A stretch of DNA of 64,000 nt. Origin: Chloroflexota bacterium (GTDB taxonomy: Bacteria; Chloroflexota; Anaerolineae; Promineifilales; Promineifilaceae). Each line of letters begins with the position of its first letter. Positions within the stretch are counted from its first letter, which is position 1. Both the position numbers and the translations under genes were made by a program. Below, in pieces: positions 1 through 64,000 of the stretch. The notes under the pieces are model-generated. The model ran no database searches and was not told the origin of the DNA. It saw nothing but the letters and a program-made list of their open reading frames with translations. The stretch spans positions 1 through 64,000 of the forward strand of contig JAHDEN010000007.1 in NCBI GenBank assembly GCA_020628815.1. The letters run 5' to 3'.

Positions 1-53
1 GCGCTTTCTTGTCCTTGGTTTGCATTAAGTGTGATATAGCTTGAATTTTTCAT
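1..53 (-). CDS. Start of an unknown gene cut by the window edge
   Basis: An ATG on the minus strand opens a reading frame that runs off the left edge after 17 codons (beginning MKNSSYITLNA). A strong ribosome binding site, AGGAGA, lies 7 nt upstream, and a MerR-type promoter lies about 50 bp further up, so a real gene starts here. The few residues resemble the first strand of small quinol or antibiotic-biosynthesis monooxygenases, but 17 residues cannot establish that. It is probably the main target of the MerR regulator encoded just upstream. Confidence 0.6.
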   Translation of the reverse strand, partial: MKNSSYITLNANQGQES

Positions 54-103
54 TTTTAGTTCTCCTGCGGCCGGTCGGCCGTTTGTTTTATTTGATGGAC
101 AGA

Positions 104-134
104 ACTGTATTCCTTCGGGTAACCCGAAAGTCAA
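104..134 (-). promoter_or_regulatory. MerR-type promoter with 19-bp spacer and internal dyad
   Basis: On the minus strand TTGACT and TACAGT are separated by 19 bp, the overlong spacer typical of MerR-family targets. The spacer contains the dyad TTCGGG-TTA-CCCGAA centred at about position 121. MerR-family activators bind such a dyad between the -35 and -10 boxes and untwist the DNA to restore spacing. The promoter points at the gene truncated at the left edge; the regulator is probably the adjacent MerR protein. Confidence 0.8.
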
Positions 135-271
135 GGACCAAATTCAAAACAAACCAAAAATGATGCGGCCACCTCTGGAAAATCCCTCTAAATTGATTGA
201 AAACAAATCTGACAAATTAAAATTCATCCACGCACATCTGCTTGCATCCGCGGCTAAATTACCAGTGCCAC

Positions 272-1105
272 CTAAGAAGATGACTTGATTGGAAACTGAA
301 GCTCAACCAAGGCTCGATCTTTGTTTTCAGGGTCCGGCGGGGTGATGTACAGCTTACGGATCGGACCTGAAATTTGATAGTTATTGTCCTCCATCCATTT
401 GCCAACCCCCTCATACACATGGAACAAAATATGATGCTCTTCGTGCTGAATCACCGTCGCCATTTCATCCACTTCCGGCAATTCTCGCATGGCCAGTGTC
501 CCCACGTTTTCAATTTCAACTTTTTTATCGATCGGTTTTGCCATGACAAACCCGGCTTCCAGATCAACATCTTCGTCTTTGTAGTTATCGTGCGGGAAAA
601 TGGCTGTAAACTGCTTGATTTGTTTTGATTTAAACGCAGACCCCACTTTATTTGTGATCGCTCGAACCACGTCCGGCCCCTCATCTAAAAAGCGCATGCG
701 GCAGTTGGTTGACAGGTAGGGTTGAGTCGGAATGCTTTTGACCACGATGTCTAGCCCATCTGCATCTTTGCTTTCAAGCTGATTTAATCGGGCCTCAACA
801 CGATTCAAGCGTGATATTTCAGCCTGAATCATCTGCTCGATTTTAGATTTTTGATTGGTCAACAAAGAGCGCATTTCGGTCGGTGAAACATTGTCGGACA
901 TCATGGCGCTAATCTCATCTAAAGAAAGACCGAGGTCTTTCAAGGCCATGATCCGATTTAAATCAGCCAGCTGATGGGCGCTGTAGTAACGATAGCTGGT
1001 CCATTCATCTACGTGAGCCGGTTTTAGCAGGCCGATGTCGTCGTAATGGCGAAGTAAATGGCCTGACACCTGTGCAATTTGGGAGAACTCTCCGATTCTA
1101 AACAT
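272..1105 (-). CDS. MerR-family regulator with GyrI-like effector domain
   Basis: This is a 277-residue one-component transcription regulator. Residues 1-70 form a MerR winged helix (FRIGEFSQIAQVSGHLLRHYD, then the arginine/tyrosine-rich wing SYRYY). A dimerisation coiled coil follows at about 75-115, and a C-terminal half of about 150 residues resembles GyrI/TipAS-type effector-binding domains, which sense small molecules such as drugs. The gene lies upstream of, and on the same strand as, a perfect MerR-type promoter that drives the gene cut at the left edge, so it probably activates that gene. No strong Shine-Dalgarno precedes the ATG. The effector cannot be inferred. Confidence 0.9.
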   Translation of the reverse strand: MFRIGEFSQIAQVSGHLLRHYDDIGLLKPAHVDEWTSYRYYSAHQLADLNRIMALKDLGLSLDEISAMMSDNVSPTEMRSLLTNQKSKIEQMIQAEISRLNRVEARLNQLESKDADGLDIVVKSIPTQPYLSTNCRMRFLDEGPDVVRAITNKVGSAFKSKQIKQFTAIFPHDNYKDEDVDLEAGFVMAKPIDKKVEIENVGTLAMRELPEVDEMATVIQHEEHHILFHVYEGVGKWMEDNNYQISGPIRKLYITPPDPENKDRALVELQFPIKSSS

Positions 1106-1181
1106 ATTTCACTAGTCTAATTTTTGATGATGAATGACACCATAAGCGAGGATCATACTTTAGTCATTCCTCTACAAACAG

Positions 1182-2483
1182 TTAATCTTTTTGAGGTTTT
1201 TTTCGAGGCTTCCGAATCGGCAGGGCCTCTTTTGCATCCGGCCGTGGCGCCGTCTCAATCCCGTAAAATGTCACATTTTTTTGGTTAGATGGGGCTGTGC
1301 GGTCCGGCCGTAGATCGCGCTCATTCGTCTTTTTTGGCGTTTCTATCTGCTCACCCCGCCATTCATGGTTCCACCACCAGTTCCAGTCTGATACCCGCTT
1401 GCCATAGTCAAGCGCATCATCCAGCCAAATCAAGAACTTGTGGCTGGCAGGCACATTGATGGCAAACCAGAGCGCCAGCCGATGCTGAAACAATCCCTTT
1501 TTATTGAAGTGGCACACCTTCATACAGCGGCCGCAGCCGGACCCGGCCGGGTTGCTCACCCGATAGCGCGTACACGCCTCCACATCCGGCTTCCACATTT
1601 CGTACCCGTTAAACATCACCTTATCCCCAAACGAGATCGCCCCACACGGACATTCACGGGCGCATTTCAGGCAACTGTCGCAAAACTTCTGCAAATTAAA
1701 ATCGATCGGTTTGTCCACTGCCAATTCAAGATTGGTGGTCACCACCGAAGATTTGAATCGCGGCCCTAAAAACGGGTTAAGCACCACCTCACCAATCCGG
1801 CTGAGTTCACCCAATCCCGCCTGCAAAATGAGCGGCAGATGCAACACATCGCTATCGCTGTTGGTGTGGGACTGGGCTTCAATGCCCAGCTCGTTGAGAT
1901 AGCTGGCCACAACGGTTGCCACCTCGGAGCCACGCAGATAGGCCCGATAGCTTTGCGACGCGCTAATCCAATCATCCCCCGATGAACCGGCCATCGTTTC
2001 GTACCCCTGATCGATGAGCATAACGATGGCGTATTTATGGCGCGGCGGAATCTCGTTCCCATCTAGATCATGGGAGTACCACGCATAGTCTGGCACTTTG
2101 CAAATCCCCACAATGTCGGCGTCCATAAAGTGGGCCAGCGCTTTTAGATGGTTTGAACGTTCGGTAAGATCGGCCGGAAGTTCGGGCGATTGACCATTCG
2201 GCTCACCCCGTTGCAAAGGGGTGATGGCTCCCATCACTTTGCCAAAGGCGCGGTTGAGCGGCACTTTCCCCACAAATCGGCGTAGCTCTTTTTGCTGCTT
2301 GGCGCCTAAATCCCCCCGAGCCGAGCGCACAAAAAAGTTGGCCCGCTTGGGCATACGCGGCACGTCGTTGGTGATTTTAGTCGTTGGCTCATCTACCCGT
2401 TTTATCGCTTCCATCGGGTATTGGCCCAAATGCATCGGCCGGTTTTTGCGGTTGAAAAGTGAGCTAAAAAATGACATAGGCAA
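1182..2483 (-). CDS. Reductive dehalogenase-like iron-sulfur protein, no Tat signal
   Basis: The 433-residue protein has the C-terminal architecture of the reductive dehalogenase/epoxyqueuosine-reductase superfamily. A first cluster motif CxxCxxCxxxCP uses Cys268, 271, 274 and 278. A second uses Cys304, 317, 320 and 324 and contains NPAGSGCGRC. The region before residue 265 corresponds to the corrinoid-binding nitroreductase-like fold, inferred from family position only. Respiratory RdhA enzymes carry an N-terminal Tat signal and sit beside a small membrane anchor, RdhB; neither is visible here. A cytosolic, non-respiratory role is therefore more likely, for example catabolic dehalogenation or another corrinoid reduction. 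The substrate is unknown. A promoter must lie in the 70 bp between this gene and the divergent small gene. Confidence 0.85.
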   Translation of the reverse strand: MPMSFFSSLFNRKNRPMHLGQYPMEAIKRVDEPTTKITNDVPRMPKRANFFVRSARGDLGAKQQKELRRFVGKVPLNRAFGKVMGAITPLQRGEPNGQSPELPADLTERSNHLKALAHFMDADIVGICKVPDYAWYSHDLDGNEIPPRHKYAIVMLIDQGYETMAGSSGDDWISASQSYRAYLRGSEVATVVASYLNELGIEAQSHTNSDSDVLHLPLILQAGLGELSRIGEVVLNPFLGPRFKSSVVTTNLELAVDKPIDFNLQKFCDSCLKCARECPCGAISFGDKVMFNGYEMWKPDVEACTRYRVSNPAGSGCGRCMKVCHFNKKGLFQHRLALWFAINVPASHKFLIWLDDALDYGKRVSDWNWWWNHEWRGEQIETPKKTNERDLRPDRTAPSNQKNVTFYGIETAPRPDAKEALPIRKPRKKPQKD

Positions 2484-2613
2484 TTGTAGACGGGATCACT
2501 ATATTGGGAAAGAAACTTGACTTCACGCACAGAACATGTATTCTGTTTAAGGGGACGTGCGATTTAGCTTTCGACGTTGTCGTGTGTACAACCCGAAGAA
2601 AAGGAAAACAGAA

Positions 2614-2988
2614 ATGCCTAAAGAAAAAACCGACCCAAAAATTGTATTTGAAGCCTTAAAACCGATGTTGGCCAAACACGCAGGCAACTTAGCAGTTGTA
2701 ACTGATTCTGAAGACAACTACTATTTAGACACCAACCATATCCAGAAAAATAAAAAGCCACTTTACTTCGGCTCTGCCAAATTACGGGCGAAATACGTAA
2801 GCTTTTATCTGATGCCGGTTTATCTACAGCCGGAACTGCTTGCAGATATGAGTGAAGGGCTCAAGAAGCGGATGCAGGGCAAATCTTGCTTTAACTTCAA
2901 AGAAATCGACCAAGAATTGTTTGCTGAGCTTGAGGGGCTGGTGGATGCAGGCTACCAATCATACGCAGAACAAGGGTTTGTCCCTTAG
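2614..2988 (+). CDS. Small conserved protein, DUF1801-like
   Basis: This 124-residue soluble protein (start MPKEKTDPK) has the pattern of a widespread family of unknown function related to DUF1801/YdhG-like proteins, including VSFYLMPVY and KRMQGKSCFNF near the middle and a C-terminal helix. The ORF track opens at an earlier ATG (2557), but the start at 2614 follows a purine-rich AAGGAAAA sequence and gives the usual family length. It is convergent with the P-type ATPase gene. No membrane segment, signal or catalytic motif is apparent. The family assignment is by resemblance only. Confidence 0.7.
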   Translation: MPKEKTDPKIVFEALKPMLAKHAGNLAVVTDSEDNYYLDTNHIQKNKKPLYFGSAKLRAKYVSFYLMPVYLQPELLADMSEGLKKRMQGKSCFNFKEIDQELFAELEGLVDAGYQSYAEQGFVP

Positions 2989-3091
2989 ACCTGTGTGTGG
3001 GCCTCCAGTGGCAAGCCTGTCGCTAAATTCCTGCCCCTGTCTTCACAGGGATGATGACACATCGCCTACAAAAAACTGCCCCTTAAAGATG

Positions 3092-5599
3092 CTAGTCTTC
3101 TGATAACAGGATCTTTTCAGCCAGCTTAAATTTTAAGACAAAGCGAAACCCGATAAACCAAACAGCGAGCACACCGGCCAGAACACCCCACGCCCATTCT
3201 GGCGTCTCCACAATCCCAAATCGATCTTGAATCACGTTCAGTTCAAGAACAAGAACGTAGGTGATGATCAACCCGATCGCCATCAGCGCCGGCCGTTTGT
3301 CTGGCGTCACCGGCCGCCACACCGCAAAAAACTGGAACGGTGGATAGAGAAACAGAATCATCAGCATCGTTGCTAGCGACAAAAAGTTTGACAAATTGGT
3401 TTGACTGATAAACGTAATCACCACTTCTTCAAACTCAGCATCAACACCATAAACTAGCCCGGTCGTTTCCTCAAACCGCTCAACAAGCCGATCGGGCAAC
3501 CCATCAGAAATCTCGTCTGTAATTTCAAAATCGTAATAGACGTAAAATCCAACCGCAAACAGCATCGTAAAAACGGCAAACGGCAAAACGAAGGTCAACA
3601 CTGAATGGAGCAAAGACTCATCCCGATCTTTGGCCGGGGCAAACAGGGTGAGCAGAAAAGCTGGGATACCCACGCTAAACGCGGTCAAACCTAGCTGTGA
3701 TGGCTCAAATGGAAAGGTAAGGCCGATCATCATAACGGCGATGATCACCAGGGCGTAACACAGCCCTCGAGCGGCCAGCAGGTAGGTCGCATCCCGAATA
3801 CCGTTGACCATCTTCTTGCCCTGTGTTAAAGCGGGAATCAGGGCCGCATACGAATCATCTAGCAGAACCATATCAGCCACGTTCCGGGTTGCGTTGCTCC
3901 CGCTCTGCATGGCGATCCCCAAATTGGCCTTTTTAAGCGACAAAACATCGTTGACCCCGTCCCCGATCATCGCCACATAGTGATCTTTTTCAACGAGAGT
4001 TGAGACGACTAACTGTTTTTGCTCTGGATTCATCCGGCCGAAAATCGCTGTTTCTTCGATTGTTTCAGCTAACTCGTCTGGCTCCATGGCGGATAGTTGT
4101 GAGCCGGATATCGCCTTGGGGTTTTCAAAACCGGCCTGTTTGGCCAAAGCCGCCACCGTGTCTGGATTATCGCCTGACAAGATTTTTAGTTTGATCCCTA
4201 AGTCTGCAAATTCAGCCAGCGTTTCAGCCGCATGCGGCCGGAGTTCATTCTGTAAACTGATGAGGCCTAACGGGGTTAGCTTTGGCAATTTTCCCCCATC
4301 CTCCCCCTGACCCAAACTGGTCACCTCATCAAAACTAGCAAACAATAAAACCCGATACCCTTGCTTGACTAAACCGGTGGCCGTTTCACGTAGCTCATCG
4401 ATCAACGCATCTTGATCCGAGTCAAGGAAGGGCCATAAAGAGCCAACAGCACCCATCGCAAACGTCCCGCTCATGTCGGGTTGATCAAACGCCATCGCGC
4501 TCCAGCCTCGGCCGGATGAAAATGTTATTTCGCTGGTCGGCTGTAGCGGGATTCCCGTTGTGCCATCGATTATCGCTTTGTTGGTCGAATTACTTAATGA
4601 GGCACTGCGAGAGTATCGGCCGATTAGCGAAGCCACACGCTCCTGCGATTCTGGTCCGATTGGTATGATCACATCCAACAGCATCCGGTTGGCCGTTAGG
4701 GTTCCTGTTTTGTCCATGCACAACACATCGACATGGTGCAGCGACTCAACGGCGTTACTTTGCTGAACCAAGGCTCCCTGTTGGGCGATTTTTGCGCTGC
4801 CCAAGGCGTAGGTAACGGCCACCGTTAAAAACAGTCCGTACGGAACCAATCCCGTAATCACGGCCGTCGCTTTGATATTTTCCAGAAGGGTAAACCCCTG
4901 CACAAATCCGGCGATGTAGAAAATGGCACCCATGATCAAGGCGATCACCATAATCAACCGAACAATGTAATTCACCTGCTTTTGCAGCGGCGTCTGCATC
5001 GGCTCAAACGTACGTGCCGCAACTGTCAGCTGGTTGGCAAAACAGTCTTCACCCACTTTGTCTGCCCGATAGTAGCCATCCCCAGAAATACAAAAGCTCC
5101 CAGATAAAATCTCGTCCCCAACTACTTTATGGATGTGATCCGCCTCTCCAGTGATCAGCGTTTCATCCATTTCTAGCATATTTGAGTTCAGAAGCTTCCC
5201 ATCCACAACGGCCTGATCCCCTGCTTGGAGTCGAATCACGTCCCCTTCAACAAGCTCGGTCGTTGCGATTTCTTGTTCTTGCTGGTTGCGTAACACAACC
5301 ACGCGGGGCAGAGCAAAGATCGAAATTTTGTCTAACTGGTGCTTGGCTCGAATCTCTTGCAGGGTCCCAATCAGCGCATTAACAAGACCAACGCTGAACG
5401 TGATTTGAGCATCTTGCCACTGCCCCAAAATGATCAGGATGATGCAAATTGAAAAGAGGACAAGGCTAAAGAATGAGAACAGATTATGGTGAATAATGTC
5501 CCAGTAAGTCCGGCCGGATGCTTGCAGCTCCACATTCTTTTTTCCGGCCGCCTGTTGCGCTTTAACTTGCTGATCGGTTAATCCAACCAAAACACTCAT
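3092..5599 (-). CDS. CtpE-like cation-translocating P-type ATPase
   Basis: This is an 835-residue membrane pump if translation starts at MSVLVGLTDQQ, which follows an AGGGAAAG ribosome site; the longer ORF start at 5653 adds 18 weak residues. The actuator motif TGEAD is at about 150-154, the phosphorylated aspartate lies in DKTGT at about 296, and the hinge is GDGVND. The order and sequence of the soluble domains (GTLQEIRAKHQLDK, VEGDVIRLQAGDQ) match the CtpE branch, characterised in mycobacteria as a calcium transporter. About ten hydrophobic segments are present. The transmembrane-4 motif reads VPYGL where CtpE-like pumps have PEGL, so the usual acidic ion ligand is missing and the transported ion is uncertain. 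The LysR gene lies upstream on the same strand. Confidence 0.92.
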   Translation of the reverse strand: MSVLVGLTDQQVKAQQAAGKKNVELQASGRTYWDIIHHNLFSFFSLVLFSICIILIILGQWQDAQITFSVGLVNALIGTLQEIRAKHQLDKISIFALPRVVVLRNQQEQEIATTELVEGDVIRLQAGDQAVVDGKLLNSNMLEMDETLITGEADHIHKVVGDEILSGSFCISGDGYYRADKVGEDCFANQLTVAARTFEPMQTPLQKQVNYIVRLIMVIALIMGAIFYIAGFVQGFTLLENIKATAVITGLVPYGLFLTVAVTYALGSAKIAQQGALVQQSNAVESLHHVDVLCMDKTGTLTANRMLLDVIIPIGPESQERVASLIGRYSRSASLSNSTNKAIIDGTTGIPLQPTSEITFSSGRGWSAMAFDQPDMSGTFAMGAVGSLWPFLDSDQDALIDELRETATGLVKQGYRVLLFASFDEVTSLGQGEDGGKLPKLTPLGLISLQNELRPHAAETLAEFADLGIKLKILSGDNPDTVAALAKQAGFENPKAISGSQLSAMEPDELAETIEETAIFGRMNPEQKQLVVSTLVEKDHYVAMIGDGVNDVLSLKKANLGIAMQSGSNATRNVADMVLLDDSYAALIPALTQGKKMVNGIRDATYLLAARGLCYALVIIAVMMIGLTFPFEPSQLGLTAFSVGIPAFLLTLFAPAKDRDESLLHSVLTFVLPFAVFTMLFAVGFYVYYDFEITDEISDGLPDRLVERFEETTGLVYGVDAEFEEVVITFISQTNLSNFLSLATMLMILFLYPPFQFFAVWRPVTPDKRPALMAIGLIITYVLVLELNVIQDRFGIVETPEWAWGVLAGVLAVWFIGFRFVLKFKLAEKILLSED

Positions 5600-5671
5600 A
5601 TCACTTTCCCTAAACCCGATGTTTGTTTTGATGAGTATAGGCGAATAACCCAATTATGGTTACTCATTTTG

Positions 5672-6583
5672 CTAAGTTTTACTTAAAAGATTTAAGTCCC
5701 AATAAGGTGGATGGCCAAAATGATTGGCAAAGTAATCGATGAAGGCCCGAACCTTTGGTGCCAGCAGCCTAGAACTTGGATATACGGCCCAAATCGCTGT
5801 ATCTGACGCAATCGGATAATCGGCTAAAACTTGTACCAGTTCCCCACGTTGTAATTGTTGATACACGCTCCAAGTTGAGTTAAGAGCAATGCCCAGCCCG
5901 GCCACACAGGCTTCTCGCACCGCTGTCCCGTTGTCGGTTCTGAACCGGCCGTCAATCTTTATCGAAGAGATCCCTTTTTCAGTTCTAAACGTCCAATTTT
6001 CAAGTCCGGTCAAAACAATGCATTGATGGTTTGCTAAATCTTGCGGTGCCTCAGGCTCCCCAAACGATGCCAAATAATCGGGAGACGCTGTCAGAATCCT
6101 GTTATCTGTTGCCAATTGACGGGCCACAAAGGTTGAGTCATTCAAGGCCGCATTCCGAATGGCGATATCAAAGCCACCTTCAACCAAATCGACAATCGAA
6201 TCTGTTAAACGCAGGTCTAGCGTTAGATCGGGATAACGGGTTAAAAACTCTTTAACGGCCGGCAGGATGTGCATCTGACCAAACGAGGCTGGTGCAGTCA
6301 CCCGCAGGGTGCCTGTAGGCAGATTGGTTCCTGCCCCGACAGAAGCCCGCGCCGCCTCGATGCTAGACAGCACTTCTTCGGCGTAAGGCAAAAAAGCAAT
6401 CCCTTCTTCAGTCAAAGACACTTTGCGCGTGGTCCGGTGCACCAGGCGCACCCCCAATCCGGCTTCCAGCTTGCTGATGTATGTGCTAGCCACGGCCGGA
6501 GATAGACCTAATTCTCGGCCGGCCAAACTAATATTTTGGGTTGCCCCCAATCTGACAAAAAGCTTTAAGTGATCAATGTTCAT
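5672..6583 (-). CDS. LysR-family transcriptional regulator
   Basis: The 303-residue protein has the N-terminal LysR winged helix (MNIDHLKLFVRLGATQNIS to about residue 60) followed by a periplasmic-binding-like effector domain (about 90-295). It is closest in style to the large subgroup that acts on quinone/aldehyde or LLM oxidoreductase genes. It is transcribed divergently from the LLM oxidoreductase/SDR pair, and the 86-bp gap contains a perfect inverted repeat, so control of that pair and of itself is the simplest reading. The inducer is not evident. The P-type ATPase gene follows on the same strand after about 70 bp and could be co-transcribed. Confidence 0.92.
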   Translation of the reverse strand: MNIDHLKLFVRLGATQNISLAGRELGLSPAVASTYISKLEAGLGVRLVHRTTRKVSLTEEGIAFLPYAEEVLSSIEAARASVGAGTNLPTGTLRVTAPASFGQMHILPAVKEFLTRYPDLTLDLRLTDSIVDLVEGGFDIAIRNAALNDSTFVARQLATDNRILTASPDYLASFGEPEAPQDLANHQCIVLTGLENWTFRTEKGISSIKIDGRFRTDNGTAVREACVAGLGIALNSTWSVYQQLQRGELVQVLADYPIASDTAIWAVYPSSRLLAPKVRAFIDYFANHFGHPPYWDLNLLSKT

Positions 6584-6630
6584 AATCTTATTTTCAACAA
6601 AAACTATAAACTGAGTTTTCGAATTGGGAT

Positions 6631-6654
6631 ATTATCATTTTTTACATTGATAAT
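6631..6654. promoter_or_regulatory. Inverted repeat, probable LysR operator
   Basis: ATTATCA, a 10-bp AT-rich spacer and TGATAAT form a perfect 7-bp inverted repeat in the short gap between the divergent LysR and LLM oxidoreductase genes. Its position just ahead of the + strand start and its A/T content fit a LysR-type recognition site (T-N11-A class). Binding is inferred from position, not shown. Confidence 0.55.
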
Positions 6655-6669
6655 AAAATACTGCTAACT

Positions 6670-7638
6670 ATGGACACACAAACAGAAACTACAGGCTTCC
6701 AAACCATCAATTCAGGCTATAACGCTGTTTTTAAGTCAAACAAATTGACGATTGGTTTGGTTGTTCCCATCGAGGCTTATCCCAACAGCCCAATCCCCAC
6801 CATGGAAAGGCACGTTCAACGGGTTCAGCTAGCAGAAGAGCTTGGCTTTACTTCAGTCTGGCTACGCGATGTGCCGTTTAATGTCCCATCTTTTGGAGAT
6901 GCGGGGCAAACGTTTGACCCGTTTGTTTATTTGGGATTGCTAGCTGGGCAAACAAAATCGATTGCGCTGGGTGTGGCGAGCATCATCTTACCTTTACGCC
7001 ATCCGGCCCATGTGGCTAAGGCGGCCGCCAGTGCGGACGTGCTGTCAGGCGGCCGGGTCATTTTAGGCGTTGCATCGGGCGACCGGCCGCAAGAATATCC
7101 GGCGATGAACTTCCCATTTGAAGAACGAAGCTATCGGTTTCAGGACAGTTTTGAATACATGCGCCAATTGGACGGTGAATTCCCATCTTTTGAAAATAGC
7201 TTTGGTAGCCCATACGGCATTATGGACATGCTACCCAAAGCAACGGGTGGAAAATTGCCGTTGCTGGTCACGGGAAGCAGTCGGCAAGACCCCAACTGGA
7301 TCGCACAAAACAGCGACGGTTGGATTATTTACCCACGCAATGCGTCTGCTCAAGCGGGCATTATCCGCGATTTTCAGAAACGAGTTTCGGCCGCAAATCG
7401 GCCGCCACAGCCGGTCATGCAACCGCTTTATATCGATCTTGCAGAAGACGATGACGCACTGCCCCAACCGATCCATTTAGGATTTAGATCGGGCAAGAAT
7501 GCCTTGATCAGCTACCTGAAAGAACTTGAAGGTGCAGGGATCAATCATGTCGGGATCAACCTGCGTTTTAACCAAGAAAATACAGAAACAACAATGAAAC
7601 AGCTGGCGGAAAAAGTTTTGCCAGAGTTTATGAATTAG
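6670..7638 (+). CDS. LLM-class flavin-dependent oxidoreductase
   Basis: This 322-residue TIM-barrel enzyme belongs to the luciferase-like monooxygenase superfamily, which uses reduced FMN (or F420 in some lines) supplied by a partner reductase. Family signatures include LRDVPFNVPSFGDAGQ, RHPAHVAKAAASADVLSGGR and ILGVASGDRPQEYPAM, and the LLVTGSSRQDPNWIA region of the flavin pocket. The length is normal. It is first in a two-gene operon with an SDR enzyme (10-bp gap), divergent from a LysR gene. The substrate is unknown; such pairs usually oxidise a small organic compound or detoxify a carbonyl. Confidence 0.9.
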   Translation: MDTQTETTGFQTINSGYNAVFKSNKLTIGLVVPIEAYPNSPIPTMERHVQRVQLAEELGFTSVWLRDVPFNVPSFGDAGQTFDPFVYLGLLAGQTKSIALGVASIILPLRHPAHVAKAAASADVLSGGRVILGVASGDRPQEYPAMNFPFEERSYRFQDSFEYMRQLDGEFPSFENSFGSPYGIMDMLPKATGGKLPLLVTGSSRQDPNWIAQNSDGWIIYPRNASAQAGIIRDFQKRVSAANRPPQPVMQPLYIDLAEDDDALPQPIHLGFRSGKNALISYLKELEGAGINHVGINLRFNQENTETTMKQLAEKVLPEFMN

Positions 7639-7648
7639 AGGAAAACAA

Positions 7649-8446
7649 ATGCAAAAAACGATTTTAATCACAGGAGCTACGGACGGAATCGGCCTAGAAA
7701 CCGCCAAAACGTTGGCAGCACAGGGGCATAATTTAATCGTCCACGGCCGGAATCCAAACAAACTTGAAACAGTTGTTAATCAACTTAGATCTACGCCTGA
7801 TGCGGGGCAGATCGAGAGTGCAGTGGCTGATCTGTCAGACTTAAACGCAGTCAAACGGCTGGCTGCTGAAATTATTGAAAAAAATAGTCATTTAGACGTA
7901 TTGATCAACAATGCAGGTGTGTTTAAATTGGCAAACCCATTCATGGCTGATGGGCAGGATCTACGGTTTGTTGTAAACACCGTCGCACCCTATTTGCTTA
8001 CTAAACTTTTGTTGCCCATCATGGATTCGGTGAGCCGGGTGGTAAATTTATCATCAGCTGCACAAGCTCCGGTCAACGTTGATGCTCTTTTAGGAAATGT
8101 GCAACTTGCCGATGATTTTGCCGCCTATGCCCAGAGCAAGTTGGCAATTACAATGTGGTCTCGTGCAATGAGCGAAAACCCAGACGGGCCGATTGTGATT
8201 GCAGTTAACCCCGGTTCGCTGCTCAAAACCAACATGGTTGCAGAGGCGTTCGGCCGGTTTAACAATGATGTGAGTGTGGGCGCTGACATTTTGATACAGG
8301 CATCTTTGTCAGATGGATTTGCAAACGCCTCGGGCAAGTATTTTGATAATGACGCCGGCCGCTTTGCAGACCCGCATCCTGATGGATTGAATAATCCAAA
8401 AATCAAAGAGATTGTACAAGCTATCGAAAGCCTTTTAGGCCAATAG
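7649..8446 (+). CDS. Short-chain dehydrogenase/reductase
   Basis: This is a 265-residue Rossmann-fold NAD(P)-dependent oxidoreductase. The cofactor motif TGATDGIG is at residues 8-15, NNAG at 87-90, the active-site serine in NLSSAAQ at 135/136, and the catalytic YAQSK at Tyr160/Lys164. The basic residues after the second strand (HGRNPNK) favour NADP(H). A good Shine-Dalgarno (AGAGGAAAA) precedes the ATG, 10 bp after the LLM oxidoreductase stop, so the two are very probably co-transcribed and may act on the same substrate. The substrate is not deducible. Confidence 0.92.
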   Translation: MQKTILITGATDGIGLETAKTLAAQGHNLIVHGRNPNKLETVVNQLRSTPDAGQIESAVADLSDLNAVKRLAAEIIEKNSHLDVLINNAGVFKLANPFMADGQDLRFVVNTVAPYLLTKLLLPIMDSVSRVVNLSSAAQAPVNVDALLGNVQLADDFAAYAQSKLAITMWSRAMSENPDGPIVIAVNPGSLLKTNMVAEAFGRFNNDVSVGADILIQASLSDGFANASGKYFDNDAGRFADPHPDGLNNPKIKEIVQAIESLLGQ

Positions 8447-8517
8447 AAGAAGTAAAAAGTTCGGCCTAGTTAATATAAATTAGCAGGAGCTTTAAAATTG
8501 ACTTTAGCATGGGATTG

Positions 8518-8531
8518 TAGGTTATAACCTA
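8518..8531. promoter_or_regulatory. 14-bp perfect palindrome upstream of a membrane protein gene
   Basis: TAGGTTATAACCTA is a perfect palindrome in the 254-bp gap before the membrane protein gene at 8701. It may be an operator for an unidentified dimeric regulator. Nothing else in this gap was recognised. Confidence 0.35.
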
Positions 8532-8700
8532 TTGCTAGATGATCTGACAGATTCGGGCAAAAGGCCCTGTTAATTTTAGAGCTCCCAGCTATTAGATAAA
8601 CTTGGTTTTGGGTAATTTGTTTTTATATAGCACCAGACTGTTCTATGCTGAGATGACATAGTTTTTAGATTAAAATCAATGAGCTTTTTTGGAGAACCTT

Positions 8701-9363
8701 ATGCAATCAATAGAAGATAATTCAACAGTACAAATTTCATCAGTCGTAAAGTCAACGTTATTTAACATCTTTGCCAAAGTCTTGTTTTCTTTTCCTTGGC
8801 TATGGCTGATCACGTTATTAACGTTTATTCTTGTTATTACCATTCAGCACGGCGAATTCCCCACATATGGCCAACCTGATCCAGCACAGGCTGGAGTAGT
8901 GAGCGATTTATTTTATTCGCCAACGATGTTACTTCTCATCTTGACCATGATATCGGCAGTTATAGCGGTTCCCCTTGCCGCCTATACATTTTGGTCAGCT
9001 TTCAAACAGGCAAACTTATCAAGTTCAGCGCTTTACTATCTGGTGAGCTTACTCAGCTTTTGCATCGTTACTTTTCTTACAGTAGCCTTCTTTACCGCTT
9101 TATACGATGAACTTGTGATGTGGGTCGATTCTAATTACACAATCCCAGCGCTCTTCTTTTTACATTCGCCACCAATGGCGCTCATTACATTGACAGTATC
9201 ATCGGCCATCATCGGGTCCCCATTAGCCATCCATAAATTTAGACCAGCTTTCAAACAATCACACCTGGCTATTTGGGCGAACCTTTATTTCGTCGCCATT
9301 TTTATCTTTTTTATCACGACTCTCTTTGACGCGGCCGGTATCATGGTTTGGCTATTAGACTAA
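8701..9363 (+). CDS. Integral membrane protein with internal duplication
   Basis: The 220-residue protein has about five hydrophobic helices and no recognised family. Two segments are clearly repeated: SPTMLLLILTMISAVIAVPL...FWSAFKQ near residue 75 and SPPMALITLTVSSAIIGSPL...FRPAFKQ near residue 155. This indicates an internal duplication of a two-helix unit. The start at 8701 (ATG after GGAGAA) is preferred over the TTG at 8689 in the ORF track. The stop codon overlaps that of the convergent acyl-CoA ligase gene. A 14-bp palindrome lies about 170 bp upstream. Function is unknown; a small transporter or membrane sensor would fit. Confidence 0.75.
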   Translation: MQSIEDNSTVQISSVVKSTLFNIFAKVLFSFPWLWLITLLTFILVITIQHGEFPTYGQPDPAQAGVVSDLFYSPTMLLLILTMISAVIAVPLAAYTFWSAFKQANLSSSALYYLVSLLSFCIVTFLTVAFFTALYDELVMWVDSNYTIPALFFLHSPPMALITLTVSSAIIGSPLAIHKFRPAFKQSHLAIWANLYFVAIFIFFITTLFDAAGIMVWLLD

Positions 9364-10946
9364 TCGGTTTCGGGAGTCTGCATTTTCCTGAGCTCCGCCT
9401 TGGCCGGTTTGCCCGTCGGTGTACGTGGCATTTCGTCTAAAATCTCCAGTTGCGTTGGCACCATGAACCGGCTCATGCGCGGCCGACAGTAAGCCTGCAA
9501 ACCTGACAACGTTAATTCTGACTCTGATTTAAGTGTCACAAACGCCTTCACCTCTTCCTCCCCACGGCCGTCCGGCACCCCAATCACAGCGCAATCTTCG
9601 ATAGCTGGATGGGTCAAAATCCCCTCTTCAATTTCATAGCCGGAAACCATCTCCCCTTTCACCCGAATCCGTTCAGAGATGCGGGACACCCAATGCAGAT
9701 CTCCATCTTCGTCCAAACGAGCTAAATCCCCCGAATGGAACCACAAATTGCGCCATGCCTTTAGGCTTCGGTCCGGCATGCCAATGTATTCAGATGCCAT
9801 GATCGCAGGCTCGTTCGGCCGGATGACAAGTTCACCTACGGCACCTTGCGGCAAAATATCGTCGTGCTCATCAACAATCGCCACCTCGTACCGATCCAAC
9901 ACTTTGCCCGCACCCGGTTTGTCCCACATCGGCAAAGCCACAGAGCCAGCATCTGTTGAGCCGTAGCCTCCTCCTCGTGCGACTTTTAGTTTAAAACGGG
10001 CCTCAAATGCATCGTAATCAACGGGCAATGGGGTTCCCCAGAAAAAACGCATGTTGTGGGCTGTCTCTTCTGGGCAAGGTTCTTGGGCCCACAACAGCGG
10101 CTGAACCGATCCGAGCGCCATAAACCATGTTGCCCCGTATTTGCAGACTTCGGGCCAGAAGTTCGACAGGCTAAAGCCATCCCGGATAATCGCTCGACCG
10201 CCAACCATCATGGCCGGTAACACATCGTATTGAGCTGCACCGACATGAAACAGTGGATAAGGCGAGTAAACACAATCATCTTCGGTCAGATCAAATGCTT
10301 CAATCATCGACTCGGCCGCACGGACCGAACTGCGATGCGGGATTGCGCACCCCTTTGAAACGCCCGTTGTGCCTGACGTAAACAGGATCACGGCCGTTTC
10401 GTCATCACGCACCGGCCGGGTCGCTTCGCTATTATCTTTACTCAAAATCGTATCAAACGATAAAACTGGAAGTTCCCCAAAAGTTGCTTGTGCGGCGCCC
10501 AATCCATCCACAACAATCAAACGCTCAAGGCTGGTTAAGTCTGGCAGGATGGTTTGGATCGGCTCGAAAAATTGCTCGGCCGTGATCAAGGTTTTGCACC
10601 CCGTCAGGTTTATCATGCGGGTCAATGGCAGGCCGCGCATCGTGTTATTGATCGACACTTCAACACAGCCAATCTTTTTCATCGCGTAAGAGGCCGCCAA
10701 AAATGGGATCCCATTGGCCAGCATAATGCCGACGTAGTCCCCCGGTTTAACCCCGATTGCAGTTAACCCATGGGCTATTTGATTGGTCAGTTGATTGAAT
10801 TCAGCATAGGTGAGTGTTTCACCCGTTTCAGCACGGGTAACAAATGGTCGGTTTGCATACTTTTCGGCCGCTTGTCGCAAAATCTCACCCAAGCTGACAC
10901 GCTGGGCTTCACGGCCGGTTAATCGAGTAATGAGTGGGGTCATCAT
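9360..10946 (-). CDS. AMP-forming acyl-CoA ligase (ANL superfamily)
   Basis: The 528-residue enzyme activates a carboxylic acid with ATP and transfers it to CoA. The P-loop-like AMP-binding motif FTSGTTGVSKG, the GYGSTDAG loop, the hinge-region GDLARLDEDG and the C-terminal catalytic lysine in RTPTGK are all present. The ORF track begins 36 codons earlier, but MTPLITRLTGREA follows a CGGAGAA ribosome site and matches family length. The overall pattern resembles CaiC-type and medium-chain ligases; substrate specificity cannot be read. The gene is convergent with, and overlaps by 4 bp, the membrane protein gene at 8701. No obvious beta-oxidation partners are adjacent. Confidence 0.92.
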   Translation of the reverse strand: MMTPLITRLTGREAQRVSLGEILRQAAEKYANRPFVTRAETGETLTYAEFNQLTNQIAHGLTAIGVKPGDYVGIMLANGIPFLAASYAMKKIGCVEVSINNTMRGLPLTRMINLTGCKTLITAEQFFEPIQTILPDLTSLERLIVVDGLGAAQATFGELPVLSFDTILSKDNSEATRPVRDDETAVILFTSGTTGVSKGCAIPHRSSVRAAESMIEAFDLTEDDCVYSPYPLFHVGAAQYDVLPAMMVGGRAIIRDGFSLSNFWPEVCKYGATWFMALGSVQPLLWAQEPCPEETAHNMRFFWGTPLPVDYDAFEARFKLKVARGGGYGSTDAGSVALPMWDKPGAGKVLDRYEVAIVDEHDDILPQGAVGELVIRPNEPAIMASEYIGMPDRSLKAWRNLWFHSGDLARLDEDGDLHWVSRISERIRVKGEMVSGYEIEEGILTHPAIEDCAVIGVPDGRGEEEVKAFVTLKSESELTLSGLQAYCRPRMSRFMVPTQLEILDEMPRTPTGKPAKAELRKMQTPETD

Positions 10947-11148
10947 CAAAAAATTCTCCGCTTTGCAAAGTTTGAAGAATTTTAACAAAATCAGGCCGAT
11001 ATGATTCGACTTTATGAAAAAAAAGACACAGAAAAAATTGTTAAAGCGTGGCATCAGTCTTCATCAATCACCCACCCTTTTTGAGCCAAATCATTTATGA
11101 AAGACAACGCTAAAGTTGTAGCTTAAGCCGGGGTAAGAGGCCCAGACA

Positions 11149-11180
11149 AAAAAAGCCGAGCGAATAAAAATCGCTCGGCT
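11149..11180 (-). terminator. Intrinsic terminator of the repeat-protein gene
   Basis: A 9-bp perfect stem, GCCGAGCGA/TCGCTCGGC, with a 7-nt loop is followed on the minus strand by seven T residues, 30 bp after the stop of the secreted repeat protein gene. Confidence 0.93.
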
Positions 11181-11211
11181 CGAGTTTAAAGATAAATCTC
11201 AGTTCAAGTTT

Positions 11212-14200
11212 TTATCTGCTAATGAATGAGAAGTAGGATTTATTGCCAAAGATGTCTGCAAACGAGGGGGTTGATGGCAACATTTCGGCCGGAGCCATGA
11301 CGCCAAAATAACCCAGTCTGTCCATCTGGAAGGTTATTGTTCGATTCTCCGTATCAAGCGTTATATCATCAACAACAGTTGGGTCTGCATTTATCCGTGC
11401 ATCGGGGACCGATTGAATCATAATCACCAAATCTGCTGGATCCATCACATCTTCGATGTAGCTGGGGTAAGGAACTGTAACGGTCAATGTTTGGTCTATC
11501 GACTTCTCCCAATGAGCTGACATGTTTGAATCAAACGCCATCACTTGATACGTTAACGCAACCGGCTGTAAGTCTCCATTTAACACAAAGAAATTGCCAG
11601 TCTCTAAGCCAACATGTCTGACAGGTACATCATCCGCCAGCAATCCGGCCGGGGCAACTACAGCTGTCCCATCTGACAGCTGGACAGTCACAGGCTGATC
11701 ATCATCCATCTCGGCCGACTCTGGGGGCAAATAATATTCACCTTCATTTAGTATCAAATCGATCTGGGTAGGTCCATCCACATCAATAGAACCTCCCATA
11801 TGCCAATGTTCATCTTCAGTGTATGCGTAAACATCTATAAACCAGCTGCCATCAACAATATCAACCGAAAAATCGCCAACAGCGTTTTCCCCATCCGATG
11901 TCAAATTAACCCCAAAATATTTATAAGACCCACCGGCAAGGTTCAGGCTAACAAATGCTTCCACACTTTCAGTTAAACCAGGCGCATATACTGAGCCAGA
12001 CAAAGGGGTTTCGGCTGCTCTAAAATTGAGCTCTAGCCCAGCTAGCGCCTCTCCAGGCTCAAGTGTGATTACAATCGGATCTGGTGGGAACATGTCATCA
12101 TCTCCGAAGGAATCATACGCCGTTAAAAGATATGAGCCATAAGGAACATTGGCCGAGAAATTTCCTGCCATATCAGTGTCGATGGTCAGATAAAACTCAG
12201 TCAGCTCATCCAAACCCTGAAGAACAAGATGCCCATATGGAGCAAAATCATTTGGTGGGTAATTTAAACTTCCAGAAATCGAGGCATCTGCAAATAATAG
12301 AGGCAAATCTAGCGTGACCGTGCTATTTTCAGTCACAAACAGGCTATTGGACGTACTATTTATCGGGTAATAATCTGGGTTGTTCGGCAGGGGGATCCAC
12401 CAATCAATAAACCACTCACCCGCTACAACAGGGAGATCAAAGCTAGAATCATCGGCCGTAATCGAGGTTCCGATCCCGCTACTTATACTATTTGAATACG
12501 CTCGAACTTCTCCGGCTACATTAGGAATCGTTTCACCGGTCCTAAAATCAACAACTTGCCCCGTAATCAAAGCATTTGGTTCTAAAGCTTTGATCTCAAC
12601 ATTCAATGTTGAATCTGGCGCAACTGTTATCGATATATTAGCTGGAAACATATATGGGGAGTCATATACGCCTAAATACAGTTCGTAGTCACCGGGTAAC
12701 ACAGGAATTTCAAAACGGCCGCCGCTAATATGAGACTCGCCATAATATGATGGTTCAGACTCTTTAACTACGGTTGCATATCCGTTGATAGTACTGAGCA
12801 GATCACCAGCTTGATTGACTAAAGAAGCTGAAATTCTGCTATTCAGCTCTTGCAAAACAAAGTTAACGCCATCGGCCGATTCACCTTCAGCAACGGTCGC
12901 TTGAACAGGGCCATCGTTATAATAAAATTCCGGCAGATGATAAATTTCAGCGTAAACTGTCCAGTTCCCAGCAATTGCCCTTAATTCATAATTACCATCA
13001 GCATCGGTGGTGGCAAATCGGTCACGATCTAACCCATCATTGTTATAAGCGTAAATATGAACATTAGGCACAGGGTTTCCAGATGAGGTAGTCACCGTCC
13101 CTCTAATTGATGCGTTCGGCGCCTGCAGCAAAACTTCTCCCAGATCCAACAGTTCGCCAGATTTTAATATGATTGTTTTTCCAATCAATGGGGCTAAACC
13201 TTCAGCATCTGGGTAGATCTGATAGACGTATTCCCCGGCCGGGGCCGCCAATTCAAACGGGCTTCCTTGTGGAAAATATCCATTATTTTCAAAATATGTA
13301 CTGTTAGAAAAAATTGAAACATAATATCCACCCGTTGCAATAGCCGGATCAGTTGAAGCCACAGATCCTCTAACAGCTGCGTCAAACCGGGCAACTTCAA
13401 ATGATATCTGCTTTTCTTCAGATGTTTCGTCTAAGGCAAATGAAACAAGGGTATAGGGTTCAATATTATGCCAATCACGAACCTCATAATTTATTGGGTA
13501 AAGCTCAACAATCCAATCTCCACCAACTAAGCTGAGTTCATAGCGTCCATTTTCGTCAGTGGTTGTACTCCGGGATAGCCCTCTTGATTGATGAGAAGCA
13601 ACAAGACGGCCGTCTGTTACGGGAATTCCATTTTGATCAACAACGTGCCCAGATACAACTTTTAATCTGTCTGGCCACTGGTTGTACTTTAATTCAATAG
13701 GCAGCTCATCAGTTGGGATTGTGATCTGCAACGGGTTTGGAGGCAACAGATCTGAACCATCGTAGTCACGATAATTTGAGACGACGATTTCATATTGGCC
13801 GTCCCGCAAATTGCCTATCTGCCATCGCCCTTGACTGTCAGAATAGGCATAACCTGAAACATAAGGTAACCCATCAATCGAGTAGATTCCTACGTCAGAA
13901 TCAGGGTATGGGTTTCCATCCGCATCAAGCACTGTGCCATAAATGTCTGGCCCAGCATATTCTATCGAGTGGACTATGGTCTCACCCTCGTCTTCTATCG
14001 TTACAGCTATGGGATCCGATTCAAAATGTTCGTTTTGATCAGGGCTAGGATATGCGCTTAGCGAATAGTCTCCAGCAGGGATACCCTGCATAAAATATCG
14101 GCCGGATACGGTCCGTGTCGATGCAAGATATGATCCAGTCCTACTCTTTAAAAAGACATATCCTTCCACCAACGAATCGCTACCCGGGGCAATCACATCA

Positions 14201-14769
14201 CCCGCTACTTGGGCAACAGAAACCCTAATATCTCCTAAATCAACAGATGATTGAAACAGATCAACATAGGGTGGTGCCGCAGCCATCAGATAGCTACCTT
14301 CAGGGGGAAGTAAGTGCAATACATACACCCCAGAATAGATCGAATCAAAACTGAACTCTCCCGAATTTGTATCAACAATCGCAGTTACAACCGGGGGACC
14401 ATAAACATTTTCTTCAAGTGGAGGCAAAGGAGCCAATTCTGCTAGATTTGGGGCGCTCGGCCGTTCCAGGTCTGATCCCAACAATGGCACGGGGGGTGGT
14501 GGTGGAATCGATGGGGTTGGAGTAGGAATATATGGAGGAATAGGATTTTCACTTGGATGAGGAGGGGCTTCGTAATCGATGTGGAACAATCCAACTTTCA
14601 TTCCTGCGGGCATCGTTATCCCGTCAGGCAAAACGAGCTTCCCACTAACTGTACCTTGCTGGCTAGCTTCCTCAGCTTGCACAGAACTCACGAGGTTGTA
14701 CCCAAACAAGGCTATTCCAAGTAAAAGCAGACTAATAAATGCGACCGTAAACAGCTTCTCTTTTTTCAT
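11212..14769 (-). CDS. Secreted protein of about ten carboxypeptidase-regulatory-like repeats
   Basis: The 1185-residue protein starts at MKKEKLFTVAF, after AAGGGAAAA. It has a Sec signal peptide (hydrophobic core LLLLGIALFGYNL, probable cleavage after VQA) and a proline-rich stretch near residue 110. About ten tandem prealbumin-like beta-sandwich repeats of about 90 residues follow, each opening with a G-x-V pattern and carrying a D-x-x-G-x-Y/F core (for example TDADGNYEL, TDENGRYEL). These belong to the CarboxypepD_reg/SpaA-like class common in surface adhesins. The C-terminal 170 residues form a different domain ending YFGVMAP. No sortase motif, S-layer domain or second membrane anchor is visible. 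Role is probably extracellular or cell-surface; the ligand is unknown. It has its own terminator and appears monocistronic. Confidence 0.85.
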   Translation of the reverse strand: MKKEKLFTVAFISLLLLGIALFGYNLVSSVQAEEASQQGTVSGKLVLPDGITMPAGMKVGLFHIDYEAPPHPSENPIPPYIPTPTPSIPPPPPVPLLGSDLERPSAPNLAELAPLPPLEENVYGPPVVTAIVDTNSGEFSFDSIYSGVYVLHLLPPEGSYLMAAAPPYVDLFQSSVDLGDIRVSVAQVAGDVIAPGSDSLVEGYVFLKSRTGSYLASTRTVSGRYFMQGIPAGDYSLSAYPSPDQNEHFESDPIAVTIEDEGETIVHSIEYAGPDIYGTVLDADGNPYPDSDVGIYSIDGLPYVSGYAYSDSQGRWQIGNLRDGQYEIVVSNYRDYDGSDLLPPNPLQITIPTDELPIELKYNQWPDRLKVVSGHVVDQNGIPVTDGRLVASHQSRGLSRSTTTDENGRYELSLVGGDWIVELYPINYEVRDWHNIEPYTLVSFALDETSEEKQISFEVARFDAAVRGSVASTDPAIATGGYYVSIFSNSTYFENNGYFPQGSPFELAAPAGEYVYQIYPDAEGLAPLIGKTIILKSGELLDLGEVLLQAPNASIRGTVTTSSGNPVPNVHIYAYNNDGLDRDRFATTDADGNYELRAIAGNWTVYAEIYHLPEFYYNDGPVQATVAEGESADGVNFVLQELNSRISASLVNQAGDLLSTINGYATVVKESEPSYYGESHISGGRFEIPVLPGDYELYLGVYDSPYMFPANISITVAPDSTLNVEIKALEPNALITGQVVDFRTGETIPNVAGEVRAYSNSISSGIGTSITADDSSFDLPVVAGEWFIDWWIPLPNNPDYYPINSTSNSLFVTENSTVTLDLPLLFADASISGSLNYPPNDFAPYGHLVLQGLDELTEFYLTIDTDMAGNFSANVPYGSYLLTAYDSFGDDDMFPPDPIVITLEPGEALAGLELNFRAAETPLSGSVYAPGLTESVEAFVSLNLAGGSYKYFGVNLTSDGENAVGDFSVDIVDGSWFIDVYAYTEDEHWHMGGSIDVDGPTQIDLILNEGEYYLPPESAEMDDDQPVTVQLSDGTAVVAPAGLLADDVPVRHVGLETGNFFVLNGDLQPVALTYQVMAFDSNMSAHWEKSIDQTLTVTVPYPSYIEDVMDPADLVIMIQSVPDARINADPTVVDDITLDTENRTITFQMDRLGYFGVMAPAEMLPSTPSFADIFGNKSYFSFISR

Positions 14770-14984
14770 TTTTATTTTCCCTTTTGTTGTAAAAGCCAAA
14801 TCAAAATATCTTCCTACCGGAAAACATATTTTATTATTTGGCAGCCACCTCAAATTTGCTTGTCTATTTCCCTACTGGTTCATATTTTTAAACATACGGA
14901 CCTGCTAATGAATAGAATAACGAGATCAAGCCGTAAATGGTTCCATATTGATATATTTTGGGCTAATTTGACAATCAGAGTCGG

Positions 14985-17900
14985 TTAAAGTGACTTTTGC
15001 AGCTCTTGTCCTGTCACACTTTCGGCAACTGCCATCACCTGCTTGGGAGGTCCCTGAGCAACAACATTCCCACCGGCCGCGCCACCCTCAGGTCCCATGT
15101 CGATAATCCAATCGGCCGTCTGCACAACGTCCAAATTATGCTCAATCACAATAATCGAATTGCCCGCATCCACCAGCCTATGCAGCACATCTAGCAGCAC
15201 CTGCACATCCGCAAAGTGCAGCCCCGTTGTCGGCTCATCAAGAATATAAATCGTCTGCCCCGTCGCTTTACGGCTCAGCTCCTTCGCCAGCTTAACCCGC
15301 TGCGCCTCCCCACCAGAAAGCGTGAGTGCGCTCTGCCCCAGCTTCAGATAATCAAGCCCCACGTCAAACAACATCTGCAACCCGTTTTTGATCTTTGGCT
15401 GAGCCTCAAAAAACGTCAACGCTTCAGCGATATCCATGTCGAGCACATCTGCAATATGTTTGTCTTTAAAGGTCACAGCCAGCGTGTCTCGATTGAACCG
15501 CTGCCCATTGCACTCACGACACGTTACCCACACATCTGCCAAAAAGTGCATTTCGACCCGTTTTTGCCCATGGCCCGAGCAGTTGGCACACCGGCCGTCG
15601 CTGTTGTTAAAGCTAAATCGGCCCGCTTTGTACCCACGCACCTTCGCCTCTGGCAAGCTCGCAAACAGCTTGCGAATCTCATCAAATAAACCGACATATG
15701 TTGCGGGATTAGAACGTGGGGTTCGGCCGATCGGATCTTGGGTGATGTTGATCGCCTTATCAAGTTGGTCCAACCCATCCAAGCTATGATGTGGCCCTGG
15801 GGCAGATTGGGCGTTCATCAGGTCACGGCCCAAAATCGGGGACAAGGTTTGCCCCACCAAACTGCTCTTACCACTCCCACTAACCCCGGTAATGCAGGTC
15901 AAAACCCCTAGGGGAAACTTGACTGTCAAATTTTTCAGGTTGTTCAAGCGCGCGTCTTTAAGGGTCAGCCAGCCGACAGGCTCTCGCAGTTTTTCGGCGT
16001 TAGACGTTTTGATTTTTAGATCACCGCGCAAATATCGGCCGGTTAAACTTTCAGGATGATGGGCCAGCGCCTCAGGCGGTCCGGCCGCAATCAGTTCACC
16101 CCCTAGCACACCGGCCCTTGGCCCCAAATCGATAATCCAATCTGACTTAGCCATCGTCTGCTGATCATGCTCCACAACAAGCACCGTATTCCCCATGTCG
16201 CGCAGTTCGGTTAGGGTTTCAATCAGCTTTGTATGATCCCGCACGTGCAGCCCGATAGATGGCTCATCGAGCACGTACAACACCCCAACCAGCCCACTGC
16301 TTAACTGACTGGCTAATCGAATCCGCTGTCCCTCCCCACCCGACAGCGTGGGGGCCGCACGATCTAAATTTAAATAGTGCAATCCAACGTTTAACATAAA
16401 ACGCAGCCGCTTCGACAGCTCAATCATGATCTCTTCAACAATCACGCTTTGCTCTTCGTCCAGCGTTTGTGGGATGGCTTGCACCCAATCGGCCGTCTCT
16501 CCCAGCGTCATCATATTGACTACAGGAAGTCTTTTGCCCGCGACCGTAACAAACCTCGCCTCAGGACACAGTCGCTCGCCATTGCAGCTGGTACACGGTA
16601 ATTGACTCATGAACTGAGCCAGCCAGCGTCGCCGCCCTTCCGATTTTGTTGTCCGAAACAACCGATTAATCTGTTTGATTAGCCCCTGTGCTGGTCGAGT
16701 CACTTCCCCCTGCATCCGATCTTCCGACCGACCCTCGCCCCAGATAAACTTAAAGGCCACATCTCCTGACCCATACACCAGCGCATGCCGAAAATCTTCG
16801 GGCAAATCTTCCCAAGGTTGTGAAATATCCGCCTTGTAATGCTCTGCAATCACCTTGATTTGGGTCAACGTCCACGATGATTTTTTCTTGCTCAACACCC
16901 CATAATACGAAGATGCCCCATCTAGCAGAGACAAATCCGGCCGATTAAAAATCAAGCCAGGATCTACCTGAAGCTGAGCACCCAACCCGTTGCAGTCTTG
17001 GCACATCCCACTGGGGGAGTTGGGGCTAAACAAGCGTGGCGAAAGCTCTTGAAAACTAAGCCCACACGAACCGCAGGCATGGTGCTGTGAAAATTTCTGC
17101 TCACTTCCGTCCTCCAGCAGCAGCGTCAGAGACCCGTTGCCTGCCAGCAGTGTGGTTTCAACACTGTCGGTTAAACGGGTGGCAAAAGATCGGTCTGTCG
17201 CCTCATCTGCTGGCAGGGTGAGCCGATCGATCACCAATTCGACATCATGCGCTTTTGTTTTTGCCAGCGGCTTTTGTTCTCCCAAGCGAACCATTTCCCC
17301 GTTGATTCTAGCCCGCACATATCCATCTTTTTGAGCTTTTTCCAGCAGGTTGGCATGGGTCCCTTTTCTAGCTTGGGCAACAGGGGCCAGCAGCTGAATC
17401 TTGCTCCCACCCGGCTGTTCCAAAATCTGGTCAACAATTTGGCTTGGTGACTGCGGCGTCACATCCCGGCCGCATTGCGGGCAGTGTGCGGTCCCCACGC
17501 GGGCAAACAGCAGGCGCAAATGGTCAGCCACTTCAGTGATGGTTCCCACCGTCGAGCGAGGATTTTTGCTCACCGTTTTTTGCTCAATCGCCACGGCCGG
17601 GCTCAAGCCGGAAATATGATCAACCTTCGGCTTTTCCATCTGCCCCAAAAAGCGGCGGGCGTAGCTCGACAACGACTCAACATAGCGCCGTTGCCCTTCA
17701 GCAAACAGCGTATCAAACGCCAAAGACGATTTTCCACTGCCGCTAACCCCGGTCACCACCACCAGCTTATTGCGCGGAATCGTCACATCTATATTTTTCA
17801 GATTGTGTTGTCTGGCTCCCACAATCTCAATATCTGCAGTTGCTTGGAATTGATTATTAAAAGTTGGTTGTTCTTTATTAATTATTTCAGAGCGGGAACT

Positions 17901-18851
17901 CTCCGTTGACACTTGATGATTGACCATTGTCAATTGACTATTAATCAGCTCATCTGGATCCCCAATTTCAACCTCTCCAAGCCCAAACGACGCCAAGCGA
18001 GTCTGTGTCACACGCGCATCAGGCAAGGTTTGGAACATCGCCTGAACCTCATCGAACCGGCTATCAACGGCCGTCGTCAGCTCCGCAATCTCGTCAAGCC
18101 GAGCATAATCGGCCGCTGTCATTTCTTTCTGCTTTTTCGTCCCCAACGGCCCCCAAATGTCCCACGGCAACAGCTCCACTTTGTTTAACGCCATCAAATC
18201 TGCAAGCAAATTACCCTTGATAAATGGCAAGCCGTTCAGGACGCGCGAAAAGCCAAACAAGCGAGAATCCATCTCCTTTGCCCGGCACAAGCGCCACGCT
18301 TCACCGGCCGTGTAAAAATCTGTCCCATGCACCATATCGTGGACGTCGTGGCTCATCTTCATCGCCAAGTATTGCTCATCGTCAATTTGCGGGTCAAGCA
18401 ATATCCAACGGTTTCCATTCCAATATTCGGCCACCCAATGATCATCGTTCCAATTTTGCTCCGGCCGAAAATAGGTCGCAAACCCAACGCGCAGGCGGGC
18501 CGGAATCCCTTTTTGGCGACAAAGAGCCACAAAAACAGTCGCGAAAGTTCGGCAGTTGCCCACCACACGGTCGGCCGGTTGGCGCGGCTCCAAAATCGAC
18601 CGATCATCTATAGAGCAGATCCGATCAAATACCCGTTCAACAGACCGCAGAGTCAAATAATCTTCCCGCTGAATTTTAGTTAGTTGGATGTCATATACGC
18701 TCCCGGTTGAGTTGTGTAACACCAACCCTTGGGTGACCTTGGCCAAGGTCACAGGATCTGCTGGGCACGTGTCAATTAAGTCTGCAAAATTTTTTGGATT
18801 TGTGATAGCCCCATGTTCAGTGTAGTAGGCCAAAACGCTTTGATCGGTCAA
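14985..18851 (-). CDS. uvrA: Fusion: transglutaminase-like domain plus UvrA excinuclease ATPase
   Basis: One open frame encodes an N-terminal transglutaminase-like cysteine-protease fold (about residues 60-200 with Cys103 in GNCRTFA, His141 in DDHWVAEYW and Asp156 in LLDPQ as the likely triad). A complete UvrA of about 945 residues follows from [14 protein letters not shown] near 344. The UvrA part has Walker [10 protein letters not shown] (371-379 of the ORF), two LSGGE-QR signatures, zinc-binding cysteine groups and both ATPase halves, so it should act as the damage sensor of nucleotide excision repair. The linker (about 305-338) is encoded by a 98-bp heptad repeat. The start at TTG 18851, 8 nt after AAAAGGAG, is preferred to GTG 18860, which overlaps that site. 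An internal ATG in the linker could also yield UvrA alone. Confidence 0.93.
17850..17947. repeat. Heptad array inside the transglutaminase-UvrA coding sequence
   Basis: Fourteen consecutive 7-bp units, all in one phase, mostly begin with TT; six in a row fit TTGACNN/TTGATNN/TTAATNN. This is the same type of repeat as those found between genes elsewhere in the window, but here it is translated as the interdomain linker. Confidence 0.8.
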
Positions 18852-19094
18852 CAGAAACACTCCTTTTCAGCTTGAGCTTCGATCTCATAATGGTATCGGG
18901 AATAGAAGGATTGATGCAACCATCCTCCCATGCAAAACTCCAAATTTGACTTTTTCAAATCAATCCCCATAATAAAAAGCAACTACCAACAGGAAAGTGT
19001 TATGACAGATTGTTAGCAAATAATTGATCACCCCGCCTTCGCCCGAAGGCCCATCAACTTATCGGTTTTCCTCATCCCTATTTGGAGGATCGCC

Positions 19095-20723
19095 ATGCTA
19101 ACGGCACATAATCTATCAAAATCCTACGGTATTTCCCCCGTATTCAACAACATCACATTTTCTATCAATCCCGGCGACCGCGCAGGGCTTATCGGTCCTA
19201 ACGGAGTCGGTAAATCTACACTGATTCGTATTCTCGTTGGAGAAGAGTCGCCCGATTCTGGCACCGTTATTTGCAACAGTCAGATCGGCTATCTTTCTCA
19301 GGGATTTGAACCAGACCCCGATCTTTCGCTTGGTCATTTGATCGGCGGGCCGCAATCCAACGAGGTTTCTCTGGAGGAGCAGCTTATTTCGCTGAGCGAA
19401 GAGCTGGCAAACCGGCCGGATGATCCACAACTGCAACAGGCTTATGATGCGGTCCTGAACAAGATGATGCAGCCAGTGACTGCTGACAGTGGATCGGTTT
19501 TAGCGGCACTTGGGTTAGACACACTACCGGCCGATATGCCGGTCAAACACCTGTCCGGTGGTCAAAAGATGAGGCTGTCACTGGCTCTGCTGCTCCTAAA
19601 ACAGCCAGAAATCTTACTGCTCGACGAGCCAACCAATCATTTAGACATTGAAATGCTCGAGTGGCTCGAAAATTGGCTGGCTAGTTATACAGGCGGCGTT
19701 TTTATCGTTTCGCATGACAGAACATTTATTGACCGGGTATGCAATCGAATTCTTGATTTAGACCCGCACACCCAAACGATCCGAGAGTATGCGGGCAACT
19801 ACACAGACTACCTCGAACAAAAACAAAAAGAGCTTGAAAAACACACCGAGGCTTGGAAAGAGCAAGAGTATCAGATTCGGCGGATGAAGCAGGATATCCG
19901 CCGCACAAAAGAGCAGGCAAAAGGGGTCGAATTATCGACAAAGCCGAACCAACCAACCATTCGGCGTTACGCAAAAAAGGTGGCCAAGAAAGGAAAATCG
20001 CGCGAGAAAAAGCTTGACAGGTACTTGGATTCAGAAGATCGCGTTGAAAAACCGAAATCTTCATGGCAAGTCAAAATCGAGTTTGAAGAACAGCATTTGG
20101 GCAAGCAGGTTTTAGAGATGGCTGACCTTGCGGTTGGATATGCGGCCGATCAGCCTCTAATCTCCGATATCACCCAAGAGGTTCAGTTGGGGGAGCGGAT
20201 TGTTTTAACCGGACCCAACGGGACTGGCAAAACCACCCTGCTAAAAACGATTGCGGGGGAGCTTGAGCCGCTAAGCGGCCGGCTTAAGCTGGGAAGCAGT
20301 ATCAAGCTCGGCTACATGTCTCAAGAACAAGAGCTGTTAGATCCAAACCGATCGCCGCTAGAGCATATTCAGGCATTAACCCCCATGAGTCAAACAGACG
20401 CCCGATCTTATCTTCATTTTTACCTGTTTAAGGATGATGATTCGCTCCGGCCGATCAAAGATCTAAGCTTTGGCGAACGAGCCCGGCTCACATTGGCAGG
20501 ATTAGTCGTTCAAGGGTGCAATTTTTTACTGCTTGATGAACCGATTAATCATTTAGACATCCCATCCAGAACCCTGTTTGAAAGTGCGCTCAAAAGCTAC
20601 TCCGGCACAATTCTTGCCATTGTGCATGACCGCTACTTTGTGCAAAGTTTCGCAACTGAAGTCTGGTGGGTTCGGCCGGGAGAGGCTGATGTCCCGGCCC
20701 GCATTGAAAGAGAAATCAGATAA
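19095..20723 (+). CDS. ABC-F family ATPase
   Basis: The 542-residue protein has two ATP-binding cassettes and no membrane segments, the ABC-F layout. These proteins act on ribosomes (translation factors such as EttA and Uup, or antibiotic-resistance proteins). Cassette 1: Walker A GPNGVGKST (34-42), signature LSGGQ, Walker B LLLDEPTNHLD. Cassette 2: GPNGTGKTT, a changed signature LSFGE, and LLLDEPINHLD. The linker (about 235-330) is strongly charged, as expected of the P-site tRNA-interacting motif. A GGAGG site lies 7 nt before the ATG. It is divergent from the UvrA fusion. Whether it is a housekeeping or resistance type cannot be settled by eye. Confidence 0.93.
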   Translation: MLTAHNLSKSYGISPVFNNITFSINPGDRAGLIGPNGVGKSTLIRILVGEESPDSGTVICNSQIGYLSQGFEPDPDLSLGHLIGGPQSNEVSLEEQLISLSEELANRPDDPQLQQAYDAVLNKMMQPVTADSGSVLAALGLDTLPADMPVKHLSGGQKMRLSLALLLLKQPEILLLDEPTNHLDIEMLEWLENWLASYTGGVFIVSHDRTFIDRVCNRILDLDPHTQTIREYAGNYTDYLEQKQKELEKHTEAWKEQEYQIRRMKQDIRRTKEQAKGVELSTKPNQPTIRRYAKKVAKKGKSREKKLDRYLDSEDRVEKPKSSWQVKIEFEEQHLGKQVLEMADLAVGYAADQPLISDITQEVQLGERIVLTGPNGTGKTTLLKTIAGELEPLSGRLKLGSSIKLGYMSQEQELLDPNRSPLEHIQALTPMSQTDARSYLHFYLFKDDDSLRPIKDLSFGERARLTLAGLVVQGCNFLLLDEPINHLDIPSRTLFESALKSYSGTILAIVHDRYFVQSFATEVWWVRPGEADVPARIEREIR

Positions 20724-20756
20724 GGTTCCGCACCAACAACACGTATAATGGTTGTA

Positions 20757-21566
20757 CTAGTCCAATAGGTTGTTCAACTGCTTCGCCCAAGACAGCTGGT
20801 TGAGCCATTCAAATGAATCTGACTGCAAAGTGGCTGTACCGCTTTCGGCCAACGACCCGTACGCAATCCGAGCCATCGCCCCACCAATGCTAATGCGCCG
20901 CACCCCGATAGCTGCCAGATCGGCCGCAGTCACTGTGCGATCAGCCATTGTGCTTATCAGCACGTTTACCGGCTTACTCACAGAATTCAGAACCAGTTTT
21001 ACATCGTCTATCGTTTTTAGCCCCGGAGCATAAAGCATATCGGCTCCGGCCGCTTCAAACGCTTGTAAACGGCGAATAGTGTCGTTAATGTCCGGTACAT
21101 TGCGCAACAGGTTTTCTGCTCGGGCAACCAGCCCAAATGGAAAATCGAGTGAGTTCGCCGCTTCAACGGCCGCTTGAACCCGCTCAACCGCATGATTAAA
21201 ATCGTATATTTTCTCCCCATCGTAATCCTCTATCGAGCCACCCACGATGCCGGTGCGAGCGGCAAGCTTTAAATTCTCTGCGGCCGTTTGTGGATCATGA
21301 GCAAAGAGGTTTTCTAAATCTGCACTGATCGGTAGCGACGTTGACGAGGCCAGCATTGCACAGTGGGCCAACTTTTCATCAAACGAGACTTGCCCATCTA
21401 ATCTGCCCAAAGTCAGGGCAAAGCCGGAACTGGTTGTAGCCAACGCTTTAAACCCCATGCGCTCCATCATTTTGGCAGAGCCAATGTCCCAAGGATTAGG
21501 GATCACAAATGACCCTTTGGCATGGTATGCCTGTAATTGCTGCGCCTTTTCAAGTTGTGATTTCAC
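20757..21566 (-). CDS. Isocitrate lyase/phosphoenolpyruvate mutase family enzyme
   Basis: This 269-residue TIM barrel belongs to the ICL/PEPM superfamily, which cleaves or forms C-C or P-C bonds in 2-hydroxy or 2-oxo acids. Family motifs include FVIPNPWDIGSAK, SADLEN (metal-binding region), GGSIEDYDG, RAEN and the C-terminal GVRRISIGGA. The KKCGH active-site motif of true isocitrate lyases is absent, so the protein belongs to the uncharacterised lyase/hydrolase branch. GTG is the start, with an excellent TAGGAGGT site. It is convergent with the ABC-F gene. The substrate is unknown. Confidence 0.9.
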   Translation of the reverse strand: MKSQLEKAQQLQAYHAKGSFVIPNPWDIGSAKMMERMGFKALATTSSGFALTLGRLDGQVSFDEKLAHCAMLASSTSLPISADLENLFAHDPQTAAENLKLAARTGIVGGSIEDYDGEKIYDFNHAVERVQAAVEAANSLDFPFGLVARAENLLRNVPDINDTIRRLQAFEAAGADMLYAPGLKTIDDVKLVLNSVSKPVNVLISTMADRTVTAADLAAIGVRRISIGGAMARIAYGSLAESGTATLQSDSFEWLNQLSWAKQLNNLLD

Positions 21567-21646
21567 AGTTACCTCCTAATTTGCTCAAGAATAGATCACT
21601 GAATCATCTATTAAGCGAACAATCAAATTGAACCAAGCATAACAAA

Positions 21647-21680
21647 ATAAAAAAGCGGTGCTGAGTTAACAACACCGCTT
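21647..21680 (-). terminator. Intrinsic terminator of the carbonic anhydrase gene
   Basis: AAGCGGTG pairs with CACCGCTT across a short loop, with a TTTTTT run on the minus strand, about 40 bp after the stop of the multi-domain carbonic anhydrase gene. Confidence 0.9.
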
Positions 21681-21717
21681 CTAATCTAAGGGTTAGGGCC
21701 GATTAGCCTTGCGCACT

Positions 21718-24309
21718 TTATGGTTGATACTGTTTATCAAACACACATGCTAAGGCCAAGTTGCCGTCGTCGTCTGAGTGAACCATACGGAAGAACTCTT
21801 CAGGGTAGATTGAACCACCATCTAAAGCTTCGTTAGGTGTTAGGAATTGGAATTGAACAAGTGAGAATAGTTCTCCATCAATTTCAAGACCTTCCCCTTT
21901 GCCGTAATCGACGCGGAATGTCTCTTCGTTATTTACGATAGCAACGGTTGAGCTTCCGTAGTTAAACGAAATTGATTCAAGGTCATTTAACGTGATCACC
22001 TTCATATCAACAATCGGCTGGCTGATACCAGAATTACATGCAGCATGTTCTGCAGAAAGTCCAGTCCAATCGATAACCTCTTGGCTACCAGCTGGTACAG
22101 CAGCCATAGCGTCCGCACTGTCGGCCGCATCTTCCGCTTGCTCAATCACAATAAAGTCACGCTCGTTCATCGCTTGAACAGGTCGGAAGTTATTGTTGTA
22201 AATAGCGGTGAACTGAGCGATTTGGTCTGCTGATAGTTCAACTGTTTCGCTCATGAGATGCCATTTCACACCTTCTGAACATGGTGGAGTCGTCAATGAG
22301 CCATCAAAGCGGTAGTAAGTTTGCACTGCTGGCAACATATCGGCCGCATTAATCGTGACGCCATCAACAAGCATCGCGTCGGATTTCATGAATGGCATGT
22401 TGTCTAAAAACGCAGCGTATGCTTCGTTCTCAGCACCTTCTTCAAGCATGACACCGATTACGGCCAAACCACCGTCAGCATTTGCATGAACAAAGTGGAT
22501 TTCAACCGGTGTTTGTACACCGTCGAAAGTATTTTCACTGGCTGCATGCAAGTGGAATTGAAGCAAGTCGTACACTTCACCATCAATGATGACGCTGCTA
22601 CCAGCATCATAGTTGGCTTGGATCGTGTGACCGTTGTTCAAAATGTTCAGCGCCGACTCGCCATAAGTGATCTCAAGCGTTGCCGCATTTGGTACGGTTC
22701 CGGCCGGAATGTTAATCGGTGACTGCTCGATACCTGCGCTACAAGCGGCATATTTAGCATCTAAAATACCCCAATTTGCAGGAGCACCTTCACCTTCATA
22801 ACCCCAAGCTGCTTTTTCTGCTTCGCCGCCGTCTTGGGCAGCGGCATCATCGCCAAGAACGATAAAGTCGCGTTCGTTCATAGCCTGTACAGGTCGGAAG
22901 TTGTTGTTGTAAATAGCGGTGAACTGAGCGATTTGATCGGCTGATAGTTCAACAGTCTCACTCATCAAATGCCATTTCACACCTTCTGAACAAGGTGGTG
23001 TCGTTAGTGACCCATCAAAGCGATAGTAAGTTTGCTCTGCGGGCAACATATCGAGCGCGTTAATCATCATCCCTTCAACCGTCATCACATCAGATTTTTC
23101 GGCCGGCATGTTGTTTAAGAACGCCGCATATGCTTCATTTTCAGCACCTTCTTCCAGCATGACACCGATTACGGCCAAGCCGCCATCAGTATTTGCATGA
23201 ACAAAGTGGATTTCAAGTGGCGTCTGAATACCTTCAAACGTATTCTCGCTGGCTGCATGTAAGTGGAACTGAAGCAAGTCATAAACTTGGCCATCAATTA
23301 ACACGCTGCTGCCTGCATCATAATTAGCCTGAATGGTGTGGCCGTTATTAAATATGTTGAGGGCCGATTCGTTGTAATCAAACATCAAGTTTGCAGGATT
23401 GGTTGGTGCGCCGGCCGGAATGTTAATCGGAGATTGCTCCATGCCTGCACTACATGCCGCATATTTATTAGACAATGTACCCCAGTTCACAGCGGCAGTT
23501 TCACCTTCATACCCCCACTCAACTTTTTCTTCGCTGGCAGCCATTTCTTGAACCGCAATAAAATCACGCGCGTTCATCGCTTGAATCGGCCGGAAGTTGT
23601 TGTTGTAAATGGTTGTAAATTGACCGATCTGCTCAGCCGACATTTCAATCGTATTGTTCAAAACATGCCATTTCACACCTTCAGAACATGGTGGAGTTGT
23701 CAACGATCCATCAAAGCGATGATACGTTTTTTCACTAGGCATCAGATCCATCGCATTCAATACGATACGATCAAATTCCCAGCTTGCACCCGCATCTTCT
23801 GGCATATTGTCAAAGATCTCAGCATATGCTTCGTTCGCACTTCCTTCCTCGACCATAACACCGATAACGGCTAGGCCGCCAGATTCATTTGCATGGACAA
23901 AGTGAACTTCTAGTGGGGTCTGTACGCCAGCAAGTGTGTTTTCACTCGCCGCATGGAAATGAAATTGAAGCAAGTTATATGCTTCCCCATCGATCATCAC
24001 ACTGCTTCCTTCGTCATAATTGACTTGGATCGTGTGACCATTATTTTGAATATCAAGAATTGATTCGCCGTAGGCAAACTCTAGATTTGCATCATTTACA
24101 AAGGCATCTGCAGGAATGTTGATTGGTGATTGCTCTAGACCTGCACTACAAGCTAGATAAGCATCATCAAGGCTGCCCCAATTAACAGCTGCAGTCTCAC
24201 CTTCATACCCCCATTCAGTCCCCTTTTCGTCTTGGGCACTATTGGAATTGCAAGCGGCTAAGAACAACAATAGCGTCATTGCTGTCAAAAAATAAAGAAA
24301 TTTTTTCAC
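21718..24309 (-). CDS. Lipoprotein with three alpha-carbonic anhydrase domains and a degenerate fourth
   Basis: The 863-residue protein has a lipoprotein signal (lipobox LAAC, Cys20), so it is anchored outside the cytoplasmic membrane. Three alpha-type carbonic anhydrase domains follow at about 33-252, 265-486 and 502-722. Each keeps the three zinc histidines (117/119/136, 349/351/368, 586/588/605), the ASEN glutamate and the TTPPCSEG threonine loop. Each also has a cysteine near both ends for the usual disulfide. They should interconvert CO2 and bicarbonate. A fourth unit (743-860) retains the fold signature but has QFQFL and EEFFRM in place of the zinc histidines and stops before the TTPPC half. 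Domains 2 and 3 are nearly identical, a recent duplication. GTG start after GGAGAG; own terminator. Confidence 0.95.
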   Translation of the reverse strand: MKKFLYFLTAMTLLLFLAACNSNSAQDEKGTEWGYEGETAAVNWGSLDDAYLACSAGLEQSPINIPADAFVNDANLEFAYGESILDIQNNGHTIQVNYDEGSSVMIDGEAYNLLQFHFHAASENTLAGVQTPLEVHFVHANESGGLAVIGVMVEEGSANEAYAEIFDNMPEDAGASWEFDRIVLNAMDLMPSEKTYHRFDGSLTTPPCSEGVKWHVLNNTIEMSAEQIGQFTTIYNNNFRPIQAMNARDFIAVQEMAASEEKVEWGYEGETAAVNWGTLSNKYAACSAGMEQSPINIPAGAPTNPANLMFDYNESALNIFNNGHTIQANYDAGSSVLIDGQVYDLLQFHLHAASENTFEGIQTPLEIHFVHANTDGGLAVIGVMLEEGAENEAYAAFLNNMPAEKSDVMTVEGMMINALDMLPAEQTYYRFDGSLTTPPCSEGVKWHLMSETVELSADQIAQFTAIYNNNFRPVQAMNERDFIVLGDDAAAQDGGEAEKAAWGYEGEGAPANWGILDAKYAACSAGIEQSPINIPAGTVPNAATLEITYGESALNILNNGHTIQANYDAGSSVIIDGEVYDLLQFHLHAASENTFDGVQTPVEIHFVHANADGGLAVIGVMLEEGAENEAYAAFLDNMPFMKSDAMLVDGVTINAADMLPAVQTYYRFDGSLTTPPCSEGVKWHLMSETVELSADQIAQFTAIYNNNFRPVQAMNERDFIVIEQAEDAADSADAMAAVPAGSQEVIDWTGLSAEHAACNSGISQPIVDMKVITLNDLESISFNYGSSTVAIVNNEETFRVDYGKGEGLEIDGELFSLVQFQFLTPNEALDGGSIYPEEFFRMVHSDDDGNLALACVFDKQYQP

Positions 24310-24762
24310 ACTATCTCTCCGTTTCTAATATTAATAAATTTGTCAATATGCATAGGGTAACTAGCCCGGCCAAAATCTATTGGCAGACATACAAAGTTAG
24401 CCCAAGCTGATTGCTGTACTCAACTTGAAAATTAGCTGAAAGCAAAAATGGATAAAGTAGACTTTGAACTCAGTTTTTAATCCTAAAATGCAGGCAATAA
24501 GACCGCAGTTCGAGGGTGAAATAAAATCAAGAAATTTTTTTTTACTCTAATTAATGTTCAAAATTGTACTGTAGTACTAGAAAATTTTTCTTGCATTCTA
24601 ACTCTTTGCAAATATTGGACACTTGAGCCAATACCAGAGGTGGCTATCAAATTTTTAAGGCTTCCCTCAGTTCAAAGTGTCAAAAAAGCAGGTAATATGG
24701 ACAAAACATATACAGAATGACTGCGCAGACTATTGAGAATCAAATGAAATTAGGTTGAGAAG
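24310..24762. other. 453-bp AT-rich gene-free gap
   Basis: This gap between the carbonic anhydrase start and the thiQ stop must hold the carbonic anhydrase promoter. It is AT-rich with poly-T tracts and a small dyad (GTACT-GT-AGTAC near 24570). No gene, RNA or repeat was recognised, and CGGCCG is absent. Confidence 0.5.
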
Positions 24763-25803
24763 CTAGCCCTGAAGCTCTACAAAGTGGCTTGGGTTAAGGT
24801 ATATCGGAATAACCTGACCGGCCTCAAATGTCCGGCCCATTAGCCCGTTTTCTGCATAGGGGTCAAGAGAGAATTCTAAAATGTGCTCCCCAACTTGGCA
24901 GACAAGAAGGGCAAATCGGCCGCGAAATGAGTAGCTAAGCACAGTCACATCAATCGGCCTCAGCCCATCCTGTTTATTTATAGCTCCAGCATAGGGTGGG
25001 ATAAGAACGGCAAACCCAGATTTCAGCTCAGCTTGTAACAGCTGGCTTAACCCATCGCTTGCTTCCAGCCACAAGCCACTCGCAATCACATTACTCAATC
25101 CTAAAAAGTTGGCCACAAAGCGATTGATCGGCCGGATATAAATTTCCTGCGGTGAATTAATTTGCTCTATTTTGCCCAGATTCATCACCGCAACACGGTC
25201 CGCAATCCCAAACGCCTCAGACTGATCGTGCGTTACGTACAGCGCGGTGACACCTACCTTTTTGAGGATGGCTCGCAACTCGTCTAACAGCCGCTCCCGG
25301 AGCAAACGATCCAGTGAGCCGAGCGGCTCGTCAAGCAGCAGAACACCCGGCCGGGTCGCTAACGATCTGGCCAAGGCCACACGCTGCTGCTGCCCGCCTG
25401 AAAGCTGATCAATTTTCCGATCTTTTAGCCCGACCATATCGACCAGCTCAAGCATTTCAGCCACACGCTCGGTGATCAAAGGGGCTGGCTCTTTCGCCAT
25501 ACGCAATCCATAGCTCACATTTTGAGCCACTGTCATATGGGGGAAAAGCGCATAGCTCTGAAACATCATGCCGATACCGCGCTGGTACGTGGGCACATCG
25601 ACTAGGTCTTGCCCATCGAGCAAAATCTGCCCGCCGTCGGCCGATTCAAGCCCTGCAACCAGACGCAAAAGTGTCGTTTTGCCACAGCCAGATGGACCCA
25701 GTAAGCAGACGATTTCACCACGCTCCAGTGACAGTGAAACCCCATCCACCGCAATGGTTGAGCCAAATGATTTTTGAATGTTACTGATTGCTAAATACGA
25801 CAT
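24763..25803 (-). CDS. thiQ: Thiamine ABC transporter, ATP-binding subunit
   Basis: This is a 346-residue ABC ATPase of the CUT1/ferric-thiamine importer group. It has Walker A GPSGCGKTT (36-44), Q-loop MMFQSYALFPHMT, signature LSGGQQQR, Walker B LLLDEPLGS and the switch histidine in VTHDQSE. A C-terminal TOBE-like domain of about 100 residues makes it longer than enterobacterial ThiQ. It is the last gene of the thiB-thiP-thiQ operon behind a TPP riboswitch, which is the main reason to assign thiamine or thiamine phosphates as cargo. Heptad repeats fill the gap from thiP. By sequence alone it could equally serve iron or spermidine. Confidence 0.88.
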   Translation of the reverse strand: MSYLAISNIQKSFGSTIAVDGVSLSLERGEIVCLLGPSGCGKTTLLRLVAGLESADGGQILLDGQDLVDVPTYQRGIGMMFQSYALFPHMTVAQNVSYGLRMAKEPAPLITERVAEMLELVDMVGLKDRKIDQLSGGQQQRVALARSLATRPGVLLLDEPLGSLDRLLRERLLDELRAILKKVGVTALYVTHDQSEAFGIADRVAVMNLGKIEQINSPQEIYIRPINRFVANFLGLSNVIASGLWLEASDGLSQLLQAELKSGFAVLIPPYAGAINKQDGLRPIDVTVLSYSFRGRFALLVCQVGEHILEFSLDPYAENGLMGRTFEAGQVIPIYLNPSHFVELQG

Positions 25804-25812
25804 ACTTGTTCC

Positions 25813-25870
25813 GTGGTGCGTGGCGCGTGGCGCGTGGCGCGTAAGATATTTTCATACATCACGATTTACG
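25813..25870. repeat. Heptad array between thiP and thiQ
   Basis: One GTGGTGC unit, three perfect GTGGCGC units and one GTAAGAT unit follow in register. A short arm reading as the inverse complement (ATCACGA, TTTACGT) closes the element against the thiP stop. Same class as the other heptad arrays. Confidence 0.75.
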
Positions 25871-27526
25871 TCAAAACTCACCTTGATCTAAATTATTATC
25901 ACCGATGCGTAATCGCTCAATTAGGACAAAACCGACTGAGCAAACGAGCATCAACAGCGTGCTCATCGCTAAAGCTTGGCCAAAATTAACCGCTCCCGGC
26001 CGGCCTAAAAAGCGGAAAATCGCCGTTGGCATCGTCGGGTTATCCGGCCGGGCTATAAAAACAGTTGCGCCAAACTCACCCATGCTGATGGTAAATGCAA
26101 AAACGGCGGCAACAAGCAACACCCGGCTGAGCAGGGGCCAATCGATTGTGAGCCACACCCGCTGCGGATCAGCCCCCAGCGTACCGGCCGCCTCGCGCAC
26201 GGCCGGGTCAATCGCCCTTAGCGCGGGTAAAACGGTACGAATCACAAATGGGATGGCAACCAATGAGTGGGCCAGCGGAATCAAAATCAGGGATTGGCGT
26301 AAATTTAATGGGGGTTCATCCAAAGCGATGATATAGCCGAATCCCAAGGTAACGGCCGAAGTCGCCAGCGGCAACATAAAAATCGGGTCGAGCCAGCGGT
26401 TGCGGTCCGCCACGAGATAGGCGCAGATCAGCCCGATCACCAACGAAAAGACGATGGCCATCCCCGCAAACATAAGCGAGTTGCCAACCGCCTGGATTGG
26501 TGGCACAAAAAAGGCTGACCCACGTTCGTTGACAAACAAGCGTCCATAATAGGTAAACGGATTGCCACCAGTCCACGACAATGAGCGCAACACAAGGGCC
26601 AGCAAGGGGGTTGCCAGCAAGACAAACATGACGGTCAAATTTCCACCCACCAGCCAACGGTCCAAGGGTGTCGTAACCGGCCGGGCCGCAGCCGTTCGGC
26701 TTGATGGCTGGGTCGCAATCCTTGACTGGGTGCGGGTATAAACGGCCATCAGTGCAAAGGTAAAAACAATCTGAAACAGAGACAGTGCAGCCGCCACAGG
26801 CAGATCAAAAATATTGACCGCCTGACGATAAATTTCAACTTCGAGCGTGGCAAATCGTGGGCCCCCCAACAGTAAAACAACCCCAAAACTGGTAAAGGTA
26901 AAAATAAAGACAAGGACAGCCGCAGCCATAATCGCTGGGCGCAAAAGAGGCAGTGTTATCGTCCAAAAGCGCTGCTGGCGCGATGCCCCCAAGGTCTCGG
27001 CCGCCTGCGATAAATCTTGATTGATCCGCTCCCAATAGGCGCTCACAATGCGCAAAGCCACGCTGTAGTTGTAAAAAACATGGGCGAGCAAAATCATCCA
27101 AATCGTTTGGTGCAAATCAATCGGTGGCTCTTCTAATCTAAAAACAGTTTGCAAGATGCCGTTGAGCAATCCGCGCGGCCCGATCAAAGCCGAGAAGGCG
27201 TTGGCAACCACAACGGTTGGTAGCACGAATGGCAAGGTGCTGATTGTGCGCAATGTCTGCTTGTAGCGAAAGTCGTACGTTGCAAACACATAGGCGGCCG
27301 GGAGCGCAAGTAGCAGGGTCAAAACGGTGCTGACAATCGCTTGCCACAGGGTAAACCAGAGTGTAGACAGGTAGTAGCGATCCCGAAAAATCTCTGTAAC
27401 GGCATCTAGCTCAAAGCGCCCTTCTGGTGCAAAGCTTAGTTGGAGTATGCTGGCAAGGGGGTAGAAGTAAAATAGGCCAAAGAAAATGAGGGGGATTAAG
27501 GGGAGTAGGCGGGCGTATTTTCGCAA
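25871..27526 (-). CDS. thiP: Thiamine ABC transporter, fused permease
   Basis: The 551-residue membrane protein contains two homologous permease halves, as in ThiP and FbpB-type importers. Each half has about six transmembrane helices and an EAA coupling loop: AAETLGASRQQRF near residue 190 and EAAGTLGADPQRV near residue 450. It forms the channel for the periplasmic ThiB and is energised by ThiQ. It lies between thiB and thiQ on the same strand, with heptad arrays on both sides and a TPP riboswitch at the operon head. The N-terminus (MRKYARLLPLIPLI) is a normal first helix. Confidence 0.9.
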   Translation of the reverse strand: MRKYARLLPLIPLIFFGLFYFYPLASILQLSFAPEGRFELDAVTEIFRDRYYLSTLWFTLWQAIVSTVLTLLLALPAAYVFATYDFRYKQTLRTISTLPFVLPTVVVANAFSALIGPRGLLNGILQTVFRLEEPPIDLHQTIWMILLAHVFYNYSVALRIVSAYWERINQDLSQAAETLGASRQQRFWTITLPLLRPAIMAAAVLVFIFTFTSFGVVLLLGGPRFATLEVEIYRQAVNIFDLPVAAALSLFQIVFTFALMAVYTRTQSRIATQPSSRTAAARPVTTPLDRWLVGGNLTVMFVLLATPLLALVLRSLSWTGGNPFTYYGRLFVNERGSAFFVPPIQAVGNSLMFAGMAIVFSLVIGLICAYLVADRNRWLDPIFMLPLATSAVTLGFGYIIALDEPPLNLRQSLILIPLAHSLVAIPFVIRTVLPALRAIDPAVREAAGTLGADPQRVWLTIDWPLLSRVLLVAAVFAFTISMGEFGATVFIARPDNPTMPTAIFRFLGRPGAVNFGQALAMSTLLMLVCSVGFVLIERLRIGDNNLDQGEF

Positions 27527-27543
27527 TTAGAAACTTCAAACGA

Positions 27544-27586
27544 GTTGCGTATTGCGTATGAGATCTCACACGCAATACGCAACACG
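27544..27586. repeat. Heptad array between thiB and thiP
   Basis: Two TTGCGTA units and their inverse arm form a perfect 14-bp inverted repeat (GTTGCGTATTGCGT and its complement) with 12 bp between. All six units share one 7-bp phase across the centre. It could form a hairpin in the operon mRNA. Confidence 0.8.
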
Positions 27587-27592
27587 GAGAGA

Positions 27593-28639
27593 CTATCTCA
27601 AAACAACATCAGTCCAATCACTGATCCACGTTTCACGGTTGGCCGCAATTGTTTCTGGATTAAGCGTTGCTGGTGAGTCTGGGACGGTTGCATATGCCAC
27701 AAATGACTCAGGCAGCTCGGCCGTGGTGTTGCTCGGGAAGACAAACATGTTCAATGGAATATCTTCTTGGAACGTTTTGCCCAACATGAAGTCGATCAGC
27801 TGTTGCGCCGCTGCTTCATGCTCGGTTCCAGCCAAAATACCGACAAATTCAATTTGGCGGAAGCAGCTGGATGGGGCTGTCACACTGGCTGTCACTGCGC
27901 CGTCTACAGGTGGATCAGCAAACAAAACTTCGGCCGGTGGACTGCTGGCGTAGCTTACCACAATCGGCCGGTCCCCACCGTAGCGGGTGAACGCCTCGTA
28001 ATACGCTTCACTCCATCCGTTTTCAACACGTACGTCGTTGTCTACAAGCTGTGCCCAGTAGTCAAGATATCCCTCTTCGCCATAAGCATCAACCGTAGCC
28101 ATTAAAAAGGCCAGGCCGGGGCTGCTGGTAGATGGGTTTTCAACTACCGTCAAGCCCGCATAATCCGGGTCAGCTAAGTCGGCCAAACCGCTGGGTGCGT
28201 CTAAATCACTCGCCGCAAACCACTCCAGATCATAGTTCAGACAAACGTCTCCAAAATCTACCGGCAATGCACGATTTTCAGGATCAAGCTTGAGCGAGTC
28301 ATCGATATCGGCTAAGGCAGGTGAATCGTACGCCACCAAAATGTCATTCTCAAGCGCCCGGCTCAAAAAGGTGTTGTCGATTCCAAATACAACATCACCT
28401 AACGGATTGTTTTTCGACAAAATGTTTTGGTTCAACATTTCACCCGCATCACCCAATGGGACAAGTTCAACCGTGTGCCCGGTTTGTTCTGTAAACGCCT
28501 CAAGGGTCCCTTCGCTCACAAAAAAGCTGTCGTGTGATACAAGCTTGAGTGTGACCGGCTCGATCTCACCAGAGCCACATGCGGTAAGTGCAATCAAGGC
28601 TCCGAGTCCTAAAGTAATTGTGGTTAAAATTTTCTTCAT
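27593..28639 (-). CDS. thiB: Thiamine ABC transporter, substrate-binding lipoprotein
   Basis: This is a 348-residue extracytoplasmic solute-binding protein of the ThiB/TbpA family. A lipoprotein signal ends in LTAC (Cys21). The body shows the two-lobed pattern of family 1 binding proteins, with LVSHDSFFVS, GDVVFGIDNTFLSRA and VDFGDVCLNYD matching thiamine-binding relatives and the tryptophan/tyrosine residues (NGWSEAYYEAF) expected to stack on thiamine. It is the first gene behind a TPP riboswitch and terminator, with a clear GGAGGAAA site before the ATG, so expression should fall when cellular TPP is high. Confidence 0.95.
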   Translation of the reverse strand: MKKILTTITLGLGALIALTACGSGEIEPVTLKLVSHDSFFVSEGTLEAFTEQTGHTVELVPLGDAGEMLNQNILSKNNPLGDVVFGIDNTFLSRALENDILVAYDSPALADIDDSLKLDPENRALPVDFGDVCLNYDLEWFAASDLDAPSGLADLADPDYAGLTVVENPSTSSPGLAFLMATVDAYGEEGYLDYWAQLVDNDVRVENGWSEAYYEAFTRYGGDRPIVVSYASSPPAEVLFADPPVDGAVTASVTAPSSCFRQIEFVGILAGTEHEAAAQQLIDFMLGKTFQEDIPLNMFVFPSNTTAELPESFVAYATVPDSPATLNPETIAANRETWISDWTDVVLR

Positions 28640-28690
28640 TTGGTTTCCTCCAAATTTCGGGAGTCGGCTTGTTAGCCTAGCCCATAAAAC

Positions 28691-28721
28691 AAAAAACCCG
28701 TTCCAGAGGAAACGGGTTTTT
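28691..28721 (-). terminator. Riboswitch-controlled terminator in the thiB leader
   Basis: A GC-containing stem (AACCCGTTTCC with GGAACGGGTT, TCT loop) is followed on the minus strand by TTTTTT. It lies downstream of the TPP aptamer and about 50 bp upstream of thiB, the expected place for a transcription-attenuation expression platform. Confidence 0.92.
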
Positions 28722-28726
28722 TTAAG

Positions 28727-28766
28727 GTCAATTTGAGGATAGATGATTATCTATTCTCAAATTGAC
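28727..28766 (-). promoter_or_regulatory. Long hairpin between TPP aptamer and terminator
   Basis: GTCAATTTGAG and CTCAAATTGAC plus an inner ATAGAT/ATCTAT pair form a stem of about 18 bp with a GATT-type loop, directly between aptamer and terminator. Simple attenuators need only an anti-terminator here, so this very stable extra hairpin may shape folding or mRNA stability. Confidence 0.7.
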
Positions 28767-28770
28767 ACGT

Positions 28771-28860
28771 CCATATTTCCTACGCTGGCATTATCCAGAT
28801 CAGGTCATTAGGGTCGATGGTCTACCATCCTCTCAGTTTCTTTCGGAACTCCCCTAATGG
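28771..28860 (-). ncRNA. TPP riboswitch aptamer (THI element)
   Basis: The minus strand carries the conserved THI-box elements in order: CTGAGAGGATGG, GACCC, and the hallmark ACCTGATCTGGATAATGCC followed by AGCGTAGGAA. Closing arms near 28860 and 28771 form P1. It binds thiamine pyrophosphate and, with the downstream terminator, controls the thiB-thiP-thiQ transport operon. Confidence 0.97.
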
Positions 28861-29067
28861 AGTACAAGTATTTTGTTTTGAAACTACACGGCCGATTATA
28901 CCAACTTTTTCAGAATCAGCTTTTTTTTGATGCAAATGTAATCTTAGTCAGATTTGTGTGTGTGCGTGTGTGTAAAAAAGTATTTATGGGGGCATCATTT
29001 CTTCTAGGCATCTGTTCCAACTATTGTAGTCATGCAACAGAAAACCGAATAAAAAGGCTGGAATTAT

Positions 29068-29235
29068 TGTCATTCCGGGGCAAGACATTCCCAGTAAATT
29101 TTGAGCAATTCACCACTTACCATGGGAACGCATGGCCCCTAAGGCAATACCGAGCTGAAGGGGCTAGGCGATTTGATGGCAAATCTGCCAGAATGGATAA
29201 TGTTTCACAAATTGTCTCGCCCCCGGAATGGAAAT
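29068..29235. repeat. Possible small inverted-repeat element in the gap before the deaminase operon
   Basis: Two arms about 125 bp apart are imperfect inverse copies sharing ATTCCGGGG followed by a C-A/G-AGACA end. The region between has no convincing gene; the 126-residue ORF at 28857 lacks a ribosome site and starts inside the riboswitch region. A TG-rich simple repeat lies at about 28955-28973. This could be a decayed MITE or a regulatory fold. Confidence 0.4.
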
Positions 29236-29350
29236 AATGACATAAAAAAGCACAAAATTTTATTGCAGTGATGCATTATGCATTAGTTGTAACAAATTCA
29301 CCTCTGGACCCCCAAGGTGACAACAGGGGTTTCAAGTCATACAATTTCAA

Positions 29351-29371
29351 AAAAGGGACCTATGTCCTTTT
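29351..29371. promoter_or_regulatory. Crp/Fnr-like palindrome upstream of the deaminase operon
   Basis: AAAAGGGAC-CTAT-GTCCTTTT is a near-perfect palindrome with the 4-bp centre typical of Crp/Fnr-family sites. It lies about 60 bp upstream of the first gene of the operon that also contains a Crp/Fnr regulator, so autoregulation is plausible. Confidence 0.4.
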
Positions 29372-29429
29372 CCGGCCGCGATCATCTCGCTAAGATTTTC
29401 AACAACTTACCCAACAAACGAGGCAAGAC

Positions 29430-30482
29430 ATGAAAAACCGATCAGTCAAAGCATTTATACAATCTATGCCCAAGGTGGAACTGCACGTTCATCTAAAAGG
29501 GGCCACCCGGCCGGAAACCATCTTAAAACTGGCTAAAAAGAACAACGTTGAGTTACCGGCCAAGACGTTGCCAGAAATGGCAAAATGGTTTGAGTTCAAA
29601 AGCTTTAACCATTTCATCGATATTTACAGTCTAAACGCAAGCTGCTTTGCAGAGCCGGAAGACGTTGAATTTGCGGCTCGGGAATTCTTGGCCGAGCAGG
29701 CTAGACAAAACATTGTTTATACAGAAGTGACCTACACAATTAATCAGCGGAAAATGCCGTTCAAACCACAGCTTGAAGCACTAAATCGGGCCAAAGCTTG
29801 GGCACAAGAAGAGTTTGGCATCAGCATGAACTATGTCATCGACATTCCACGCAATTTTGAGAACATGGATCCATCGGCTTTTTCAACTTTGTTTGCAACC
29901 CATGCTGTCCAGGGAATGGGGAATGGGGTTATCGCTTTGGGATTGGCGGGCAAAGAAAGCACCCATGCGGTCGCTGATTTTTCAGATGGCTTTGATATCG
30001 CCAAAGAAGCTGGCTTACCGATCATTCCGCATGCGGGCGAGGCGATGGGTGCTCAAAGTATGTTTGATGCGATTGAACACTGTGATCCACCCCGAATCGG
30101 CCACGGGGTACGCTGTGTCGAAGACAAAAACTTGATGGCGTTGCTCAAAGAGCGGCAGATTCACCTTGAGATTTCCCCGACAAGCAACATTTGCCTGGGC
30201 ATTTTTGACTCGATGGCGGATCACAGTTTTGCCGAAATTGCAGCGGCCGGGATTCCCTACTCAATCAACAGCGATGACCCGCCATACTTCAACACAACCC
30301 TGACCGATGAGCTAATTATCGTGGCTGAACGGCTCAACTGGACGATCGAAGATGTGCAGGCGCACATGCTTAAAACGGCCGAAGCGACTTTATTGCCAGA
30401 TGCGGAAAAAGCGGCTCTAATCAGCAAAATCAGCCAGCCATTTAAGATTGACGATTTTCGATTGGATTCCATGACAACATAG
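29430..30482 (+). CDS. add: Adenosine deaminase family enzyme, likely acting on MTA or related nucleosides
   Basis: This 350-residue metal-dependent TIM barrel hydrolytically deaminates adenosine-type nucleosides. The zinc ligands are visible: HVH (His19, His21), HAGE (His201, with the proton-shuttling Glu204), GHG (His225) and SDDP (Asp282, Asp283). The length and motif set match adenosine deaminases of the bacterial ADD group. Its neighbours are an MtnA-like isomerase and a phosphorylase with 6-oxopurine-type base-binding residues. This suggests the true substrate may be 5-methylthioadenosine or 5-deoxyadenosine, converted to the inosine form before phosphorolysis. The start is supported by a modest AGGCAAG site. 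Confidence 0.9.
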   Translation: MKNRSVKAFIQSMPKVELHVHLKGATRPETILKLAKKNNVELPAKTLPEMAKWFEFKSFNHFIDIYSLNASCFAEPEDVEFAAREFLAEQARQNIVYTEVTYTINQRKMPFKPQLEALNRAKAWAQEEFGISMNYVIDIPRNFENMDPSAFSTLFATHAVQGMGNGVIALGLAGKESTHAVADFSDGFDIAKEAGLPIIPHAGEAMGAQSMFDAIEHCDPPRIGHGVRCVEDKNLMALLKERQIHLEISPTSNICLGIFDSMADHSFAEIAAAGIPYSINSDDPPYFNTTLTDELIIVAERLNWTIEDVQAHMLKTAEATLLPDAEKAALISKISQPFKIDDFRLDSMTT

Positions 30483-30535
30483 GTTGGATTGAAACTCTAA
30501 TCGTCAATCCAAAATCGTAAACCAAAAATCCCCAC

Positions 30536-31588
30536 ATGTTTCAAATTTCTGACATCGACCACCTGCTCCCCTTTATCCTCAAGCCAGACAACATTGCTCG
30601 GTTTGAGGTTGCTAACGGCCGGCCGCAAGTTGTAATCGGCAACCGAAGTAAATACCCGCTGGAGCAAAGTTTTGTAACCTGTGACAGCGTTGAAGCGGTT
30701 GCCCAAGCGATTGAGCAGATGGTGACGCAGGGGGCGGGTCCGTGGCAAGCGGCCGTTTGCGCCCTTGCGCTGGCGGGGCATGAAACCAGCCATCTTGCCA
30801 AAAATGAAGCGTGGCCCCATTTACAAAAAGCCCAAGCCAGATTGGTTGCCACCCGGCCGACCAACACCGCTTTGGCCCGCCGACTTGAATTAGCGATGGG
30901 TGCGGCCGAACAAGCCCTAAAAACCGACAGACCGCTTGATCAAGCCATCACCCAATGGCTGGCTGAAACCCGCCGCCAAATTTATGCAGATTACGCCAAG
31001 CGCGGCCGATTAGGGGCCGACTTAATCGAAGATGGGGATGGGATTTTGACGATGTGTTTTGCTGAAACATCGTTTATTTTGACTCTGGCGATGGCTTGGG
31101 CAGATGGGAAACAGATACACGTTTACGTGCCTGAAACCCGACCGTTTTTGCAAGGTGCCAAACTCACCGCCCCCTCAATCCATGAATTGGGAATTCCGGT
31201 GACGCTCATGGGGGACAACATGGCGTCAGGGCTAATGGCCGATGGTAAAATCCAAAAATACTTTACAGCGGCCGACCTTATCACAGTTGACGGCCATGTG
31301 GTCAACAAAGTTGGTACGTATCAGCATGCCATTGCTGCGCGGTATCACAACATTCCGTTCTACGCATTTGCTTGGGGATTGGATCGAACACGGCCGGACC
31401 GAGCTTCGATTGAGATCGAAATGCGCAATCCTGAAGAGATTAAAACGTTTAAAAACACACCAACCACTCACCCAGATATCAACGCCATCTACCCCGCTTT
31501 TGACATCACCCCACCCGACCTAGTGACCGGGATTGTGACGAAGAACGGGGTTTATCGGCCAGAAGAGTTTGGGGAGAGTTTTCAGTGA
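30536..31588 (+). CDS. MtnA-like sugar-phosphate isomerase (eIF2B-related)
   Basis: The 350-residue protein belongs to the family of S-methyl-5-thioribose-1-phosphate isomerase and ribose-1,5-bisphosphate isomerase. The key residues are conserved: Cys174 in GILTMC (ILTHC in typical MtnA) and Asp227 in GDNMASG, plus the ETRPFLQGAKLTA phosphate loop and NKVGTYQHA. The N-terminal 100 residues are less typical. It lies 53 bp after the deaminase and before the nucleoside phosphorylase, so it probably converts the released 1-phosphosugar to its ketose. Its last codons overlap the first unit of a heptad array. Confidence 0.85.
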   Translation: MFQISDIDHLLPFILKPDNIARFEVANGRPQVVIGNRSKYPLEQSFVTCDSVEAVAQAIEQMVTQGAGPWQAAVCALALAGHETSHLAKNEAWPHLQKAQARLVATRPTNTALARRLELAMGAAEQALKTDRPLDQAITQWLAETRRQIYADYAKRGRLGADLIEDGDGILTMCFAETSFILTLAMAWADGKQIHVYVPETRPFLQGAKLTAPSIHELGIPVTLMGDNMASGLMADGKIQKYFTAADLITVDGHVVNKVGTYQHAIAARYHNIPFYAFAWGLDRTRPDRASIEIEMRNPEEIKTFKNTPTTHPDINAIYPAFDITPPDLVTGIVTKNGVYRPEEFGESFQ

Positions 31589-31652
31589 TCAGTTGTCAGT
31601 TCAATCTCGCGGAGCCTAACTGATAACTAACAACTCAAAACTGACAACTTAC
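31583..31652. repeat. Heptad array between the MtnA-like and phosphorylase genes
   Basis: Ten 7-bp units in one phase: three of the form CAGTNNN, two central units, then five of the form AACTNAN, the inverse of the first arm. It begins over the upstream stop codon and ends 2 bp before the next ATG. Confidence 0.85.
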
Positions 31653-31654
31653 AT

Positions 31655-32419
31655 ATGCCATCTGCAATCATCGGTGGGACCGGGCTGTACAAGCTCCCAG
31701 GTCTCGATCTAAAAGAAGAAATTGTTCAAACTGAATACGGGGAAGCCAAACTATTTGTTGGTCAGGGAGATGACAGCGACATAGTTTTTTTGACCCGTCA
31801 CGGTGTTTCACACTCCATTCCGCCCCATCGAGTAAATTACCGCGCCAACATTCAAGCGCTACACCAGCTGGGTGTTAGGCGGGTGATCGGTAACTATGCG
31901 GTTGGCGGCATCAATCCCCAAATTCCACCACTTGGGATCGCCGTTTTAAACGACTTTTTAGACTTTACCAAAGGGCGTGACTCAACCTTTTTTGACTCTG
32001 AATCGGCCGATGCAAAGGTGAGCCATGTGGAAATGAGCGCCCCTTTTTGTCAATTGATGGGATCCGCACTGGTTCAGTCATTTCAGAGCCAAAATGTCCC
32101 TGTTTTTGAAAAAGGTGTCTACGCCGCAGCCCAAGGGCCACGTTTTGAAACCCCGGCCGAAATTCGGATGATGGGGATGTTGGGCGGAGACGTTGTGGGG
32201 ATGACCGGTGTGCCGGAAGTGGTGCTAGCTCGGGAAAAAGGGATGTGTTTTGCGGGTGTGGCCCTATCGATTAACTGGGCAGCCGGGATCAAACCCAACA
32301 TCGAGATTGTGGCTGACTACAGCAAATTGGAAGAGGTGCGATTGATGATTTTGCGCACCTGTGTTGGAGTTTTACGCGCCACTCGTGACGAAGACTGCGT
32401 TCCGGCCGAGCTGCTCTAA
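31655..32419 (+). CDS. Methylthioadenosine/methylthioinosine phosphorylase family
   Basis: This 254-residue family-2 purine nucleoside phosphorylase splits nucleosides with phosphate into base and 1-phosphosugar. The N-terminal IIGGTGLY phosphate loop, RHG, HRVNYRAN, QGPRFETPAE and MTGVPEVVLARE motifs are intact. In human MTAP two aspartates of TDYD bind the 6-amino group of adenine. Here the aligned residues are Asn207 and Ala209 (SINWAAG), the pattern of 6-oxopurine-specific enzymes such as methylthioinosine phosphorylase. Together with the deaminase two genes upstream this predicts MTA to MTI to hypoxanthine plus methylthioribose-1-phosphate. The start lies just after a heptad array, without a clear ribosome site. 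Confidence 0.9.
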   Translation: MPSAIIGGTGLYKLPGLDLKEEIVQTEYGEAKLFVGQGDDSDIVFLTRHGVSHSIPPHRVNYRANIQALHQLGVRRVIGNYAVGGINPQIPPLGIAVLNDFLDFTKGRDSTFFDSESADAKVSHVEMSAPFCQLMGSALVQSFQSQNVPVFEKGVYAAAQGPRFETPAEIRMMGMLGGDVVGMTGVPEVVLAREKGMCFAGVALSINWAAGIKPNIEIVADYSKLEEVRLMILRTCVGVLRATRDEDCVPAELL

Positions 32420-32427
32420 TCTAATAA

Positions 32428-33108
32428 ATGAAGCGGCTGTTTGATAACGACAAAAAGGCGGAAGCGATTAACCGTTTTGCCCTTGCTCAATCCATCCCCC
32501 ATGAGTTGCTCGCTTTGTTTGAGCTTTGGGAATATGAGAAAGGAGCATACCTGTGCCGCGAAGGGGAAAAATCTGAAACTTTTTTTCTTTTAGTTGAAGG
32601 TAAGTTGCAAATTGGCTATCTGCACCCCAATGGTCATCAAGTGATTTTTGCGTTTGAATCTCCGCTTTCAGTCATCGGGGAGTTTGAACTGTTTAAAGAG
32701 TCTGATCGCGCTAACAATGTCAATGTTAAAGCGGTTGAGCCGGTTTTGGTGCTGGCGACTCCGGCCGAAAATGCCCTCAGATTAGGATCAAATGACCCGG
32801 CGTTCCTCCGCTTTTTGCTCCGGTATTTGGCGCGAAAAATCGACTTTTCATCAACGATGCTGTCTCAAGTATCGTTATCAGCCGAGGCCCGGGTGGCGCG
32901 ATATTTAATCGGCCGGATGGGATCAGAAGGGTCGATGTTTGAGCTTGAAAGGCGAGAAGCTTTGGCCGGCCTTCTAGGCATATCGATGCGCCATTTAAAT
33001 CGCACATTGTCAAAGATGGCCCTCCAAAATCTGATCTTTGTTAAAAACAAGCGGGTTCAAATCATCAACCAAAAAGGGCTGTCAGCCTTAACAGACATGC
33101 CTTTTTAA
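32428..33108 (+). CDS. Crp/Fnr-family transcriptional regulator
   Basis: The 226-residue regulator has an N-terminal cyclic-nucleotide-binding-type beta roll (about 25-140: REGEKSETFFLLVEGKLQIGYL), a long dimerisation helix and a C-terminal Crp-type helix-turn-helix (ALAGLLGISMRHLNRTLSKM). The cysteine pattern for an Fnr iron-sulfur cluster is absent, and the usual cAMP-contact residues are not obvious, so the signal is unknown. It starts 8 bp after the phosphorylase stop and is presumably in the same operon. A Crp/Fnr-like palindrome upstream of the operon (29351) is a candidate target. Confidence 0.9.
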   Translation: MKRLFDNDKKAEAINRFALAQSIPHELLALFELWEYEKGAYLCREGEKSETFFLLVEGKLQIGYLHPNGHQVIFAFESPLSVIGEFELFKESDRANNVNVKAVEPVLVLATPAENALRLGSNDPAFLRFLLRYLARKIDFSSTMLSQVSLSAEARVARYLIGRMGSEGSMFELERREALAGLLGISMRHLNRTLSKMALQNLIFVKNKRVQIINQKGLSALTDMPF

Positions 33109-33220
33109 CAATCTTCTTTCCCGCCAGCTTCTATCGCTTTGAGTTGATCCTCTCCTCGTAATAAAAAAGATTTTACTATATCAATTGCAATGCCTATTTC
33201 TCAAATATATACTCACTCGT

Positions 33221-34351
33221 ATGCCAAAAACCGTCTATTCGATTGATGAAGCTCGAGACGTTGCCCAGCAACGATTGCCCAAAATTATCTTTGACTTCAT
33301 CGACGGTGCGGCCGGAAATGAGTCTACCAAAGCGCGTAATCGGGAAGCCCTAGAACAAATCTATCTCCAGCCCAGAGTATTAATAAACGTAGATCAACGC
33401 AGCCTAAAAACCAGCTTTTTGGGGCGTGAATGGGGGCTGCCTTTTGGCATTGCGCCGATGGGGCTGTGCAATTTGGCCTGGCCTCAAACGGACCAACTGT
33501 TTGCTCAAGCGGCCGTCAAATACAATATCCCGGCCGCACTTTCTACCGCAGGGTCTACTTCAATCGAAGATTTCGGATCGATTGCCAAACAAAACGGCTG
33601 GTTTCAGCTATATGTGGGTGGTGCGGAAGAACAGGCGATGGGTTTGGTGACACGTGCGGAAGAGGCCGGGTACGACACCTTGATTTTTACAGTTGATGTA
33701 CCACAAGTGGCTCCCCGTCGACGCGACATGCGCAACCAGTTTGGCATGCCGTTTAAAATCGGCCCCAAGCAATTCTGGGACTTTGCGACCCATCCTCGTT
33801 GGTCGTTTGCATCTCTGTTTGCAGGTGCGCCTCGCTTGGCCAATTTCCCAAATTCAAACTCTAAGCAAGATGGCTGGGATCGGAACAGCGGCCGGGGCAA
33901 AATCGATTTTGATTTTCTCGATCGCCTCAGAGCCAAGTGGCCCCATAAACTGATCGTCAAAGGGGTAACGTTTGGGGAAGATGCCCAGCGGATTCAAGCG
34001 GCCGGAGCTGACGCAATTTGGGTCTCTAACCATGGGGGGCGCCAATTAGCGAGCGCCCCTCCGGCAATCAGCTTTTTGCCAAAAGTACGTTCAGCCGTTG
34101 GGCCTGACTATCCGCTCATGTTCGACAGCGGCGTACGCAATGGGGACAGCGTGGTAAAAGCTTTGGCGCTGGGAGCTGATTTTGTAATGCTCGGCCGGCC
34201 GTTTTTGTGGGGGACTGCGGCCGGAGGCGAAGCGGGGCTAAATAATGTCATTGACTTGCTCGCCAACGAGATTAGCGTGACAATGGCACAGGTGGGGCGG
34301 GTTTGCATACATGAAATTGATCAAGATGTTTTAGTAAACAGTAGTCAGTAA
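33221..34351 (+). CDS. FMN-dependent alpha-hydroxyacid oxidase/dehydrogenase
   Basis: The 376-residue protein (from MPKTVYSIDEA; the ORF track starts 12 codons earlier) belongs to the glycolate oxidase/lactate monooxygenase family. It oxidises 2-hydroxy acids to 2-oxo acids with FMN. The FMN-contact APMGLCNL, the STAGSTS loop, FQLYV with the active-site tyrosine, TVDVPQ, catalytic VSNHGGRQL and DSGVRNGDSV are all present. The next gene is a ThDP enzyme that could decarboxylate or ligate the 2-oxo acid. The last codons (about VNSSQ) and the stop are themselves part of a heptad array, so the repeat has rewritten the C-terminus. Confidence 0.9.
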   Translation: MPKTVYSIDEARDVAQQRLPKIIFDFIDGAAGNESTKARNREALEQIYLQPRVLINVDQRSLKTSFLGREWGLPFGIAPMGLCNLAWPQTDQLFAQAAVKYNIPAALSTAGSTSIEDFGSIAKQNGWFQLYVGGAEEQAMGLVTRAEEAGYDTLIFTVDVPQVAPRRRDMRNQFGMPFKIGPKQFWDFATHPRWSFASLFAGAPRLANFPNSNSKQDGWDRNSGRGKIDFDFLDRLRAKWPHKLIVKGVTFGEDAQRIQAAGADAIWVSNHGGRQLASAPPAISFLPKVRSAVGPDYPLMFDSGVRNGDSVVKALALGADFVMLGRPFLWGTAAGGEAGLNNVIDLLANEISVTMAQVGRVCIHEIDQDVLVNSSQ

Positions 34352-34415
34352 ACAGTAGTCAGTTTCCAGTAAATCACCTTCTGATCACTGGCTACCGATC
34401 ACTGTTTACTGAAAA
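34339..34415. repeat. Heptad array overlapping the end of the hydroxyacid oxidase gene
   Basis: Eleven 7-bp units in one phase: four of the form CAGTANN and one CAGTTTC, a centre, then CTGNNNA units as the inverse arm. The array starts inside the upstream coding sequence, includes its stop codon, and ends 15 bp before the next ATG. Confidence 0.85.
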
Positions 34416-34430
34416 AAACGGAGTTTCGCC

Positions 34431-36152
34431 ATGAAGATACGCGGTGGTGCACTGCTCGCACGAGCATTTCAGGAAAAGGGAGTAGACCAGGTTTTTACAT
34501 TGAGCGGTGGGTTTTGCAATCCGGCATTGGAAGGGTTTATGCAGTGCGAAATTCCGGTCATCAACTCACCCCATGAGCAAGTTGCAGGCCATTTGGCTGA
34601 CGGGTTCACCCGGATCAATCGCAAACCGGCCGTCTGCCTCGTTGGCCCTGAAGGGTTTGCTAACGCCATCCCAGCGATGATGGAAGCATGGGGCGAACGC
34701 TCACCAGTGATATTTGTAACCGGCTCGAGCACGCTTAAGCGCCAAGGGGCGGGCGGTTTTAAAGAGATAGACGATGTTGCAATTGCGGCCCCGCTCACAA
34801 AATATAGTGTGCAAATTACCCATGGGGAACGCATCCCCGAATTTGTAGATCGAGCGTGGAAAATCGCAACCAGCGGCTATCCCGGCCCGGTCCATTTAAG
34901 CCTGCCGGTTGACCTGATGTTTAGCTCGTTTGAGGCGGACAGCGGTCATGATGAACGGCCGTTTGATCGAGCCAGCCGACACATTCCACGCGCATGGCCC
35001 AATCCGGCCGATTTAAACGTGGTGCTCGATGCGTTAGGCAAGGCGCAACGGCCGATTATCATCGGCGGTCACGGGGTTTGGTGGGCGCACGCTGAGAAAA
35101 AGCTGGAAGAAGTTGGCCGGAAATTAGGCATCCCGATTTTTAACGTGCCTTATCATCAAAAGTTGTTGGGGGAAGAGAACGAAGCGTACATGGGATTGGC
35201 CGATTTCCATCAATATCACCCATCAAAAGATGCGATTCATGAGAGCGACGTGGCGGTACTAATCGGCGGCCGTTTAGACAATCAGCTTCAGTTTGGCAAC
35301 CCACACTTTTTCCCCAGCACAACCAAGCTCATTTGCGTCAATGGATCACACGAAGAGCTGCAATTTAATCGCTCGGCCGATTTTGGCTTGCTAAGCGATC
35401 CGACCCCGTTTTTAGACGCGCTGCTGAACCTGCACGCCTCTGGCAATTGGCACCTTGCGCGAGATTGGTTTGATCTGCAGCGGGAACGGCGCGGCGCCTG
35501 GGTTGAAAAGATGGTTAATGACATTCCAAGCCGAGAAGAAACAGGTGGCAGGCTCCATCCTTTAGAGTTGGCCCTTGGGGTGCAAGAGGCGATGGGAGAT
35601 GATGATTGGCTGGTGATTGACGGGGGAAACACCCATTTCTGGTCGGAAATCGCCATCAACATCGCCGGTTACAAAGGGCAAAAATTGGCAAACATTTTGC
35701 ACCCCGGCACCTTTAGCATGTTGGGGGTCGGGGTTTCGTTTGGCACCGCCGCCAAGTTATCAAACCCCAACAGCAACGTCGTGGTGGTTAGCGGGGATGG
35801 GGCATTTCTGTCAGGTGGCTTGAGCATTGAAGCGGCCTTCCAAGAAAAACTGCCGATTACGGTTGTGATCGACAATAACGGCGGGCTAGACTGCATCTCG
35901 CAACAGCAAGAGCGGATGTTTGCCAACGGCACCCATTTTGCCACCGACTTTCGCGACATTCCGTTCCACGGCATGTTTGAAGGATTGGGCGGTTACGGGG
36001 AGCTGGTAGAAGATCCGGCCGACCTGATTCCGGCCGTCAAACGAGCGATGGCGAGCGGCAAAACCGCCTGTGTGAATGTCAAAACCAAGGGGTATATCAG
36101 CCCAATTGTTTTGGCAACAACGAGCAAACGTGACAAAGCATCAATAGAATAA
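34431..36152 (+). CDS. Thiamine-diphosphate-dependent enzyme, acetolactate synthase-like
   Basis: This 573-residue ThDP enzyme has the three-domain layout of acetolactate synthase/oxalyl-CoA decarboxylase relatives. The N-terminal pyrimidine-binding domain carries the activating glutamate in SPHEQVAGHLADG. A central domain follows (about 190-330). The C-terminal domain carries the cofactor motif GDGAFLSGG to DNN at about 445-475. It follows an FMN hydroxyacid oxidase, suggesting consecutive steps on a 2-hydroxy acid. No FAD-site hallmark of true acetolactate synthase was noted. The ATG follows AAAACGGAG. The stop codon forms part of the next heptad array. Confidence 0.9.
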   Translation: MKIRGGALLARAFQEKGVDQVFTLSGGFCNPALEGFMQCEIPVINSPHEQVAGHLADGFTRINRKPAVCLVGPEGFANAIPAMMEAWGERSPVIFVTGSSTLKRQGAGGFKEIDDVAIAAPLTKYSVQITHGERIPEFVDRAWKIATSGYPGPVHLSLPVDLMFSSFEADSGHDERPFDRASRHIPRAWPNPADLNVVLDALGKAQRPIIIGGHGVWWAHAEKKLEEVGRKLGIPIFNVPYHQKLLGEENEAYMGLADFHQYHPSKDAIHESDVAVLIGGRLDNQLQFGNPHFFPSTTKLICVNGSHEELQFNRSADFGLLSDPTPFLDALLNLHASGNWHLARDWFDLQRERRGAWVEKMVNDIPSREETGGRLHPLELALGVQEAMGDDDWLVIDGGNTHFWSEIAINIAGYKGQKLANILHPGTFSMLGVGVSFGTAAKLSNPNSNVVVVSGDGAFLSGGLSIEAAFQEKLPITVVIDNNGGLDCISQQQERMFANGTHFATDFRDIPFHGMFEGLGGYGELVEDPADLIPAVKRAMASGKTACVNVKTKGYISPIVLATTSKRDKASIE

Positions 36153-36216
36153 TTAATAAGGAATAATTAATAAGGAATATTTAATTTTGAATGGTTAATG
36201 GCCCGTGGACCATTTA
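36147..36216. repeat. Left heptad array flanking the four-helix-bundle gene
   Basis: Ten units in one 7-bp phase alternate GAATNNT and TAATNNN, starting over the stop codon of the ThDP enzyme gene. Together with the array at 36607 it forms an inverted repeat of about 38 bp around the gene at 36236; AATAATTAATAAGGAATA is common to both arms. Confidence 0.85.
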
Positions 36217-36235
36217 TCGTTTTTAAAGGGAAGAC

Positions 36236-36610
36236 ATGGCAAAAGGGGATGATATTGAGGAGCGGCTGGTAGATTTTGCTGTACGTATCATTAATGTGTG
36301 TGATGCGCTACCTACCGAGAAGATCAGCGCGAAACACATTCAGCGTCAATTGGTTAGAAGCGGGACGTCACCTGCACCTAATTATGGTGAGGCACGTAGT
36401 GCTGAAAGCGGTAAAGACTTCGTACATAAGCTAAAAATCGCACTTAAGGAGTTGAATGAAACTCGAATATGGTTAAAAATCATCATACGGTCAAGATTGA
36501 TCAAAGAATCAATTTTGCTTGACCTGCTTGATGAGTGCGACCAACTTTGCCGAATTTTAGGCGCTAGTATCCGCACTTCACAAACTAAGTCTGCGGAGGA
36601 CAAAAATTAA
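36236..36610 (+). CDS. Four-helix-bundle protein, S23/bIVP (Avd-like) family
   Basis: The 124-residue all-helical protein matches the four-helix-bundle family first seen in intervening sequences of 23S rRNA genes and related to Avd of diversity-generating retroelements. Typical family sequence includes ISAKHIQRQLVRSGTS, NYGEARSAES and KDFVHKLKIALKELNET. The biochemical role of stand-alone members is unknown; Avd binds nucleic acid and reverse transcriptase. Here it lies outside rRNA and without any reverse transcriptase, tightly flanked by inverted heptad arrays, which suggests a small mobile cassette. AAAGGGAAG is a good ribosome site. Confidence 0.9.
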   Translation: MAKGDDIEERLVDFAVRIINVCDALPTEKISAKHIQRQLVRSGTSPAPNYGEARSAESGKDFVHKLKIALKELNETRIWLKIIIRSRLIKESILLDLLDECDQLCRILGASIRTSQTKSAEDKN

Positions 36611-36648
36611 CCATTCCGTATTTATTATTCCTTATTAATTATTATCGG
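36607..36648. repeat. Right heptad array flanking the four-helix-bundle gene
   Basis: Six units in one phase (TTNNNNA pattern) begin over the stop codon of the four-helix-bundle gene and end 5 bp before the next ATG. It reads as the inverse complement of the left array. Confidence 0.85.
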
Positions 36649-36653
36649 ATCTC

Positions 36654-37790
36654 ATGCAAAACTTTATTCTCAAAAATATCAATCGCTTTATCAATAGTGC
36701 CGACGCTCAAGCGGCCGCTCAAACAGTTGAAAGCCTGAAAAACGATTTTCCAGATGCAACGGCTGATGAGATTGTCGATATGCTTATTCGACGCAAATGT
36801 CAGCAAACAGGCGCGGTTGGCATGGTGACCTCAGGCGCGTCATTGATTCCGGGAATCGGAACGGTCGTGTCGATGACGTTCGGGGTTGCGGCCGACATCG
36901 GGATGACGTTTAAGTTGCAAGCAGAGCTGGTTTTGGAAATTGCGGCCGCCTACAACTACCCACTCAAAGAAGCGGACAAACAAAAGATTATTTTAGCCAT
37001 CACCGGCTTAAGTGCTGGAACCGAAGCAGCTCTGCAAAAAACGGGGCAAATTGTGGCAACCAAAGCCTCGGCTCAGTTGGCTGAAAAAGCGGCGGCCAAA
37101 GCGATCCCTTATTTGGGTGTCGCGGCTTCGGCCGGTACAAACTCAGTCTCAACTTATGTGATCGGCCGACGAGCGCAAGCCTATTTCAGCCTTGGACCCG
37201 ATCACATGGAAACGTGGAAAGACAGCCTGCGCGCCGTCACCGGCATCGACGAGCAAGAAATTGCGCAGTGGCTTAGCACTTCAACCGAATCGTCATGGAA
37301 CATGCTCAAGCAAGGCAGCAAAAACACGGCCGATTCAGTCATTGTTGCCGGTAAAACGACCGGAACCGCCATAGTTGTCTACACGCAAAAAGCTTCTGGG
37401 GCCATCACCCGTTCAAGTTCAAAAGTGATGGGAGCCATCGCAAGTGGCGTTTCCCGCATCAACCCGTTCAGCCGAGACGAAAAAGAAGAAGGCGACGACG
37501 AAACTAGACCAGACGAGCAAATGGTTATCGGCTATGTGGGCGCAGGTGATTCGATCAGTGACGCAGAAAGCTCTGATCCAAGCTACTTTCAAACGGTAAA
37601 AGGGGCTCTGGCTTGGCGGCCGGAAAGCTGGAAGAAAGAAGCAGATGAGCCGGAGCCAAACATTCTTGATTTGTCTGATTTATCATCTGATTTGGTTGTG
37701 ATGGCTGGTGAGAACTTAGCGGATGAGCAGGCTGAGCAAGCAAGATTTTTCGGCCGATTGCGCGAGCGTTTCGGCCGAAATAAAAAATAG
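36654..37790 (+). CDS. EcsC-like protein
   Basis: The 378-residue protein has a central region typical of EcsC-family proteins: GMVTSGASLIPGIGTVVSMTFGVAADIG, a glycine-rich amphipathic or membrane-associating segment at about 55-85, and PYLGVAASAGTNSVSTYVIGRRA at about 162-184. The C-terminal 120 residues are acidic and of low complexity and match nothing recognised. EcsC relatives are of unknown function and often membrane-associated. The gene directly follows the four-helix-bundle cassette, and its stop codon lies inside a bidirectional terminator. Confidence 0.75.
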   Translation: MQNFILKNINRFINSADAQAAAQTVESLKNDFPDATADEIVDMLIRRKCQQTGAVGMVTSGASLIPGIGTVVSMTFGVAADIGMTFKLQAELVLEIAAAYNYPLKEADKQKIILAITGLSAGTEAALQKTGQIVATKASAQLAEKAAAKAIPYLGVAASAGTNSVSTYVIGRRAQAYFSLGPDHMETWKDSLRAVTGIDEQEIAQWLSTSTESSWNMLKQGSKNTADSVIVAGKTTGTAIVVYTQKASGAITRSSSKVMGAIASGVSRINPFSRDEKEEGDDETRPDEQMVIGYVGAGDSISDAESSDPSYFQTVKGALAWRPESWKKEADEPEPNILDLSDLSSDLVVMAGENLADEQAEQARFFGRLRERFGRNKK

Positions 37791-37807
37791 GCTCCCCCGC
37801 CTATTTT
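37784..37807 (+). terminator. Bidirectional intrinsic terminator between convergent genes
   Basis: AAAATAGG and CCTATTTT form a perfect 8-bp stem with a C-rich 8-nt loop. A and T runs on both sides allow termination in both directions. It includes the stop of the EcsC-like gene and touches the stop of the small minus-strand gene. Confidence 0.8.
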
Positions 37808-37991
37808 AATTTGCAAACTTAATTCTAAAAACCAATTCTGGTTGTGACGCTTTCCATTCGATCTTCAATCGAGGCAAGCGCCATCTTCTGTTTAATTTCG
37901 GCGTTCTGCTTTGCCATCTAGCCTGTTCAAGTGCTTCGCGGTGATGGTCGTAGGCCAACTGTCGTAACTGGTCTGGGTGTCGATCATACAT
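37806..37991 (-). CDS. Small basic protein of unknown function
   Basis: An ORF of 61 codons starts at MYDRHPDQLRQLAYDHHREAL and is rich in Arg, His and Trp. It follows the DUF4097-like gene on the same strand with a 64-bp gap and ends exactly at a bidirectional terminator, which supports it as the last gene of that operon. Small proteins beginning MYD-x-R/H with a basic helix are seen in related genomes, as I recall, but no function is known. It could still be a chance ORF. Confidence 0.45.
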   Translation of the reverse strand: MYDRHPDQLRQLAYDHHREALEQARWQSRTPKLNRRWRLPRLKIEWKASQPELVFRIKFAN

Positions 37992-38055
37992 GAGGTTTAG
38001 TTTCAATTTCTGATTGATCGCTTTAAAAGTCAATGCAAATCTGAAATCGTTAATC

Positions 38056-39213
38056 CTATCTTTCTAGTGCTTTTAGCAGCGTTGTGGCGTCTTCGACGCT
38101 AATGTCACCCGCCTCGAGCATTTCTAAAATCTTGAGCTGCTGGGCTCCTTGATCCGGAGTAGGTGATTTGGGTGGCTTGGGCGCTTTAGGCGGCTTCGGT
38201 GGGGTTGGTGCAAATGGGTGATGGATGCGTACTCGCTTACGCTCAGCCTTTTCTATTTTGGAGGTGGCTTTGTTGATCGCCTTATCAATTTTGCCCGAGA
38301 TCTCGTCTGAAAACTCTGGGCCAAATTTGGTACTCAAACGATCCCCAATTGATTCAAACATTTTGCCGATCTTCTCGCCTAGCTGACCCAATTCGCCCAA
38401 ATCAAAGTCAACATCAACCTCAAAATTGTCCCCATCAAAATAATAGTGATGGTCATCTTCAACTGAACGGAGAGCTACGTCACCTTTGGCATCAATAATC
38501 ACAATCGGCCCGTCTTCACCAATTGACGCGACCCAATCGCCGTCATCACCTTGCAGGATGGTGGCGTCTAAGCGATCTTTTGAGCGATTACGAACTTCGC
38601 CCGGGGTGTCAATCATGATTGTGACTGGGGCATCGGCCGGAAGATACAGGTCAATATCACCACTAGCGTTTAGATGATGCTTGCCACCCACGGCCGCAAT
38701 TGGCCCAACAACTTTAACGTCACCCATGACAGATTTAACGTTTAAAACCCCTTCGATATTGCGTAATTCAACTTCGCCCATCACGTCGTCTAATGTTACA
38801 GAGCCGTTCGCAGAAGATATCGACACGTCACCTTTCACTTCATTAGCCGTGACATCGCCGTCTAATTTCCGGCCGGTTAAGTTTCCATAGACGGCCGCAA
38901 CGCTAAAGCCACTACTTTGGCGGATTTTCAAATCTCCCATCACATCTTTGATACGAATCTCACCTTCAATCGCTTTAAGCTGGCAGTCTCCTGCATTGTG
39001 TTCAATCTCAACACTCGCAAATCTAGGAGCAGAAACCTTTGCGTCATCGATAGATTCAAGCTGAACAACGTTTTCTTTTTCAATAAACATAACGCCATCA
39101 CCCTTAATCGAAACTTCGGAGCTGTCTCCCCCTTTAATTGCTAGGTCACCAGAACAATTGGTGACCGTTATAATCACACCTTCCCCCACCTTGAACGTTT
39201 CTTTGTTACTCAT
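38056..39213 (-). CDS. DUF4097-like beta-helical protein with C-terminal SHOCT-like helix pair
   Basis: The 385-residue protein starts at MSNKETFKVGEG after GAGGAAAC; the ORF start at 39240 lies upstream of this site. A stretch from about 15 to 240 has repeated short beta strands of the form G-D-V-x-I/V (for example VMGDLKIRQSSG, VKGDVSISSANG), the DUF4097/YvlB-like solenoid. It then has a proline-rich segment and a C-terminal KILEMLEAGDISVEDATTLLKALE. That last motif resembles the tail of the upstream DUF2089 protein. YvlB-type proteins are linked to envelope-stress responses; the role here is inferred by analogy only. The hairpin TGGGCC-AAC-GGCCCA lies just upstream of the ribosome site. 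Confidence 0.8.
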   Translation of the reverse strand: MSNKETFKVGEGVIITVTNCSGDLAIKGGDSSEVSIKGDGVMFIEKENVVQLESIDDAKVSAPRFASVEIEHNAGDCQLKAIEGEIRIKDVMGDLKIRQSSGFSVAAVYGNLTGRKLDGDVTANEVKGDVSISSANGSVTLDDVMGEVELRNIEGVLNVKSVMGDVKVVGPIAAVGGKHHLNASGDIDLYLPADAPVTIMIDTPGEVRNRSKDRLDATILQGDDGDWVASIGEDGPIVIIDAKGDVALRSVEDDHHYYFDGDNFEVDVDFDLGELGQLGEKIGKMFESIGDRLSTKFGPEFSDEISGKIDKAINKATSKIEKAERKRVRIHHPFAPTPPKPPKAPKPPKSPTPDQGAQQLKILEMLEAGDISVEDATTLLKALER

Positions 39214-39336
39214 TGTTTCCTCGTTGGGCCAACGGCCCATTTATGCTACCCACACAGTCAGGTGGCAACATCAAGCAAGCATTCGATTCGTTCTATCGAT
39301 GCTGCAAACTATTTTTAAATTGTTGGCTATTTGAAA

Positions 39337-39717
39337 TTACAAGTTGCGAATAATTTTCGCGGCTTCTTTGGCTGTAAGCTCTCCACTAGCGACGCGGCTT
39401 AACACTTCGCTTCGATTCATATCTACCAGTGTGTCGTCTTCATCGTCACCGTCTAGGTCGTATCCCATCGCCAGCACAATGGCGCTCAGTCGGGCACGCA
39501 CGGCCGGGTATGACAAACCGATCTCTTGTTCCACCCGTTTGATCTTCCCCTCACAGCGGATAAATGTCTCTACAAATTCAAGCTGTTCTGGGGTAAGATG
39601 ATGCAGACGGCCGAGGGAAAAGTGGCCGTTGATCGAAGTTTCGCAGCTTCCACAATGAAGCTGAGTCACTTGTAGCTGGTCTTGGCAAATTGGGCACTGT
39701 CCGATTACTGGGTTCAT
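39337..39717 (-). CDS. DUF2089 zinc-ribbon/HTH protein
   Basis: The 126-residue protein has an N-terminal zinc ribbon (CPIC and CGSC), a central helix-turn-helix-like part (HHLTPEQLEFVETFIRCEGKIKRVEQEIGLSYPAVRARL) and a C-terminal tail SEVLSRVASGELTAKEAAKIIRNL. This is the DUF2089 layout, and the family is thought to be regulatory. It lies 120 bp upstream of the DUF4097-like gene on the same strand and shares its C-terminal motif, suggesting the two proteins interact or are regulated together. Confidence 0.88.
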   Translation of the reverse strand: MNPVIGQCPICQDQLQVTQLHCGSCETSINGHFSLGRLHHLTPEQLEFVETFIRCEGKIKRVEQEIGLSYPAVRARLSAIVLAMGYDLDGDDEDDTLVDMNRSEVLSRVASGELTAKEAAKIIRNL

Positions 39718-40058
39718 AAGTTGCTTTCTGAAAGATCAAATATTTTTTCAACCAAATTGTTTGATCCAACAAATATAATTAATACTGCTGTTAATTTTTT
39801 TAACACAAAGCGAATAATAATTAACATTCAGCCGGCTGTCAACCCCTAAATATGAATTTAATTGATATTTTTTGAACAAATTGTCAGTTTTCAGCCTAAA
39901 AATCCAAATTTTATCAATATCAACCTTAATTTTATTGAATCCTTGTCAAAATTGAGCCCAATCACAACCTCTGAAAATTCCTAAAAACTCAATATTCTAA
40001 AGATTTCTGCCATTTCTTCGATGTGGGGTGGTTGAACGAAGCGGAGTAAAATAGTGAA
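39718..40058. other. AT-rich gap with divergent promoters
   Basis: This gap of about 340 bp between the DUF2089 gene (minus) and the DUF1801 gene (plus) should hold promoters for both. It is very AT-rich, with several TTGAT/TTGTCA tracts and no CGGCCG. No RNA, repeat or ORF was recognised. Confidence 0.5.
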
Positions 40059-40448
40059 ATGGAAAAGAACGACGTTGAACGTTTTGTAGCAGAGATCGAA
40101 CTAGTCTCCCCTTTTAAAGCCCAAATCATCAATAAGATTCGGTCGTATGTCAGCGATATAAACAGCAAATCGGCCGATGCTGATGCTGAAATTGAAGAGC
40201 GTATCATCTACGGTGGTGTTGGATTTTTTATGAAAGGGAAACATTTTGGTGGAGCATATCCAAACAAAAAGCACGTCAATTTAGCATTTAGCCGCGGAGT
40301 GGAATTAGCAGATCCCAAATCGTTGCTGCAAGGAAAAGGGAAATTTAGAAGACACCTGCAGCTTTTTCATCCTGATGAGCTAGATGAAAAAGACGCTCAA
40401 TTATTTGTAAAAGCGGCTGTAGAGCTTGAAGCAGCGGGTTCAAAATAG
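40059..40448 (+). CDS. DUF1801-family protein
   Basis: The 129-residue soluble protein has the DUF1801/YdhG-like pattern: KIRSYVSDIN, EERIIYGGVGFFMKGKHFGGAYPNK, VNLAFSRGVEL, a charged GKGKFRRHLQLF segment and a C-terminal helix. Some members are described as iron chaperone-like; most are uncharacterised. Its stop codon opens a heptad array that leads into the transthyretin-like gene. No catalytic motif is apparent. Confidence 0.8.
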   Translation: MEKNDVERFVAEIELVSPFKAQIINKIRSYVSDINSKSADADAEIEERIIYGGVGFFMKGKHFGGAYPNKKHVNLAFSRGVELADPKSLLQGKGKFRRHLQLFHPDELDEKDAQLFVKAAVELEAAGSK

Positions 40449-40515
40449 GCAACCGCCAATTATTAGCCATTTTTTATTGGTTATTACTTATTAATTATTT
40501 TTTTGAATTTATGGC
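40446..40515. repeat. Heptad array between DUF1801 and hydroxyisourate-hydrolase-like genes
   Basis: Ten in-phase 7-bp units, mostly TTATTNN, run from the upstream stop codon and include the downstream ATG within the last unit (TTATGGC). Confidence 0.8.
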
Positions 40516-40861
40516 CACTATTTCTTCCCACGTACTTGACTCCATTATTGGGGACCATGCCAAGCAGATTAGGATCGAATTGATCCAAATTTCGGCCGAC
40601 GGCGGCCGGACCCGACTTTTCAACGTCATCGCCAATGACGAGGGGCGCATAAAAGAAGAGGTGCTAGTAAACGAGCTTGATGCAAAACATGAACTGGTTT
40701 TCCATAGTTCAGAATATTTCCAAAACCAACCGGCCACACCCCCATCAGAGCAGATTATGCCTGAAATCGTTGTTCGTTTTCTGATCCCAACCCCTGATTC
40801 AAAGATACACATCCCGCTTATGCTCGCCCCCCATCAATATTCAACATGGTGGAGCAGCTGA
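40511..40861 (+). CDS. Hydroxyisourate hydrolase-like (transthyretin-related) protein
   Basis: This 116-residue transthyretin-like protein follows the hydroxyisourate hydrolase pattern: SHVLDS with His7 near the N-terminus, MPEIVVRFLIP, and KIHIPLMLAP with His100. True enzymes of urate breakdown end in YRGS, a signature needed for catalysis. This one ends YSTWWSS, so the terminal tetrapeptide is lost. No urate-pathway partners are nearby. It may be a changed-function relative rather than an active hydrolase. The ATG is within a heptad array. The stop is followed within 2 bp by another. Confidence 0.8.
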   Translation: MATISSHVLDSIIGDHAKQIRIELIQISADGGRTRLFNVIANDEGRIKEEVLVNELDAKHELVFHSSEYFQNQPATPPSEQIMPEIVVRFLIPTPDSKIHIPLMLAPHQYSTWWSS

Positions 40862-40862
40862 T

Positions 40863-41074
40863 GAGTATGAAGTCAAAAGTATAAAGTGAGAAGTTTTAAT
40901 ACCATTAGGTCTTACGCAACAAGGTTTGGTAAACGCTGGCTGAGCTTGTCGAAGCCGAAGTTTGCCAAGCCGTTGCCCTTCGACAAGCTCAGGGCGCGTA
41001 AGTCCTAACCATCAAAACAAACTTCACTTTACACCCCGCACTTCATACTTAACACTTCTCACTTTATACTTTAA
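40863..41074. repeat. Heptad inverted repeat split by a MITE-like insertion
   Basis: The left arm has five AAGTNNN-type units (40863-40897) and the right arm has ACTTNNN units (41040-41074). AAAGTATAAAGTGAGAAGT is matched exactly by its inverse complement 19 bp long on the right. A 102-bp insertion with target-site duplication lies between the arms. Confidence 0.88.
40906..41007. mobile_element. MITE-like element with terminal inverted repeats and 5-bp target duplication
   Basis: The 102-bp segment begins TAGGTCTTACGC and ends GCGTAAGTCCTA (11 of 12 positions inverted). It is bounded on both sides by ACCAT, a direct repeat consistent with a transposition target duplication. Inside is a second inverted pair (GAGCTTGTCGAAG with CTTCGACAAGCTC). 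It encodes no protein, so it would be moved by a transposase elsewhere. Confidence 0.8.
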
Positions 41075-41076
41075 TC

Positions 41077-42189
41077 ATGTCCACACTCACCGTCTCCCGC
41101 CGCCAACGCGGCACCCCGTACATTCCCCGAATCGAAGAACTTGGCGTTAGTGCCTATTCAATTGTCAACCGGATGATCCTGCCCAAAGGGTTTCGTAATA
41201 CAGTCGAGGAAGATTATTGGCACCTGCGCGAACACGTTCAGCTTTGGGACGTCAGCACCCAGCGTCAAATCGAAATCCGAGGCAAAGATGCGGCCAAGCT
41301 GACCCAGCTGATGACCCCGCGCGACCTGCGCAAAGCCAAAGTGGGGATGGGCTTTTATGCCCCGATAATTGATGGGAATGCGGGGATGATTAATGATCCC
41401 ATCATTCAAAAGCTGGCTGAAGACCGCTTTTGGCTCTCGATTGCTGATTCAGACGTGGAGCTGTGGGCCAAAGGGTTGGCGCAAGGGTATGGGCTAGACG
41501 TAGACATTTTTGAAGCTAATGTGTGGCCGATGGCGGTTCAAGGGCCAAAATCCGATGATTTAATGGCTAAGGTTTTTGGAGAGTCGGTGCGAGACATCCG
41601 CTTCTTCCGCTTCAAGGTACTCGACTTTCAAGGGCATCCTTTGGTGGTTGCCCGTAGCGGCTACAGCAAGCAGGGCGGGTTTGAAATTTATTGTGATGAT
41701 TGGGATCTGGGTCTACCACTTTGGGATGCTTTATGGGAAGCTGGGGAGGAATTTAATGTGTCTCCCGGCTGTCCAAACTTGATCGAGCGGGTTGAAGGTG
41801 GCTTGCTCTCGCTCGGGAACGAAATGACGCGAGAAAACAACCCGCTCGAATGCGGCATGGAGCGGTACTGTACGCTCGACGGGTCGCTCGACTTTGTCGG
41901 GAAACATGCGCTGATCGCCATCCACAAAGCCGGGCCCAAACAAATGATACGCGGGGTTTTGTTTGGTGGTGGCAAATGCCCGGCCGCATCGCAACCTTGG
42001 CCCGTGATGCTTGACGGCCAGCAGATTGGCTACGTCACCACCTGTATTTGGTCCCCACGTTTTGAGCAAAACGTATCGCTAGGAATGATCATACAGGGCT
42101 ATTGGGATGCAGGTACAGAAGTTATGGTGCACAGCCAGGATGGGGAAATCCGGCCGGGCAAAATTATGAATCTCCCTTTCCCGAGTTAA
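41077..42189 (+). CDS. dmdA: DmdA-like DMSP demethylase / GcvT-family tetrahydrofolate enzyme
   Basis: The 370-residue protein is of the glycine-cleavage T-protein fold and follows the DmdA pattern closely: SRRQRGTPYIPRIEELGVSA, EEDYWHLREHVQLWDVS, TPRDLRKAKVG, DRFWLSIADSD, RSGYSKQGGFEIY and GCPNLIERVEGG. DmdA removes a methyl group from dimethylsulfoniopropionate to tetrahydrofolate, giving methylmercaptopropionate in marine bacteria. Close relatives with other methylated substrates exist, so the substrate is probable rather than certain. An EamA transporter gene follows 10 bp later. The downstream genes dmdB-D are not nearby, though an acyl-CoA ligase and AidB-like dehydrogenase occur elsewhere in the window. 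Confidence 0.8.
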   Translation: MSTLTVSRRQRGTPYIPRIEELGVSAYSIVNRMILPKGFRNTVEEDYWHLREHVQLWDVSTQRQIEIRGKDAAKLTQLMTPRDLRKAKVGMGFYAPIIDGNAGMINDPIIQKLAEDRFWLSIADSDVELWAKGLAQGYGLDVDIFEANVWPMAVQGPKSDDLMAKVFGESVRDIRFFRFKVLDFQGHPLVVARSGYSKQGGFEIYCDDWDLGLPLWDALWEAGEEFNVSPGCPNLIERVEGGLLSLGNEMTRENNPLECGMERYCTLDGSLDFVGKHALIAIHKAGPKQMIRGVLFGGGKCPAASQPWPVMLDGQQIGYVTTCIWSPRFEQNVSLGMIIQGYWDAGTEVMVHSQDGEIRPGKIMNLPFPS

Positions 42190-42199
42190 TGCTTACCCG

Positions 42200-43114
42200 A
42201 TGACACTGACAGCCGCCATCCTCATCATCACCTCTGCATTTTTTCATGCGGGGTGGAACCTCGTCAGCAAGCGGTCCAATCCCTCGCTGGCTTTTTTTGC
42301 GCTGGCGGCCGCCTCTGGTTCAGCCGTCATGCTGCCGGTCATGCTTTTTCATCGGCAAGCTTTGCCCCATTTCCCCAGCGCTTTGTGGGGATGGGTTGCA
42401 CTCACCGGTATCGCTCAAGCCGTTTATCTAACCGGCCTTGCCGGAGCATACCGCCGTGGTGATATTTCATTCGCATACCCCTTGGCTCGGGCTTTGCCGG
42501 TTCTTTTTGTAGCCGGTATCACAATTTTATTGGGCAACGGTGGTGACATCACCGGCATTGGGTATTTGGGGATGGGGCTGATCGTCATCGGCTGTATTGT
42601 GCTCCCGCTGACTTCATTTCAAGACTTTAAGCTGAAAGAATATTTCAGCCCTGTCTACGCCTTTGCGCTACTCGCGGCTATCGGCACAACGGGTTACACG
42701 ATGATCGATGATCAAGCGATGCGGCTGATGCGAGAAACGGCCGAGGTGGCTCTAGAAAATCGGGCAATCACCTTGCTCTATATTTCGTTCCAAACAGCCA
42801 GCACGGCCGCAGTTGCCTGGTTGATCACGCTTTTATACCGGCCGGAACGGCAGATGTTGCAAGAGATTGTGCGAGACAGCCCTCTCCTGCGGAAAGCTTT
42901 GATCACCGGTGTTGTTATCATGGCGACCTATGGGCTAGCGTTGGCGGCGATGGCGTTTGTGACGAACGTGAGCTATGTGGCTGCGTTTCGCCAGTTGAGC
43001 ATTCCGATTGGGGCGATTTTGGGGCTAACACTGCAGGGTGAACCGAGGTATCGGCCGAAACTGATCGGCATTGGTGTCATTTCGTTGGGGCTGATATTTG
43101 TAGGCTTGGGTTAA
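42200..43114 (+). CDS. EamA/DMT-superfamily transporter
   Basis: The 304-residue protein has about ten transmembrane helices in two EamA repeats (first half to about residue 135, second from about 148). N-terminal helix TAAILIITSAFFHAGWNLVSK and motif RRGDISFAYPLARALPVLF are typical. Members of this superfamily export or import metabolites. It starts 10 bp after the DmdA-like gene and is probably co-transcribed, so handling of the same methylated compound or its product is likely. Confidence 0.9.
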   Translation: MTLTAAILIITSAFFHAGWNLVSKRSNPSLAFFALAAASGSAVMLPVMLFHRQALPHFPSALWGWVALTGIAQAVYLTGLAGAYRRGDISFAYPLARALPVLFVAGITILLGNGGDITGIGYLGMGLIVIGCIVLPLTSFQDFKLKEYFSPVYAFALLAAIGTTGYTMIDDQAMRLMRETAEVALENRAITLLYISFQTASTAAVAWLITLLYRPERQMLQEIVRDSPLLRKALITGVVIMATYGLALAAMAFVTNVSYVAAFRQLSIPIGAILGLTLQGEPRYRPKLIGIGVISLGLIFVGLG

Positions 43115-43142
43115 CCCATCACTCCAAACGGGCAAAACGAGT

Positions 43143-44447
43143 TTAGCGATTTGCAGAGCTCTCCTCGTCTGAAACAACATCTTGCAGCTCAATCGGGAAA
43201 CAGATTTGGAAGTTGCTCCCTATATTCAACTCGCTTTCTACGTGCACAAAACCGCCCAGCCGCTCAGCGATCATCTTTACCAAACTTAATCCAAGGCCAG
43301 ACCCATTTTCAGGGCTTTGTGAATCGATGCGCGTAAATGGATCAAATATATTGTTCAGCCGATTGGGAGGAATACCAATCCCTGTATCTTGGACCGAAAC
43401 AATAAAAAACTCGTCGGCAATGGTGGTGGTTAATGTAACTGAACCTCTAGCAGGCGTATATTTAACCGCATTCATCACAAGGTTCAGAATAGCTTCTTGT
43501 ATCAAAAGCTGATCCCCCATAACAATCGGTTCTAAATCACTCAAAACTAAGGAGATTTCTTGCTCTTTAGCGTTAGCCATTTCTTGCAGGCTCGTCAGTA
43601 CGATTTTCGCAATCTCGTTTAACTGAACCGGAACTCGTTCGATATCCACGTTTGTACTCAGCTTTTCGTATTTGATAATCCCATCAATTAACTCCCCCAT
43701 CCGGGCCTGAGACCTTTTAATAATTTCAACCCGGCGAGTTTGCTCAGGAGTGAAGGGTGCCATTTCCTCAGACATGATGTTACAAAAGCCATTGATCAAA
43801 CTGAGGGGTTGAACGAGGTCATGAACGGCCAAGCGCATCATGCCAGCCTTGAAGTCATGGAGCTCTTGAAGCGTTTTGACAAATTGTGCATTCTTTACGG
43901 CCACAGCAACCATAGACGCCAATCGCTCTAAAACTGAAATTTCTGATTCATCAAATTCGTATTTGGTTCTCGAAAGTGCATACAAAATCCCCAGTACTCG
44001 ACCCTCATTGATGATCGGCACACCTGCGTACGCTTTTATGCCGTTCTCTGCGATCATTTTATTGGGTGTAAAGGGATCAAATGTGACGTCAGGGACAACG
44101 AGTGTCATTTTACGGTCTACGATCCAACGAGATGCTCCCTTTTTTTTCCGAACACGCTTTGGCACCCTGCTCTCAACGGAGGTTGAAGATTGCCCCATGC
44201 TAAAACGTTTTGTATTTGAATCCCACAACAGAATGCTGCCATCATCAAACCCGAGTACATTTCGAATAAATTGCACCACATCATCAAGTATCACCGAGAG
44301 CTCACGCCTGTTATTGATCGCTAAACTAATATCGAGCAAGGCTTCATTGACGAGAACTTTATCCATAGACTGACTCGGAAGCTTGTTTGTTTGACTTTCT
44401 TCAAGCAAAGGGGGCGGGCATTGATAGGCTATGTCTTGAGGTTTCAT
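43143..44447 (-). CDS. GAF-domain sensor histidine kinase, cytosolic
   Basis: The 434-residue protein has a GAF sensor domain (about 45-190), a dimerisation/phosphoacceptor domain with His209 in MRLAVHDLVQPLS, and a full HATPase (N-box NLVMNAVKYTP, G-boxes DTGIGIP and GSGLGLSLVK). No transmembrane segment or signal peptide is visible, so it senses an internal cue. No response regulator is adjacent; it is an orphan kinase. It is convergent with the EamA gene. The GAF ligand is unknown. Confidence 0.92.
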   Translation of the reverse strand: MKPQDIAYQCPPPLLEESQTNKLPSQSMDKVLVNEALLDISLAINNRRELSVILDDVVQFIRNVLGFDDGSILLWDSNTKRFSMGQSSTSVESRVPKRVRKKKGASRWIVDRKMTLVVPDVTFDPFTPNKMIAENGIKAYAGVPIINEGRVLGILYALSRTKYEFDESEISVLERLASMVAVAVKNAQFVKTLQELHDFKAGMMRLAVHDLVQPLSLINGFCNIMSEEMAPFTPEQTRRVEIIKRSQARMGELIDGIIKYEKLSTNVDIERVPVQLNEIAKIVLTSLQEMANAKEQEISLVLSDLEPIVMGDQLLIQEAILNLVMNAVKYTPARGSVTLTTTIADEFFIVSVQDTGIGIPPNRLNNIFDPFTRIDSQSPENGSGLGLSLVKMIAERLGGFVHVESELNIGSNFQICFPIELQDVVSDEESSANR

Positions 44448-44666
44448 TTGATTGTGATTATTGGTGCTAAATTGAGCCTAACTTCCAGAGGGGAAAGAGC
44501 CTGTCCACTAAAATGGAGAACACAAGGTTGCAAAAAATGCACCAAGTATGATGCCGACGGCCCGCCATCTATTCATCTATCATAGAATCACACTTACATC
44601 ATTATTTCACCGAGACTCTATTGCGCAATCACCTAATTGTTAATGGGAAAATTGTACTAAGAACCG

Positions 44667-45635
44667 CTAACTCATCTTAAAGTTTGGAAGGGACTTAGAC
44701 GGCCAGCTTTTACCAAAATACCAAAGCCATAGCTGTTTACCGATTTTGATAACCAACAAAACGGTCATCACGATGAGCACAATGGTCAACGCCAAGTGGA
44801 GAACTTGGTTAAACAAAGTCACTGTCACAATTTGTGGCACCGCGTTGATTCGATAGATAACAAATATGCCAAATGCAGATTGTCCGATATCTAGCCAGCG
44901 TAAAAGCGTCGTCCAGCGGCCGCGCCAAGCGACCAATCCGCTTACGACGCCGTCAGCAATCACTGATGCGACAAACAGAGGCAGCAACGGCCGAAATGCA
45001 TCTGTAATCACCCAGCCTAAAATACCTTTAGGGGCCAAAAAGATAAGGGCCGCACCTACAAACAGAATCGAGAAAACAACCCCGGTTATCACTTCCCACC
45101 GATTGATGCGGTCTGGATCATCGGCCGGTTGAATCATAGTGGGCTTCCATGCTTCAGTTTCGATTTCAGGAGCAAAATCACTCCCATAATAACGTTCGAG
45201 CAATCCGAAAATCAGCGTGATGATGGCAAAAGAGATTCCAATCGCCTGTAGATATGCCTCAACAAGGCCTCGGCCGGGCGAAAACAAATTAACCGCCCCA
45301 ATCCCCCAATAAGAGACAGCAAAAGCTACTAGATGCACAGCAGTCAAAACGAAAAAGACAATCGTAGCAACCATTTGGAACAAGGGGAACCAGCGGGGTC
45401 CAATCAGATATTTTTCACCACGATATTGAACCGCCATCTCTTCCGGGCTGCCAAACTCAATCAGAACGTCACTCACCAAAGAGACAGAGACATCTCGATC
45501 GCTGGCTTCAGCACGTGTCTCAACTTCATCTTGAATCAAAGATCGCAATTCTCGTTGAATATCTTCGCGCCCTTTTTTAGGCAATAAAGACCCCACCTCA
45601 ACAATATAACCGTCTATCATTTCTTCCGGGTTCAT
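44667..45635 (-). CDS. Membrane protein with HAAS/DUF1700-type N-terminal domain
   Basis: The 322-residue protein opens with a helical regulatory domain (MIDGYIVEVGSLLPKKGREDIQRELRSLIQDEVE, with IEFGSPEEMAVQYRG) of the kind found in PadR-partner membrane proteins. About six to seven transmembrane helices follow to residue 310. It lies 20 bp after the PadR gene, and PadR/HAAS-type pairs are common. The domain probably regulates the membrane part or senses envelope state. No transported substrate is inferable. Confidence 0.85.
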   Translation of the reverse strand: MNPEEMIDGYIVEVGSLLPKKGREDIQRELRSLIQDEVETRAEASDRDVSVSLVSDVLIEFGSPEEMAVQYRGEKYLIGPRWFPLFQMVATIVFFVLTAVHLVAFAVSYWGIGAVNLFSPGRGLVEAYLQAIGISFAIITLIFGLLERYYGSDFAPEIETEAWKPTMIQPADDPDRINRWEVITGVVFSILFVGAALIFLAPKGILGWVITDAFRPLLPLFVASVIADGVVSGLVAWRGRWTTLLRWLDIGQSAFGIFVIYRINAVPQIVTVTLFNQVLHLALTIVLIVMTVLLVIKIGKQLWLWYFGKSWPSKSLPNFKMS

Positions 45636-45654
45636 GATTTTCTCCTTTTATGTG

Positions 45655-45996
45655 TTATAAAAGTTTGTCCATTGTTCCAATCAAAAATTGCCAATCTTGT
45701 TTCAGATGCTCAAGAATTTCAGCCCCCGCGTCGCTGATGATGTAATAGCGCCGCGGCCGTTTTGCATCGACCACCCGCCAATCACTCTTTAGCAGCCCTT
45801 GTTTTTCCAAGCGCCGCAGTAATGGATAGAGCGTCCCTTCGTTTATTTCTAGCCCTTTTTCAGCTAAAGCTTGCTTTAAAGAATACCCATACTGCTCAGT
45901 TTTAAGCTGAGCCAGCACGGCTAAAACCAAGGCCCCTCGTCGTAGTTCGCCGCTTAAATTTTCATACAGGCTCTTTGAATCAGACTTTTTTGCCAT
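45655..45996 (-). CDS. PadR-family transcriptional regulator
   Basis: The 113-residue winged-helix protein matches PadR: LRRGALVLAVLAQLKTEQYGYSLKQALAEKG, EINEGTLYPLLRRLEKQGLL and the wing DAKRPRRYYIISDAG. It is probably autoregulatory and represses itself and the HAAS-type gene behind it. Repeats of ACTGTR at 46008-46044 overlap its promoter. No Shine-Dalgarno is visible before the ATG, so the transcript may be leaderless. Confidence 0.92.
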   Translation of the reverse strand: MAKKSDSKSLYENLSGELRRGALVLAVLAQLKTEQYGYSLKQALAEKGLEINEGTLYPLLRRLEKQGLLKSDWRVVDAKRPRRYYIISDAGAEILEHLKQDWQFLIGTMDKLL

Positions 45997-46007
45997 GCAG
46001 GAGAGGT

Positions 46008-46044
46008 TACTGTATATCGCACAGTATTGTCAAGTCACAGTATT
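46008..46044. promoter_or_regulatory. Probable PadR operator
   Basis: TACTGT-N7-ACAGTA is a perfect inverted repeat just upstream of the padR start. A further CACAGTATT copy repeats the right half 16 bp away. PadR proteins commonly bind paired sites over their own promoter. Confidence 0.5.
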
Positions 46045-46097
46045 AATTGCATTAGGTTGTTCGTAGGTAAGCCCGTATCAACTCGAGCGTTTTTCCA

Positions 46098-46251
46098 ACC
46101 AAATCCCCTCCCCCCTGCTTCGCAGGGACCCTCTCCCAGTGGGAAAAGGAAATTAACTGGTTTGTTATGGACAAATTTTGCCCTGCTGAACAATTTCGCT
46201 CCCTTCTCCCGAGGGGAGAAGGTGCCCCGCCAGGGGCGGATGAGGGGTTCA
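46098..46251. repeat. REP-like inverted pair upstream of thiolase
   Basis: Two C-rich arms, each with its own small stem-loop (CTG-CTTCG-CAG type on the left, GCCCC/GGGGC on the right), are inverse copies of one another and share CCCTCTCCC/TTCTCCC and GAAATT ends. This gap of about 390 bp has no gene; small ORFs over it are artefacts of the repeat. Confidence 0.6.
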
Positions 46252-46385
46252 TAAGGCAATTCTTCGCTTAAGGTGGACCCAATGGGTCGTTCAGGCACGT
46301 GCCTTTAGCCCAGCGTGTTCTCAATCGAAATAGTCGGGTAAAATCTTGGTCGAAATAATTTCTAAAGTTACTGGAGAGACACCCC

Positions 46386-47567
46386 ATGAAAGAAGCAGTT
46401 ATCGTATCCACCGCTCGTACACCCATCGGCCGAGCGTATAAAGGGGCATTAAACGCCACACACGCCCCTACACTGGCAGGACAAACTATCGCAGAAGCGG
46501 TCAAACGGGCGGGCATCGACCCGGCCGAAGTTGACGATGTGATCATGGGATGCGCCATGGGGCAAGGGACAACGGGCTACAACATCGGCCGCTTAGCAGC
46601 CTTAGCGGGCGGACTCCCCGTCACCGTGAGCGGCATGACGATCGATCGCCAATGTTCATCTGGGATGATGGCGATCGCTACGGCCGCCAAACAAATCATC
46701 CACGATGGAATGCAGGTCGCCATCGGCGGTGGGGTTGAGTCGATCAGCCTCGTCCAAAATGACCACATGAACCGCTTTCAGGGGCAAGATCCTAAACTGA
46801 TGGCGGTACACAAAGACGTGTACATGCCGATGCTACAGACGGCCGAAACAGTGGCGGCTCGTTACGGCATCAGCCGCGAAGCGCAGGACGAATACGGCTA
46901 TCAGAGCCAAATGCGGACTGCGGCCGGGCAAGAAGCTGGAGCATTTGATGATGAGATCATCCCGATCAAAACAACCAAAGCGGTTTTTGATAAAGAAACA
47001 AAAGAGATGAGCTTTCATGATGTAGAACTTACCAAAGATGAGGGGAACCGGCCGGGCACGACGCTCGAAGGATTGGCCAATGTTCGTTTGGTCAACGAAG
47101 GTGGCACCATCACGGCCGGGAATGCCAGCCAAATGTCAGACGGCGCATCTGCCTGTGTGTTGATGGACGGCAAGCTAGCCGAACAGCGTGGGTTACAACC
47201 GCTCGGCATTTATCGTGGGATTGCGGTCGCCGGGTGTGAGCCGGACGAAATGGGGATCGGCCCGATTTATGCGATTCCAAAATTGCTCAAGCAACATGGT
47301 TTAAGCATCGACGATATCGACTTGTGGGAACTCAATGAAGCGTTTGCGGTTCAAGTCATCTACTGCCGTGATCATCTGGGGATTGATAACGACAAGCTCA
47401 ACGTGAACGGTGGCTCAATCTCAATTGGGCATCCTTATGGGATGAGCGGCAGCCGGATGGTGGCGCACGCCCTGATCGAAGGCAAACGTCGTGGCGCAAA
47501 ATATGTGGTTAGCACCATGTGTGTAGGCGGTGGCATGGGTGCGGCCGGGCTGTTCGAAGTGGCCTAA
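46386..47567 (+). CDS. Acetyl-CoA acetyltransferase (thiolase II)
   Basis: The 393-residue thiolase condenses two acetyl-CoA or cleaves 3-ketoacyl-CoA. The nucleophile is Cys90 in DRQCSSG; His in [17 protein letters not shown] and the second cysteine in [10 protein letters not shown] complete the active site. The length is typical. It has its own GGAGAG ribosome site, and a strong stem-loop follows the stop. No acyl-CoA pathway genes are adjacent, so biosynthetic and degradative roles cannot be separated. Confidence 0.95.
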
Positions 47568-47579
47568 TTAAACACAATG

Positions 47580-47610
47580 GATCGGTCAGATTCTCATGAT
47601 CTGACCGATC
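47580..47610 (+). terminator. Stem-loop after the thiolase gene
   Basis: GATCGGTCAGAT pairs perfectly with ATCTGACCGATC (12 bp, 7-nt loop) 12 bp after the stop. There is no T-run, so it may stabilise the 3 prime end or act with Rho instead of being a classic intrinsic terminator. Confidence 0.65.
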
Positions 47611-47703
47611 TACTCTCAACAAGTTTGGGATCACCTACTGTTCAATCCAGCTTATTTTGAATGAAAATCAGTTAATTAAAGGCCTATCTCAGCAAACTCT
47701 TTT

Positions 47704-47713
47704 TTGTATACAA
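47704..47713. promoter_or_regulatory. GntR/FCD operator copy 1
   Basis: TTGTATACAA, a perfect palindrome of the class bound by FCD-type GntR regulators. It lies about 160 bp upstream of the FCD regulator gene; an identical copy is 94 bp downstream. Confidence 0.65.
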
Positions 47714-47797
47714 TCCAAAAGTTCATCGCCAAAGCCGACTCACAATCTAACTTGACGACTCGTTTTTATTAGCCTAGAATCTCGTCGCGTCGCTGTT

Positions 47798-47807
47798 TTG
47801 TATACAA
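47798..47807. promoter_or_regulatory. GntR/FCD operator copy 2
   Basis: Second identical TTGTATACAA, about 60 bp before the FCD regulator start. The two sites are separated by 94 bp, close to nine helical turns, which would allow looping. Confidence 0.65.
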
Positions 47808-47866
47808 TTTATTGACAAACGGGACATTGAACCAACTAGGGTCAACCATTTAAAAAGGGATCGGTG

Positions 47867-48574
47867 ATGTTTAAATCTAGCCAAGAAACAAAAGCAGATC
47901 CGCCATCTGAAGCATTTGGTCCCAACACCACCTTGCGTGCGCAGGTTCAAAACACACTGCGCAATGCGATTCTAAACGGCCGGTTTAAGGCGGGGCAAAA
48001 ACTAATTGAACGGGAGCTGTGCGAATTGACCGGAGCCAGCCGCTCGATCCTACGCGAAGCCCTTATCAACTTAGAAGCCAACGGCCTCATTGAAAGGCAG
48101 TCTTACCGAGGGTTTAGAGTTACACAGATCGGACCACGCAAAGTTAAAGAGATTTTTGAACTCAGAGCAACGCTAGAGACACTAGCGGCCGAGCTTTTCA
48201 CCGAACGGGCAAGCGACCAAGAGATTCAAGCGGTTGCTGATGTATTTATCGAGCTGGAAGAATGTGTGCGTGATTTTGATTTAGAACGGATGCGAGCGGT
48301 AAAAGTTCGCTACTACGACATCCTATTTACCGGCTGCCGCAACGTAGAAATTCGGCGCGCGCTAGAAAATGTGATTGATCGCATTCACTATTTGCGCAGT
48401 CAGCTCATTGCGGACCCCGACCGGCGAAAAACATCGCTCATTGAGATGCGCCGCCTGACAACGGCCCTGGTTAATCGGGATCAGCTAGCGGCGCGGGCGG
48501 CCTGCTTGGCCCACGTGGTGGCGGCTCGCGATGCGGTGTTAAAACAAATGGCAGACGCAACCGAAACCCCCTAA
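47867..48574 (+). CDS. GntR-family regulator, FCD subfamily
   Basis: The 235-residue regulator has an N-terminal winged helix (LRAQVQNTLRNAILNGRFKAGQKLIERELCELTGASRSILREAL) and an all-helical FCD effector domain (about 95-225). FCD domains bind small carboxylates, usually with a metal, and usually repress catabolic operons. It heads a co-directional catabolic set and has two operator-like TTGTATACAA sites upstream. GTG in the ORF track is directly followed by ATG at 47867, taken as the start. Confidence 0.93.
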   Translation: MFKSSQETKADPPSEAFGPNTTLRAQVQNTLRNAILNGRFKAGQKLIERELCELTGASRSILREALINLEANGLIERQSYRGFRVTQIGPRKVKEIFELRATLETLAAELFTERASDQEIQAVADVFIELEECVRDFDLERMRAVKVRYYDILFTGCRNVEIRRALENVIDRIHYLRSQLIADPDRRKTSLIEMRRLTTALVNRDQLAARAACLAHVVAARDAVLKQMADATETP

Positions 48575-48600
48575 ACAAACTTTAAAAGCGAGGAAAAGAA

Positions 48601-49398
48601 GTGGCAGATCAAGACAACAATGGAACTGTTTATGAGTTAAGCGGTCCTGAGGATGCACCGGTCATCGCCCTAGTGCACGGCCTTGGGCTAAACCGGCAAA
48701 CATGGCGCGATCATGAGCCCAAGTTGGCCAAACGGTATCGGGTTCTAAACTACGACCTGTATGGACATGGGGAAAGCGCTCCACCACCTTTAAAGCCAAC
48801 CCTTACGCTCTTTGCCGAGCAGCTGCGAGACTTGCTTGATTATCTCAACATCAACAGCTGTGCCGTCGTCGGCTTCTCATTAGGTGGGATGATTAATCGC
48901 CGCTTCGCCCTTGATTTCCCCGGCCGTGCAACCGCCCTCGCCATCCTCAATTCTCCCCATGAAAGGGGTGATGAAGCCCAAAAAGCGGTTGAAGAACGAG
49001 CCGCAAAATCGGCCGCCGGTGGCCCAGGAGCCACGCTCGACACCACGCTAAAACGGTGGCTTACGCCCGATTTCTTAGCCAATGAACCGGCCAGAATAGA
49101 AGAGATCAAAAAATGGGTGCTGGCCAACGATCACGAGATCTATGCGCAGTGCCGTTGGGTATTGGCTAACGGAGTGATCGAAATCATCCGGCCGGAGCCG
49201 CCCCTAACCGTGCCAACCTTGGTGATGACGTGTGAAAACGACACAGGCAGCACCCCAGCCATGAGCCACACCATCGCCTCCGAAATCGCCGGATCACAAA
49301 CCATCATCGTGCCAAAATTGCAGCATTTAGGGCTGCTTGAACAGCCGGATCTGTTTACAACACCGGTATTAAAATTTTTAGACGAGCTGTTTTTCTAA
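48601..49398 (+). CDS. Alpha/beta hydrolase
   Basis: The 265-residue hydrolase has the oxyanion loop VHGLGLNRQTW, the nucleophile elbow GFSLGGM and the C-terminal histidine in KLQHLGLLEQ. It is closest in style to enol-lactone hydrolases and other ring-fission product hydrolases. Start is GTG after GCGAGGAAAAG. It is the first enzyme gene behind the FCD regulator; the substrate is presumably an ester or lactone formed in the same pathway. Confidence 0.9.
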   Translation: MADQDNNGTVYELSGPEDAPVIALVHGLGLNRQTWRDHEPKLAKRYRVLNYDLYGHGESAPPPLKPTLTLFAEQLRDLLDYLNINSCAVVGFSLGGMINRRFALDFPGRATALAILNSPHERGDEAQKAVEERAAKSAAGGPGATLDTTLKRWLTPDFLANEPARIEEIKKWVLANDHEIYAQCRWVLANGVIEIIRPEPPLTVPTLVMTCENDTGSTPAMSHTIASEIAGSQTIIVPKLQHLGLLEQPDLFTTPVLKFLDELFF

Positions 49399-49439
49399 AT
49401 CAGCACAACTCAAAAACCCCACATAAAAGAAGGACAACT

Positions 49440-51125
49440 ATGAAACATTTATCAGGTGGCCAAGCGGCCGTAGAGGCACTCAAAGTAGAAGAAGTGGGCC
49501 ATGTGTTTGGCCTGATCGGCTCTGCCACAATCGAAATGTTTGACGCTTTTTACGGCTCAACAGACATTAAGTTAATCGGCGTACGTGATGAACGGACCGG
49601 AACCCATATGGCCGACGGGTATGCCCGAGCAACCGGCGGACCGGGTGTGATCTTGGCAGGCCAAAACGGACCTGGCACAACCAATCTTGTAACTGGCTTG
49701 TCACAAGCGGCGGCCGCATTCTCCCCTGTCGTCGCTCTGGCTGGTTCTTTAGCAACCGGCCATGTCTATCGGGATGCGTTTCAAGAGGTTGACCAAGAGG
49801 CGCTGTTTAAACCGATCACCAAAAAGACGTGGACCGTTCCATCCACCGACCGGGTACCAGAAATGATGCGGGAAGCATTCCGTGTGGCACTCTCACCCCG
49901 GCAAGGACCGGTTCAGCTGAACTTACCCCGCGACATTCTAGCAGCCACGGCCGACTACCCTGATTTTCAATCACCTAAACAGTATCGGTCGCACAGCTTA
50001 CCGGCCGCACCAGAAGCGGCCATTCAAGATTCGGCCGAGCTGTTGCGCCATGCGAAAAAGCCGGTCATCGTCGCCGGTGGTGGCATCAAGAACACCGTGG
50101 CCCATGAAGCCTGCATCGAACTGGCCGAAACATTAAACGCCCCGATTGTGACCTCACCGGGCCATGGGGATGCGATCCCGTTTGGCCACCGCCTAAATGC
50201 TGGGCAGATGGGGCCGCGCGGTAACGTAGTGGCTTCAAGATTGGTGAAAGAGGCTGACGTAATTTTGGCCCTCGGCACCCGATTGGGCTTCAACTCAACC
50301 TTTTACACCTACGACAACATTAATGAACAGGCGAAAATCATCCAGGTTGAAATTGAGCCAACCGCCATCGGCCGGTTTTTCCCGGTCACCATCGGCATTT
50401 TTGCAGATGCCCCTACGGTGGCTAAGCAGCTAACAAAAGCGCTTGGCACGCTTGAGGCCATAGCAGAGGTTGATGCTTGGACCCAACAGTATATTCAAGA
50501 GCGAAAAGCGTATTTAGCCAAACGGGATGCGGACGCAGATGTTGAGGCGTTCCCCATCGTTCCGTCTGGGCTGTTTAAGGGATTGCGTGATGCGTTACCA
50601 AAAGATGCGACCATCACCCTAGATGCTGGAACCATGTGCCTGCAGGTAACCGACGCACTGAATTACCATCGGCCGCAAAGCTTGTTTACCCCGCTTGATT
50701 TTGGCCTTGTCGGCTTTTCGTTTGCAGCTGGATTAGGGGCAAAAGCGGCCCGGCCGGACTCACCCGTGATTAGTTTCTGCGGGGATGGTGGCTTCGGCAT
50801 GACGATTTCTGAGCTCAGTACGGCAGTTGAATACGACCTCAACACTGTCACCATTGTGATGAACAATCAGTGCTGGGGTGCTGAAAAGGCGTATCAACGA
50901 GACTTTTTTGACGAACGGTATATTGCGGCCGACATTAAAAGCCCGCCGTTTGACAAAGTCGCAGAACTCTATGGCGCGGCCGGATATCGGGTCGAGCGGG
51001 TGTCAGAGCTGGGCGATGCGGTGCAAGCTGCGCTCAACTGTGGCAAACCGGCCGTCATCGATGTGGCCGTTGATCCCAACGCCCTTTACAGCTTCCGACG
51101 TGATTCGTTTAAACATCGGGAGTAA
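49440..51125 (+). CDS. Thiamine-diphosphate-dependent enzyme
   Basis: The 561-residue ThDP enzyme has the N-terminal glutamate (GVRDERTGTHMADGYARATG), QNGPGTTNLVTG, a central domain and the cofactor motif GDGGFGMT to MNNQCWGAEK at about 445-480. QNGPG-TN-VT and FQEVDQ recall sulfoacetaldehyde acetyltransferase (Xsc), but no phosphotransacetylase gene is adjacent and resemblance is partial. Acetolactate-synthase-like decarboxylases are equally possible. It lies within a co-directional operon with hydrolase, CMD, aldehyde dehydrogenase and LLM oxidoreductase genes. A heptad array begins 2 bp after its stop codon. Confidence 0.9.
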   Translation: MKHLSGGQAAVEALKVEEVGHVFGLIGSATIEMFDAFYGSTDIKLIGVRDERTGTHMADGYARATGGPGVILAGQNGPGTTNLVTGLSQAAAAFSPVVALAGSLATGHVYRDAFQEVDQEALFKPITKKTWTVPSTDRVPEMMREAFRVALSPRQGPVQLNLPRDILAATADYPDFQSPKQYRSHSLPAAPEAAIQDSAELLRHAKKPVIVAGGGIKNTVAHEACIELAETLNAPIVTSPGHGDAIPFGHRLNAGQMGPRGNVVASRLVKEADVILALGTRLGFNSTFYTYDNINEQAKIIQVEIEPTAIGRFFPVTIGIFADAPTVAKQLTKALGTLEAIAEVDAWTQQYIQERKAYLAKRDADADVEAFPIVPSGLFKGLRDALPKDATITLDAGTMCLQVTDALNYHRPQSLFTPLDFGLVGFSFAAGLGAKAARPDSPVISFCGDGGFGMTISELSTAVEYDLNTVTIVMNNQCWGAEKAYQRDFFDERYIAADIKSPPFDKVAELYGAAGYRVERVSELGDAVQAALNCGKPAVIDVAVDPNALYSFRRDSFKHRE

Positions 51126-51126
51126 T

Positions 51127-51203
51127 CAGCTATCAGTATTCAGTTTTCAGTTAGGCTGCTAAAAGTCAAGCTGAAAGCTGACGGCTAATAGCTAAAAGCC
51201 AAA
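51127..51203. repeat. Heptad array between ThDP and CMD genes
   Basis: Eleven in-phase units: four of the form CAGNTNN, a central turn, then AGCTNAN/GGCTNAN units as the inverse arm. It begins just after the upstream stop and ends 1 bp before the next ATG (51205). Confidence 0.85.
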
Positions 51204-51204
51204 A

Positions 51205-51585
51205 ATGACTCAAGAAGAAAAAATATATCCAAACACAATTGCCCATCAAGAAAAAGGAGACTGGAACCCGATCTGGGGACAGCTCCAAGAAATTGACCCA
51301 GATTATCTAGAAGCGTACCTCACTTTTCGGTCGATTCCTCGCCGTGAAGGCCCCCTGCCGGAAAAGTACAAAGAGCTGATTATGATTGCGATCAACGCGG
51401 CTACTACCCATCTTTATGCACCCGGCACCCGCAGACATATGCAAAACGCCTTAAAAGCTGGGGCCACCAAAGAGGAAATTTTTGAAGCGATTCAGCTCAC
51501 CACGGTGATGGGAATCCACGCCATGAATTTGGGATTGCCGATGCTTAATGAAGAGGTTAAGAAGTTCAACGCGGCCCAGTCATAG
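51205..51585 (+). CDS. Carboxymuconolactone decarboxylase-family protein
   Basis: The 126-residue helical protein is of the CMD/AhpD-like family: YLTFRSIPRREGPLPEKYKELIMIAI and a core RRHMQNALKAGATKEEIFEAIQL. The CxxC redox pair of AhpD is absent, so it is not a peroxidase-type member. CMD members decarboxylate a lactone or act as gamma-lactone-linked accessory proteins in catabolic operons. Its position between ThDP enzyme and aldehyde dehydrogenase genes supports a role in the same pathway. Confidence 0.85.
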   Translation: MTQEEKIYPNTIAHQEKGDWNPIWGQLQEIDPDYLEAYLTFRSIPRREGPLPEKYKELIMIAINAATTHLYAPGTRRHMQNALKAGATKEEIFEAIQLTTVMGIHAMNLGLPMLNEEVKKFNAAQS

Positions 51586-51607
51586 CCAGCACCACAGGAA
51601 AAACAAC

Positions 51608-53083
51608 ATGAAACATTATCAAATGTACATCGATGGAAAATGGTGCGACGCTGAAGATGGCGCAACCCTCCAATCGATTAACCCGGCCACAGGGCAAGTT
51701 TGGGCCACGGTTGCAGTTGCGGGTGAGGCTGAGGTCAATCGAGCCGTAGCGGCGGCCGACCGTGCTCTAAAATCTGGCCCATGGGCAGAGATGAACGCGA
51801 CCCAACGGGGGAAACTACTGCGCAAATTGGGTGACTTGATCAGCACGCGGGTTAAACATCTGGGTGATATCGAGACGATTGACAGCGGCAAATTGGCCAA
51901 AGAAACGCACGGTCAAACCGGCTATGTCTCTGACTACTATTATTACTACGCTGGTTTAGCCGACAAAATTCAGGGGGCAACGCTCCCCATCGACAAACCG
52001 AACATGCACGTGTACACCAAGCGTGTTCCGATTGGGGTGGTAGCGGCCGTTGTGCCGTGGAACGCGCAGATGTTTTTGACGGCGACCAAGCTGGGTCCTG
52101 CTTTGGCGGCCGGGAACACGGTGGTATTGAAAGCGTCTGAACATGCTCCAGCCCCGCTATTTGAGTTTGCCAAAATTATTGAAGAGGCCGGTTTCCCACC
52201 CGGCGTTGTGAACGTCATCACCGGCTTTGGTGAGCCATGCGGCCGGTTGCTCACCAGCCATCCTGACGTAGCCCGGGTCGCTTTTACCGGCGGACCAGAA
52301 ACTGCGCGCCATGTGGTGCGCAACACGGCCGAAAATTTCGCCGTTGTCTCGCTTGAGCTGGGTGGCAAATCACCCATCATTGTGTTTGAAGATGCGGATA
52401 TTGAAAACGCCCTGAATGCTGTTATCGCCGGAAACTTTGGGGCCACGGGGCAGAGCTGTGTGGCAGGCTCACGTGTCTTTGTCCAGTCGAGCATCCGCAA
52501 AAAGTTTTTAGAGCAGCTGGTTGAGCGGGCCAAACTAATCAAGATCGGCGATCCCTTGGCCGAAGAGACGCAAATTGGGCCGCTGGCAACCAAAGCGCAG
52601 CTCGAACATATCACAGAATCTGTGAACGATGCGGTTGCTCAAGGAGCTACGCTGTTGCACGGTGGAGCATCTCCCAAAGGCTTTGAAAACGGCTGGTATT
52701 ACGAGCCAACTATTCTTGATTGCCCCAATCAACAGGTACGCACGGTTCAAGAAGAGATGTTTGGCCCTGTGCTTTCAACCCTTAGCTTTGAGACGGAAGA
52801 AGAGGCGATTGCGCTGGCAAACGATACACAGTTTGGTCTAGCGGCCGGTGTGTTTACTAAAGATGTCGGCCGGGCAATTCGTGTCTCAGACGCGATTCTT
52901 TCCGGCATTGTATGGGTCAACACCTATCGGGTGATCTCACCCATCGCCCCGTTTGGTGGCTTTAAGCACAGCGGCCCCGGCCGTGAAAGCGGTGTCGATG
53001 CGATTCACGAATACACCCGCACAAAAACCGTTTGGATCAATACGTCCCAAGAGCCAATGGCAAATCCATTTGGCATTCGATAA
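51608..53083 (+). CDS. Aldehyde dehydrogenase
   Basis: The 491-residue NAD(P)-dependent dehydrogenase starts at MKHYQMYIDGKW (51608), after CAGGAAAA; the ORF track adds 20 codons. Asn152 in VPWN, Glu250 in LELGGKSP and the nucleophile Cys284 in GQSCVAGSR are present. It oxidises an aldehyde to the acid, probably an intermediate in the operon. No CoA-dependence hallmark was noted. It follows the CMD gene closely and precedes an LLM oxidoreductase gene. Confidence 0.95.
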   Translation: MKHYQMYIDGKWCDAEDGATLQSINPATGQVWATVAVAGEAEVNRAVAAADRALKSGPWAEMNATQRGKLLRKLGDLISTRVKHLGDIETIDSGKLAKETHGQTGYVSDYYYYYAGLADKIQGATLPIDKPNMHVYTKRVPIGVVAAVVPWNAQMFLTATKLGPALAAGNTVVLKASEHAPAPLFEFAKIIEEAGFPPGVVNVITGFGEPCGRLLTSHPDVARVAFTGGPETARHVVRNTAENFAVVSLELGGKSPIIVFEDADIENALNAVIAGNFGATGQSCVAGSRVFVQSSIRKKFLEQLVERAKLIKIGDPLAEETQIGPLATKAQLEHITESVNDAVAQGATLLHGGASPKGFENGWYYEPTILDCPNQQVRTVQEEMFGPVLSTLSFETEEEAIALANDTQFGLAAGVFTKDVGRAIRVSDAILSGIVWVNTYRVISPIAPFGGFKHSGPGRESGVDAIHEYTRTKTVWINTSQEPMANPFGIR

Positions 53084-53123
53084 CTAAAACCCAAAATAAC
53101 CCACAATCCCAGGAGACAACCTA

Positions 53124-54164
53124 ATGAAATTTCAACTTGCAGTAAATATGGAGCGAATGGGTCCCGGAGAGCACGACATGGTGGATGTTGAAAGGCATAC
53201 GCTTAAAATGGTGCAGATGGCTGACGAAGGGGGCTTTAACATCGCATGGGCGGCCGAGCATCATGCCTTAGAAATGACAATTGCCCCCAATCCATTCCAG
53301 ATTTTGACCTGGTGGGCGGCCCACACCAACACTATTCGGCTTGGCCCGGCCGTGGCGGTCGCCGCTTATTGGAACCCGATCAATCTTGCTGGCGAGGCGG
53401 CTTTGCTTGACCTGTACAGCGGGGGACGGCTTGAGTTCGGCATCGGTTCTGGCGCGTATCAGCGTGAGTTTGACCGGATGCACCCCGGGCTGTCGCAGAA
53501 AGATGCGTGGCGCTACATGCAAGAGATGCTCCCGGCCGTAAGGGCGTTATGGGAGGGAGATTACGAGCATAACGGTGAATTTTGGCAGTTTCCCACAGCA
53601 ACCTCCGTTCCCAAACCGCTGCAAAAAAGCCCTCCTGTTTGGGTGGCGGCTCGCGCACCAATTACATTCGATTATGCTGTGGAGAACAATTGCCATGTCA
53701 TGTCGTGGCCTTTTACTCAGCCAATGGATGAAGTGACCGTATATAAAAACAGGCTTGAGGATTCAATAGCCAAAAACGGTGGCTCACATCGGCCGATTTT
53801 TGCCGTCATGCGCCATGCGGCCGTTTATGACAATAAAAAAGATTGGGAGATTCCGGTTCGGGCGGCTCAGCGTCAGCTGGGTCAGTTTGGCAATTTGATG
53901 AAAGGAACAGGCAAAGTGATTAATGGGTTCCCTGAAACCCCGGACATGGAAGAGCTGGTCCAAAACCCGATGCTAAATGGTGACATGCTGCACGAAAACA
54001 TGCTGTTTGGAACCCCTGATGAAGTCATCAAAAAGCTCAAAGTTTACGAAGAACTCGGAGCTGACGAGTTTATTTACTATGCCAGCTTGGGGTTACCACA
54101 CAAAGAGCAAATACGGTCTTTAGAGTTATTCTGCAAAGAAGTGATGCCTGAGTTCGCAGAATAA
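53124..54164 (+). CDS. LLM-class flavin-dependent monooxygenase
   Basis: This 346-residue luciferase-like enzyme has MKFQLAVNMERMGPGEHD at its N-terminus, ADEGGFNIAWAAEHH, YSGGRLEFGIGSGAYQREF and a C-terminal EELGADEF pattern. It probably performs the first oxygenation in the operon, using reduced flavin from an unlinked reductase. AGGAGACAACC is the ribosome site. It is the last gene of the FCD-GntR operon and is followed by a multi-hairpin array in a convergent gap. Confidence 0.92.
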   Translation: MKFQLAVNMERMGPGEHDMVDVERHTLKMVQMADEGGFNIAWAAEHHALEMTIAPNPFQILTWWAAHTNTIRLGPAVAVAAYWNPINLAGEAALLDLYSGGRLEFGIGSGAYQREFDRMHPGLSQKDAWRYMQEMLPAVRALWEGDYEHNGEFWQFPTATSVPKPLQKSPPVWVAARAPITFDYAVENNCHVMSWPFTQPMDEVTVYKNRLEDSIAKNGGSHRPIFAVMRHAAVYDNKKDWEIPVRAAQRQLGQFGNLMKGTGKVINGFPETPDMEELVQNPMLNGDMLHENMLFGTPDEVIKKLKVYEELGADEFIYYASLGLPHKEQIRSLELFCKEVMPEFAE

Positions 54165-54195
54165 ACCATCAAGCGATTCATGTCTCCCCCAATCT

Positions 54196-54305
54196 CGCAG
54201 GATCAATCCTGCGGTTAAGATAGGAAGCCCGATAAGTCGGGCTCTCGCGGCTGTTTTAACCTGATTGATCAGGTTTCTTCTCTTAAACGAGGGCTTCAGC
54301 CCTCG
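54196..54305. repeat. Array of four hairpins in a convergent gap
   Basis: Four perfect stems occur in 110 bp: CGCAGGAT/ATCCTGCG, AGCCCGA/TCGGGCT, AACCTGAT/ATCAGGTT and CGAGGGCT/AGCCCTCG, all with 2-4-nt loops. None is followed by a T-run. Such closely spaced tiny hairpins resemble REP-type clusters or repeats moved by a single-strand transposase; they may also act as transcription buffers between the convergent genes. Confidence 0.75.
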
Positions 54306-54431
54306 GAAAAATGGGCCAAATTAATACCAAATGCCCGATGGTGTCCGCCCCTATGTAGTTTTGACGTTTGCACGTTTTTCGCAGGCCGCGTTTCAGGATG
54401 GAAGCGAAAGTAAAAATTGGCGAAGGTCTTC

Positions 54432-55325
54432 TCAAGAAAATAGCCGTTTTTGCAATACTTCTATATGTTCAACGCCTAATCCACAACAAGTGCCAATCAA
54501 GTTCACACCCCGGCCGAGCCAACGTTCGGCCGCATCCGCATAATCCTCAGGATGAATGATGCCGTCGTAAATCCAAGCCTGCCCGTCGACATATTCACCC
54601 GAATGGGCATACACACCGATCAGCCCGTTCCATTGCTTTTGCATCACATCTAAACAAGCATCGATTTGTGGCGTTTTTGTGTGCATGATGCTAATCAGCG
54701 GGATGTCGTACCCATCAAGGGCTTTAATCCCTTCTTCCAGCGATCCGCCATAAAGCAATTGGGGAACCCCGTCATCGTCGAGATCACAGCTAAATCCAAC
54801 CCAAACGGGCAACCCGGTTCGCTGTGATTCTTCGATCTGAATCTTCATTTTTTCGATGTCAGACATCATTTCTAGCATGATCAGCTCGGCCCCAGCCTCG
54901 TGCATGATGATCGCTTGGTCGCGGGTGTTTGTGCGTAGCACATCAAGAGATGGCTCCGATTTCCAATACCAGTGGGATATGCCTGCGGCGACAACCACAT
55001 CATCGGCCGATAGCGCCTCACGCGCTTCAACTGCTAGCTCAACCCCACGCCGATTAAGCAGGTCAAACTCAGCTTCCCAAACGGCATCTTCTAAAATTGC
55101 CCGGCCGGTAGCAAACGTGTTCGAAATAATAATTTCTGCCCCAAGTTTGATGTAATCGGTATGGATTTGTCGCATGATCTCAGGATGGGTTTTGGCTCCA
55201 CCTGCGTTCCATGCGTGTTCAACGGCCGGGACACCCCGCCGTTTGACCTCTGTGCCAGTCGCTCCGTCAATTAAAATTTTCTCTCCGGCCGAAAGCCGAT
55301 CCAAAAGCTTGGTATACGCGTTCAT
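54432..55325 (-). CDS. Homocysteine S-methyltransferase (BHMT/MmuM-like)
   Basis: The 297-residue TIM barrel starts at MNAYTKLLDRL after AAAGGTGA. It has ILIDGATGTEVKRRGV near the N-terminus, SNTFATGR and the paired zinc cysteines GTCCG (Cys280, Cys281). In BHMT-type enzymes a third zinc cysteine lies in an NC motif near residue 215; the aligned sequence here is SIMHT, so a histidine may replace it. Such enzymes move a methyl group from a methylated donor (betaine, S-methylmethionine) to homocysteine. With the DmdA- and GcvT-like genes it adds to a methyl-transfer theme. Confidence 0.85.
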   Translation of the reverse strand: MNAYTKLLDRLSAGEKILIDGATGTEVKRRGVPAVEHAWNAGGAKTHPEIMRQIHTDYIKLGAEIIISNTFATGRAILEDAVWEAEFDLLNRRGVELAVEAREALSADDVVVAAGISHWYWKSEPSLDVLRTNTRDQAIIMHEAGAELIMLEMMSDIEKMKIQIEESQRTGLPVWVGFSCDLDDDGVPQLLYGGSLEEGIKALDGYDIPLISIMHTKTPQIDACLDVMQKQWNGLIGVYAHSGEYVDGQAWIYDGIIHPEDYADAAERWLGRGVNLIGTCCGLGVEHIEVLQKRLFS

Positions 55326-55417
55326 ACATTCACCTTTCATTTCAACTGAAAAGGCAAATTTTACACCGATTTTCGGCCGAGGCCAGAGAGAAAAAGTCGG
55401 TATTTAGCCGAAGATTA

Positions 55418-56047
55418 TTACGCTGTTTTTTGATTGTTAATGGCTAAATATGTCTCGTAGAACTCGGTTAGCTTCAAAAAGGTCTCGGCCCACAGCTCTT
55501 CAGCTTTCTTTTCGGAAACACCGGTTTCCAAGTGGGTGTCGTTGTGCATCCATACCGCATCTGCCCGCAGCTTACCAAGGTGGTACGCTTGCTCATATGG
55601 AATGTCTGACAAGCCAGCCACAATAGAGGCATCATGATGGGTGTATTTTTCATATTCGCGGCGATGATGGGCTACCCAACGCTCGAAGTCATGCTCCGCT
55701 ATTTTGGCCCCATCCACATTAACCCCCAACTTATCAACTAGCAGGGTGTAATGCTCTTTCAGCCCATTGCGAACTTTCTCCCAATACATTTCAGATTCTG
55801 AGATCATTCCCCCATCTTCGGCCGTTTCGGCTACATCGTGCCACCAAACCGCACTAATCCAAGGCTCCAAAATTTCAAACGCTTCATCTTTCGATATCGG
55901 GTATATCTCGGTATAAAGGTTTGCCATAGCGGTCATCAGCCTATGAGGGAGCTTTTTATCGTGCAGCTTCCAAGTATTTAATTCTAGCTTAGTAAGGTTC
56001 AATGCTTCAGGGCTAACATGGGTTGACTCTAAATAATTCAAATTCAT
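55418..56047 (-). CDS. Conserved-looking protein of unknown function
   Basis: This 209-residue soluble, mostly helical protein is rich in histidine, tryptophan and acidic residues. WWHDVAET, AHHRREYEKYTHHD and MHNDTHLETG suggest metal binding, perhaps of HD-domain or hydrolase type, but no family was recognised. It lies on the same strand as, and upstream of, the homocysteine methyltransferase gene with a gap of about 90 bp, so it may share its transcript. No signal peptide or membrane segment. Confidence 0.7.
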   Translation of the reverse strand: MNLNYLESTHVSPEALNLTKLELNTWKLHDKKLPHRLMTAMANLYTEIYPISKDEAFEILEPWISAVWWHDVAETAEDGGMISESEMYWEKVRNGLKEHYTLLVDKLGVNVDGAKIAEHDFERWVAHHRREYEKYTHHDASIVAGLSDIPYEQAYHLGKLRADAVWMHNDTHLETGVSEKKAEELWAETFLKLTEFYETYLAINNQKTA

Positions 56048-56541
56048 AAATACACATCCTCGTTTGTTTGTCTCTTCAAAAAAAACTTAAATTGGCACAT
56101 AAAAGTTAAAACAGGCAGCAAAGAAAATCTGATGGCATTCTCTATTCTTCTTTATTTTTGTAGTTGGGGCTTGATAGGTTAGCCGTGCAGCGCCGCAAAA
56201 TCGTTAACAAGACTAGGGAAGATCAAAATGCATTTAATGTTTCCACCAGCTGATTTTGGATTATCTTCTATATTTCATCAGCATGTACTTGATTAGTTAT
56301 TTCAAGCAGCCTCATGCTGAAAAGATTTCCTCTCATTCCAAATCACAATTCAAAACGAATAAAATAATTCTCGCCTCGAACATTTTATAAGACCCACCCT
56401 GAATACTCCCACCGTTTTAATCTGCTAATACCACTAGGGTCCTAGCCGGTTAGTACTATTTTTGACCGATTTTTGTTGGCTTCACGAAACTTGAAGCGAA
56501 ATGATAGGTGTAAAAATACGCTGAATAAACAAATGTTTGGC
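56048..56541. other. 494-bp gene-free AT-rich gap
   Basis: Nothing recognisable was found between the unknown protein gene and the metalloprotease gene beyond a small palindrome (CTAGG-GT-CCTAG near 56435). It should contain the promoter for the gene ending at 55418. CGGCCG is absent, unlike in most of the window. Confidence 0.5.
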
Positions 56542-57549
56542 TTAATCTCGACGAGATCCTGAATAAAGTCGAGCCCGAATCTGATCGCGTAAGGTCACAA
56601 GCTCTGGATAATCGTAAAAGAATCGGACCTTTTGATCAGCAATCGAATTACCCGCAGGCTTCTCGTTCAACACAAAATGTGTCCAAGATTCGGCAATATC
56701 TTCCCCTGGATTAGTGGCGGCGTAATCGGTGACAAAGCGGTCTTGATACTGTTCGTAGAAGCTGTAAAGCTCGTCTGGGTCCTGATCCAAGGGGAGTTCT
56801 GCATAAATATCTTGCCAAAATGCATTATAAAAATCATTGATGTATGAGTTTGAATTAGCGCACCCTTCACCGGTGAAAAAACGGTTGCAAGCTTCGGCCG
56901 CCTCTTCATAAGCGAGATCATCTGCATTGGCTTTTGTATCAAATGGGACTTGATTGTTGTTTAAAGTGAGCACATGCCCAAATTCATGAATCAGAGTGTA
57001 CCGCTGCTCTTTTTTATTCTCAGCATCAACCGCATCCATCACAATTTTCCACTGGGTCTCATTTCCTGGGATCGGTTCAACATAGGCCATCGTGTTGTCT
57101 ACACCATCGGTAAAAATGCCGTATTCTGCGATTTGTCGTCTATTTTCGGCTGGAATAATGGTTGCAAACTCTTGCCACATCGCCTCATGGGCAACTGTGT
57201 CGGCGATAATATCTTCTTCTTCAACGGTTAACGGTTCACCTTCGATAGGATCAACCGGCCGGTCATTTTGCAGAGTGTAGGTCACGAGCACATTCACATC
57301 TTCAGGCACACCAAACACAATATTGCCTAAATCGGCTAAGAAGTCGCCAAAAAATCCCAACAGCCCCGGGTCCTCTGCACAGGTTCCATCTAACTCACAA
57401 GTGAGATAACAATATTGATCTTCTTCAACAAACGTCTCATCTTCGTAACAGTCATCAGCCGTTAAAACAAACGCCTCAGGCGCACATCCGGCCAAAAGCA
57501 TTCCAAAAGCAACTTGCAGTATAAATCCGATTCTCAAATATTGTTTCAT
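56542..57549 (-). CDS. Lipoprotein zinc metalloprotease (HExxH)
   Basis: The 335-residue protein starts at MKQYLRIGFILQ after TGGAGAGA. It has a lipoprotein signal (lipobox LLAGC, Cys22), a Cys-rich segment to about residue 57, and the zinc motif HEFGH at 188-192. EDIAES at about 283-287 could supply the third ligand and make it a gluzincin-type peptidase. The Ca/Zn-protease fold cannot be named by eye. It is probably anchored to the outer face of the membrane. Operon partners are not apparent. Confidence 0.85.
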   Translation of the reverse strand: MKQYLRIGFILQVAFGMLLAGCAPEAFVLTADDCYEDETFVEEDQYCYLTCELDGTCAEDPGLLGFFGDFLADLGNIVFGVPEDVNVLVTYTLQNDRPVDPIEGEPLTVEEEDIIADTVAHEAMWQEFATIIPAENRRQIAEYGIFTDGVDNTMAYVEPIPGNETQWKIVMDAVDAENKKEQRYTLIHEFGHVLTLNNNQVPFDTKANADDLAYEEAAEACNRFFTGEGCANSNSYINDFYNAFWQDIYAELPLDQDPDELYSFYEQYQDRFVTDYAATNPGEDIAESWTHFVLNEKPAGNSIADQKVRFFYDYPELVTLRDQIRARLYSGSRRD

Positions 57550-57644
57550 AATCTCTCCAGTTGATAGACAGAGTTTAATCACAATTCAGCAAATTATCAC
57601 CAGCTATACAGTCCTATTATTTTCGCTATTGCTAAAAAATAGCT

Positions 57645-58217
57645 CTAGCTTTCAAACGGATCAATTTTTAAAAGATGCTTGATTTGTGACCATGCATGAG
57701 CCTCGTTTTCACCAACCTGGTAAGGCTTAAACCCCATCCCTAAATAAAGATTTAAAGCTGGAACACGACGGGTGTTGGTTGATAAAAACGCGGCCGAATG
57801 ACCCAGCTCAGTAAGCAGTTGACACGTTTTTGCCAACATCGGCTTTGCCAGTCCCATCCCCTGCGATTCCGGCCGGATAGCAACCCAGTGAACCTGACCC
57901 AGCGATTCCCCCGTTAATTTACTAGACTCCCATGCGGTAATCGACCCGATATCTCGGCCGGAAGGGTCCACCAAAAACATGACCCGCTCAGCCAAGTAGT
58001 CGGCCGGACCTGACAAGGAATTCTTAAATGTATCAGCGGTTGCGGTAAAAAACTCATCGGCCGAGTTTTGGACATCAACCCATGTCGCAACATCACCCTC
58101 ACAGTAAAATCGCATGCTGTACCCCTCCGGCAGAGGCATTTGAGCCACACGGCTTAAATCTTCGTGCATCATCCAGACATCTACATCGGGCAAGTCGTCT
58201 TGGTCAAGATGATTCAT
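57645..58217 (-). CDS. GNAT-family N-acetyltransferase
   Basis: The 190-residue protein has the GNAT core at about 100-170: VHWVAIRPESQGMGLAKPML (acetyl-CoA binding) and ALNLYLGMGFKPY. The acceptor is unknown. Its ATG directly follows the stop of the sulfotransferase gene (TAA then ATG), so the two are translationally coupled and may modify the same molecule. No membrane or secretion signal. Confidence 0.9.
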   Translation of the reverse strand: MNHLDQDDLPDVDVWMMHEDLSRVAQMPLPEGYSMRFYCEGDVATWVDVQNSADEFFTATADTFKNSLSGPADYLAERVMFLVDPSGRDIGSITAWESSKLTGESLGQVHWVAIRPESQGMGLAKPMLAKTCQLLTELGHSAAFLSTNTRRVPALNLYLGMGFKPYQVGENEAHAWSQIKHLLKIDPFES

Positions 58218-59336
58218 TTAACTTTTCAACGTATTGGGGGCTTCATAATCGGCCGAATGGATGAACTTGTGATTGGCTAAATAACGGCCCATCGTTTCCC
58301 GCTGCAGGTCGCTCAAAATCCACCTCTTTTTGTCTGAGTCCTGCGCCAAAACGGTGCCCGCCTGAGAATCTTTGTCTAAAACAGCCACCACGTCCGTCAT
58401 GTCAGCCGGCCGACAGTTGCAATAGGCCAACATCGCTTCGGCCGTTTTCTGCGGCTCTTGTTTCCAATCACGATACCGAATGGCAAGCATCTCCATCCCC
58501 ATGTCACAATACTGAGCATGCCGCTCCATATAATTTAGCCATTCAAGCGTCATCAGCTCGGCAAACGTCCGGTGAGGTTCAGGGGGGAGCTGCCCAATCG
58601 CTGGAATCAAGACTTCTTTATATCCTCGATATCCGATTTCATGCCCCCTCAGCTCGTCGGCCGACATTTCGCCCCCGCCAAAATACGCGGTTAAGCAAGA
58701 TTGCATCCAAGTTTCAGCATTGCGATATAAAAACAGATGCTTCGCCTCTGGAAAAAGCTCATGCAGCCAACCGGTTAACTCAAGCGCGTAGCTATGTTCT
58801 TTTATCACCCATGCCCGATCAGCAGCCGTTTTACACAGCAACAACACCGTTGCCTTCAACAAAGCCATTTGCTCAGCTTTTTTGGCAGGATGTGAATTCT
58901 TCTCGATCACCAGTTGAGGGAGCACAAAAGGCTCTGACAAATTTATGACGCCGGGCACCTGCGCAAAGAGCTGGCTGGCCAATGTTGAGCCACAGCGGCC
59001 GGTTGAATGGATAAAAACAAGTCGATCTTGATCGATACTCACCCGCTCTGCCATCTGCACTAACGTATTAAAAGACACCGTCATTACCCGCAATGCTTCG
59101 TCATATTGGGTGATAAACATAAACGGAACCTGAGACAAATCAGTCTCGGCCGGAGTTTCAACAAATACGGCGGTTTCTGTATCAAAATCCAGGCTGTACA
59201 GGGTCACCGAATCATTCCCCAAGATCGCATCAATGCCGGTTCTACTTGTCTCTTCCAGCCCGAAGTCTGACAGATGTGGGATCGCAAACATTGAGTCCCG
59301 TAACTTTTCTACAATTTTATAAATGATTACTTCCAT
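58218..59336 (-). CDS. Sulfotransferase-family protein
   Basis: This 372-residue protein has a PAPS-dependent sulfotransferase-like domain: the 5-phosphosulfate loop STGRCGSTL at 111-119 and a LFLYRNAETWMQSCL region near 220 as 3-phosphate site. The 100-residue N-terminal part is not recognised. It would transfer sulfate to a small molecule or glycan; the acceptor is unknown. It is coupled to a GNAT gene downstream, and AidB is 11 bp upstream on the same strand. Confidence 0.88.
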   Translation of the reverse strand: MEVIIYKIVEKLRDSMFAIPHLSDFGLEETSRTGIDAILGNDSVTLYSLDFDTETAVFVETPAETDLSQVPFMFITQYDEALRVMTVSFNTLVQMAERVSIDQDRLVFIHSTGRCGSTLASQLFAQVPGVINLSEPFVLPQLVIEKNSHPAKKAEQMALLKATVLLLCKTAADRAWVIKEHSYALELTGWLHELFPEAKHLFLYRNAETWMQSCLTAYFGGGEMSADELRGHEIGYRGYKEVLIPAIGQLPPEPHRTFAELMTLEWLNYMERHAQYCDMGMEMLAIRYRDWKQEPQKTAEAMLAYCNCRPADMTDVVAVLDKDSQAGTVLAQDSDKKRWILSDLQRETMGRYLANHKFIHSADYEAPNTLKS

Positions 59337-59347
59337 TAAATCCCACC

Positions 59348-61012
59348 CTATTGTTTAATCCGGCCGATAATCGTTTCAAAATCGGTGTGAGGTGACAAAG
59401 CGCCAAACGCACCGCTCCGATTTGGACCCAAACGCGATTCACAAAACGCATCAGCCACGGCTTGGTTCCCATGGCGCACCAGCAACGACCCTTGCAGGGT
59501 CAAAGCCAACTTTTCGGTGATGGCTCTAGCCCGTAGCTGAATGTGATCTTCATCTGCAAGATCATTTTTTAGCGATTCAATCGCTCCGTCCAACAATCCA
59601 TTTGCCCCTTTTGCTTGCTCTAATTCTTGCAAGACCGCTGGAACCGCCTCCGGCTCACGCCCCATCGCACGCAACACGTCTAAACACATCACATTCCCTG
59701 ACCCTTCCCAAATGCTGTTCAGGGGCGCTTCACGGTATAAGCGAGGGATAATCGATTCTTCGATGTAGCCGGAACCACCCAAACATTCAAGCGCCTCTCC
59801 AATCTGCATCGGAGCTCGCTTGCATACCCAATATTTAGCAATGGCGGTCCCGATCCTGGCAAACGCTTTGGCAGTTGGATCATTTTCAGACTCATCCATC
59901 GCCCGGCCGAGACGCATCGTTAGCACCAGCGCCGCTTCACTTTCAATCGCCAAGTCTGCCAACACATTGCGCATCAGCGGCTGATCGATTAGCTTTTTGC
60001 CAAAGGCAGACCGATGTGCCACATGATGATGAGCCCGCACCAGCGCTTGTCGCATCAGTCCGGCCGAACTTGCCGCACAGTAATAACGATTCCCCGTTAC
60101 CATCTGCATGATCGTCTGCAATCCTCGGCCGTCTGGCCCCAGCATCACCCCATAGGTATCCTGCAATTCAATCTCTGAAGATGCGTTTGAGCGATTGCCC
60201 AACTTATCTTTTAAGCGCTGGATATACAGCGTGTTCCGCACATTATCCGGCCGCCAACGAGGCACTAAAAAGCATGACAGTCCAGTCTCTGTATAGGCCA
60301 ACGTCAAAAACGCATCACACATCGGAGCCGAGCAGAAAAACTTGTGACCAGTCAGCAAATACTCAGCCCCATCCCCAGTTTTTCCATTTAACGGAACCGC
60401 CTGAGTCGAATTGGCCCGCACATCAGATCCCCCCTGCTTTTCAGTCATAAACATTCCGAGTACCGCCCCCGCCTTTTCACAAACCGGAATGTCTCGCTTG
60501 TCATATCGGGTAGAGAGCACACGAGGAATCCACTCTTCGGCAAGGGCCGGGCTAACCCTTAATGATGGAATTACCGAATAGGCCATCGCCATAGGGCACA
60601 TCACCCCACCTTCAACCTGGTTAAACATGTAAACCAAAGCCGCATACCCAACCTGAGCTCCCGCTTGTGGATGATTCCACGGAAAACTATGCACTTCGTT
60701 TTCAATCGCGTGTGCCATCAGGTCATGATAGGTGGGATGGTATTCAACGCTGTTGAGCCGATTTCCGTATCGATCATAAGCCTTCAATTCTGGATGATTA
60801 CGGTTGGCCATATCAGCTTTATGAAACATCTCGGCCGTACCTGTGTTTTGGCCAAAACCGGCTAGCTTTTCAGCTGCCCATCCTGCCCCTTCACGCTCAA
60901 CCGTTTCGCGCAGGGCGACATCATCTTGCCACAAATTTTGATCACCCAAGTGGGGCGGCATGTTTAGTACTTCGTGTGTAGGCAGGTTGGAGATAGGGTT
61001 TAAAGGGTTCAT
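59348..61012 (-). CDS. aidB: AidB-like acyl-CoA dehydrogenase
   Basis: The 554-residue FAD flavoprotein has the AidB layout, longer than ordinary acyl-CoA dehydrogenases. Motifs include PPHLGDQNLW at the N-terminus, TEKQGGSDVRAN, RLKDKLGNRSNASSEIE, GNRYYCAASSAGLMRQA and ECLGGSGYIEES. AidB in E. coli is part of the adaptive response to alkylating agents, binds DNA and shows weak isovaleryl-CoA dehydrogenase activity; a purely metabolic role is possible here. The sulfotransferase gene follows 11 bp downstream. No Ada-type regulator is adjacent. Confidence 0.93.
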   Translation of the reverse strand: MNPLNPISNLPTHEVLNMPPHLGDQNLWQDDVALRETVEREGAGWAAEKLAGFGQNTGTAEMFHKADMANRNHPELKAYDRYGNRLNSVEYHPTYHDLMAHAIENEVHSFPWNHPQAGAQVGYAALVYMFNQVEGGVMCPMAMAYSVIPSLRVSPALAEEWIPRVLSTRYDKRDIPVCEKAGAVLGMFMTEKQGGSDVRANSTQAVPLNGKTGDGAEYLLTGHKFFCSAPMCDAFLTLAYTETGLSCFLVPRWRPDNVRNTLYIQRLKDKLGNRSNASSEIELQDTYGVMLGPDGRGLQTIMQMVTGNRYYCAASSAGLMRQALVRAHHHVAHRSAFGKKLIDQPLMRNVLADLAIESEAALVLTMRLGRAMDESENDPTAKAFARIGTAIAKYWVCKRAPMQIGEALECLGGSGYIEESIIPRLYREAPLNSIWEGSGNVMCLDVLRAMGREPEAVPAVLQELEQAKGANGLLDGAIESLKNDLADEDHIQLRARAITEKLALTLQGSLLVRHGNQAVADAFCESRLGPNRSGAFGALSPHTDFETIIGRIKQ

Positions 61013-61078
61013 TTTTTAAAAGCTCGATTTAGCTATTCAACGGCAATAATTAACTTGCCTTGCGCACTTTCCCGACAA

Positions 61079-61144
61079 AGACCAGTCAGGTTTATACGAA
61101 CAACTTGGCCAAACACCAGTGAGAAACGGAAACCTGACTGGTCT
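61079..61144. repeat. Perfect 15-bp inverted repeat with 36-bp loop
   Basis: AGACCAGTCAGGTTT is matched exactly by its inverse complement. It lies between aidB and the GcvT-like gene, both on the minus strand, with no T-run. It could be a regulatory hairpin or the ends of a tiny element. Confidence 0.7.
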
Positions 61145-61164
61145 CTAGCGCGTAACATCAATAA

Positions 61165-62358
61165 TCAATTTTCAGGCAAAGACCATACGGCCCGTGGGAT
61201 CTGTTTTTCTTTGTCAACAAACGGCAGCGCATCAACCAGCGCCTCATGCATTGTTCCGGCTTCATCTTGCAACATCACCGTTTGACCCAGCCAATCGCCA
61301 CCGGCCAAAGGTTTATCAAAACGAACGTAGCCAATACCGGTATCTAAAGTTGGGGACCATGTGCCAATGGTTAAATGGCCTACCGGCCGATCGTCATGAA
61401 AAACGGTTAGGCCTGTTGCGGGGGTTGTTCCTGCGCAGGTCAATCCAAACAAAAGCTGGGTACGGTCGGCCGTTTCTAACGCTGCCCGGCCGATAAACCG
61501 ATCCTTTTTAAAGTTTACAAACTGACCCAAACCTGCGCCAAACGGGGTTAAGTCCGGTTCAATATCGCTCCCATTGTCCAAAATGCCCGATTCAATACGG
61601 CGAATGCCCATCGACGAGGCACTGCTGAACGCCATGCCAAACGGCTCGCCGCAAGCAAAAAGATGGCTCCAAAGTGCATCATGATCCGTTGGCTCACGGC
61701 CACTGTTACAATAAATTTCGATCCCAACTTCGCCCGTCCAGCCGGTCCGTGATACCCACAGCTTTTGCCCACCAATCACAAACCATCCCGCCTGAAAATA
61801 TTTAAAATCGGCCGACAACCCGCCTCCTATCGCCGCGTTCAGAACGTCTAGCGATTTTGGCCCCTGAATTTGAATTACGCGGGAAATAGGATCACGCACT
61901 TCGACATCAAGGCCGATGGCGTGTGCCTTGAGCCAGCTCATAAACTCTCCGTTAGCCTTCACATACCAAAAGCGATCTTCACCCAAACGCATCAAGACGC
62001 CATCCATCAAAACGGTGCCGTCGTCATTGCATGCGATTCCATAACGGCAGCGGCCGACGTTCATCGGTGCCACGCGACAAGTCAACACTTTATCAAGCAG
62101 CACGGCCGCATCTGGTCCTATAATTTCTAGCGGTTTTTCTGGCACATCGTACAGCAAAACATCCCGTCTTAGTTTCCAATATTGCGGGATGGGATCTTCG
62201 CTATCGTCAGTTTTAAGCGGGTAGAAACGGTTGCAATACATGCCAAAAACCGTTTGATCAGTTACATAGTGTTTGGCAAATGGGGAATGCCCGTAACGAT
62301 AGGCACTGAGCTGAATGGTTTTAAAAGATTCGATATAAAAGTGCTTTCTGGTGGTCAT
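61165..62358 (-). CDS. Aminomethyltransferase (GcvT)-like protein, folate-binding
   Basis: The 397-residue protein starts at MTTRKHFYIESFK after AGAGAGAAAA; the ORF track adds 14 codons. The GcvT fold is shown by QYWKLRRDVLLYDVPEKPLEI, LTCRVAPMNVGRCRYG, IQIQGPKSLDVL, RTGWTGEVGIEIYC and GAGLGQFVNFKKDRFIGRAAL. It is a paralogue of the DmdA-like protein at 41077, but no other glycine-cleavage genes are near. It therefore probably demethylates another methylated compound to tetrahydrofolate. Confidence 0.85.
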   Translation of the reverse strand: MTTRKHFYIESFKTIQLSAYRYGHSPFAKHYVTDQTVFGMYCNRFYPLKTDDSEDPIPQYWKLRRDVLLYDVPEKPLEIIGPDAAVLLDKVLTCRVAPMNVGRCRYGIACNDDGTVLMDGVLMRLGEDRFWYVKANGEFMSWLKAHAIGLDVEVRDPISRVIQIQGPKSLDVLNAAIGGGLSADFKYFQAGWFVIGGQKLWVSRTGWTGEVGIEIYCNSGREPTDHDALWSHLFACGEPFGMAFSSASSMGIRRIESGILDNGSDIEPDLTPFGAGLGQFVNFKKDRFIGRAALETADRTQLLFGLTCAGTTPATGLTVFHDDRPVGHLTIGTWSPTLDTGIGYVRFDKPLAGGDWLGQTVMLQDEAGTMHEALVDALPFVDKEKQIPRAVWSLPEN

Positions 62359-62404
62359 ATTTTCTCTCTTTAGCAAATAAGCTCTCGTCAAATCCGTCAC
62401 ATAA

Positions 62405-62465
62405 CAAAATCACCTGCTGGATAAATGCATCTAGATTGTGCACTTGATCTGGCAGGTGTTTTTTT
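62405..62465. terminator. Terminator-like hairpin between GcvT-like and SRPBCC genes
   Basis: CACCTGC and GCAGGTG close a hairpin with an inner GAT/ATC pair. TTTTTTT follows on the plus strand and ATTTTGTT on the minus strand, so it could stop transcripts of the minus-strand SRPBCC gene before the GcvT-like gene. Confidence 0.6.
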
Positions 62466-62522
62466 GTTTGTATTCATCAAAGCTGATTTTAAATCAATCA
62501 GCCGATTCGACCACCATAGTTT

Positions 62523-63560
62523 TTAGCCAACCTGTTCAGCTCGTGCTTTGATAATTCCAAGAATGTAGTCCTGCAAATTGTGCATCAAATAATCTGTCCA
62601 ACGTGCACCATATCGATTAAATCGTGTTTGCAGATAATGTTCGGAAGAAAAATGGAGCAATACGGTGCCATCTTCTAAAGGCTCTATCTCATACATGCCT
62701 GCGACAACATCAAACACCTCCCCATCAATCACATCCAACGGGGCTGGAAGCAGTGTGTCTGATGCTTCGGTGATTTTGAATCGCATCAAGACATTTTCTT
62801 CAATCTCGGTGATTTCTTCCTCAAATTTGAGTCCATTCTCAAAATAACCAACTCGCATCCCGCCTACAACCGGGTCACTCAAAATTGCTTTGACCGGCCG
62901 TGGAATACCTACCCAATGTGTCCAGTTAAAGCGATGCTCGTCTTCAGTAATTAGCTCTACTCGGCCGATTTCGTTCCAAACCGTCTCTGCATTTGCATTG
63001 ATATGGATCGAGGTAAGAGTGTGTACCGTCTGCCGCTCTTTTTCAAATTCAGCCTCAACCGGGCTCAATCCAAATGGAGCAAAGAGCGCGCAGGCGATCA
63101 AAATCGCTACACATTTTTTGTGCTTTTGAATAAGCCAAACGCTTAGCCCCCCAAATGATGCGGCCGGAAATACGATAGGAATCGAGATCACAAAACATAG
63201 CAAAAAGCCTAATGTCAAAACCAAAGCGGCTAATGAGACAGCAAAAACACCCAACCACGGCACAAATATCGCCTCTAAAAATGTTATCTTTCGATAATCA
63301 GCCACATCATTTTTCATCCAGCGCTTTGTGAAGTAATTACTGGATACAGAGGCAATACCGATAGCGTACGGGACGAGGAAAACAAACGTCCACGAAAAAG
63401 TCTCAAGATCAAATTCGCCCAGCGCCCCATTGTTAAAAACAACGACGCAAGCATAACCGTACGCAAGCGCAAACAGGATGGTTATTGCATAGGCCCTAAA
63501 TGGAGTAAAAAATTTAAATAGGCGTTCGGAAAATGAGACAGACTTATATTTATTGATCAT
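62523..63560 (-). CDS. Membrane protein with C-terminal SRPBCC domain
   Basis: The 345-residue protein has four to five transmembrane helices in the first 170 residues, followed by a cytosolic or external SRPBCC/polyketide-cyclase-like domain (about 185-340: TSIHINANAETVWNEIGRVELI). SRPBCC domains form a deep hydrophobic pocket for lipophilic ligands. AAAGGA precedes the ATG. Its role is unknown; lipid sensing or transfer at the membrane is a reasonable guess. Confidence 0.75.
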   Translation of the reverse strand: MINKYKSVSFSERLFKFFTPFRAYAITILFALAYGYACVVVFNNGALGEFDLETFSWTFVFLVPYAIGIASVSSNYFTKRWMKNDVADYRKITFLEAIFVPWLGVFAVSLAALVLTLGFLLCFVISIPIVFPAASFGGLSVWLIQKHKKCVAILIACALFAPFGLSPVEAEFEKERQTVHTLTSIHINANAETVWNEIGRVELITEDEHRFNWTHWVGIPRPVKAILSDPVVGGMRVGYFENGLKFEEEITEIEENVLMRFKITEASDTLLPAPLDVIDGEVFDVVAGMYEIEPLEDGTVLLHFSSEHYLQTRFNRYGARWTDYLMHNLQDYILGIIKARAEQVG

Positions 63561-63762
63561 ATGCTAAATCCTTTAAAAAATTAGACCCAGCGGTTTGTCA
63601 ATTGTCCCTTGATGGAAACTTCAATGGGGCAAACCACTTTAGGCTAAGTCAACGGATTTCATCAATTCATCCTTGACGTAGCACTAGCATACAAATCAAC
63701 CTACATCATTCCTAAGTGCCAAAAGTAACTCGACAACGGGTCATTGGTAACGCTTCAACACC

Positions 63763-64000
63763 CTATTCAGACTCTTCTAGATTCTCTATTGCGTTAAAGG
63801 TCAAGGCCTTGCTTGAACTACGTCCCCAGAACGTTTCGTCATACATGGCCACCGCTTCTGTTGGCATCGCAGTCACAGTTCCGGACCCTGTCACACGGGC
63901 TAAATAGGTGATCGTGCGGGTTCCTGTGGGCAGATCGGTTACAAAGAAACTAATCTTATTGCCACGGATTTCTTTCCGGTTGTAGCCAAATTCGCGCCAG
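63763..64000 (-). CDS. C-terminal part of an alpha-2-macroglobulin-family protein
   Basis: A reading frame without a start codon in the window enters from the right edge and ends at TAG (63765-63763), about 79 codons. The visible residues, including LPTGTRTITYLARVTGSG, PTEAVAMYDE and WGRSSS, match the end of bacterial alpha-2-macroglobulin-like proteins (receptor-like domain: G-x-x-x-x-TY-x-x-R, EAMY, GRS). These large envelope proteins trap proteases. It was missed by the ORF track because its start is outside the window. Confidence 0.85.
   Translation of the reverse strand, partial: WREFGYNRKEIRGNKISFFVTDLPTGTRTITYLARVTGSGTVTAMPTEAVAMYDETFWGRSSSKALTFNAIENLEESE

Follow-up and report, generated by a model that had tools for sequence, protein, structure and literature searches.

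Gene organization and domain architecture

The window, a 64,000-nucleotide stretch of Chloroflexota DNA, carries on its reverse strand a gene for a putative lipoprotein composed of three α-carbonic anhydrase (α-CA) units, which we label D1, D2, and D3, followed by a degenerate half unit, D4 (Table 1). The GTG start codon has the sequence GGAGAG just 5' and is backed by an ATG codon at the equivalent position of an ortholog in a second species (described below). The signal peptide, lipobox, and cysteine characteristic of bacterial lipoproteins are all present, read by eye as MKKFLYFLTAMTLLLFLAAC-N in the window and as LLLAAC-S in the ortholog. A different hairpin with a T run occupies the equivalent site after the stop codon of the ortholog, and the predicted terminator in the window marks the end of the gene as genuine. 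The upstream intergenic region is likely to contain a separate promoter belonging to the gene itself; no consensus sigma-70 site was found on the coding strand of this region. The metagenome-assembled genome (MAG) comprises 332 contigs, and there is no gap within the window.

Table 1. Features of the carbonic anhydrase lipoprotein locus (window coordinates)
Feature	Position	Strand	Basis or description
Lipoprotein gene, three α-CA units and a degenerate half unit	21718..24309	-	863 aa, GTG start
Predicted signal peptide, lipobox LFLAAC, lipidated Cys20 (residues 1-30)	24220..24309	-	sequence; LLLAAC in ortholog
D1, predicted catalytic α-CA unit (residues 31-254)	23548..24219	-	PF00194 match, catalytic residues
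D2, predicted catalytic α-CA unit (residues 263-486)	22852..23523	-	PF00194 match, catalytic residues
D3, predicted catalytic α-CA unit (residues 500-723)	22141..22812	-	PF00194 match, catalytic residues
Acidic, Ala-rich linker D3-D4 (residues 724-745)	22075..22140	-	sequence
D4, degenerate N-terminal half of an α-CA unit without zinc ligands (residues 746-863); Cys758, Cys855	21721..22074	-	alignment, hhalign
Putative intrinsic terminator hairpin	21651..21682	-	13 pairs, directly 3' of stop codon
Upstream intergenic region, 453 nt	24310..24762	-	conserved blocks in ortholog

The Pfam family PF00194 matches the protein in three stretches with an E-value of 2.8e-128 for the whole chain. The separate matches score 146, 144, and 143 bits against a cut-off of 27, and each covers nearly the whole domain. 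The family was found nowhere else in the genome, the assembly of which is 77% complete. Each of the three units contains the motif NNGHT with the proton-shuttle residue His64, the zinc ligands His94, His96, and His119 in the motifs QFHxH and ExHFVH, Glu106 in the motif SEN, and Thr199 together with the second cysteine in the motif GSLTTPPC. Every unit has exactly two cysteine residues. The original prediction of a lipoprotein with three catalytic carbonic anhydrase units is therefore borne out, with the coordinates originally given for the frame, by the lipobox at Cys20, the three Pfam stretches, and the intact catalytic residues. The nearest solved structures are bacterial α-CAs, with 6eki as the top match (E 1.3e-58).

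The units are joined by short acidic linkers and share 67-84% protein identity. D1 is the outlier, at 67-68% identity to D2 and D3, and the most divergent segment is formed by unit residues 130-162, where D1 has only 31-38% amino acid identity to the other two. D2 and D3 had been described as nearly identical at the DNA level. We found 79% DNA identity and 84% protein identity between them, with a dS of 1.16, and the description is therefore wrong. Ungapped blocks of the two units are 75-83% identical in DNA. In 20-codon windows the identity ranges from 62 to 95% with a peak in the C-terminal third, and values of 88-95% are confined to short stretches of the C-terminal half.

The degenerate half unit D4

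D4 gave no match when searched alone against Pfam. Profile alignment with hhalign showed it to be homologous to the N-terminal half of a catalytic unit (probability 99.4%, E 1.9e-21, 112 columns), and hence to the α-CA fold. The zinc ligands are replaced (H94 by Q, H96 by L, and H119 by R), the proton-shuttle histidine is a glutamate, and everything past the strand LAVIGV is missing, including the TTPPC motif. D4 thus has neither the zinc histidine triad nor a complete domain. It is in frame with D1-D3 and contains no stop codon, so the earlier reading of a fourth unit that had lost its three zinc histidines and its C-terminal half while staying in frame was correct. A frameshift or early stop as the cause of the missing half was ruled out, the terminator following the stop codon in both species.

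D4 keeps the first cysteine of the unit (Cys758) and has an extra one, Cys855, within a strand equivalent (LALACV). The same arrangement is found in the second species, so that in both the lost cysteine partner is offset by a new cysteine. Cys758 and Cys855 are possibly a rearranged pair that locks D4 with a disulfide bond.

Modeling of the fourth domain had been proposed as a check. AlphaFold models were obtained but were of low confidence, with a pLDDT of 51.5 for D4 alone and of about 25-53 for the D4 part of a D3-D4 construct. A PDB fold search returned noise only, with no fold match, and neither the models nor this search entered the interpretation as evidence.

An ortholog in a congeneric species

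Searches at every level from genus through family and class to phylum identified an ortholog. It belongs to Chloroflexi bacterium MAG-54 RZ_8302 (G002; contig JAHDGV010000079.1), one of four further species in the genus. The order of its parts is lipobox, D1, D2, a gap of 100 N, the rest of D3, and D4 with the ending FDKQYQP. The gap hides the D2/D3 junction, and the ortholog therefore has at least three catalytic units in addition to D4. The flanking genes are those of the window, with an ABC-transporter ATPase on one side and a PEP-mutase-family gene on the other. PF00194 was absent from the three other species of the genus searched (G001, G003, and G004). A contig scan with the single CA protein as query found nothing. 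The same scan with the two-species alignment found the ortholog alone; it relies on short patterns and is unfit as a general survey.

In G004 the ATPase and PEP-mutase-family genes are also close together. Between them lie an acetyltransferase-like gene and a gene for a 1193-aa surface protein, with no CA gene. The 1193-aa protein is similar by eye to the product of the window open reading frame at 11212-14853. That frame (reverse strand) and the one at 725-4306 of L051 (reverse strand) each encode a large surface protein with carboxypeptidase-regulatory-like repeats.

Distribution of multi-unit α-CAs

α-CA genes were detected in 4 of 52 genomes drawn from the family, 24 of 400 from the phylum, and 31 of 396 from the class. 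These draws overlap and together represent about 750 distinct Chloroflexota genomes, which set the scope of the survey. Apart from the two species, none of the sampled genomes had more than one PF00194 unit in a single open frame. The other α-CA genes were all single-unit, in agreement with the original claim that it is unusual for an anchored polypeptide to carry three catalytic units. The domain count in relatives, which had been suggested as a check, showed that the nearest relative possessing an α-CA has the same multi-unit gene rather than a single-domain one. In members of the class (L085, L073, L087, and L090) a single α-CA unit is fused to other exported parts, which by eye include a 5'-nucleotidase-like part with LysM, NHL-type repeats, LysM, and a Thr/Glu-rich surface protein. 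Among the matches listed for viral contigs and plasmids there was no multi-unit α-CA, all being single-unit by length. Single-unit α-CA genes, several of them nearly alike, occur on IMG/VR contigs (L055-L061); these may belong to prophages or represent host DNA that was mis-called.

The units D1-D3 share the zinc histidine triad, the shuttle histidine, the GSLTTPPC motif, and the cysteine pair with the single-domain bacterial α-CAs of known structure (6eki, 6im0, 1kop, and 4g7a). Those enzymes differ in having one unit per chain, with neither a lipid-anchored tandem nor a dead half unit. Loss of zinc ligands is familiar from the CA-related proteins and receptor protein tyrosine phosphatase (RPTP) ectodomains of animals, which retain the α-CA fold for binding or structural purposes. 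However, the dead domains of those proteins are full-length, whereas D4 is half a domain.

Chains with more than one CA unit are known from other organisms. Two-unit α-CAs are found in Dunaliella salina (dCAI) and giant clam (DDCA) (PMC9570166, PMC5879104). Like the window protein they have internally duplicated α-CA units and are surface or extracellular proteins, but they are eukaryotic, have two units, and have no dead extra unit. The diatom ζ-CA CDCA1 has three active repeats, and the full protein is about three times as active as a single repeat (PMC4413181). It resembles the window protein, whose unit activities are predicted, in having three repeats in one chain, but it belongs to another fold and class, its repeats are 80-82% identical, and it lacks a dead fourth unit. 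In carboxysomal CsoSCA (Sawaya et al. 2006), outlined in PMC5879104, homologous CA domains are fused and one of them is without an active site. By that account it differs from the window protein in being β-CA related and carboxysomal, with one active and one dead domain. No bacterial protein of the present type was described in the open papers searched, a limited library. What is new here is that three predicted active bacterial α units are combined, on a putative lipid anchor, with a dead half unit that has been maintained.

Origin of the units and selection on D4

In a tree that included single-unit CAs from the phylum, all six catalytic units of the two species fell into one clade (support 100/99). 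D1 groups with D1 across the species (100/98), and D2 and D3 of the window pair with each other (97/97). The single clade and the D1 pairing indicate that the duplication occurred inside the lineage and that D1 had diverged from the other units by the time the two species parted. The pairing of D2 with D3 indicates re-duplication or sequence exchange within the species. By these relationships the layout running from D1 to D4 predates the species split, which runs counter to the idea of an ongoing change in copy number; the DNA identity and dS of D2 and D3 likewise give no sign of a very recent change in the window. In a tree of half units, D4 sits on a long stem of 2.22 changes per column.

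Protein identity between the two species is 71% for D4 and 74% for D1, and 77% and 71% for the available parts of D2 and D3, respectively. The D4 sequences are of equal length with zero indels, and both end in FDKQYQP. An estimate from these two sequences gave pS 0.78, which is saturated, pN 0.18, and pN/pS 0.23 (Fisher p 2e-22). The corresponding pN/pS for D1 is 0.22. When the number of substitutions in D4 was placed at random 5000 times, protein identity averaged 43% and never exceeded 53%, and 98% of the placements introduced a stop codon. With a pN/pS close to that of D1, saturated synonymous sites, and no indel or stop, D4 is under purifying selection and is not a decaying remnant. It is maintained as strongly as an active unit. 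The part of the original prediction that had D4 retained for a reason therefore stands; the structural role suggested for it is plausible.

Proposed function and alternative explanations

We consider it probable that internal duplication gave rise to an anchored, extracytoplasmic triple α-CA in which D4 serves as a cap with a structural or binding function. The lipid anchor would tether the protein to the cytoplasmic membrane on its outward side, where three independent zinc sites in series would each interconvert CO2 and bicarbonate. Serial units on one anchor would multiply the activity per anchored molecule. The active units would have arisen by internal duplication inside the genus, with later exchange or re-duplication of D2 and D3. 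D4 may cap the chain, dock on the neighboring unit, self-associate, or bind a surface partner. The genome has a separate β-CA gene (PF00484) elsewhere, which is consistent with an additional role of the α-CA lipoprotein outside the cell.

An origin of the tandem units in MAG assembly, by creation or collapse of copies, might be suspected from the 332-contig assembly and from the break of the ortholog assembly exactly within the repeats. However, the units of the window are too unlike in protein sequence to be artificial copies, the window is gapless, and the same order is found in an independent MAG, so that an artifact is extremely improbable. It is also very unlikely that D4 is what remains of a fourth catalytic unit in functionless decay, kept in frame only by the chance position of the stop codon downstream of it. 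The absence of every catalytic residue and of one half of the fold, the C-terminal position at which truncation is cheap, and the long stem branch would fit such a remnant. They are opposed by the equal length and common ending of D4 in the two species, the identity preserved despite saturated synonymous sites, a pN/pS equal to that of D1, and the new cysteine that in both species matches the lost partner.

Other possibilities concern what the parts of a functional protein do. With half of the CA sheet missing, D4 would have an exposed edge in need of a partner, and this, together with its strong conservation, allows for an oligomerization module, in which D4 pairs either with its counterpart in a second molecule or with a D3 edge strand to form a surface CA array. 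The D4 and D3-D4 models were too poor to support this arrangement, which we regard as conceivable but rather doubtful. Specialization of the units is a similarly tentative proposal, under which D1 would work differently from D2 and D3, perhaps preferring another pH, salt level, or anion, and the chain would be more than a set of three equal enzymes. The proposal draws on the low identity of D1 to the others, its independent descent from a time before the two species parted, and the divergence of unit residues 130-162, but the catalytic residues of all three units are identical. A broader scheme, in which the protein is a surface CO2-handling scaffold, is unlikely. In it D4 would be a newly evolved half-CA, a minimal domain of a new type derived from CA, which has its own disulfide and organizes the enzyme at the cell surface, for instance by associating with itself or attaching to a transporter or a mineral. 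Under the favored reading, an anchored triple α-CA with a D4 cap, the chain would be a bacterial example of a triple α-CA and a natural experiment on stringing CA units together and retaining a dead one, in which two orthologs show that duplication preceded the separation of the species and that the dead half is constrained like an active unit. Tandem CA proteins are possibly useful for CO2 capture.

Neighboring genes

The genes upstream of the lipoprotein gene (24763-28639) encode an ABC importer. A TPP riboswitch (70 bits) lies upstream of them at 28759-28865 on the reverse strand, which suggests that the importer carries thiamine or a thiamine precursor. Assignment of a function to the lipoprotein from its neighbors was rejected, since an importer behind a TPP riboswitch and a PEP-mutase-family enzyme offer no link to inorganic carbon. 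Elsewhere in the window, a 1291-aa frame at 14985-18860 (reverse strand) encodes a UvrA-like excinuclease subunit (UvrA_inter, UvrA_DNA-bind, and ABC domains) with an N-terminal transglutaminase-core domain in the same frame. In G002 a long frame of 1286 aa also contains the N-terminal part of this protein, whereas in G003 and G027 the frames that contain it are shorter.
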